In this document: one piece after another, positions 1 to 32,468 of the stretch | How positions within the stretch are numbered: position 1 is the first letter of the stretch | How the letters are laid out: every line of letters begins with the position of its first letter | DNA from: an uncultured Alistipes sp. | Lineage (GTDB): Bacteria > Bacteroidota > Bacteroidia > Bacteroidales > Rikenellaceae | Length of the DNA stretch: 32,468 nucleotides | Direction: 5' to 3' | NCBI GenBank assembly: GCA_900542505.1 | Contig: UQNV01000024.1 | Location: forward strand, 1 to 32,468 | Notes under the pieces: generated by a model | What the model saw: the letters and a program-made list of their open reading frames with translations, nothing else | The model's database searches: none | Told to the model about the DNA's origin: nothing | Made by a program: the position numbers and the translations under genes

Positions 1-54
1 CCGAGATCTGCACACTGCATATCGTCGGCAGCGTCAGATGTGTATAAGAGACAG
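1..54 (+). other. Illumina P5/i5/Nextera Read 1 adapter (library artefact)
   Basis: Not biological sequence. Bases 1-13 match the inner end of the Illumina P5 oligo with one mismatch. Bases 14-21 (ACTGCATA) match a standard Nextera i5 index. Bases 22-35 are TCGTCGGCAGCGTC, and bases 36-54 are the 19-bp Tn5 mosaic end AGATGTGTATAAGAGACAG. Genomic sequence starts at about base 55. Any reading frame that enters this stretch, such as one giving the peptide MCIRDR, is an artefact. Confidence 0.98.
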
Positions 55-113
55 GAAGCGCCCGGTGTCGGGTTTTCGGCATCGGGCTGTACGGCGAAGC
101 GCTCGCGCCGAGG

Positions 114-761
114 CTATCGGCTGCGGGCGAGCCGACGGTCGGCGATGCCGTAGAGCAGGCAGCCCGCGTAGCCCAGAGCGGCACCCAGGGCGGCTCCCCA
201 GACGATGTCCATCGGGAAGTGCTTGGCCAGGTAGATGCGCGAGTAGCAAATCAGCAGCGTGACGACGACCATCACCCACGTGAACCAGCGGCGGCGGATG
301 ATGCCGGCCGAGAGCACGGCCAGCGCCACTGTCGTCGAGGCGTGGGCCGAGATGGTCCCGTAACGGCCGCCGAGCGCACCCTGCGGCACGTGGACCGTCC
401 ACGAGGCATCGGCCGGCGCCGCATGGCGGAGCGTCGAGAGCGAGTCGGGCGTGATGTCGAGCCCCTCGAGTGCAGGGGTGAACATCGGGCGCAGCCGCGG
501 AGGCAGCCCCGGGAAGAGGTCGCCGAGCAGCCCCGAGTGCTTGAAGATGCCGGCCACCATGTCGGCCAGCGCCAGCGCCAGAAGGATGAGTGCGCAGAAA
601 AGCAGTGTCCGCTGCCATCCGTTGCGGCGCCATACAAGCCAGAGAATCAGCGCATAGAGCGGCAGCCACATCGTTGTGCCCGAGAGCGTGAGCATCACGC
701 GGTCGAGCGTCGCTCCGCCGTCGAAGTTAAGCAGCAGGAAGAGGTCGTGGTCGAAGGTCAT
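114..761 (-). CDS. PAP2-family membrane phosphatase
   Basis: A 215-residue integral membrane phosphatase of the type-2 phosphatidic acid phosphatase family, whose members remove phosphate from lipid phosphates such as undecaprenyl pyrophosphate or phosphatidylglycerol phosphate at the inner membrane. The family's three motifs can be followed: a lysine at about residue 74 leading to R91-P92 (with more residues between than the usual six), a histidine in SAHAS at about residue 140, and SR-x6-H-x3-D at residues 173-185. Hydrophobic segments lie at about 22-45, 51-73, 143-155 and 160-205. It is the last gene of a minus-strand operon: its ATG is 13 bases after the stop of the MBOAT gene. The substrate cannot be told from sequence; undecaprenyl pyrophosphate recycling or lipid A dephosphorylation are options. 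Confidence 0.88.
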   Translation of the reverse strand: MTFDHDLFLLLNFDGGATLDRVMLTLSGTTMWLPLYALILWLVWRRNGWQRTLLFCALILLALALADMVAGIFKHSGLLGDLFPGLPPRLRPMFTPALEGLDITPDSLSTLRHAAPADASWTVHVPQGALGGRYGTISAHASTTVALAVLSAGIIRRRWFTWVMVVVTLLICYSRIYLAKHFPMDIVWGAALGAALGYAGCLLYGIADRRLARSR

Positions 762-774
762 CGTCGTGGTTTTT

Positions 775-2277
775 TCAGAACTGGAAGTAGATGAAGGGCT
801 GGATGTCGCTCGACTTGATTTGCATCACGCACCAAATCAGCACGGCGGCCAGCAGCACCTGGACCACCAGCGGCGAACGCATCACCACGCTCTGGGCCAT
901 CCGGTCGACCCGCGCCGGGAGCATGTGGAGCAGGTAGCCCGCCCCGATGAGGGCGAAGACTCCCGCATAGCCGGCGACGGCCTGCGGAATGACCGCGGGA
1001 TTGAAGTTGGTGAATATCTGGTGGAGCATCAGCCCGACGCACTGCATCGACTCGGCGCGGAAGAGCAGCCATCCGAAACATACGAGGTTGAAGGTGAGGA
1101 AGATGCCGATGGCGCGGCTGAGCGGGTGCATCTGCTGTCCCGAGGCTTTGGCCCCGGGGACGACGGCGAGCCACATCTTGTGGAGCGCCAGAGCCGCGCC
1201 GTGCAGCGCACCCCAGAGTACGAAGCGGATGGCGGCGCCGTGCCACAGTCCGCCCAGCAGCATGGTGAGGAGCAGGTTGACGTAGGTGCGCATGCGCCCC
1301 TTGCGGTTGCCGCCCAGCGAGATGTAGAGGTAGTCGCGCAGCCACGACGAGAGCGAGATGTGCCACCGCCGCCAGAACTCGGTGATGGTGGCCGACTTGT
1401 AGGGGGCGTCGAAGTTCTTGGGGAAGCGGAAGCCCAGCAGCAGGGCGATGCCGATGGCCATGTCCGAGTAGCCCGAGAAGTCGCAGTAGATTTGCAGCGC
1501 ATAGCCGTAGATGCCCATCAGACACTCGAAGCCCGAGTAGAGCAGCGGCTCGTCGAAGATGCGGTCGACGAAGTTGAGCGATATGTAGTCCGAGACGATG
1601 GCCTTCTTGAAGAGGCCCGTCAGAATCAGGAAGACTCCCGTGCCGAACATTTCGCGCGTGACGAAGGGGCGTCTGCGGATTTGGGGGATGAAGTCGCGGG
1701 CGCGCACGATGGGGCCGGCCACCAGCTGCGGGAAGAAGGAGAGGTAGAACAGATAGTCGAGCCAGTGGTCGAGGGGCCGGAGCTGCCGGCGGTAGACGTC
1801 GATGGTGTAGCTCATCGACTGGAAGACGAAGAACGAGATGCCCACCGGCAGGAAGATGTTGCGGAATTCGAGGAATCCCCGGCCGAAGAGCTGGTTCGAG
1901 AGGTCGATGAAGAAGTTCGTGTACTTGAAGTAGCCCAGCATGCCGAGGTTGACGGCGACGCTCAGCGCCACGAGCCACCGCCGGGTGCTCTGCCGCTCGC
2001 TGCGTGCGATGGCGTGGGCGAGCCAGTAGTCGCTCGCCGCGGCGAAGACCAGCAGCAGGAAGTAGAAGCCGCTCGACTTGTAGTAGAAGTAGAGCGAGAA
2101 GAGGACGACGTAGAGTATGCGCGCCGTATGGGCGCGACCCATTGCGCTGTAGAAGAGCAGGAATCCCGCAAAGAGAAACAGGAAGAGCCCGCTGCTGAAA
2201 ATCAGCGGCGACGAAGGGTCGTAGAGCAGCAGTGCCTGGAGCTTGTCCGCGATGTCGTCCGTGATGGGGAGGGTCAT
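775..2277 (-). CDS. MBOAT-family O-acyltransferase (AlgI/DltB-like)
   Basis: A 500-residue polytopic membrane protein of the MBOAT family, which moves acyl groups across the inner membrane onto exported glycans or other envelope polymers. Many hydrophobic segments run from about residue 25 to the C-terminus. The block LLGGLWHGAA followed by a WGALHG segment (about residues 338-360) holds the conserved MBOAT histidines. An FWRRWHISLSSW motif at about 300 is typical of AlgI/PatA-like members. Its ATG overlaps the stop codon of the upstream SGNH gene by four bases (ATGA), so the two are almost certainly coupled in translation. Pairing of an MBOAT transporter-transferase with a periplasmic SGNH esterase or transferase is the usual AlgI/AlgJ-X or PatA/PatB arrangement. 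The acceptor glycan is unknown. Confidence 0.92.
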   Translation of the reverse strand: MTLPITDDIADKLQALLLYDPSSPLIFSSGLFLFLFAGFLLFYSAMGRAHTARILYVVLFSLYFYYKSSGFYFLLLVFAAASDYWLAHAIARSERQSTRRWLVALSVAVNLGMLGYFKYTNFFIDLSNQLFGRGFLEFRNIFLPVGISFFVFQSMSYTIDVYRRQLRPLDHWLDYLFYLSFFPQLVAGPIVRARDFIPQIRRRPFVTREMFGTGVFLILTGLFKKAIVSDYISLNFVDRIFDEPLLYSGFECLMGIYGYALQIYCDFSGYSDMAIGIALLLGFRFPKNFDAPYKSATITEFWRRWHISLSSWLRDYLYISLGGNRKGRMRTYVNLLLTMLLGGLWHGAAIRFVLWGALHGAALALHKMWLAVVPGAKASGQQMHPLSRAIGIFLTFNLVCFGWLLFRAESMQCVGLMLHQIFTNFNPAVIPQAVAGYAGVFALIGAGYLLHMLPARVDRMAQSVVMRSPLVVQVLLAAVLIWCVMQIKSSDIQPFIYFQF

Positions 2278-3866
2278 TGCAACGAAGTGTTAGCCGGCCT
2301 CTCCAGTGCGATGTCCGGGGAGAAGAGTTGCCGGTCGAGTTCGGCCAGATGCAGCGAGTCGATGACGGCCTGCTGCGCTTCACGGCGCCGCGCTTCGGCT
2401 TCGAGCGTCACGGCCGCGCTGTCCAATCCGGCGTTGATGGCGTCGAAGAGCGCCAGTGCCACCTGGCGGCCGCCCGCATAGTTGATGTGGGTGTAGTCCT
2501 TGCCGGCCCAGCCGTTGGCCACGAAGCGCTCCATGCCGCCCAGCGCCTGCATCGCTTCGCTCGTGGGCCAGAAGGCGGCTCCCGTGTTGCGGGCCGCACG
2601 GCGCTGGCATTCGGTCATGTAGGGGACGGCATCCATCGGCTCGAAGCCCGCCTCGCCCTTGACCGAGCGGTCGCTCACGCCCAGCACGAGCACCGCCGCG
2701 CCGGGGAAGCACTGCCGGACGTAGGCCACCATCTTCTCGACCTGGCGGCCGTAGCTGTTGTAGGCGTGGACGCCCGCCTGCATGATGTTGAGCCCGTACT
2801 GGAGCACCACCAGGTCGTAGCCGAGCAGTGCGTTCATCTGGGCGTTGACCGAGGGGTTGGTCCAGAACATCGCCTGGCCGTTGTTGCTCCGCACCGAATA
2901 GTTGTCGACCGTCACGCCGTCCCCCTCGAACGTGGCTCCGTAGCCGATGAAGCCCTTTGCTCCGGAGTTCACCTTGAAGTTCAGCGAGCGGATGTGGGGT
3001 GCCGTGACGAGCAGCTGCCGCACGGCGGGGTCGCCCTCGATGTCGAAACTGCGGCTCAGCGTGTCGTTGAGCGTCGCCTCGACGCGCGCGTCCTCCGTGG
3101 CGAGGAAGAGCACGCGGGCCGTGGTCACCGAGTCGAGCCGCTCGCGGGCGTCGGTCGACTCCCAGCGTGTCGAGGCCCCCGTCTCGGGGCTGCAGACCCA
3201 TCCCGAGACGTAGTAGTTGCCGCGCAGCGCCTCGGGCGTCCGCTGCCGCTGCATGATGTTGTAGGAGTTCCATCCGCGGGCCTGGGTGCGGACGGTGCGG
3301 CGGAAGGCCGTGAGCGGCGAGGCCATCGGGGCGAAGCCCGTGCCGCCTCCGCCGTAGGAGCACTGCAGCTTCTCGCGCAGGTCGGCCGTCAGGATGTCGC
3401 CCTCGATGAACGAGTCGCCCAGGACGGCGATGCGGACCCCGCGGCCGCCGAGCAGCGCCTCGTAGAAACGCTTCATGGGGCTCATGCCCGTCGTGTCGTA
3501 GTCTTCGATGGGGATGACGCGGGCGTGCATCCGCACCGTGTCGGGGCGGACGGCGCGCAGCACCGTGTCGGGTGCGGCGAGCGACCACGCGAAGGTGGTG
3601 CGGACGGAGTCGGCGAGCGAGTCGGCGACGATGAGTTCGGCAACCTGCTCCATGTCGACGCGGAACTCCTCCTCGTCGAAGAGGGCCGGTTCGGCCTTCG
3701 TCTCCGCGGCATCCTCGAACGCGAAGAGGTCCGAGAGTATGTTGGCGCGCCGCAGCCGGACGCCTCCGACGCTTTGGGGCGGAATAAAACTGACCCCCAC
3801 GAGCACCGCGATGAGTGCCGTGAGGGCTATCCAGCCTCGATGCAGGTAGTTTTTTTCGGGTTGCAT
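2274..3866 (-). CDS. Membrane-anchored SGNH/GDSL hydrolase-like protein, MBOAT partner
   Basis: A 530-residue protein with an N-terminal signal anchor (about residues 9-27) and a periplasmic SGNH-type domain. Visible blocks are AVLGDSFIEGD with the nucleophile-type serine at 152, a YDLVVLQYGLN segment in the middle, and DYTHIN with Asp457 and His460 as the DxxH pair. The frame is open upstream to 4262, but that part lies inside the neighbouring protease gene and reads as Arg/His-rich shadow; the ATG at 3866 gives a proper signal anchor and overlaps the protease stop by one base (TGATG). The gene is also coupled to the MBOAT gene by ATGA. It probably acts on acyl groups delivered by the MBOAT protein, as a transferase or esterase. 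The family role is established; the substrate is inference. Confidence 0.85.
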   Translation of the reverse strand: MQPEKNYLHRGWIALTALIAVLVGVSFIPPQSVGGVRLRRANILSDLFAFEDAAETKAEPALFDEEEFRVDMEQVAELIVADSLADSVRTTFAWSLAAPDTVLRAVRPDTVRMHARVIPIEDYDTTGMSPMKRFYEALLGGRGVRIAVLGDSFIEGDILTADLREKLQCSYGGGGTGFAPMASPLTAFRRTVRTQARGWNSYNIMQRQRTPEALRGNYYVSGWVCSPETGASTRWESTDARERLDSVTTARVLFLATEDARVEATLNDTLSRSFDIEGDPAVRQLLVTAPHIRSLNFKVNSGAKGFIGYGATFEGDGVTVDNYSVRSNNGQAMFWTNPSVNAQMNALLGYDLVVLQYGLNIMQAGVHAYNSYGRQVEKMVAYVRQCFPGAAVLVLGVSDRSVKGEAGFEPMDAVPYMTECQRRAARNTGAAFWPTSEAMQALGGMERFVANGWAGKDYTHINYAGGRQVALALFDAINAGLDSAAVTLEAEARRREAQQAVIDSLHLAELDRQLFSPDIALERPANTSLQ

Positions 3867-4618
3867 CAGTCGCGGCGACCGAGTATCAGGAATACGTAGT
3901 AGAGCACCGATGCGATGGCGCCGAGTGCGGCGACCAGATAGGTGCGTGCGGCCCATCCGAGCGCCTCCTTGGCCTGGACAAGCTGTGCGCCCTGCATCGT
4001 GCGGCTCGATTCGAGCCACTCGAGTGCGCGAGCCGAGGCGTTGTACTCGACCGGGAGGGTGATGAGCGAGAAGATGGCCGACATGGCAATCATCGCCACG
4101 CCGAGCCAGCATACCAGTTCGTTGCGCGTGGTGGCCAGCAGCACCAGACCCAGCAGGATGACCCACGTGGCGGCCGACGAGGCGAACTGCACGACGGGTA
4201 CCAGCTGCGAGCGGAGCGTCAGCGGGGCGTAGTCGCGGGCGTGCTGTACGGCGTGGCCGCACTCGTGGGCGGCAACGGCCGCCGCCGCGACGCTCGTCGA
4301 GTTGTAGACGCTGTCGCTCAGGTTGACGGTCATCGTCTGGGGGTTGAAGTGGTCGGTCAGGTGTCCGGCCACGTGCGTCACCTTGACGTTGTGGATGTTG
4401 TTGTCGCGCAGCATCTTCTCGGCGACCTGGGCGCCCGTCAGGCCGCCCGGGAACTGGACCTTCGAATATTTCTTGAATACCGACTGGAGCCGCGCCTGGA
4501 CGATGTAGCCCGCGATACCGATGGCGATGATGAGCAGGAACATGCCCGACGAGGCGGCGGAGTAGTGTGCGCTCTGTTGGGTGCCCGCATAGAGCAGGGC
4601 GATGAGTGGTTGCAACAT
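3866..4618 (-). CDS. YugP-like zinc-dependent membrane protease
   Basis: A 250-residue membrane metalloprotease of the YugP family (peptidase_Mx / neutral zinc metallopeptidase type 2). Residues 118-122 are HECGH, the zinc-binding HExxH motif, inside the family context AAHECGHAVQH. Hydrophobic segments lie at about 25-40, 140-165, 170-190 and 228-247. It is the first gene of the minus-strand operon that continues with the SGNH, MBOAT and PAP2 genes. The ATG at 4618 is about 54 bases from a good TAnnTTTG promoter element. Its natural substrates are not known in general. Confidence 0.9.
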   Translation of the reverse strand: MLQPLIALLYAGTQQSAHYSAASSGMFLLIIAIGIAGYIVQARLQSVFKKYSKVQFPGGLTGAQVAEKMLRDNNIHNVKVTHVAGHLTDHFNPQTMTVNLSDSVYNSTSVAAAAVAAHECGHAVQHARDYAPLTLRSQLVPVVQFASSAATWVILLGLVLLATTRNELVCWLGVAMIAMSAIFSLITLPVEYNASARALEWLESSRTMQGAQLVQAKEALGWAARTYLVAALGAIASVLYYVFLILGRRD

Positions 4619-4671
4619 GGTGAATAGGTTTAGTTTTCCGTTCTGTGTCGTGTCTTATGGAAAATCAACGG

Positions 4672-4679
4672 CAAATATA
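4672..4679 (-). promoter_or_regulatory. Bacteroidota -7 promoter element before the YugP operon
   Basis: On the minus strand these bases read TATATTTG, a full match to the Bacteroidota -7 consensus TAnnTTTG, in an AT-rich patch within GC-rich surroundings. The start codon at 4618 lies about 54 bases downstream. No clear TTTG -33 box is seen. Confidence 0.6.
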
Positions 4680-4744
4680 CATATTTTATTTCGTTTCGGC
4701 GGGCTTCGCCGGAAAACGTGTCCGGACTCCGCGCCGGCCGGGGG

Positions 4745-5491
4745 TCAGTGGCGCCGGACGGTGTAGTAGGCTCCGGCCTGCTGGGTGGGCATGAGCACCA
4801 TGTCGTTCACGTTCATGTGGGCGGGGAGCTGTGCGGCCCAGGCGATGGCCTCGGCGATGTCGTCGCCCGTCAGGGGCGTCACTCCGTCGTAGACCTTGTC
4901 GGCGCGGGCCTTGTCGCCGTGGAAGCGCACCTCCGAGAATTCGGTCTCGACCATGCCCGGACGGATTTCGGTCACCTTGATGCCGTCGGCCAGCAGGTCG
5001 GCGCGCATCGACTGCGAGATGGCGTGTACGGCGTGTTTCGAGGCGCAGTAGACCGCCCCGTTCTCGTAGGGCTCCGTACCGGCGATGGAGCCGATGTTGA
5101 AGATGTGGCCCCCGCGGGCGGCGACCATCTTGGGGGCGATGACCCGCGTGACGTAGAGGAGCCCCTTGACGTTGGTGTCAATCATCGCGTCCCAGTCGGC
5201 CGTGTCGCCCCGGTCGATGTGTTCCAGTCCGGCGGCCAGTCCGGCGTTGTTGACCAGCAGGTCCACCCGCTCGAGCGGCTCCAGATGGCGGCGCACCTCC
5301 TCCTCGGAGCGTACGTCGAAGCAGAGCGTCGTGCAACGGGCGCCGAGTGCCTCGATTTCGCGGCGGAGCGTCTCGAGCCGTTCGGCACGGCGGCCCGTAG
5401 CCACAATGTCGTATCCTTCCTTTGCCAGACGGAGCGCCGTCGCACGGCCGATGCCGGAGGTCGCTCCCGTAATCAATGCCAGTTTTTTCAT
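4745..5491 (-). CDS. Short-chain dehydrogenase/reductase (YdfG-like)
   Basis: A 248-residue classical SDR oxidoreductase, normal length for the family. It has the cofactor motif TGATSGIG at residues 8-15, NNAG at 81-84, and a catalytic Ser135, Tyr148, Lys152 set (the YCASK motif). Arginines near residues 34-35 after the second strand suggest NADP(H) preference. The whole sequence resembles YdfG-type enzymes, which oxidise 3-hydroxy acids such as serine or L-allo-threonine, but SDR substrate calls from sequence are unreliable. It is transcribed alone on the minus strand and diverges from the permease gene; their start codons are 76 bases apart. Confidence 0.9.
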   Translation of the reverse strand: MKKLALITGATSGIGRATALRLAKEGYDIVATGRRAERLETLRREIEALGARCTTLCFDVRSEEEVRRHLEPLERVDLLVNNAGLAAGLEHIDRGDTADWDAMIDTNVKGLLYVTRVIAPKMVAARGGHIFNIGSIAGTEPYENGAVYCASKHAVHAISQSMRADLLADGIKVTEIRPGMVETEFSEVRFHGDKARADKVYDGVTPLTGDDIAEAIAWAAQLPAHMNVNDMVLMPTQQAGAYYTVRRH

Positions 5492-5533
5492 CGTTCCGGG
5501 GTTTTGTGATGGGCGAAATTACGAAAAAATATG

Positions 5534-5541
5534 TTACTTTG
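5534..5541 (+). promoter_or_regulatory. Probable -7 element for the permease-menG operon
   Basis: TTACTTTG matches TAnnTTTG at seven of eight positions, followed by C as is common. It lies about 26 bases before the GTG start at 5568 and is the only promoter-like element between the divergent genes on this strand. Confidence 0.45.
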
Positions 5542-5567
5542 CACACAATTCCGTAAAACCGCAGGCC

Positions 5568-6815
5568 GTGAATCTTCCCTTTTTCATCGCACGCCGTCTG
5601 GCCTCCTCCTCGTCGGGCAACAAACCTGGTGTGATGGAGCGCATTGCCGTGGTGTCGGTGGCGCTGAGCGTCGCGGTGATGCTCCTCTCGCTGGCCGTCA
5701 TCGTGGGCTTCAAGCGCGAGGTGGTCCGCAACCTGACGGGGCTGGCCTCGCATGCCGTGGTGACCGACATCCGCGGGGTGTCGGCTCCCGACTCGGAGCC
5801 CGTACGGCGTACGGCTGCGCTCGAGGAGCTGCTCCGCAGCGTCGAGGGTTTCGCCTCGATGGCCCCCTATGCCGCGCGAAGCGGCATCGTCCGCACGCCC
5901 GACGCCGTGCAGGGGGTGTTGCTCAAGGGGGTCGACACGACCTACGACTGGGCGTTCCTGGGCCGCTGCCTGCGGGCGGGAGCGCTGCCCCGCGTGGGCG
6001 ATTCGCTGCGGACGAAGGATGTGCTGCTCTCCGAGATGCTGGCCCGCCGGCTGAAGCTCGGCGTGGGCGACAAGGTGGAGATGCTTTTCGTCGAGGGGAG
6101 CGGCATGCGTCCCCGCCGCGACCGCTTCCGTATCTCAGGCCTCTATGCGACGGGTATGGACGAGACGGACGAACTGCTGGCCTTCACCGACCTGCGCAAC
6201 GTGCAGCGTCTGGCCGACTGGCAGCCCGACGAGGTCTCGGGTTACGAGCTCCGCACGGATGATTTCGCGCAGTCGGATGATTTTGCGCGGCGCGTGGCCC
6301 TCCGCCTGCTCTACGACGATGGAGACGAGGCGCAGAACCTGACCGTCACCTCGCTGCGCGAGCTCTATCCCGCCATCTTCGACTGGCTGGCGGCCCACAA
6401 CGTCAACGCCGTCGTGATTGTGGGCATCATGCTCGTGGTGGCCTTCTTCAACATGGCCTCGGCGCTGCTGATTCTCGTACTCGAACGGACGCGGATGATT
6501 GGCCTGCTCAAGGCCCTGGGCATGCGCAACGGCCCGCTGCGTCGGCTCTTCCTCTACCGGGCCGCCTTCATCGCCCTGCGCGGCATGGCGTGGGGCAACG
6601 GCGTGGGGCTGCTGCTCTGTGCCGTGCAGCAGTGGTTCCATGTGGTGAAGCTCGATTCGGAGGGGTATCTCCTCTCGGAGGTGCCCATCGCCCTCGAGTG
6701 GGGGTGGTGGCTTCTGCTCAATGCCGGGGTGCTGGCGGTCATAGTCCTGCTGCTTGTGCTCCCTACCTATATAATATCCTCGGTCAAACCCGAACAAACC
6801 ATCCGATACGAATGA
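5568..6815 (+). CDS. LolC/LolE-like ABC transporter permease (FtsX domain)
   Basis: A 415-residue inner-membrane permease of the lipoprotein-releasing LolC/E type, which extracts outer-membrane lipoproteins from the inner membrane together with the ATPase LolD (not in this window). The order is a first membrane helix at about 25-47, a periplasmic MacB-type core domain at about 48-270, and a C-terminal FtsX domain with three helices at about 280-405 ending in the family-typical SVKPEQTIRYE. The frame is open upstream to 5166 but runs there through the SDR gene, so the GTG at 5568 is preferred: it gives NLPFFIARR, the usual start of Bacteroidota homologues, and sits after a promoter element. 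A later ATG at 5634 would cut into the N-terminal segment. Its stop overlaps menG by four bases. Confidence 0.88.
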   Translation: MNLPFFIARRLASSSSGNKPGVMERIAVVSVALSVAVMLLSLAVIVGFKREVVRNLTGLASHAVVTDIRGVSAPDSEPVRRTAALEELLRSVEGFASMAPYAARSGIVRTPDAVQGVLLKGVDTTYDWAFLGRCLRAGALPRVGDSLRTKDVLLSEMLARRLKLGVGDKVEMLFVEGSGMRPRRDRFRISGLYATGMDETDELLAFTDLRNVQRLADWQPDEVSGYELRTDDFAQSDDFARRVALRLLYDDGDEAQNLTVTSLRELYPAIFDWLAAHNVNAVVIVGIMLVVAFFNMASALLILVLERTRMIGLLKALGMRNGPLRRLFLYRAAFIALRGMAWGNGVGLLLCAVQQWFHVVKLDSEGYLLSEVPIALEWGWWLLLNAGVLAVIVLLLVLPTYIISSVKPEQTIRYE

Positions 6816-7534
6816 CGGTAAAACCCTACGACCCGGAACGTCCCAAGAAGACGCAGGTGCGCGACATGTTCGACCGCATCGCGCCCCGCTACGATTTGCT
6901 CAACCACACCCTTTCGTTCAACATCGACCGCCTGTGGCGCCGCCGCGTGGTGCGTCTTGTGCGCCGCAGCGGCGCGCAGCGCATCCTCGACCTGGCCACC
7001 GGTACGGGCGACCTGGCCATCGACCTGGCGCTCCATGTCCCGGGTGCCCGGGTGCTGGGCGTCGACCTCTCGGAGGGGATGCTCGACATCGCGCGGCGCA
7101 AGGTGGCGGCCCGGGGGCTCGATGCCCGCATCAGGCTCGAACAGGGCGATGCCGAACATCTGGGCGCGGCCGACGCATCGGTCGATGCGCTGACGGTGGC
7201 CTTCGGCGTGCGCAACTTCGGCGACCTCGAAGCGGGTCTGCGCGAGATGGCGCGCACAATAAGACCCGGGGGCAAGGTCGTTATACTGGAGTTCTCGGAA
7301 CCGAAAGGGGCCCTGTTCGGACCGCTCTACCGCTTCTATTCCGGATGGCTGCTGCCCCGTGTCGGCGGAGCCGTCTCGAAGGACCGCAAGGCGTACGAAT
7401 ACCTGCCCGCCTCGGTCGAGGCCTTTCCGGAGCCCGGGGCCTTCATGGAGCTGATGCGCCGGGCGGGCTTCCGCAACTGCCGGGCACGGAGCCAGAGTTT
7501 CGGGATTGCACAAATCTATACGGGAGAGCGATGA
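6812..7534 (+). CDS. menG: Demethylmenaquinone methyltransferase MenG/UbiE
   Basis: A 240-residue SAM-dependent methyltransferase catalysing the last step of menaquinone synthesis, methylation of demethylmenaquinone. Clear family motifs are VRDMFDRIAPRYDLLNH near the N-terminus, the SAM-binding LDLATGTGDLA, the DALTVAFGVRNFGD block, and the EFSEPKG segment. The frame is open upstream, but the ATG at 6812 overlaps the permease stop (ATGA) and gives the normal family length. It overlaps the following lipoprotein gene by four bases. Its presence fits an anaerobic Bacteroidales respiratory chain that uses menaquinone. Confidence 0.95.
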   Translation: MTVKPYDPERPKKTQVRDMFDRIAPRYDLLNHTLSFNIDRLWRRRVVRLVRRSGAQRILDLATGTGDLAIDLALHVPGARVLGVDLSEGMLDIARRKVAARGLDARIRLEQGDAEHLGAADASVDALTVAFGVRNFGDLEAGLREMARTIRPGGKVVILEFSEPKGALFGPLYRFYSGWLLPRVGGAVSKDRKAYEYLPASVEAFPEPGAFMELMRRAGFRNCRARSQSFGIAQIYTGER

Positions 7535-8130
7535 TGCGACGAATCACCTGTCGGAAGGGCCGTGACGCCGGCCGCAAAGAGCGTCGGATGGCCGCTGCAG
7601 GCGGTCTTGTGCGCCTTTGCGCGTGGATGCGGCGGGGGCTGCCCGTGGCCGCCGCACTGCTGGCGGTCATGCTGCTGGGCTCCTGCTCGGGAGCCGTCGA
7701 GCGGGCCCGCCGCAACATCCGCTTCGAAGGCGTCGAGTCGGTCGAGGTTCATGGCCTGTCGTCGCTCGAACTCTCGCTGCGCGCCACCAACGACACGCGG
7801 CGCAACCTCCGGCTCCGGGAGGCGGATTTCGACCTCTATTGGGGCGGGAACCGCGTGGCCCGCGTCGTGCTCATGGAGGAGGTGACGCTTCCGCGGCGGA
7901 CGACGGGCTGCATCGCCACCCGCTGGCGGGTGCGGGTCGACGACCCGCTGACCTTCTACGTTGCGGCCCGGCGTATCGGGCGCGGCGACGTCGACCGGGC
8001 GACGGTTTCGTGGCATGTCCGCGGCCGTTACGGGGTCGCTTCGGCCAATCTTTCGCAGGAAAAGGTCTCTTTGTCGGATTTTTTGCGTAACTTCGGGCTG
8101 TCGGTCGACGACCTGATAAAATTGTTCTGA
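7531..8130 (+). CDS. Predicted lipoprotein, LEA-like
   Basis: A protein of 199 residues from the first ATG, which overlaps the menG stop (ATGA). It holds a lipoprotein signal ending in LLGSC, with the lipidated cysteine at residue 52 of this reading. The signal is oddly long from this start. In-frame ATGs at 7588 and 7627 are alternatives, and the last gives an ordinary 19-residue signal starting MRRGLPVAAAL, so the true start may be 7627. The mature part (VEVHGLSSLELSLRATNDT and onward) resembles LEA14/water-stress-type beta sandwich lipoproteins found in Bacteroidota. Function unknown. It is followed after two bases by the SPOR gene. Confidence 0.75.
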   Translation: MMRRITCRKGRDAGRKERRMAAAGGLVRLCAWMRRGLPVAAALLAVMLLGSCSGAVERARRNIRFEGVESVEVHGLSSLELSLRATNDTRRNLRLREADFDLYWGGNRVARVVLMEEVTLPRRTTGCIATRWRVRVDDPLTFYVAARRIGRGDVDRATVSWHVRGRYGVASANLSQEKVSLSDFLRNFGLSVDDLIKLF

Positions 8131-8132
8131 CT

Positions 8133-8594
8133 ATGCGCAAGTTCATCATGCTGACAGTGGCCCTCGTGGCCGCCTTTTCGCTCCGGGCCCAGTCGCTCGA
8201 GGCTTTCAAGCAACAGCTCGCCCGTCCGGTGGTCTCCGAGGCCGCCTTTGGTACGGCGCGTGTCTCGGTCCGCGAGGCGGACGACGCCGCGCGTGCCGTG
8301 CGCGAACTCTCGCGCAACGAAACGCAGCTGCGGTTCCGTGGCTATCGGGTCTGCATCTTCTTCGACAACGGTCAGGATGCGCGGGCCAAGGCTGTCGAGG
8401 CGAAGACGCTCTTCGAGGAGAGTTTTCCCGGTATACGTGTCTATATGGTCTACGAAAATCCCTACTTCAAGGTGACGGCGGGCGACTGCCTCACGTCGGA
8501 GGAGGCCATCATCCTCAAGGGGCGTGTCCAGGGCGTCTTCCCGAAGGCCTATGTGAAGAACGAGGAACTGTCGGTTGCCGATTTGGTGAAGTAG
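8133..8594 (+). CDS. Exported SPOR-like domain protein
   Basis: A 153-residue protein with a Sec signal peptide (about residues 1-19, cut after LRAQ). The C-terminal half has the pattern of a SPOR domain, a fold that binds denuded glycan strands of peptidoglycan: YRVCIFFDNGQDARAKA, then an Arg-Val-Tyr strand (IRVYMVYENPYFKVTAGD), then a helix with SEEAIILKGRVQGVFPKAYVK. It starts two bases after the lipoprotein stop and is probably the last gene of the permease-menG operon. A role in cell-envelope maintenance or division is inference from the domain. Confidence 0.8.
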   Translation: MRKFIMLTVALVAAFSLRAQSLEAFKQQLARPVVSEAAFGTARVSVREADDAARAVRELSRNETQLRFRGYRVCIFFDNGQDARAKAVEAKTLFEESFPGIRVYMVYENPYFKVTAGDCLTSEEAIILKGRVQGVFPKAYVKNEELSVADLVK

Positions 8595-8647
8595 CTGAAA
8601 AAGTGCGGAATTTTTGTTTTTTTTGTTGCATAATTCCACCGATTATG

Positions 8648-8655
8648 TAATTTTG
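8648..8655 (+). promoter_or_regulatory. Promoter element for the small Cys-rich lipoprotein
   Basis: TAATTTTG fully matches TAnnTTTG. A TTTG at 8622-8625, 22 bases upstream, may act as the -33 box. The start codon at 8692 lies 37 bases downstream. Confidence 0.65.
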
Positions 8656-8691
8656 CGGCGTGAAAAAATAACCATTAAAATTATTCCTGCT

Positions 8692-8919
8692 ATGAAAAAG
8701 ATTTTTTCTTTTGTAGTTGTTCTGGCAGCCGTTGCAATGGTGGGCTGCGCCGGTAATTCGGGCAAGAAGGCTGCTGCCGAGGTTGAGGCTCAGGCTACCG
8801 AGGCTGCTGCATGCGCAGAGTGCACCGAGAAGTGCGATTCGACCGTTTGCGCCGAGGAGTGCGATTCGACGAAGACCGCAGTTGCCGTTGAGGAGACCGC
8901 TGTTGAGGAGAACAAGTAA
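8692..8919 (+). CDS. Small Cys-rich lipoprotein
   Basis: A 75-residue predicted lipoprotein. Residues 1-18 form a signal peptide with lipobox MVGC, lipid on Cys19. The short mature part is Ala/Glu-rich and carries five further cysteines in two similar copies, CTEKCDST and CAEECDST, ending in an acidic tail. The frame opens earlier at 8614, but the ATG at 8692 alone gives a signal peptide and follows a good promoter. It has its own promoter and a strong terminator and so is a single-gene unit, probably well expressed. No family recognised. The cysteines could bind metal or form disulphides. Confidence 0.8.
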   Translation: MKKIFSFVVVLAAVAMVGCAGNSGKKAAAEVEAQATEAAACAECTEKCDSTVCAEECDSTKTAVAVEETAVEENK

Positions 8920-8943
8920 TCGCCTGATACGACGATAGTTCTG

Positions 8944-8978
8944 GAGGGCTTCCGTTTTCGGAAGCCCTCTTCTTTTGT
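8944..8978 (+). terminator. Intrinsic terminator
   Basis: A perfect 11-bp stem (GAGGGCTTCCG with its complement) around a TTTT loop, followed by a T-rich run from 8970. It sits 24 bases after the stop of the Cys-rich lipoprotein gene. Confidence 0.9.
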
Positions 8979-9132
8979 CCCTTGCCGGAGACGTCGGGGC
9001 GGAGCCGCCGCCGCTGCGTGCCCGGAAGTGCTGTGCTGCGTGCCCGGATATGCGCCGGTGGTGACCGGTTCGTGTTCGGCCGTGTCGGGCCGCCTCCGCT
9101 TGGTGCGGGCTGCGGTTGGATGCGGCAGAATG

Positions 9133-9159
9133 CAACACCCCGCCGTCGGCGGGGTGTTG
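9133..9159 (-). terminator. GC-rich hairpin downstream of cca, possible terminator
   Basis: A perfect 12-bp stem (CAACACCCCGCC with its complement) and a three-base loop, 68 bases beyond the cca stop. Neither side carries a good T run, so termination is uncertain. The rest of 8979-9226 shows no convincing gene. Confidence 0.5.
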
Positions 9160-9226
9160 TCGTTCGTATGGCTGAGGGGCGGCGGGCCGCTCCGGCGGCC
9201 GTTGCGCTCCGGCCGGGTCTCCTTTC

Positions 9227-10717
9227 CTAAGATTCGGGTGCGGCCTTGGATTCGGGAGCCTCGGGTGCGGATGCCTTCTCCGGGGCGGATGCCTCGGGAG
9301 CTGCGGCCTCCGTGGCCCGGGCCACGGGGGTCAATCCCCGTTCGGCAGCCAGCCGCTCCATCAGCGCACGGGCCGCCTCGTACTCGTTGGGAATCTCGCC
9401 GTCGAGGATGGCGTTCTTGATGACCTCCTTGATGTCTCCGATGACGCGGCAGGGGCCGATGCCATAGGTCTCCATGATGATTTCGCCCGTGATGGGGGGC
9501 TGGAAGTTGCGGATGCGGTCGCGCTCCTCCAAATCCTTCATCTTGCGCCGCACCAGTTCGAAGTTGGCCAGGAAGCGGCGTACCTTGGCGTCGTTGCCCG
9601 AGGTGATGTCGGCTTCGCAGAGCGTCATCAGTGCCTCGACGTCGTCGCCCGCCTCGAACAGAAGCCGCCGGACGGCCGAGTCGGTGACCAGCTCCTCCGA
9701 GAGGATGATGGGACGCAGGTGGAGGAAGACGAGTTTCTGGACAAACTTCATGTGCTCGTTGAGCGGCAGCTTGAGCTGGCGGAAAATCGCCGGCACCATC
9801 TTCGAACCCAGCACCTCGTGGCCGTGGAAGGTCCACCCGACACGCGGGTCGTAGGCTTTCGTAAGCGGTTTGGCGATGTCGTGCAGCAGCGCGGCCCAGC
9901 GCAGCCAGAGGTCGTCGGAGCGGCGCGCCACGTTGTCGAGCACCTTGAGCGTATGGGCGAAGTTGTCCTTGTGGGCATGCTGTCCCCGCCGTTCGACCCC
10001 CTTGAGGCGGTGCAGCTCGGGGAAAATCAGCTCCAGCAGCCCCGTCAGGTCGAGCAGCTCGAAGCCCATCGAGGGGACGGGCGAGAGGACGATTTTGTTG
10101 AGCTCCGTGATGATGCGCTCGCGCGAGACGATGCGGATGCGTTCGCGGTTGCGGCGGATGGCCTCGAAGGTCTCCTCCTCGATGGAGAAGCCCAGCTGCG
10201 AGGCGAAGCGCACGGCGCGCATCATGCGGAGCGGGTCGTCCGAGAAGGTGACGTCGGGGTCGCACGGCGTGCGGATGATGCAGGCCTCGAGGTCCTCCAT
10301 CCCGCCGAAGGGGTCGACCAACTCGCCGAACGAGTCGCCGTTGAGCGACCACGCCATGGCGTTGATGGTGAAGTCGCGGCGGCGCTGGTCATCCTCGAGC
10401 GTGCCGGGCTCCACCTGCGGCTTGCGCGAATCGTGGCTGTAGGACTCCTTGCGGGCCCCCACGAATTCGACCTCGACACCCCGGCTGCGGACCATCGCCG
10501 TGCCGAAGGTCTTGAAGACCGAGACGCGGGCATGCAGCTCGGCTGCGAGCGCTTCGGCCACCTCGATGCCGCTCCCGACCACCACCACGTCGATGTCGGT
10601 CGACGGGCGGCGCAGGTAGTAGTCGCGGACGTAGCCCCCCACGACGAAGGCCCGCAGGCCCCGCTCGTCGGCTATGCGCCCGATGCGGCGGAATATGGGT
10701 TGCGAGAGCGGCTCCAC
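9227..10717 (-). CDS. cca: CCA-adding tRNA nucleotidyltransferase with HD domain and Ala/Pro tail
   Basis: A 496-residue class II nucleotidyltransferase that builds or repairs the 3' CCA end of tRNAs. The N-terminal catalytic head has VVGGYVRD at about 25-32 and the metal-binding pair Asp41-x-Asp43 (STDIDVV), then [10 protein letters not shown] and [13 protein letters not shown]. An HD phosphohydrolase-type domain follows, with [11 protein letters not shown] and LLHDIAKP around 250-285. The last 35 or so residues are a low-complexity Ala/Pro/Glu/Ser stretch with repeated APE-type units, not part of the catalytic fold. The ATG at 10717 is one base after the stop of the SGNH gene, so it is co-transcribed with pdxJ and that gene. 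Confidence 0.93.
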
Positions 10718-10718
10718 G

Positions 10719-11369
10719 TCACTTCACGTACTGTTCGATGGCCTCCTTCCAGGCGAGGTAGCCCTCGCCCGTCAGATGCAGACCGTCGTTGGTGTAACGC
10801 TTGTCGAGCAGTCCGCGCTCGTCGACCAGCACCGAATAGATGTCCAGATAAGGGATGTCGAGCTCGCGGCAGAGCTCCTGCAGCATCTTGTTGGTCTCGA
10901 TGATTTCGGCCCCCTTCGACCAGTGCTTGCGCGTCTTGCCGCCGGCGTCGACGCCGTTGACCGGGAAGATGCTCTGCACGTAGAGCTTCGTGCGGGGCGA
11001 CTCCGTGCGGAAGCGCTCGAGGATGCGGCGGATGTTGTCGACCACCGTCTGCGGGGCGATGCCGGCCGCCAGGTCGTTGGTGCCGATGAGCAGGAAGAGC
11101 TTCTTGGGCTGCCCCTTCACAATCGGGTCGAGGCGCTCGAGCATCCAGCCCGTGCGGTCGGCGCTGATGCCGCGGTTTTTGATGCGGGGGGTGTCGAACA
11201 GTTCGGCCCACTCGCAGCCGTCGGTGATGCTGTTGCCCAGGAAGACGATGTCGCCGGAGTGGATGGGCAGCACCTCGAAGAGGCTGCGGCGCTGGAAGTT
11301 GTAGGAGCTTTGTGCCAGAGTCGGGAGCGCCGCGGCGAGCAGCGCTGCCAGGAAGAGCAGTTTTTTCAT
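10719..11369 (-). CDS. Exported SGNH/GDSL-type esterase
   Basis: A 216-residue protein with a Sec signal peptide (about 1-20, cut after TLAQ) and a small SGNH hydrolase domain. The four blocks are visible: FLGNSITDG with the serine, [21 protein letters not shown] with the Asn, and [10 protein letters not shown] with the Asp-x-x-His pair. Such periplasmic enzymes usually remove acyl groups from glycans or lipids; they resemble platelet-activating-factor acetylhydrolase-type esterases. It lies between pdxJ (five-base gap) and cca (one-base gap) in one operon, though no shared pathway is apparent. Confidence 0.9.
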
Positions 11370-11374
11370 GGGGT

Positions 11375-12091
11375 TCAGTGGTTGAGTTGTCGGCGGTAGA
11401 GTTGTACGGTGTTTTCCAGACCGTAGTAGAGGGCGTCGCAGATGAGCGCATGGCCGATGGAGACCTCGTCGGTCCAGGGAATCCGCCCGATGTAGTGAGA
11501 TAGATTCTCCAGGTTGAGGTCGTGGCCCGCGTTGAGCCCCAGCCCCTGCCGGCGGGCCTCCTCGGCGGCGGCCACGTAGGGAGCCACGGCCCGCTCGGGC
11601 GAGGCGGCGTACTCGCGCGCGTAGGCCTCGGTGTAGAGCTCCACGCGGTCGGCCCCGCAGGCGCGGGCGCCGGCCACCATCTCCGGAACGGGGTCGACGA
11701 AGATGGAGACGCGGATGCCCCGTTCGTGGAAACGGGCGGTCACCTCGCTCAGGAAGTCGCGGTGGGCCACCGTGTTCCAGCCGGCATTCGAGGTGATGGC
11801 GTCGGGAGCGTCGGGGACGAGGGTCACCTGCGTCGGGCAGACCTCGAGCACCAGGTCAATGAAGCTCGGGATGGGGTTGCCCTCGATGTTGAATTCGGTC
11901 GTGAGCACCCGCTTGAGGGCGCGCACGTCGTCGTAGCGGATGTGGCGCGCATCGGGACGCGGGTGGACCGTGATGCCGTCGGCGCCGAAACGCTCGATGT
12001 CGCAGGCCGCGCGGACCACGTCGGGCATGTTGCCGCCGCGCGAATTGCGGATGACGGCAATCTTATTGATGTTTACACTCAATTTTGTCAT
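11375..12091 (-). CDS. pdxJ: Pyridoxine 5'-phosphate synthase
   Basis: A 238-residue TIM-barrel enzyme that condenses 1-deoxyxylulose 5-phosphate with 3-amino-2-oxopropyl phosphate to give pyridoxine 5'-phosphate, the closing step of DXP-dependent vitamin B6 synthesis. Family features are the N-terminal [29 protein letters not shown] around 40-50 with the active-site histidine, the LVPD segment, and [12 protein letters not shown]. The frame is open to 12385, but only the ATG at 12091 gives the conserved N-terminus. It is the first gene of the pdxJ-SGNH-cca operon. Confidence 0.95.
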
Positions 12092-12100
12092 AATAATCAC

Positions 12101-12108
12101 TAACTTTG
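12101..12108 (+). promoter_or_regulatory. Rightward -7 element, likely for nadK
   Basis: TAACTTTG fully matches TAnnTTTG on the plus strand. It lies 10 bases outside the pdxJ start and about 140 bases before nadK. A small inverted repeat (GTCAC, GG, GTGAC; 12111-12122) sits right where transcription would start. Confidence 0.5.
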
Positions 12109-12217
12109 CGGTCACGGGTGACGGGTCCTGCCGCGGGGCGGGGCCGTTGCGCGGACCGAGTTGACCATTCGTTGCGGAAAGGCCCGGAGAGAGTCTCCCC
12201 GCGCTGCTTCGCGAGGT

Positions 12218-12225
12218 CAAAGTTA
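12218..12225 (-). promoter_or_regulatory. Leftward -7 element, likely for pdxJ
   Basis: Reads TAACTTTG on the minus strand, the same octamer as the rightward element. It is about 127 bases before the pdxJ start and only 23 bases from the nadK start, so the two predicted transcripts overlap head to head. Confidence 0.5.
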
Positions 12226-12248
12226 CGTAAAATTTCGAAACTGCGCCG

Positions 12249-13127
12249 ATGAAAATCGTACTTTTTTCCCGCCCCCAGGTGGCGCATGACGCCGGGGAGC
12301 TCCGCCGGCTCTTCGACGGCATGGAGGCCTTCGGATTCGACTGCGCCGTCAACGAGGAGTTTGCCCCGGTGGTCGAGCGCCTCACCGGCCGGCAGATAGC
12401 GCCGCAGTGCCGCTATGGCGGCCGTGTCGGCGAGCAGCCCGCCGATGCGCTGATGCTCTGCTACGGCGGCGACGGCACGCTGCTCGAAGGGGTGCACCGT
12501 CTGGGCGGGGCGCCGATTCCCGTGCTGGGGGTCAATGCCGGCCATCTGGGCTTTCTGGCGAGCGTTCCCGCCGGAGGGGTGGAGCATCTGCTGGGCGAAC
12601 TGCGCGACGGTACGCTGCGGACCGAGGCCCGCACGCTGCTCGACGTGCGGGGCAGTTTCGCCGAGCAGCCCGAGTCGACGCTGTGTCTCAACGAGTTCAC
12701 CATCCAGCGCCACGGCGCCGGACTGATTTCGGTCGAGACCTATGTCGACGACCAGATGGTGGCCACCTACCACGGCGACGGTGTCATCGTCTCGACCCCG
12801 ACCGGCTCGACCGCCTACTCGCTCAGCGCCGGAGGCCCGGTCGTCGCCCCCACCTGCTCGTGCATGGTCATTACCCCCATCGCTCCCCACAACCTCACGA
12901 TGCGCCCGGTGGTCATCCCCGATACGGGCCGCGTCACGCTCCGTGTGCGCGCCCGCCATTCGGACCCCTTCGTGACGCTCGACAACCGCACCTGCGCCGT
13001 GTCGCCCGAGGCCTCGTTCACCGTCGAACGCGCTGAACAGAAGATTTTTTTGGCGGTGCCTCACAATATATCGTTTTACGACACGTTACGCAATAAGATG
13101 ATGTGGGGAATCGACATCCGCAGCTGA
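12249..13127 (+). CDS. nadK: NAD kinase
   Basis: A 292-residue ATP-dependent NAD kinase that makes NADP from NAD. Family motifs are GGDGTLLEG at residues 73-81, [10 protein letters not shown] at about 95-104, the NEFTIQR segment, and [14 protein letters not shown] at about 180-193. Length is normal. It diverges from pdxJ across a 157-base intergenic stretch. After its stop there are 119 bases with short GC-rich inverted repeats but no T run, then uppS. Confidence 0.95.
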
Positions 13128-13230
13128 TAGGCTTGCCTTGCGGACATATCTGCAAGGATACCCCGGGGTGCCGCAGGGTACCTCGGGCGGCGAAATTGTG
13201 CGAGGCGGAACCATTTTGAATTAATTTCCC

Positions 13231-13238
13231 TATATTTG
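13231..13238 (+). promoter_or_regulatory. Promoter element directly before uppS
   Basis: TATATTTG fully matches TAnnTTTG and is followed by C. It ends only eight bases before the uppS ATG at 13247, so the transcript would have almost no leader. Confidence 0.65.
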
Positions 13239-13246
13239 CACCCTAT

Positions 13247-13993
13247 ATGAGTGAACAGAGAGGCATACCGCAGCACGTGGCCATCATCATGGACGGCAAC
13301 GGACGCTGGGCCGAGCAGCGCGGCAAGGAGCGCTGCGAAGGACACATCGCCGGAGTGGAGGCGGTGCGGACAACCCTGCGTGCCGCGTCGCGCCGAGGTG
13401 TGAAGTATCTGACGCTCTATGCCTTCTCGACCGAAAACTGGGGGCGTCCCCGCGCCGAGGTCGATGCGCTGATGGAGCTCTTCTGTACGAGCGTGGTCAG
13501 CGAAACGCCCGAGCTGAAGCGCCAGGGCATCCGCATCCGGATGATTGGTGACCGCAGCCGCTTTTCGGAGAAGGTGCAGTCCCACCTGGCGCGTGCCGAG
13601 GAGGAGACTGCCGGGGGGACGACACTGACCCTCATCCTGGCGCTCAACTACTCGTCGCGCAGCGAAATCACGCGTGCCGTGCGCCGGCTGGCCGCCCGCG
13701 TCGAGTCGGGCGAACTGGCAGCGGGGGAGATTACCGAAGAGGCCATAAGCGCCGCCCTCGATACGGCCGAATATCCCGACCCGGACCTGGTCATCCGCAC
13801 CAGCGGCGAGTGCCGTCTGAGCAACTTCCTGCTCTGGCAGAGCTCCTACGCCGAACTCTACTTCCCGCAGGTGCTCTGGCCCGATTTCACGGAGGAGGAG
13901 TTCGACCGCGCTCTGGAGGAGTACGCCCGCCGGGACCGACGTTTCGGCCTGGTCCACGAAAAGCAACCCGAACCCGAGAGGTCCGAACGGTGA
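13247..13993 (+). CDS. uppS: Isoprenyl transferase (undecaprenyl diphosphate synthase)
   Basis: A 248-residue cis-prenyltransferase that extends farnesyl diphosphate with isopentenyl diphosphate to the C55 lipid carrier of peptidoglycan and O-antigen. Motifs are HVAIIMDGNGRWAEQRG with Asp16, a GVKYLTLYAFSTENW segment, and DLVIRTSGECRLSNFLLWQSSYAELYF near the C-terminus. The ATG is fixed by the near-adjacent promoter. It is followed after 56 bases by bamA on the same strand. The order uppS, bamA, skp-like genes is the usual Bacteroidota envelope-assembly cluster. Confidence 0.95.
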   Translation: MSEQRGIPQHVAIIMDGNGRWAEQRGKERCEGHIAGVEAVRTTLRAASRRGVKYLTLYAFSTENWGRPRAEVDALMELFCTSVVSETPELKRQGIRIRMIGDRSRFSEKVQSHLARAEEETAGGTTLTLILALNYSSRSEITRAVRRLAARVESGELAAGEITEEAISAALDTAEYPDPDLVIRTSGECRLSNFLLWQSSYAELYFPQVLWPDFTEEEFDRALEEYARRDRRFGLVHEKQPEPERSER

Positions 13994-14049
13994 CCCGCGC
14001 CGCGTCGGAACAAGCGAAAGTCTAACACGGAAAGACACTAATTGAATAG

Positions 14050-16632
14050 ATGAAGTATTTCGGTAAAACCGTATTCCTCGCAGTTGCAGCCCTGCTGCTC
14101 AGTTGCCCGAATATCTTTGCCCAGGAGGAGAATCCTGCCGATTCGACGGCGGCGACGCAGGTGCAGTTCGACGAGAACGCTCCGATGATGCCCCAGAGCG
14201 GCACGCCCAAGCGCTACTACATCCGCGATATCAACGTGCACGGCGTACAGTACCTCAACCAGGAGATGCTCAAGTCATCGGCCGGCCTCATCGCCGGCGA
14301 TTCGGTCTATCTGCCGAGCAACTTCATCTCGAACGCCATCTCGCGCCTGTGGAGCCAGCGCTTCTTCTCGGACGTGAAAATCGGCGCCACCATCGAGGGC
14401 GACAGCCTCGACCTGGAGGTCTTCCTCAAGGAGCGCCCCCGCGTCTACAACTGGGGCTTCGAGGGTGTCACGAAGGGTAAGAAACGCGACCTGCTCGACA
14501 AGCTCAAGCTCCGCCGCGGCAGCGAGCTCTCGGACTACGTGCTCGACAAGAACAAGAAGCTCATCAAGGCCTACTGGGCCGAAAAGGGCTACCGCAACGC
14601 CGAGGTCGACGTGCGCATCGAAAACGATACGGTCCGTCCCCAGGGCGTCAACGTCACCTTCATCATCGACCGCAAGGACAAGGTCAAAATCGGCCGCATC
14701 AACTTCATGAACAACGAGCAGTTCTCCGACAAGCGGCTGCGCCGGACGCTCAAGAAGACCCACCAGAAGAGCATCAACATCTTCCGCAACTCGAAACTCA
14801 ACGAGGAGGACTATGAGGCCGACAAGGAGCTGCTCATCGACTTCTACAACTCGCGCGGCTACCGCAACGCCACGATTGTCCGCGACTCGATTTACTTCAT
14901 CAACAACAAGCGGCTGGGCATCGACATCGAGGTGTCGGAGGGCAACAAGTACTACATCCGCAACGTGACGTGGGTGGGCAACTCGGTCTACGAGACCGAC
15001 TTCCTGCAGAACATGTTCGGCGTTTCGAAGGGCGACACCTACGACAAGAAGTCGATGCACAAGCGGCTCGGTATCGGCAAGGAGACCGACCCCGACGCCA
15101 TGTCCGTCTCGTCGCTCTACCAGAACAACGGCTACCTGATGTCGCAGATTGAGCCGGCCGAAATCATCATCGCGCCCGACTCCATCGACCTCGAGGTCAA
15201 GGTGTTCGAGGGCAAGCAGTTCACCATCAACGAGGTGGGCATCACGGGCAACCAGCGCGTCGACGACGAGGTCATCCGCCGCGAGCTCTATGTCCGCCCG
15301 GGCGAACTCTACAACCGCTCGCTGCTCATGCAGACCATGCGTACGCTCAGCTCGATGGGACACTTCAACCCCGAGGCCATCATGCCCGACGTGAAACCCG
15401 TCTCGAACGAGCTGGTGAACATCAACTGGCCGCTCGAGGAGCAGGCCTCCGACCAGTTCAACATCGCCGGCGGCTGGGGTTCGGGTACCTTCGTGGGTTC
15501 GGTCGGCATCACGCTGAACAACCTCTCGATGAAGAACTTCTTCAAGAAGGGGGCCTGGCGGCCCTACCCGATGGGACAGAACCAGCGTCTCTCGATTTCG
15601 GCCCAGACCAACGGTACCTACTACAAGGCCTTCGCCTTCAGCTTCACCGACCCCTGGCTGGGCGGCCACAAGCCCAACTCGTTCACCCTGTCGGCCCACT
15701 ATTCGGACCAGAACGACGCCTACTACGTATGGCAGACCAGTACGCAGTACTTCCGCACCTATGGCGTGGCGGCCGGTCTGGGCAAGCGCCTGACGTGGCC
15801 CGACCCCTACTTCACCTTCTACGCCGAGGCGGCCTACGAGCGCTATTCGCTCAAGAACTGGTCGTCGTTCATCATGACCAACGGCTCGGCCAACATGGTG
15901 TCGCTCAAGCTGGTTCTCTCGCGCAACTCGGTCGACCAGCCCATCTATCCGCGCCGCGGTTCGGAGTTCACCGCTTCGGTGCAGTTCACGCCTCCCTATT
16001 CGCTCTGGGACGGCCGCAACTACCGGCGTCTTGCCCAGACGGCCGAAGATTCGAGCCTGAGCAGTTCGGTGCGTGACCAGGCCAACCAGACGCGCTACCG
16101 CTGGGTCGAGTTCCACAAGTGGCAGTTCAAGGCGCAGTGGTTCCAGGCGCTGACGAACAACTCGAACCTCGTGCTGATGGCCAAGGCCGAGATGGGATTC
16201 CTCGGCAGCTATAACAAATACAAGGTTTCGCCCTTCGAGCGGTTTGAGGTGGGTGGCGACGGCATGTCGGGATACAACATGTACGGTATCGACATCATCT
16301 CGATGCGCGGTTACGAGGACGGAGCGCTCGACCCTCAGGGCAACTACTCGTGTGCCTACAACAAGTATACGGTCGAGCTGCGCTACCCGGTGATTCTCAA
16401 GCCCTCGTCGCAGATTTACGTGCTGGGCTTCCTCGAGGGCGGTAACGGTTTCGACTCGTGGAAGAGCTTCTCGCCCTTCAAAATCAAGCGCGCCGCCGGC
16501 TTCGGCGTCCGGCTCTACCTGCCCGTGGTGGGTATGCTCGGCATCGACTGGGGTTACGGTTTCGACGCTCCGACGGGCTCCACTTCGAAGAGCGGCAGCC
16601 AGTTCCACTTCGTGCTCGGACAGCAGTTCTGA
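14050..16632 (+). CDS. bamA: Outer membrane assembly factor BamA
   Basis: An 860-residue Omp85 protein, the central part of the machine that folds beta-barrels into the outer membrane. It has a signal peptide (about 1-24, cut after IFAQ), a series of POTRA domains between about residues 55 and 470 (repeated beta-alpha-alpha-beta units such as YYIRDINVHGVQYLNQEML and YYIRNVTWVGNSVYET), and a C-terminal 16-strand barrel. SMRGYEDG at about residue 755 stands for the conserved RGF/RGY loop motif. The protein ends in phenylalanine (FVLGQQF), as expected of an outer-membrane barrel. It lies between uppS and two OmpH/Skp chaperone genes that serve the same pathway. Confidence 0.95.
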   Translation: MKYFGKTVFLAVAALLLSCPNIFAQEENPADSTAATQVQFDENAPMMPQSGTPKRYYIRDINVHGVQYLNQEMLKSSAGLIAGDSVYLPSNFISNAISRLWSQRFFSDVKIGATIEGDSLDLEVFLKERPRVYNWGFEGVTKGKKRDLLDKLKLRRGSELSDYVLDKNKKLIKAYWAEKGYRNAEVDVRIENDTVRPQGVNVTFIIDRKDKVKIGRINFMNNEQFSDKRLRRTLKKTHQKSINIFRNSKLNEEDYEADKELLIDFYNSRGYRNATIVRDSIYFINNKRLGIDIEVSEGNKYYIRNVTWVGNSVYETDFLQNMFGVSKGDTYDKKSMHKRLGIGKETDPDAMSVSSLYQNNGYLMSQIEPAEIIIAPDSIDLEVKVFEGKQFTINEVGITGNQRVDDEVIRRELYVRPGELYNRSLLMQTMRTLSSMGHFNPEAIMPDVKPVSNELVNINWPLEEQASDQFNIAGGWGSGTFVGSVGITLNNLSMKNFFKKGAWRPYPMGQNQRLSISAQTNGTYYKAFAFSFTDPWLGGHKPNSFTLSAHYSDQNDAYYVWQTSTQYFRTYGVAAGLGKRLTWPDPYFTFYAEAAYERYSLKNWSSFIMTNGSANMVSLKLVLSRNSVDQPIYPRRGSEFTASVQFTPPYSLWDGRNYRRLAQTAEDSSLSSSVRDQANQTRYRWVEFHKWQFKAQWFQALTNNSNLVLMAKAEMGFLGSYNKYKVSPFERFEVGGDGMSGYNMYGIDIISMRGYEDGALDPQGNYSCAYNKYTVELRYPVILKPSSQIYVLGFLEGGNGFDSWKSFSPFKIKRAAGFGVRLYLPVVGMLGIDWGYGFDAPTGSTSKSGSQFHFVLGQQF

Positions 16633-16720
16633 TGACCGTGCGCCCGGCCGGGGAGCCGCCACGGCGGTGCCCGGCGGCATGAAATGGGGGCGATTGGCAA
16701 TAAATTTGAAAGAAAAGAGT

Positions 16721-16728
16721 TATCTTTA
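16721..16728 (+). promoter_or_regulatory. Possible promoter for the ompH pair
   Basis: TATCTTTA matches TAnnTTTG at seven of eight positions and lies about 63 bases before the first ompH ATG, in a 158-base gap after bamA. Read-through from bamA may also serve these genes. Confidence 0.35.
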
Positions 16729-16790
16729 TGCATCCGTATGTGCGGCTACGGCCGTGGCGGAGGCAATGGACAACGATAAAAAACGGTATT

Positions 16791-17306
16791 ATGAAACGTC
16801 TGATTTTGCTTGCGGCGTTTGTGTTCGCAGCCGGAACGCTTGCCGCCCAGAACTGCATCACCGTCAACAGTGAGAAGCTCTTCAAGTCGCTCGACGCCTA
16901 CAACGCGGCGCTCGAGAAGCTCGATTCGCTCGCATCGGCCTACCAGAAGGAGGTGGACGCCCGCTTCGCCGAGGTCGAGGAGCTTTACAATGCCTATATG
17001 CTCCAGAAGCGGTCGCTCTCGTCCTCGACGCAGCAGAGCCGCGAAAACGCCATCCTGACCAAGGAGAAGGAGGCCCAGCAGTACCAGGAGAGCATCTTCG
17101 GCAACGAGGGTACGCTCATGAAGCAGCGCGTGGAGCTGATTCAGCCCATCCAGAAGCAGGTATTCGCCGCCATCGAGGCCTATGCCGCCGAGGTGGGGGC
17201 CGACGTGGTCATCGACTCGGCCAACAACCCGACGCTGCTCTTCAACAGCCCCAGGGCCGACCATACGCAGCAACTCATCGAACGATTGAAAACAACAAAC
17301 AAATAA
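16791..17306 (+). CDS. OmpH/Skp-family periplasmic chaperone 1
   Basis: A 171-residue Skp/OmpH-like protein that would escort unfolded outer-membrane proteins to BamA. Signal peptide at about 1-19 (cut after TLAAQ), then NCITVNSEKLFKSL as the first strand, then a long charged coiled-coil from about 35 to 115, and a closing alpha/beta part with VGADVVIDSANNPTLLF typical of the family body. The frame opens at 16728, but the ATG at 16791 gives the signal peptide. It is less typical than the next gene. The gap between the two is 30 bases. Confidence 0.85.
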   Translation: MKRLILLAAFVFAAGTLAAQNCITVNSEKLFKSLDAYNAALEKLDSLASAYQKEVDARFAEVEELYNAYMLQKRSLSSSTQQSRENAILTKEKEAQQYQESIFGNEGTLMKQRVELIQPIQKQVFAAIEAYAAEVGADVVIDSANNPTLLFNSPRADHTQQLIERLKTTNK

Positions 17307-17336
17307 TAACAAGACAACAAAAACAACTGATTTACC

Positions 17337-17879
17337 ATGAAAAGAGCCATCAAACTGACCCTTGCGGTTGCACTCATGATGAGTGCCACTTCGCTCTTCG
17401 CACAGAAGTTCGGACGTATCAACACCCAGGAAATCATCATGGGCATGCCTGAAACCAAGGAGATGCAGACCAATCTTGAGACCTTCGCCAAGGAGCTCCA
17501 GGACCAGGTCGAGAGCATCAACGTCGAGTTCAACAACAAACTGCAGGAGTATCAGAAGAACTACAACACGCTTTCGGAGTCGGTCCGTCAGCTCAAGGAG
17601 AAGGAGCTCAGCGAACTCCAGCAGCGCCGCGAGGAGTACAGCCAGGTGGCTCAGCAGGATTATCAGAAGCGTCAGAACGAACTGCTCGCCCCGATTATCG
17701 AGAAGGCCCGTGCCGCCATCGACAAGGTGGCCAAGGCCAACGGTTTCACGGCCGTGTTCGACATCTCGACGGGCGCCATCGCCTATTTCGACGAGGCTAC
17801 GCTCACGGACCTTGCCCCGCAGGTGAAGACCGAGCTGGGCATCAAGGACGAGCCTGCTGCCGAAGCTGCCGCCAACTGA
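17337..17879 (+). CDS. OmpH/Skp-family periplasmic chaperone 2
   Basis: A 180-residue Skp/OmpH-like chaperone. Signal peptide at about 1-22 (cut after SLFAQ), then FGRINTQEIIMGMPETKEMQ, a highly charged coiled-coil at about 45-125, and the body strand GFTAVFDISTGAIAYFDEATLTD. The tail EPAAEAAAN is a common end in Bacteroidota members. This is a tandem paralogue of the preceding gene and the last of the uppS-bamA-ompH cluster, closed by a strong terminator. Confidence 0.92.
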   Translation: MKRAIKLTLAVALMMSATSLFAQKFGRINTQEIIMGMPETKEMQTNLETFAKELQDQVESINVEFNNKLQEYQKNYNTLSESVRQLKEKELSELQQRREEYSQVAQQDYQKRQNELLAPIIEKARAAIDKVAKANGFTAVFDISTGAIAYFDEATLTDLAPQVKTELGIKDEPAAEAAAN

Positions 17880-17904
17880 TGCCGCTGCGCGTCGTCAAGA
17901 CACG

Positions 17905-17945
17905 ACGGGTGTCCGGAATATCTCCGGATACCCGTTTTGTTTTTC
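17905..17945 (+). terminator. Intrinsic terminator after the bamA-ompH cluster
   Basis: A 13-bp stem with one G-T pair (arms 17905-17917 and 17923-17935), five-base loop, followed directly by a T-rich tail (TTTGTTTTT). Confidence 0.92.
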
Positions 17946-17975
17946 GCATTGTTCCGTGAAACGGATGCATAATTG

Positions 17976-17991
17976 TTTCAAAGGTTTGAAA
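17976..17991. promoter_or_regulatory. Perfect 7-bp dyad upstream of the AraC-type gene
   Basis: TTTCAAA, GG, TTTGAAA: a perfect inverted repeat 64 bases before the AraC-type start codon. Size and place suit a regulator binding site, perhaps autoregulatory. It could also be chance in an AT-rich promoter. Confidence 0.35.
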
Positions 17992-18055
17992 AAGGGACGT
18001 TCCGGATACTAAGCCGACTTTTCTACGTTATATTGAATGTGTAAATGAATATAAA

Positions 18056-18970
18056 ATGGAACAGACGAATAATCGCACGGACGGAATCCCATGTTTTACC
18101 CTCGAGCACCTCATCGCCATGCACGGCGCGTCGCCCGAGCTGGAACTTTCGAGAGGCTGCCTGGTCGCCATCAGCAATTCGCAGCGGCGCATTTTCCGCT
18201 ATCCCTGTCGCATCGATGCCCTCTTCATCGGGGTATGTACGGAGGGTGAGACCGAAATTACGTTCAACCTTAATACGTTCCGGCTTACAAAGAACAGCAT
18301 GTTCGTCTATACGCCCAAGAACATCATCCAGGCCAACTCCGACGACGAGTTCAAGACTCACATGATAGCCATCACTCCCGAGTTCATGCGGCATATCAAC
18401 GTCGACATCAAGCGCATGATGCCGCTCTTTCTCCGCTATGCCAATCAGCCCTGCATCGAACTTGCGGAGGAGGAGAGCCGGATGCTGCGCGGCTTCATCG
18501 AGCAGGTGGGGCATGAGCTCGAGCGGCCCAAGACCCTCTTCGGCGCCGACGTCGTCAGCGGACTGGTCTCGGCGACCATCTACAAGGTGTGCGACATCCT
18601 CTACCGCCACCAGTCGGCACAACCGGTTCACGAGGCCCCCATACGCAGCCGCAGTGAGTTCTATTTCAAGGAGTTCATGCGCCTGCTGGGCGAGAACTAC
18701 AAATCGGAGCGCAGCGTCTCCTTCTATGCGCAGAAGCTCTGCATCACGCCCAAGTACCTCACCACGCTCATCAAGCGGGTGAGCGGCAAGTCGGTCTCCG
18801 ACTGGATTGACGATTACGTGATTCTCGAGGCCAAGACGCTGCTCAAGTCCTCCAACATGAGCATACAGGAGATTGCCTATTACCTGAATTTTCCCAACCA
18901 GTCCTTCTTCGGCTGTTATTTCAAACGCCATGCGGGACTCTCGCCCTCGCAGTACAAGCTTCAGAGCTGA
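18056..18970 (+). CDS. AraC-family transcriptional regulator
   Basis: A 304-residue regulator. Residues about 1-170 form an N-terminal cupin-like sensor part (FTLEHLIAMHGASPELELSRG, then GETEITFNLNTFRLTKNSMFVYTPKN). Residues about 200-302 form the two-helix-turn-helix AraC DNA-binding domain, with SVSFYAQKLCITPKYLTTLIKR as the first HTH and MSIQEIAYYLNFPNQSFFGCYFKRHAG as the second, ending in the usual LSPSQYK. The architecture matches the many Bacteroidota AraC regulators of unknown ligand. It is a single gene between the terminator and the acetyltransferase unit, which may be its target. Confidence 0.93.
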   Translation: MEQTNNRTDGIPCFTLEHLIAMHGASPELELSRGCLVAISNSQRRIFRYPCRIDALFIGVCTEGETEITFNLNTFRLTKNSMFVYTPKNIIQANSDDEFKTHMIAITPEFMRHINVDIKRMMPLFLRYANQPCIELAEEESRMLRGFIEQVGHELERPKTLFGADVVSGLVSATIYKVCDILYRHQSAQPVHEAPIRSRSEFYFKEFMRLLGENYKSERSVSFYAQKLCITPKYLTTLIKRVSGKSVSDWIDDYVILEAKTLLKSSNMSIQEIAYYLNFPNQSFFGCYFKRHAGLSPSQYKLQS

Positions 18971-19059
18971 TTTTCCCACGGCTCCCGTTGCGGGATGCCT
19001 GCGTCGGCCTCTCCCCGTGCGATTGCGGGGAATCGGTAATAACGGTAGGAAAAACCTTC

Positions 19060-19093
19060 ATATCGGTTCGTGCGTTTGCGCGCGAACCGATAT
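19060..19093. promoter_or_regulatory. Hairpin/operator overlapping the acetyltransferase promoter
   Basis: Arms 19060-19070 and 19083-19093 are perfect 11-bp complements (ATATCGGTTCG and CGAACCGATAT). The inner bases can pair further (three G-C pairs and one G-T) around a TTTG loop, giving about 15 bp in all. The right arm overlaps the first bases of the TATCTTTG promoter element. It could be an operator for a dimeric repressor, or part of the end of the AraC transcript; there is no T run after it. Confidence 0.5.
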
Positions 19094-19098
19094 CTTTG
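19091..19098 (+). promoter_or_regulatory. Promoter element for the acetyltransferase-ABM unit
   Basis: TATCTTTG, a full match to TAnnTTTG, about 90 bases before the acetyltransferase start at 19189. Confidence 0.6.
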
Positions 19099-19124
19099 TC
19101 CTCGGTTCCGCTCCGTTTTGCTGC

Positions 19125-19148
19125 GAAGCTGTGAAGCTGTGAAGCTGC
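19125..19148 (+). repeat. 8-bp tandem repeat, three copies
   Basis: GAAGCTGT, GAAGCTGT, GAAGCTGC in a row, in the predicted 5' leader of the acetyltransferase gene. Confidence 0.8.
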
Positions 19149-19188
19149 GGGCGGCGTATGCGGAAAACGACAGACAAACGATACGAAT

Positions 19189-19755
19189 ATGGAAATCGAA
19201 GAATTCAAGGAATACGTGAAGCGGGGAGAGGCCCTCTCCTCCGAGGAGATTCACCGGTTCATGAACCGGATGAGCGACGAGGCGCGCCGCATTACCTTCC
19301 GCCTCAATACGGCCTACCACACCCCGGACGAGGTGCGCGGCCTGCTTTCCGAACTTTTCGGCTACCGGGTGCCGGAGTCGCTGCGTGTTTTCCCGCCCTT
19401 CTATACCGATTTCGGGCGCAACATCACGGTCGGCCGCGATGTCTTCATCAATGCCTGCAGCCATTTCCAGGACCACGGCGGGGTGACCATCGGCGACGGG
19501 TGCCAGATTGGCCACAACGTGGTCTTCGCCACGCTCAACCATGGCCTTTCGCCCGAGGACCGGCAGAATACCTATCCGGCACCCATCGTCCTCGGCCGCA
19601 ACGTATGGGTGGGTTCCAATGCGACCATTCTGCAGGGGGTGATCATCGGTGACAATGCCGTCATCGCGGCCGGGGCGGTCGTGACGAAGGATGTGGAGCC
19701 TGCGACAATCGTGGGCGGCGTGCCGGCAAAGGTCATCCGTCGAATCGGACAGTGA
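19189..19755 (+). CDS. Hexapeptide-repeat sugar O-acetyltransferase (Maa/LacA/NodL type)
   Basis: A 188-residue acetyl-CoA-dependent O-acetyltransferase. The N-terminal helical part (about 1-60) resembles the Maa domain, followed by a left-handed beta-helix of hexapeptide repeats (ITVGRDVFINA, VTIGDGCQIGHN, IVLGRNVWVGSNATI, VIIGDNAVIAAGAVV). The catalytic histidine is His118 in FATLNHGL. It ends in the standard VGGVPAKVIRRI. Substrates in the family include maltose, galactosides and Nod factors; the acceptor here is unknown. Its stop overlaps the next ATG (TGATG), so it is coupled to the ABM-domain gene. Confidence 0.93.
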   Translation: MEIEEFKEYVKRGEALSSEEIHRFMNRMSDEARRITFRLNTAYHTPDEVRGLLSELFGYRVPESLRVFPPFYTDFGRNITVGRDVFINACSHFQDHGGVTIGDGCQIGHNVVFATLNHGLSPEDRQNTYPAPIVLGRNVWVGSNATILQGVIIGDNAVIAAGAVVTKDVEPATIVGGVPAKVIRRIGQ

Positions 19756-20288
19756 TGGCGGCGGGCGTAGTCGGGGCCGTCGTGCTGTCGGCCGTTCTGT
19801 GGTGTGCCTGCGTGGTGCCGGAAGAGCTGTCGGCGCAGAGCCGTCGGGCGGGGAGGCCGGCACCTCCCTCCGGCAGCGCGTCGGAGGCCGTCGAGGTGGA
19901 GTGCCTCCTGCCGGAAGCATCCGCCGACGCCTCTCCGCGCATGTGCGCCAAGGAGCCGATGGCGGCCGACGGAATCGTGCGCCTCTCGAAGATTGAGGTC
20001 TTTCCCGAATACCTCGACGCCTATGTGGCCTTTGCCGTCGAGGTGGGGCGAATCTCGCTGCTGACCGAGCCGGGAGTGCTGACCATGTATGCCGTTGCCG
20101 AGCAGGAGAATCCCTGCCGAATCACCATCCTCGAGAGCTATGCGAGCCGTGCGGCCTATGAACGGCATATCGCTTCGGAACACTTCCGCCTCTACAAGCA
20201 GGGGACGCTCCACATGGTCAGGTCGCTGGAGCTTCTGGACCAGACTCCGCTCAACCCCGACAGCCGGCTCGTCAATCTTGTCCGTTGA
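19755..20288 (+). CDS. Exported ABM-domain (quinol monooxygenase-like) protein
   Basis: A 177-residue protein from the ATG that overlaps the acetyltransferase stop; a GTG three bases earlier is also possible. A hydrophobic N-terminal segment (about 2-20) suggests export. A low-complexity linker follows, and from about residue 72 on there is an antibiotic-biosynthesis monooxygenase (ABM) domain: IVRLSKIEVFPEYLDAYVAFA, LTEPGVLTMYAV, then ESYASRAAYERHIASEHFRLYKQGT. ABM proteins are ferredoxin-like dimers that include quinol monooxygenases such as YgiN, but many have no known reaction. Export of such a domain is seen in Bacteroidota. Function unknown. Confidence 0.82.
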   Translation: MAAGVVGAVVLSAVLWCACVVPEELSAQSRRAGRPAPPSGSASEAVEVECLLPEASADASPRMCAKEPMAADGIVRLSKIEVFPEYLDAYVAFAVEVGRISLLTEPGVLTMYAVAEQENPCRITILESYASRAAYERHIASEHFRLYKQGTLHMVRSLELLDQTPLNPDSRLVNLVR

Positions 20289-20436
20289 GCGGCCGGACCC
20301 GTTGGGCGGTCTGTTGACGGGGCGACTGTCCGGCGGACCTCTTGACCGGACCGGGGCGGGATGCCGGGGGCGGACCGGAACTCTGTTGTCCGGCTGCCTT
20401 CGCAGAATCGGAACGTGTCGTCTCTTTATCGGGCCG

Positions 20437-20482
20437 AAAAGCGCAGAGCGGCAATCCCTCAGGATTGCCGCTCTGCGCTTTT
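20437..20482. terminator. Bidirectional intrinsic terminator
   Basis: A perfect 21-bp stem (arms 20437-20457 and 20462-20482) with a CTCA loop. Each arm starts with AAAA, so a T run ends the hairpin on both strands. It lies between the convergent ABM gene and purC. Bases 20289-20436 hold no evident gene. Confidence 0.93.
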
Positions 20483-20510
20483 GGTTGTTCGGCCTCTCGG
20501 ACCGTAGCTG

Positions 20511-21470
20511 TTATCGGAGGCTCTTCAGACACTCCGAGACGTTCTTCTCGATGCGCTGCAGGATGCTCTGCGTGTCGGCCTCGTCGGCTGCCTTGACGAA
20601 CTTCTCGCCGGTGATGTTCTCGTAGAGCTCCACGTAGCGGTCGGTGATGCCCGCCACAATCTCCGGTGTCATCTCGGGAACCTGCTGCCCCTGCTGCCCC
20701 TGGAAGCCGTTGGCCATGAGCCACTCGCGGACAAACTCCTTCGACAGCTGCCGCTGGCGCTCGCCGCGGGCAAGACGCTCCTCGTAGCCCTCGGCATAGA
20801 AGTAGCGCGACGAGTCGGGCGTGTGGATTTCGTCCATGAGGTAGATGACGCCGTCCTTCTTGCCGAACTCATACTTCGTGTCGACGAGAATAAGCCCCAT
20901 CCGGGCGGCAATCTCGGAACCGCGGCGGTAGATGGCGCGCGTGTAACGCTCCAGCTGCTCGTAATCCTCGCGGCTTACGAGGCCCGAAGCGATGATTTCC
21001 TCCTTTGAGATATCCTCGTCGTGGCCCTCGGCGGCCTTCGAGGTCGGGGTGATGATGGGCTCGGGGAACTTCTGGTTTTCGACCATGCCCTCGGGCATCT
21101 CCACACCGCAGATGGTCCGTCGTCCGGCCTTGTACTCGCGCCAGGCGTGGCCCGAGAGGTAGCCGCGGATGACCATCTCCACCTTGAACGGTTCGCACTT
21201 GCGGCCGACGGTGACCATCGGGTCGGGCACGGCCAGCTTCCAGTTCGGAAGGATGTCGGCGGTGGCGTCGAGGAACTTGGCGGCAATCTGGTTCAGAACC
21301 TGACCCTTGTAGGGGATACCCTCGGGCAGGACGACGTCGAAGGCCGAGATGCGGTCGGTGACCACCATGACCAGGTACTTGTCGTCGATGTCGTAGACGT
21401 CGCGGACTTTACCCGTATACTTGCTTTTCTGTCCTTCGAAGGTGAAATCGGTGCGAGTGATAGCGTTCAT
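20511..21470 (-). CDS. purC: SAICAR synthetase
   Basis: A 319-residue phosphoribosylaminoimidazole-succinocarboxamide synthase, step eight of IMP synthesis, which joins aspartate to CAIR using ATP. Family motifs are [12 protein letters not shown] near residue 20, [21 protein letters not shown], the [15 protein letters not shown] block, and [12 protein letters not shown] with the [12 protein letters not shown] segment. The length is that of the longer eukaryote/Bacteroidota type. A TATCTTTG promoter lies about 24 bases before the ATG. It is the last clear core gene before the accessory region. Confidence 0.96.
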
Positions 21471-21493
21471 TATGTTTGAGGTTTTTTCCGCTG

Positions 21494-21501
21494 CAAAGAT
21501 A
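21494..21501 (-). promoter_or_regulatory. Promoter element for purC
   Basis: Reads TATCTTTG on the minus strand, a full match to TAnnTTTG, 23 bases before the purC start codon. Confidence 0.7.
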
Positions 21502-21537
21502 GCATTTTTGCGCGAAGTTCGTTCGTCCCGAGGCGAT

Positions 21538-21796
21538 TATGTTGGCTTTGGGTATCGCTGGACAGCAGGACGCAGTGTAGTTGTCAAGGTCACGATGCTG
21601 TCGAGAATCTGCTGCTCGCGTTTGTGTCGGTGATGTCGGCCATCTGCTTGGCTGCCGAGAGATTCTTGGCCGTAAGCGGTGGACTAATTTCAAGTGATGC
21701 CTGCATCGAATTTGCCCAAGTGTAGAGTGTTGCGATATCCACTGAAGAGAAGTATCTGTAATGTAGAGATGGACTCTTTTCGACGCAGTGAAACAT
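21538..21796 (-). pseudogene. Broken 3' remnant of an unidentified gene, left copy
   Basis: On the minus strand the frame PLTAKNLSAAKQMADI continues after a one-base deletion near 21624 as KREQQILDSIVTLTTTLRP and ends at a TAA (21538-21540). The same protein end, without the frameshift, is found at 29376-29720, where it reads PLTAKDLSAAKQMADIIDA then KREQQILDCIRIL. Upstream of about 21680 the two copies no longer match, and the left frame runs to an ATG at 21796 with unrelated residues. So this is a truncated, frameshifted fragment. I do not recognise the parent gene. Confidence 0.65.
21601..21679 (+). repeat. Direct repeat, left copy
   Basis: 79 bases matching 29413-29492 in the same orientation: by hand alignment about 74 of 80 columns identical, with one gap and five mismatches. 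It is the shared coding part of the two gene remnants that bracket the Wadjet-like operon. Confidence 0.85.
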
Positions 21797-22066
21797 CGTA
21801 ATATGTTAATTTTTTTTGCTGTAGAGCTGTTTAATGTCGCAAAAGCCAGGCTGCAAAGAAGCTGTAAAACGTTTTTTGACGCTCTTTTTCAGGACCCGAT
21901 TTTCTCGAAAAATGTAAAGTGCGGGTTCGGAGTCCGATTTCGGACGCTTCTTTTCCCTCACTGGAGCGGGTCGCCGGAGGGCGTGACACCATGCGAAGGT
22001 AGTGTTTTTGTGTGAATGCCAGTGCCGGCGGGTGCGTTTTTTTCGTTTGCCGTTTTTGAAGAATGA
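21797..22066. other. No gene recognised; mixed-composition stretch
   Basis: Short frames exist on both strands (for example 21788-22015 plus and 21831-22130 minus), but none has convincing start context, composition or motifs. Probably debris between inserted elements. Confidence 0.5.
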
Positions 22067-22180
22067 ACTGCCTTGGTTGAGTTCGTACCCAAGCACGACA
22101 TCGATCGCTGCCCGCTGTGCGGCGTTGCACTCAACGAGGAGGGTGTATGTCCGAAGTGCGGGTATCGCAAGAAAAAGTAA
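22067..22180 (+). pseudogene. Zinc-ribbon gene remnant (C-terminal fragment)
   Basis: After a stop at 22064-22066 an open frame of 37 codons, with no ATG of its own until far in, encodes VEFVPKHDIDRCPLCGVALN then EEGVCPKCGYRKKK and a TAA. Two CPxCG knuckles 15 residues apart form a complete zinc-ribbon of the type often found at protein C-termini. A TTG at 22073 could serve as a start, but a truncated gene is more likely. Parent gene not recognised. Confidence 0.5.
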
Positions 22181-22210
22181 TCGTCACTCCCTGTGGATAG
22201 GGCAGTTGAG

Positions 22211-22238
22211 GTCCGAAAATCGGGGTTCGACTTTTTTT
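22211..22238 (+). terminator. Weak terminator after the zinc-ribbon remnant
   Basis: GTCcGAA and TTCGAC can pair around an eight-base loop, with one bulged C, followed by CTTTTTTT. It lies about 30 bases after the remnant's stop. Confidence 0.4.
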
Positions 22239-22481
22239 ATTCTGTTGGGAACTTCTAAATGATATATTTTGCGCAATATGGATTGTTGTTCGAATAAAAA
22301 ATAGTAAATTGCATTAGAGCAACAATGTGAAATGTGGCTTTGTGAGATTGAAGTCTCTCCTTGGGCGATAAGGCAATTATTGGGATGGTTACTTGAGTTT
22401 CAGATTCTTCGGGAGTCTACTTGCCGGTCAAACACGCAATAGTGAAAGTAAATATAGAGTCAATCTCAGAGTGGTAAATGT
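22239..22481 (+). other. AT-rich leader upstream of the Wadjet-like operon
   Basis: No gene seen. It should hold the operon promoter, but no full TAnnTTTG match was found on the plus strand. The nearest is TATATTTTG at about 22261-22269, with one extra base between the two half-sites. Confidence 0.4.
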
Positions 22482-23681
22482 ATGGATGTTCTGACGCATT
22501 TTAGGAGCATAGAGGAGTTGGCCAAAACGCTCTCACGTGAGCAAGGACTGCTCAGTGAGATGTTTGAGAAACGGAAACTCATGAGGTTTCCGGTCGCGCT
22601 TGCTATTGACCTTGTCGGAGGAAATGAAGCCAGGCTGCGGAAGTTGATTGACTATGGCGTGCTGGTGGAAGCTGGCAACATGGTAGAGATTGAGAGTGAC
22701 TACCTGAACTTTTTCGAGGAGGTCCTGAATGTCAACGAGGAAATCAGCGTGCTGAGTGTACAGGAGTGTATCAATACGTTGAAGGAGAATATCGGCTATT
22801 TTCTGCAGGAGACCAATCCCGGCCGTAAAGCGGGGTATCAGGATAATGTCCGGCAGCTTCTCAAGAAGACCGGCTTCAGAACCTTGAAAAATGTAGTGGA
22901 TTTGAAGCGTAATATGGACCATGCATATAAGCAGGAGCCGAATTATGTCATCAAAAAGAAGAAACTGCAGAATCTGGACGAGAAGAGTCATAGCATTCGT
23001 GCCATGATACGCGAGTGTGAAAAGCTGATGGATAATGAGCATGCCTTTTTCATCATGGCCAATGACCCGCATATGGCCAAGACCTGTAGCGATGTGAAGC
23101 ATGATTTTGTTGAGGCCTACCATGCGCTGATGGAGATTGACCGGCAGATTATCTCTTATATCAATCAGATAGACCAGCAAAATGAACTCTACAGAAAAAT
23201 CCGGAAGCTGAAATATTTGCAAGATCAGCTGCTGATCAAGAGTGAAACGAACCTCTCGAAGGTGTTGGAAGAGCGGAATCCGGTTTGGATGGAGTCCCGT
23301 CAATACAGCCGGATCCGCCTCTCACTTGAGATGTTGCGGGGGAACGATCAGATCATCAAACTGCTGAAGCGCGTCGCCGGGCGCAATGGAATCCAGAAAA
23401 CGGCAAGAACCGCAGACGAGCCTTTGACGGATGATGATTTGCAGGACCATGTCCAACTATTGAAGGAGGTGAATCTTGCCGAAATATGGAATGCATTCCT
23501 GGCATCAAGCTATAATCTGTTCGATTTCATTTTGAGGTACGACTATAAGGTAAAACATAATATTGAGGAGTATGCTGCAATCTTCTGTCAATTGGTTATC
23601 CTGCATCCTGATGAATGCCGAATGACCGGAGAATATGCCATCTACCAAAATATTGAATATCCGATTATTTATGCGAAATAA
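22482..23681 (+). CDS. Wadjet-like JetA (kleisin-type subunit)
   Basis: A 399-residue, largely helical, charged protein. Its place as first gene, its size, and its layout point to the kleisin (MukF/JetA) subunit of an SMC-type anti-plasmid complex: an N-terminal winged-helix-like part (about 20-75, with LMRFPVALAIDLVGGNEARLRKLIDYGVL), a long helical middle (about 85-300), and a C-terminal winged-helix-like part (about 345-399, YAAIFCQLVILHPDECRMTG). Kleisins bridge the SMC heads and bind the MukE-like subunit. It overlaps jetB by 11 bases, which implies translational coupling. GC content is clearly lower than in the core genes to the left. Direct sequence motifs are weak; the call rests mostly on operon order and on JetB, JetC and JetD. 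Confidence 0.72.
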   Translation: MDVLTHFRSIEELAKTLSREQGLLSEMFEKRKLMRFPVALAIDLVGGNEARLRKLIDYGVLVEAGNMVEIESDYLNFFEEVLNVNEEISVLSVQECINTLKENIGYFLQETNPGRKAGYQDNVRQLLKKTGFRTLKNVVDLKRNMDHAYKQEPNYVIKKKKLQNLDEKSHSIRAMIRECEKLMDNEHAFFIMANDPHMAKTCSDVKHDFVEAYHALMEIDRQIISYINQIDQQNELYRKIRKLKYLQDQLLIKSETNLSKVLEERNPVWMESRQYSRIRLSLEMLRGNDQIIKLLKRVAGRNGIQKTARTADEPLTDDDLQDHVQLLKEVNLAEIWNAFLASSYNLFDFILRYDYKVKHNIEEYAAIFCQLVILHPDECRMTGEYAIYQNIEYPIIYAK

Positions 23682-24228
23682 TACCCAAAGAATATACGAG
23701 CGTTTAAGCCGGGGCGAATTCCTCTCGGTCGACAGCATCGACGCCTCTACCCGCCATCTGTATGAGGATATAGAGGAGAACCTGGAGGATTACACGGATT
23801 ATTTTCGGGAGATTGGGCTGCAACTCGAAGCGGGGAATGGTTACTTCTATTTTTCCCGAATAGGAGAGAGTAAACAGTCCATTGAGCAGAAGTTGGACAG
23901 CTTCTCCAAATGGCTGGACTATCTGGACTTTCTGAAGTGCTATAACCAATCCTTTACGGCCGGATATCAGTTTCGTAAGAGTCATTTGATGGAGCAGATC
24001 AGCCTGGATATCGAGATGAAGGAGAAGGCGAACCATCTTTTCAAGAAATATGGTGCGGGGTCTCTTGTCGAGATTGTGAACAAGCTGCTTCAGGAGATGC
24101 AGAATATGGGCTTTGCGGAGTGTGTCAATGAGCTTGACGAGACCTATAAGGTCACTTCGGCATTCCGCTATGTAGAGGAGTTGGTGGACATCATTCAAAT
24201 TGCAAACGAAGATGAAGTACCTGAATAA
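23671..24228 (+). CDS. Wadjet-like JetB (MukE-type subunit)
   Basis: A 185-residue protein from the ATG at 23671. It overlaps the jetA stop by 11 bases and jetC by 17. The early part (SVDSIDASTRHLYEDIEENL, then DYTDYFREIGLQLEAGNGYFYFSR) has the pattern of the JetB/DUF4194-like winged helix, in which a wing strand ends in an aromatic-rich YFYF segment. A second helical, winged-helix-like half follows to about residue 175. In the family it is the MukE-like partner of the kleisin and the SMC ATPase. An earlier ATG at 23635 lies within jetA and adds 12 residues; it is less likely. Confidence 0.75.
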   Translation: MRNNTQRIYERLSRGEFLSVDSIDASTRHLYEDIEENLEDYTDYFREIGLQLEAGNGYFYFSRIGESKQSIEQKLDSFSKWLDYLDFLKCYNQSFTAGYQFRKSHLMEQISLDIEMKEKANHLFKKYGAGSLVEIVNKLLQEMQNMGFAECVNELDETYKVTSAFRYVEELVDIIQIANEDEVPE

Positions 24229-27200
24229 AGTCATTTTTATAAATAGCGCGAATATCCCCTATGCAGAGATCGCTGTAGACGGGAATGTGCATTTTACGGG
24301 AACGCAGGGTGTGGGTAAAAGCACCGTGTTGAGAGCGCTCTTGTTTTTCTACAATGCCGACAAGCATCGTTTGGGCATTCAGCAGGGACAGAAATCGTTT
24401 GATGAATTCTATTTCCGCCAGTCAAACTCGTATATACTTTATGAAGTGATGCGTGAGAATGGCGCATATACGATCCTTGTCGGTCGCTACCAGGGGCGAG
24501 CTTCGTGGCGGTTTATTGATGCACCGTATAAGCGGGAATGGCTGATTACCGAGGACAAGCAGGTGTTGAGTGACTGGATTCGGATTCGGGAACGCATCGA
24601 CAAGAATGTGGCTGTCTCCGCAAGAATCGAATCCGGTGCCATGTTCAAGGATATTATCTTCGGCAACACCCGCGATTCCAAATACGCGCGTTATGCCCTG
24701 GTGCAGAGTTCGCATTATCAGAATATTCCACGAAGTATCCAGAATGTTTTTTTGAATACGAAGCTGGATGCCGACTTTGTGAAGAACACCTTGATACAAT
24801 CCATGACAGAGGAGGATCTGCCGATTGACTTGCAGACCTACAGAAGACTTGTTACGGATTTCGAACGGGAGTATGATGAGATAGACTGCTGGTTCCGTCA
24901 GTCTCGTGATGGTAGTTTTCCCGTGCGTCAGCAGGCGATGAAAATTGCAGACCAGGGGCGCAAGATTATCGCGCTCGATCAGCAATTGCTGGACGTGTGG
25001 CATATGCTGAATGAAGCGGTCGCATTTAGTGAACAACAGATTCCGCTTCTGGAAGAAAAAGCAAAGGAGGTAAAGAGCAGCATTGAGAAAGAACGGACCC
25101 GGGAGCGGGAATTGACGGCAGACTACGACAAGGAGAAAGCCCAGCTCAATCAGGATCTTGGTGCCAAAAAGGGTAAATTGGCGGATATAGCGAAGGCGAG
25201 AAAAGAGTTTGATGCACTGGGTATTGGCCCGATTCTCGCTCTTGCCGACCGAGAGACCGCTATTCGACAGGAGACGACGGATAAACAGACGCTGTTGGAT
25301 GGTTTATTGAGAACTCATGCTTCGATAGAGGAGAAATACAAGGTATTAAAGGGAAATCTGGAGAATGCCCGACAAGCATTTGAGAACTCCCAGAAAGAGG
25401 CATATTATAACAAGCAGGCCGAACTTCAGCAGCAGCGCGTTAAGCTGGATGAGGACCGCACCCAAAAACGGAATCGGGTCATGGAGGTTTTCAACAGCTG
25501 GAGGCATGACTCGGACGAACGGTGGCAAATGTTGCTGGTGGACCAGAATCGGGCAGAAGCTGCGCTGCGAGAGCTTCGTCAATGGCATCCCATGGCCGAT
25601 GCAATCAAGCAGGTGGATGAACAACTCCTGCAATTGAATCTGAACGAGAACGAAAATTCTGCCCAGCAGAGTGCTGTGAAAAGTCAGATTGAACAGCTCG
25701 CCGCCGAGTACAAGATGCAAGAAGCGGACGTAAAGCGGACCTTTCAACGTGAGCAGGAACATCTTGAGGCGGCTCGTTCCAAAATCCGAGAACAAGTCGC
25801 AAGGATTGATAGCTTGCTTGCTCACCTGGACGGCTCACTTTACAAGTGGCTTTGTGAAAATACGGAAGGCTGGGAGAATACGATTGGTAAGGTCGTTGAT
25901 GAGGAGCGGGTTTTATACGCTGAGGGGCTTGAGCCTCGGCTGTCCGGTGCCAGCGATGGGTTGTTCGGCATCCAGTTAAACCTGGATAATATTGACTCGG
26001 TCCATCGTACTCCCGACGAGTACAGGGTGGAGAAGGAGCGGTTGGAAGAACAGGTGCAGCAGTTAGAGCGTCAGTTGGCACAATTGCTTGCTACCCATGA
26101 GGATGAAATGGGAGAACTCCGTAAGAAATATGCTGCGCTGATTAATCCTCTTCGTCAAAGTGCAACCTTATTGAAGGTGGAGGAGGAACAGATCCCCGGC
26201 AAACGTCAGGAATTGCAAATCCAGCGGCATAAACTGGAGATGGAGGAACAGGAAGAGATTACTCGGGAGGCCGAAGTCCGTCAACGTGCTTGCAATGACG
26301 CAGTTTTGAAGGTGCAATTGGAGAAAGAGGCCCGTGAGAAGAATGAACTGAAGAACAAGAAAGAGTTGAAGGACCTTGATTCGGCATTCGACAAGGCTTC
26401 CAAAGCTCTTGATGCGGAGTTACGTGCCTTCAAGGCGTCACAAAACGAGGAGGCCGCCGCGCGCAATCAGGAGTTTGCCGATCAGAAGAAGCAACTTGAC
26501 AAACAGCAGAACGAAGAGCTTGCCGGGAAAGGCGTTGACACGCATCTGCTTGAGCAATATCGTAAGGAGCTGGAAGATTTGCAGGGACTGTTAAAAAGAA
26601 TTGATAAAGAACGACCGATTGTTATCAGATATCGTGATGCCGAAAAAAATCTCTTTGCCGTGGAACCGGAAATCAAAGAGAGCATGAAAGCTATTGAAAG
26701 GCAACTCTCCTCGATCCGGCAGCACTATGATGACAAACGGGAGCGTATTTTGAGACGGTGCGCGGAGCTGGACGAGAGCCAGAAAAAACTCCTAAAGGAG
26801 CTGGAGCATAGGCGTGAGGGGCTGGAGCGTTATCACCAGATGCTCGATAATGAACATCTGGTGCCGGATACTTATCTCACGGATGACAGGACGATGAAGA
26901 CGCAGCAGGATTGTCAGCAGCTCTTGAGCCAATTGCGGGGAGTTGTCAATCAAAAACGGGAATCAATCGAGAAATTGAAATCCGTCGTTGTCAGCTTCAA
27001 TCGGAACTTCAAGCCTCAGAATGCTTTCCACTTCAACACAATGCCGGTGACGGATGCTGACTACATGCAAATTGCGGTTGATTTGCAGGACTTCATGGAC
27101 AATAACAAAATCGAGGAGTTCCGCCGACGGACCAGCGAGCATTACAAAGACATCATGGGGCGTATTTCGGCCGAAATCGGGTCCCTCATGAAACGAAGGT

Positions 27201-27862
27201 CGGATGTGGATGGTGTGATACAGGATATAAACCGGGATTTCGTCGAGAAGAATTTTGCCGGAGTCATCAAGAGCATTGAACTCCGAGCCGATGCATCGAG
27301 CGACAAGCTCATGCAGTTGCTGATTTCTATTCACGATTATACGATGGAGAATGCGCTCACCATCGGCGAACTGAATCTTTTCTCGGACAATAACCAGGAT
27401 GAAGTGAACCGTAAGGTCGTCGATTATCTGAAGAGTCTGTCGCATCAGTTACAGAATGAGCCCAATCGTGCGACGGTATCCTTGGGAGATGCTTTCCGGC
27501 TGCAGTTCCGTGTCAAAGAGAATGACAACGACACGGGCTGGGTGGAACGTATCAATAACGTCGGATCGGATGGTACGGATATTCTTGTGAAGGCGATGGT
27601 CAATATCATGCTCATCAATGTCTTTAAGAAAAAGGCAGCCAAAAAGAGTGGTGATTTCATCGTCCACTGCATGATGGATGAGATCGGGCGTCTGCATCCC
27701 AACAATATAAAGGGGATTCTGCAGTTCGCCAACTCACGCAATATCTATCTTATCAACAGCTCGCCTACGTCGTACAATCCTTACGACTATCGCTATACAT
27801 ACCTCCTCAGTAAACAAGGCGTGAAGACGAGGGTTGAGAAATTATTGCAACGAATCAATTAG
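24212..27862 (+). CDS. Wadjet-like JetC (SMC-type ATPase)
   Basis: A 1216-residue SMC/MukB-like ATPase. The Walker A motif GTQGVGKST is at residues 30-38, in the JetC-like context VHFTGTQGVGKSTVLRALLFFYNADKH (split over residues 27-53). The head continues to about 225 with ARYALVQSSHYQNIPRSIQ and LNTKLDADFVK, as in other JetC proteins. Long charged coiled-coil arms follow (about 260-560 and 640-920), with a hinge-like break near 560-620. The C-terminal head has a signature-like NNVGSDGTDILVKAMVNIM and a Walker B ending in Asp1156-Glu1157 (FIVHCMMDEIGRLHP). It would extrude plasmid DNA loops with ATP so that JetD can cut. The ATG lies inside jetB (17-base overlap); a TTG 12 bases earlier is less likely. 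Confidence 0.88.
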   Translation: MKYLNKVIFINSANIPYAEIAVDGNVHFTGTQGVGKSTVLRALLFFYNADKHRLGIQQGQKSFDEFYFRQSNSYILYEVMRENGAYTILVGRYQGRASWRFIDAPYKREWLITEDKQVLSDWIRIRERIDKNVAVSARIESGAMFKDIIFGNTRDSKYARYALVQSSHYQNIPRSIQNVFLNTKLDADFVKNTLIQSMTEEDLPIDLQTYRRLVTDFEREYDEIDCWFRQSRDGSFPVRQQAMKIADQGRKIIALDQQLLDVWHMLNEAVAFSEQQIPLLEEKAKEVKSSIEKERTRERELTADYDKEKAQLNQDLGAKKGKLADIAKARKEFDALGIGPILALADRETAIRQETTDKQTLLDGLLRTHASIEEKYKVLKGNLENARQAFENSQKEAYYNKQAELQQQRVKLDEDRTQKRNRVMEVFNSWRHDSDERWQMLLVDQNRAEAALRELRQWHPMADAIKQVDEQLLQLNLNENENSAQQSAVKSQIEQLAAEYKMQEADVKRTFQREQEHLEAARSKIREQVARIDSLLAHLDGSLYKWLCENTEGWENTIGKVVDEERVLYAEGLEPRLSGASDGLFGIQLNLDNIDSVHRTPDEYRVEKERLEEQVQQLERQLAQLLATHEDEMGELRKKYAALINPLRQSATLLKVEEEQIPGKRQELQIQRHKLEMEEQEEITREAEVRQRACNDAVLKVQLEKEAREKNELKNKKELKDLDSAFDKASKALDAELRAFKASQNEEAAARNQEFADQKKQLDKQQNEELAGKGVDTHLLEQYRKELEDLQGLLKRIDKERPIVIRYRDAEKNLFAVEPEIKESMKAIERQLSSIRQHYDDKRERILRRCAELDESQKKLLKELEHRREGLERYHQMLDNEHLVPDTYLTDDRTMKTQQDCQQLLSQLRGVVNQKRESIEKLKSVVVSFNRNFKPQNAFHFNTMPVTDADYMQIAVDLQDFMDNNKIEEFRRRTSEHYKDIMGRISAEIGSLMKRRSDVDGVIQDINRDFVEKNFAGVIKSIELRADASSDKLMQLLISIHDYTMENALTIGELNLFSDNNQDEVNRKVVDYLKSLSHQLQNEPNRATVSLGDAFRLQFRVKENDNDTGWVERINNVGSDGTDILVKAMVNIMLINVFKKKAAKKSGDFIVHCMMDEIGRLHPNNIKGILQFANSRNIYLINSSPTSYNPYDYRYTYLLSKQGVKTRVEKLLQRIN

Positions 27863-27871
27863 TCGGATGAT

Positions 27872-28729
27872 ATGGCAATCAATGCATCTATACAGGCATT
27901 GTTGGCTGGTGAACAAGTCGCAGGTTCGAAGCTAAACAGCCGGCTGCTTGACGAGCTGCTGGCGGAAGGTCTGCTATTGGTCCTGTCTCGCGGCTCAAGA
28001 AAATCGTATCGGGCTCGTGACCCGGAGGCTCTTAAACGATTTCTCATAGACAGGGACGAAAGCTATCGAATCCTCGAAGTGGATCAACCGAATTCCCGTG
28101 CCTCAATGGCCGCGGAAACCGGAAACTCCAAACTCGTTATGGTTCGTTCCTGCCCGGGGTTCCCGGTGAACAGCTATGAACCGATTGCGTGTCTTCTTGA
28201 CGGAAAGCCATTCGTGGTAAATCCGCAGGAGGGAAGCTTCCTCTTTGTCACCGATTGGGAGCGTTTTGCGATTCCGGAGGATGTAGTGATGGTTGGTGTC
28301 GAGAATATGGAGAACTTCCGGATGATTCGTCGGCAAAGAGTATTCTTTGAACAATATCTTCAGTCGCATGACCTCTCAACCCGGGTGCTCTTTGTCTCCC
28401 GATATCCGCAATCCACGGATTTAAGGAGATGGCTATGCACTATCCCGAATCATTATCTGCATTTTGGCGATTTTGATTTGGCCGGGATAAATATTTTCCT
28501 TGTCGATTTTCAACAGTATCTGGGCGAAGAACGCTCTTCATATTTAATCCCCGACGATGTGGAATCGCGCCTGAAATCGGGCTCCAGGAAGAGATACGAT
28601 GAACAGTATAACCGTTTTAAGAGTATCAAATCCGAAGTGCCAGAATTGCAGCACTTGATAGATTTAATCCATCGCGAGCGGAAAGCCTATGATCAAGAGG
28701 GTTATATCTGTGAAGGTCAACCTTCTTAA
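27872..28729 (+). CDS. Wadjet-like JetD (Toprim-fold nuclease)
   Basis: A 285-residue protein starting nine bases after the jetC stop. Residues about 5-65 look like a winged helix (SKLNSRLLDELLAEGLLLVL, then a basic strand SRKSYRARD). The C-terminal part is a Toprim-like, topoisomerase VI A-type domain: a strand ending in Glu144 (VVMVGVENMENF) and the Asp200-Phe-Asp202 motif in HFGDFDLAG. These are the expected metal-binding residues of JetD, the subunit that cleaves closed circular plasmids. It is shorter than the roughly 380-400 residue JetD of the best-studied systems and seems to lack their long N-terminal arm. Confidence 0.8.
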   Translation: MAINASIQALLAGEQVAGSKLNSRLLDELLAEGLLLVLSRGSRKSYRARDPEALKRFLIDRDESYRILEVDQPNSRASMAAETGNSKLVMVRSCPGFPVNSYEPIACLLDGKPFVVNPQEGSFLFVTDWERFAIPEDVVMVGVENMENFRMIRRQRVFFEQYLQSHDLSTRVLFVSRYPQSTDLRRWLCTIPNHYLHFGDFDLAGINIFLVDFQQYLGEERSSYLIPDDVESRLKSGSRKRYDEQYNRFKSIKSEVPELQHLIDLIHRERKAYDQEGYICEGQPS

Positions 28730-28778
28730 GCGTAGATACTGAATCTTTTGCCATCGTTTAGGCGTTTTGCAAACACGA

Positions 28779-28806
28779 AAGTAGAGCCCCGTGAGGGACT
28801 CTGCTT
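28779..28806. terminator. Hairpin between convergent genes, possible terminator
   Basis: An imperfect stem of about 11-12 bp (AGTAGAG-C-CCC with GGG-A-CTCTGCT, one C/A mismatch and one T-G pair) around a GTGA loop, about 50 bases after the jetD stop. There is no T run, so termination is uncertain. Confidence 0.4.
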
Positions 28807-28841
28807 ATGATTACAGAACAATCGTGAAAGAATCGTATGTT

Positions 28842-29321
28842 TTACCAAATTCGCCATATTCCACATTGATTATTTTCTGTACTCCATTGAACCTGATAGG
28901 CCCAGCCAAATAGTGTATCAAGAAGAATGAAATTATAATTATTCCCTGTTGGATATAATTCATATCTGCCGATGATTTGCAAGTCCAAATAGATTTCGAC
29001 CTTATCGCAAACGAGGTACTCAAAGCGACTTTTATCGTCATTTATGCCAATCTGAAGTGCTGTTACCTTTCCTGTTGCGGTGTCTAATTTGAGGGAGTTA
29101 TATATGTTGGTTGTCCTATAAACTTTATATCGCCCTATGGCACTTTCTGGACCCGTAACCTTTTCCACAATTTTAGATGTGCCATATTGAATACTCAGTA
29201 TCAGGCTGTCACGTTGATACGTTGTTAATGGATTCTTTACCTTTGCTGAGGTGTCGGAATTCTGCCCGTAGGTAGTTAATGTTAGGATGAGAGTAGCGAT
29301 AATAAGGCAAGATTTATACAT
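28842..29321 (-). CDS. Small exported repeat protein of unknown function
   Basis: A 159-residue protein with a Sec signal peptide (about 1-19, cut after LTTYGQ). The mature part holds two copies of a beta-rich unit: GRYKVYRTTNIYNSLKLDT then VTALQIGIN, and GRYELYPTGNNYNFILLDT then YQVQWSTE. Similar small proteins with this RYxLYPT ... LLDT ... QVQWS unit are, from memory, common in Bacteroides and Alistipes accessory regions, and their role is not known to me. The end STENNQCGIWRIW is abrupt; another frame stays open to 28811. A weak TATATTCG promoter-like element lies at 29343-29350. It converges on jetD. Confidence 0.75.
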   Translation of the reverse strand: MYKSCLIIATLILTLTTYGQNSDTSAKVKNPLTTYQRDSLILSIQYGTSKIVEKVTGPESAIGRYKVYRTTNIYNSLKLDTATGKVTALQIGINDDKSRFEYLVCDKVEIYLDLQIIGRYELYPTGNNYNFILLDTLFGWAYQVQWSTENNQCGIWRIW

Positions 29322-29375
29322 GGCTGTAGGATTAGTGATATGCGAATATACTAAGAAGTTCTAATTTTTAGTATA

Positions 29376-29720
29376 TTATGGCCTCTTTTTTGTTCCCAGA
29401 ATTCGGATGCAGTCGAGAATCTGCTGCTCGCGTTTCGCGTCGATGATGTCGGCCATCTGCTTGGCCGCCGATAGATCCTTGGCCGTAAGCGGCCTGCCCT
29501 GCTTCGAGAGGAAGCACCCCTTGGCTCCCGCCACGCGCTGCCACTTCGGGGTGATGAACCGTGCGGCGCTCAGCGATTCGAGCAGCAGCGCCAGCAGCTT
29601 GTTGTGGGTTGTCTGCAACGGCTCCGGACGTTGGCAGGCGAGCAGCTGTTCGACCTTCAGGCGGGTGATATTGCGAATTCTGTCATTCTCATCACCCTCC
29701 AGTTTTTCGGCGATGCGGAG
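29376..29720 (-). pseudogene. N-terminally truncated gene remnant, right copy
   Basis: An open frame of 114 codons without ATG, bounded upstream by a TAA at 29721-29723. It reads RIAEKLEGDENDRIRNITRL, QTTHNKLLALLLESLSAARF, ITPKWQRVAGAKGCFLSK, GRPLTAKDLSAAKQMADIID and KREQQILDCIRIL in order. It is GC-rich like the core chromosome, unlike the AT-rich genes on either side. A TTG at 29616 could start an 80-residue protein, but a broken gene is more likely given the second, frameshifted copy at 21538. The parent family is not recognised. Confidence 0.6.
29413..29492 (+). repeat. Direct repeat, right copy
   Basis: 80 bases matching 21601-21679 in the same orientation. Together they bracket a 7.7-kb segment that holds the zinc-ribbon remnant, the Wadjet-like operon and the small repeat protein. 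Confidence 0.85.
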
Positions 29721-29808
29721 TTAGCAGTGTGTGTTGTTTCACGTCTCGTACCATTGCGGCAGAAGCAGGGTTTTGCTGACTACTGTATAGTTTGTTTTGG
29801 TAGATGAT

Positions 29809-29843
29809 AAAGGCGGGTGCTCTATTACAAAGCAACCGCCTTT
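29809..29843. terminator. Hairpin downstream of the NTPase-TIR gene
   Basis: AAAGGCGG pairs with CCGCCTTT, then one mismatch, then TGCT with AGCA, around a nine-base loop. It is 59 bases beyond the NTPase-TIR stop on the minus strand. T-richness is modest on both sides. Confidence 0.5.
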
Positions 29844-29901
29844 TGGCCTTGGGATAAATAGCTTTCGTGACAAAAAAGAGATATGGTGTAATTGTTCTAG
29901 T

Positions 29902-31401
29902 TTACTCTTTCTGATATTTGGAATAGGCCCTTTTTTGTCGAATCTTTTCATCGATTAAAGCAGCAAGTTCCGACATCTGTGTTTGAGAATCTTTACTGAT
30001 ATCTATTTTTTGATAGCCAATGTTGGATAATGGATCGGTTGCAGAGAGTTGAAAATCATTCGTAATTATGGGTATTATTTTCTCCTCCTTAAGCTTTTCC
30101 TTATATAATTTACTCTCAAATACAGTCCATACCTTATGAGCATAGTTTTTGTCCATAAAAACAATGATGTATTCGGCATCTGATGTATATATTGGCCGAA
30201 AATACTCTTCTAAATCTTTTCCTAAAATATCAGCCTTTACATCAAAGTCATAGAAAACATTGTAATTATATTCGGTTGTCAATATTTCATATAGGGTATT
30301 GGGAAAATCTCTAATTTCACCGGCAAATGATAATGCAAAATCATATTTGTTTATTAAATCTGGATTAATGAAGCCTATATCTGATGCGAATTGTTTCCAA
30401 TCCAGGTTCTTCAAATAGAACATAAATTTAGGATCCTCAATTGTTAATGTTTTTGCATTCTCGTCATAATGAATTTTATTGATGAGAAAATCATTTTTGC
30501 TTATTAAATCTGTTAGGTATCCTTTCTCGACGACCTGTGAGACACTTTGTTTGTATAGGGGATGTTTAGCATATATGCTGTCCATTTGAATGGACCAATC
30601 GGGTGATTGCGATAACCATTGAAGTAAATGGAGATAAGGAGCCCGCCCCTCTCTTCTAATGCGCGTGCCTGTTGCAAAGGTTCTAGCTATTGGTTCATAA
30701 ACTCGAGCCATCTCGGCTATTTTTGATTTGCAGGCGTCGTCCGCTGAGATAGCTATGGTTTTAATGCTTTCTTGTGTCTCTGTAATTCCGGCTTTAATAC
30801 AGATTTCTTTACATAAGATTTGGGCAATGTGGAAACTTCCATTAACCTTGTTGATTAGATTATTCTTATCCTTAATTCTGATGTTAAGTGCTTTTTCTCC
30901 TTTGTGTATAAGTTCTAGGATTTTTTCGGGAGAGTTGGATTCATATCGGATTGTATCAATTCTATTGTTTAAATCTGGAGATAATTGTATTAACCCTTCT
31001 CCCGCATTATTAATACCAATAAGGATGAGTTTGATATCTTCTCTATTTTCGTCTGCTGCTGTTTTTAATAAATTGGCCAACGCTTCTCGTCGTTCTTTTG
31101 ATAATAGATGAAAGTCGTCTATAATAATCGTTCCTGTATTTTTTGAGTCAGTTAGGACTAAATCTATCAATTCTATATCTTCTCTCTTCCGAGCAGAGAG
31201 AGGATGATATGGCATCTTAATTTCTGAAATAATTTGAGTTATGGATGTCGTTTTCCCAATACCGGAAGGGCCTTCAACGATGAGGCCTTTTCCTTTTGTT
31301 TGGATTGCTACTTTTGTTTTTATGTATTCTTGCGGTTCAACAAATGTGTATGAAGGGAATCCGGTATCTTTGAATACATCGGCAATAAATAATTTTTCCA
31401 T
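29902..31401 (-). CDS. P-loop NTPase with C-terminal TIR-like domain
   Basis: A 499-residue protein, probably a defence gene. An N-terminal AAA+/STAND-like NTPase has Walker A GPSGIGKTT at 44-52 and Walker B TIIIDDFHLL with Asp95-Asp96; helical parts follow to about 345. From about 351 there is a TIR-like domain: YDFALSFAGE at 353-362, then VFYDFDVKADILGKDLEEY, YIIVFMDKNYAHKVWTVFES with Trp425 and Glu429 as the probable NADase glutamate, and IIPIITND. In known systems such TIR domains destroy NAD+ when a sensor is triggered and so stop infected cells. The gene is AT-rich (by eye well under 40% GC), unlike its surroundings, which indicates transfer. The trigger is unknown. Confidence 0.85.
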   Translation of the reverse strand: MEKLFIADVFKDTGFPSYTFVEPQEYIKTKVAIQTKGKGLIVEGPSGIGKTTSITQIISEIKMPYHPLSARKREDIELIDLVLTDSKNTGTIIIDDFHLLSKERREALANLLKTAADENREDIKLILIGINNAGEGLIQLSPDLNNRIDTIRYESNSPEKILELIHKGEKALNIRIKDKNNLINKVNGSFHIAQILCKEICIKAGITETQESIKTIAISADDACKSKIAEMARVYEPIARTFATGTRIRREGRAPYLHLLQWLSQSPDWSIQMDSIYAKHPLYKQSVSQVVEKGYLTDLISKNDFLINKIHYDENAKTLTIEDPKFMFYLKNLDWKQFASDIGFINPDLINKYDFALSFAGEIRDFPNTLYEILTTEYNYNVFYDFDVKADILGKDLEEYFRPIYTSDAEYIIVFMDKNYAHKVWTVFESKLYKEKLKEEKIIPIITNDFQLSATDPLSNIGYQKIDISKDSQTQMSELAALIDEKIRQKRAYSKYQKE

Positions 31402-31592
31402 GGTAAGTGAAGTTTGTTGGCTATTTTGCTGATAATAGTTACTTTCCGATGCAAAACGTGAAATTAAATCATTATATTGCTGTATTTGAACGTGTTGTTT
31501 TACTCTGTAAAATCTGTGAGCAACAAACCAGCAACAGAATTGAAAGCCTTGCTATTGAAAGCGGTTGCATTAGGGAATAAAGATAGCAATTT

Positions 31593-31600
31593 CAAAGTTA
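31593..31600 (-). promoter_or_regulatory. Possible promoter for the NTPase-TIR gene
   Basis: Reads TAACTTTG on the minus strand, a full TAnnTTTG match, about 190 bases before the start at 31401. The intervening AT-rich stretch (31402-31592) shows no gene. Confidence 0.4.
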
Positions 31601-31661
31601 CTTGTATAACGTTCGTGATTATTTCACCGATTGTTTCTCTCCAATGTCGGATGCAGACACG

Positions 31662-31684
31662 AAAAAGGGCGGTCGCCGCCGCCC
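31662..31684 (-). terminator. Intrinsic terminator of the right-end secreted protein gene
   Basis: On the minus strand GGGCGG pairs with CCGCCC around a six-base loop, followed by TTTTT. The stem begins six bases after the stop codon at 31691. Confidence 0.85.
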
Positions 31685-31690
31685 ATAGTT

Positions 31691-32437
31691 TTATTTGTAA
31701 CTTGTCTTCTTGTCTGCCGTAAATAGGTTTTTATAAACGTCAAAAGCAACTTCAAAATAGCAACTTTCGATGAGTTCTGACATAGCGTGAGGATATAATA
31801 GGAACCGGACAACATCACGCCCGTCAGACCCGACTACACGTTTTAATACGATAAAGTATAGCAGGGGATATTCCGATTTCCAATAACGCTCTGCATAATC
31901 CTCGCCATTGGTTCGTGCGTATGATTTATACATTGTTTCAGATGACGAGCAAAGGGTTTCGCCGAGCGATAGGAAAAACGGGAATGAATATTCGGCATGG
32001 CCTTTGAACATTTTATGATAGAATCGAGGTGTGATTGTAATTACCTGTCCGGGTTCAATATTGCTCATGCTGCTATAATCGGCTTCGGATAAAAGAGCAG
32101 CCATTATCATTCGTGATACAATCCATTCCGTTTGTAAAACAGGGTAACGCCAGCTGTATTCTTTGAAATCACAAAAAAGGTATCGTCGTCCTGCATACTC
32201 TCCGATGAATAGGCTGTTGAAATTATCGACAGCAACACCCTCGCCAAGATAAACGAGTGTCGTGTTTTTGCGGCTTTCCCATTTCCCTGTTTTTCGGTCT
32301 TGCTGCCAATATAAGGCCGATTTTATTTCCTTTGATTTTGTCGCCAGTTGTGCCGGAGCTGCATTGTTTCTATCCTGCGCCATACAGTTTGTAGAGAATG
32401 CAATTACGGCCAAAATAATTATGGACAGTTGTTTCAT
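31691..32437 (-). CDS. Exported protein of unknown function
   Basis: A 248-residue protein from the ATG at 32437, with a Sec signal peptide (about 1-22, cut after NCMAQ). The frame runs further into the adapter and would add MCIRDRYN, which is not real. The mature part has a KTGKWESRKNTTLVYLGEGVAVDNFNSLFIG start and many aromatic residues, and is probably a globular periplasmic or secreted protein. I do not recognise a family. Its promoter lies beyond the end of the genomic sequence. A terminator follows directly. Confidence 0.75.
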   Translation of the reverse strand: MKQLSIIILAVIAFSTNCMAQDRNNAAPAQLATKSKEIKSALYWQQDRKTGKWESRKNTTLVYLGEGVAVDNFNSLFIGEYAGRRYLFCDFKEYSWRYPVLQTEWIVSRMIMAALLSEADYSSMSNIEPGQVITITPRFYHKMFKGHAEYSFPFFLSLGETLCSSSETMYKSYARTNGEDYAERYWKSEYPLLYFIVLKRVVGSDGRDVVRFLLYPHAMSELIESCYFEVAFDVYKNLFTADKKTSYK

Positions 32438-32444
32438 ATTATAT

Positions 32445-32468
32445 CTGTCTCTTATACACATCTCCGAG
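32445..32468 (-). other. Nextera Read 2 adapter (library artefact)
   Basis: CTGTCTCTTATACACATCT (32445-32463) is the reverse complement of the Tn5 mosaic end, and CCGAG begins the Nextera Read 2 adapter. Genomic sequence ends at about 32444. Confidence 0.98.

Follow-up and report, generated by a model that had tools for sequence, protein, structure and literature searches.

The closest described systems are the Wadjet type I/MksBEFG operons of Corynebacterium glutamicum and Pseudomonas aeruginosa PA14, in which a kleisin, a KITE protein and an SMC ATPase are encoded together with a TOPRIM nuclease. The same kind of operon, in the gene order of our type I yardstick (locus L158, from the same phylum), occurs in the window, by which we mean the whole stretch of 32,468 nucleotides of uncultured Alistipes DNA that was analysed; the Glu and Asp-x-Asp residues of the TOPRIM domain, as found in TopoVIA, are common to both. 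In contrast to type I, the window operon has no DUF3375 kleisin, no DUF4194 match above cut-off, no match to the SbcC Walker B model and no DUF3322/JetD_C nuclease, and its nuclease is considerably shorter (285 residues, versus 374 in 7til or 392 in L158 for type I JetD). MukBEF offers a second comparison: gene A finds some of its best fold matches in MukF chains, and gene B falls in the MksE family, whose Pfam model also matches the E. coli control genome; on the other hand, MukB_N (PF04310) is not matched at E 0.1, and the window has a nuclease gene. We propose, with a probability of roughly 80%, that this is a complete SMC-kleisin-KITE motor operon with its own TOPRIM nuclease, which works like Wadjet/MksBEFG and constitutes a separate, short-nuclease DUF7281 lineage. 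By analogy with those systems, its probable role in gut bacteria is the destruction of circular DNA that invades the cell.

Organization of the operon

Four open reading frames, all on the plus strand, fill positions 22482-28729: gene A (22482..23681, 399 residues), a kleisin-like (JetA/MksF/MukF-like) subunit; gene B (23671..24228, 185 residues from the conserved start), an MksE/MukE-like KITE subunit; gene C (24212..27862, 1216 residues), an SMC/MukB-like ATPase (DUF3584); and gene D (27872..28729, 285 residues), a short TOPRIM nuclease (DUF7281). The longest frame for gene B opens at 23635, but the start sites kept in its relatives favour 23671, hence an overlap of 11 bases between A and B. 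B and C overlap by 17 bases and a gap of nine bases separates C from D. Both overlaps recur in many relatives, in which the C-D spacing is variable. An earlier note on this DNA, made from the letters alone, had described exactly this coupled run, and its coordinates are borne out in the window; its attribution to an Alistipes-type chromosome likewise agrees with the closest relatives, two Alistipes loci (L001 and L002).

Upstream of gene A, a plus-strand segment at 22257..22326 resembles the DNA that precedes the operon in nine non-Alistipes loci (78-85% identity over 51-74 bases); this conservation suggests a probable promoter or regulatory region. Further out, the operon is bracketed by an imperfect direct repeat of about 87 bp, to which no strand is assigned: the left copy (21594..21679) is 92% identical to the right copy (29406..29492), which lies inside an apparent minus-strand gene remnant. 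The two copies are 7.8 kb apart, and a 38-base core occurs twice in the window, as compared with an expectation of 0.00 from 100 shuffles. The repeats could be the mark of an old insertion or recombination. The GC content of the window is 54-69% over the first 22 kb and falls to 45-50% at the operon. At the very end of the window, a minus-strand open frame (32441-32468) begins SEMCIRDR, which we take to be a common assembly or adapter artefact, so that the last 25 bases or so may not be genomic.

The predicted motor subunits and nuclease

Gene C matches Pfam PF12128 (DUF3584) with 183.4 bits over residues 18-1186, nearly its full length. Its Walker A motif, GTQGVGKST, occupies residues 30-38, and its Walker B motif, HCMMDE, residues 1152-1157. 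Of the 75 aligned rows of SMC proteins, 74 have a Walker A pattern within the first 80 residues and 73 have a DE that resembles Walker B. The earlier note's SMC-type ATPase of 1216 residues thus stands in its length and both motifs, and the profiles place it in the DUF3584 SMC family rather than in an unrelated one.

Gene B matches the Pfam MksE family (PF21980) with 138.8 bits (cut-off 27). Gene A, in comparison, has no Pfam match above cut-off; its fold matches are weak, with MukF chains among the best ones, and a kleisin is its likely identity. Of the kleisin-like and MukE-like winged-helix proteins that the note had named, the latter is placed by profile and the former by a weaker fold match. 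As an aside, one source names a relative of gene A (P0237) a 'predicted RNA-binding protein with RPS1 domain', which is probably a misannotation of a kleisin-like gene.

Gene D matches PF23947 (DUF7281) with 36 bits (cut-off 27). Its predicted fold is a TOPRIM domain that resembles those of MksG, TopoVIA and JetD, and residues 1-75 align with small winged-helix domains in fold comparisons. Glu144 and the pair Asp200-x-Asp202 are invariant in all 71 aligned rows. The Glu and Asp-x-Asp are present and the topoisomerase CAP tyrosine is absent, as expected of a Wadjet JetD; the note's Toprim-fold protein with a Glu and an Asp-x-Asp is borne out by the predicted fold and by conservation. When the PDB was queried by sequence, first with single D and C proteins and then with the alignments of all four, no SMC, kleisin or TOPRIM match was obtained.

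Relatives of the operon

We searched for relatives with gene D in the GTDB 220 set, in which each prokaryotic species is represented by a single genome; 83 relatives were found and 80 were kept. All four genes, in order and at near-normal lengths, are present in 63 of the 80, including L012, whose C lacks 76 residues and is matched as two segments. Among the 17 others, sixteen are truncated, contain masked bases or are disrupted: contig ends truncate the upstream side of eleven (L004, L014, L027, L028, L038, L045, L047, L054, L057, L060 and L067) and D itself in L075, masked bases affect L022 and L065, and C is interrupted or shortened in L032 and L068. The remaining one, L048, has the nuclease alone, A, B and C not being found within 20.6 kb. 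The operon proteins are 36-99% identical across the 80 loci, and this conservation argues that the operon is not a set of chance frames. All 80 are labelled Bacteroidota except L021 (a metagenome-assembled genome labelled Bacillota) and L076 ('uncultured bacterium'). In a protein collection clustered at 90% identity, gene D has 5052 relatives and gene A 1631, both at E 0.001.

More distant relatives occur in gammaproteobacteria. L112 and L113, two DUF7281 operons from plasmids of Vibrio and Pseudomonas, have the same parts as the window operon, namely a DUF3584 SMC, an MksE KITE, a protein of 412-421 residues and a DUF7281 nuclease of 281 or 285 residues, although their order is C-B-A-D rather than A-B-C-D. 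Profile-profile comparison (hhalign) of the window family with these operons gives E 1e-42 for C, 4e-9 for D, a weak 2e-5 for B, and 0.04 for A, at which kinship is not detectable.

Several other observations were made along the way. Persicobacter psychrovividus carries a complete D-bearing operon (L111) on pPP6, a circular plasmid of 157 kb, so the system can reside on large plasmids; pPP6 has an annotated relaxase-domain gene and is non-mobilizable by PLSDB typing. Another four-gene operon, L165:3658-9769, encodes a MukB_N (PF04310) SMC, an MksE, a 442-residue protein and a 282-residue protein that carries CEN and CDWD motifs; it is nearly invisible to PADLOC and is possibly another short-nuclease lineage. 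We also considered an exchange of nucleases between lineages (L070-L076): the SMC and nuclease trees looked unlike, but the nuclease data did not reject the tested arrangements (AU p 0.458, 0.456 and 0.0915), and the idea was dropped.

Accessory genes and defence context

In ten loci (L006, L010, L011, L029 and L032; L009 and L017-L020) an AAA_14-DUF4143 gene lies just upstream of the operon, gene A starting 5-28 positions past its last base; a remnant of this gene is seen in L012. In L010 and its kin the conserved upstream segment lies ahead of this AAA_14-DUF4143 gene (in L010, segment 3282-3341, accessory gene 3362-4606, gene A from 4611), and the accessory gene is therefore probably inside the transcription unit. 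In three loci (L046, L052 and L066) one of two different SLFN_AlbA_2 genes is inserted between B and C; in L046 the 3' end of the insert resembles the end of B, so that the 17-base overlap with C is preserved. A YhcG/DUF1016 nuclease gene stands 2 positions before A in two loci (L064 and L072), and a RhuM gene 5 positions before A in one (L068). These families were assigned by Pfam on one member per group, two for AlbA. The window operon shows no such insert, and of 58 upstream neighbours compared, 34 have no similar partner in the set. RhuM-like and Fic/Doc toxins occur in loci with restriction-modification genes, according to PMC3710099; by analogy, the RhuM-type toxin neighbour would lend support to a role in defence.

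Next to the window operon, on DNA of 34-46% GC, a minus-strand gene (29902-31401) encodes an ATPase of 499 residues that is AAA/STAND-like, ends in a TIR-like domain (TIR_2, 28.1 bits) and matches the PADLOC candidate phage-defence model PDC-S59 (5e-25). Bearing this neighbour in mind, together with the RhuM, SLFN_AlbA_2 and YhcG nuclease genes of some relatives, we considered a Lamassu-like system, in which the SMC motor and TOPRIM nuclease would act mainly against phage DNA or phage-induced structures, and plasmids would not be the main target. We regard this as unlikely: MksE, DUF3584 and kleisin-like subunits joined to a TopoVIA-like TOPRIM protein are the make-up of Wadjet, and the window SMC has no match to the PADLOC Lamassu LmuB profile at E 0.1. 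As for carriage by phages or viruses, gene C has no match among 50,697 phage records, and the 22 stretches of viral contigs that fit the gene D pattern include no relative.

The wider flanks give no clear sign of defence-island enrichment. A random sample of 76 flanking proteins, drawn from the 344 that remain of 385 once near-copies are taken out, matched 85 PADLOC families at E 1e-10. The controls came from ten further stretches of Bacteroidales DNA; their 77 proteins, reduced to 76 in the same way, matched 55 families. Among the matches listed (25 families per set), the top families are hit by 3 members in both sets. In Pfam, the flanks contain mostly ordinary genes among the matches listed (25 families).

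Distribution, transfer and nuclease-free relatives

Positives for the gene D alignment number at least 2 of 180 genomes in the genus of the Alistipes reference (G001, the genome of L001), at least 21 of 393 in its order and at least 2 of 395 in its phylum, one of the latter being a weak partial match; these are lower bounds, as few candidates were scored per genome and genome completeness is not given. MksE of any kind is found in 23 of 198 genomes of the order. Around the operon, a stretch of 10.5 kb in L019 (P. distasonis) is 98.0% identical in DNA to its counterpart in L018 (Bacteroides muris), and 8.3 kb of L019 recur in L017 and L020 at about 99%; these near-identical stretches point to at least one recent cross-family transfer.

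The closest loci to the window, L001 from Alistipes sp. Marseille-P5061 and L002 from Candidatus Alistipes faecigallinarum, are 95% identical to it in DNA over the operon, and the similarity runs from 22079 or 22116 to 28729, ending where D ends. The operon has the same orientation and lies on the same side of purC in three Alistipes genomes, at a distance of about 1 kb in the window, 15 kb in G001 and 8 kb in G405, presumably the genome of L002; the window purC is 93% identical to that of G001, and the DNA beside purC varies among the nine genomes compared. From these arrangements, the operon may have been vertically inherited within the three.

At least three ABC operons come without a nuclease: L110 (Parabacteroides distasonis), L114 (Persicobacter pPP3) and L162. 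In L110 and L114, A, B and C are followed by an unrelated gene in the opposite orientation, and L162 has no D within 16 kb; unlike the window operon, none has a D adjoining C. Their A, B and C are clear homologues of the window's (hhalign E 5e-84, 1e-52 and 3e-238, from a set of four operons that includes L161, which ends too near C to show presence or absence of D). The ABC motor can thus be useful on its own. In the SMC tree the nuclease-free operons intermingle with D-bearing relatives on long branches, from which the timing of a loss or gain of D is not derivable. The contig that holds the L110 operon (L110:4191-9630) is filed as a plasmid yet is full of housekeeping genes.

These relatives suggest another reading, that of a Bacteroidales condensin (MksBEF type) that organizes the chromosome, with the TOPRIM protein a chromosomal accessory and not a plasmid-cutting effector. 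Besides the existence of D-less operons, the reading draws on the position of L110 among housekeeping genes (between an oxidoreductase gene and NAD synthase), and on Hi-C of two gut Bacteroidetes without known condensin homologues, one with a secondary-diagonal signal, as given in PMC10197239. We hold it to be highly improbable, and have demoted it principally because the distribution given above is far too patchy for a housekeeping function; the recent transfer across families and the conservation of D and its acidic residues also speak against it. As a separate matter, L110 bears on the unidentified Bacteroides condensin of that paper, with the proviso that MksE is present in just the 23 order genomes mentioned.

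Comparison with catalogued Wadjet types

The profile search that the earlier note had proposed was made with PADLOC 2.0.0, in which the best Jet score for the window operon is 23 bits. JetD1 (23.2 bits; E-values 8e-6 and 1.5e-3), JetC1 (20.2 bits; 3e-5 and 6e-4) and JetB1 (15.7 bits; 2.6e-3) lead; the matches to type II and III models are confined to two JetC3 models (2.5e-4 and 1e-3), with their best stretches over C residues 604-1006 and 283-573, and DrmMI is matched at 0.04. Gene A has no JetA match, and the operon has none to JetD2 or JetD3 at E 0.1. Nothing in NCBIfam is matched above cut-off. In Pfam, the operon matches neither DUF3375 (PF11855) nor, with gene D, DUF3322 (PF11795) or JetD_C (PF09983) at E 0.1, and DUF4194 falls far under its cut-off. 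The L158 yardstick, in comparison, reaches 476, 186, 1035 and 383 bits with JetA1, JetB1, JetC1 and JetD1, and matches DUF3375, DUF4194, SbcC_Walker_B and DUF3322/JetD_C.

Comparing the window family by hhalign with a type I-like set (eight sequences each for A, B and C and seven for D; L158 alone was itself scanned, the others being picked by layout and size) gave E 0.04 for A, 0.004 for B, 0.0004 for C and 0.0024 for D. Four mismatched pairs, as a negative control, gave 0.04-0.24; against these, gene A has no detectable sequence kinship to type I, and that of B, C and D is faint. Mere sequence drift of an ordinary Wadjet of type I, II or III is hardly credible as an explanation, for while the four parts, the L158 order, the TOPRIM motifs and the weak JetB1, JetC1, JetC3 and JetD1 matches are what it would predict, the gulf between the L158 scores and those of the window, the missing Pfam families and the hhalign values, at noise level for A, are not.

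The earlier note's assignment to Wadjet/MksBEFG thus holds for parts and order, and its match to Jet profiles is marginal; its suggestion of a divergent or unassigned subtype fits both this and the missing type I families. As far as PADLOC 2.0.0 and Pfam reach, types II and III being compared by profiles alone, the operon appears to lie outside the catalogued types. We found no paper containing 'DUF7281', and no description of a DUF7281 Wadjet-like lineage, in the open-access literature of PubMed Central. DUF3322 nucleases occur in 26 of the 198 Bacteroidota genomes sampled, and G001 has none; DUF3322-DUF2220 MksG-like proteins are counted in Bacteroidetes at 4.2% in PMC10123090.

Proposed function and significance

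We infer assembly, loop extrusion, size-dependent recognition, cleavage and biological target alike from what is known of type I Wadjet. On this model of a Wadjet-like short-nuclease system, the kleisin A, the KITE protein B and the SMC ATPase C would assemble into a dimeric motor of the MukBEF/JetABC type, which would load on DNA and use ATP to extrude loops. On a closed circle of limited size, extrusion would exhaust the DNA, and a D dimer would be brought onto it; Glu144 and Asp200-x-Asp202 would bind metal, and both strands would be cut. The outcome would be a linearised plasmid, or a linearised circular intermediate of a mobile element.

A broader hypothesis, to which we give even odds, is that an uncatalogued Wadjet lineage, with a half-size DUF7281 nuclease and MksE/DUF3584 subunits, extends across both Bacteroidota and gammaproteobacteria. 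In the Bacteroidales of the gut, it would be a transferable, modular cassette that polices conjugative elements at the stage of their circular intermediates, and toxin-like or regulatory partners would be taken up at its promoter-proximal and internal sites.

If the proposal is correct, gene D, in which a winged helix replaces the DUF3322 half, would need another means of inactivation and activation than type I JetD, and the absence of that half would make it well suited to a comparison of the ways in which such nucleases are switched off and on. The nuclease-free L110, L114 and L162 would make the step from condensin to defence testable inside one family. Should plasmids be restricted, genetic manipulation and gene exchange in the Bacteroidales of the gut would face a barrier that is common, given the thousands of gene D relatives counted above, and unlabelled, given the marginal PADLOC matches of the window operon.
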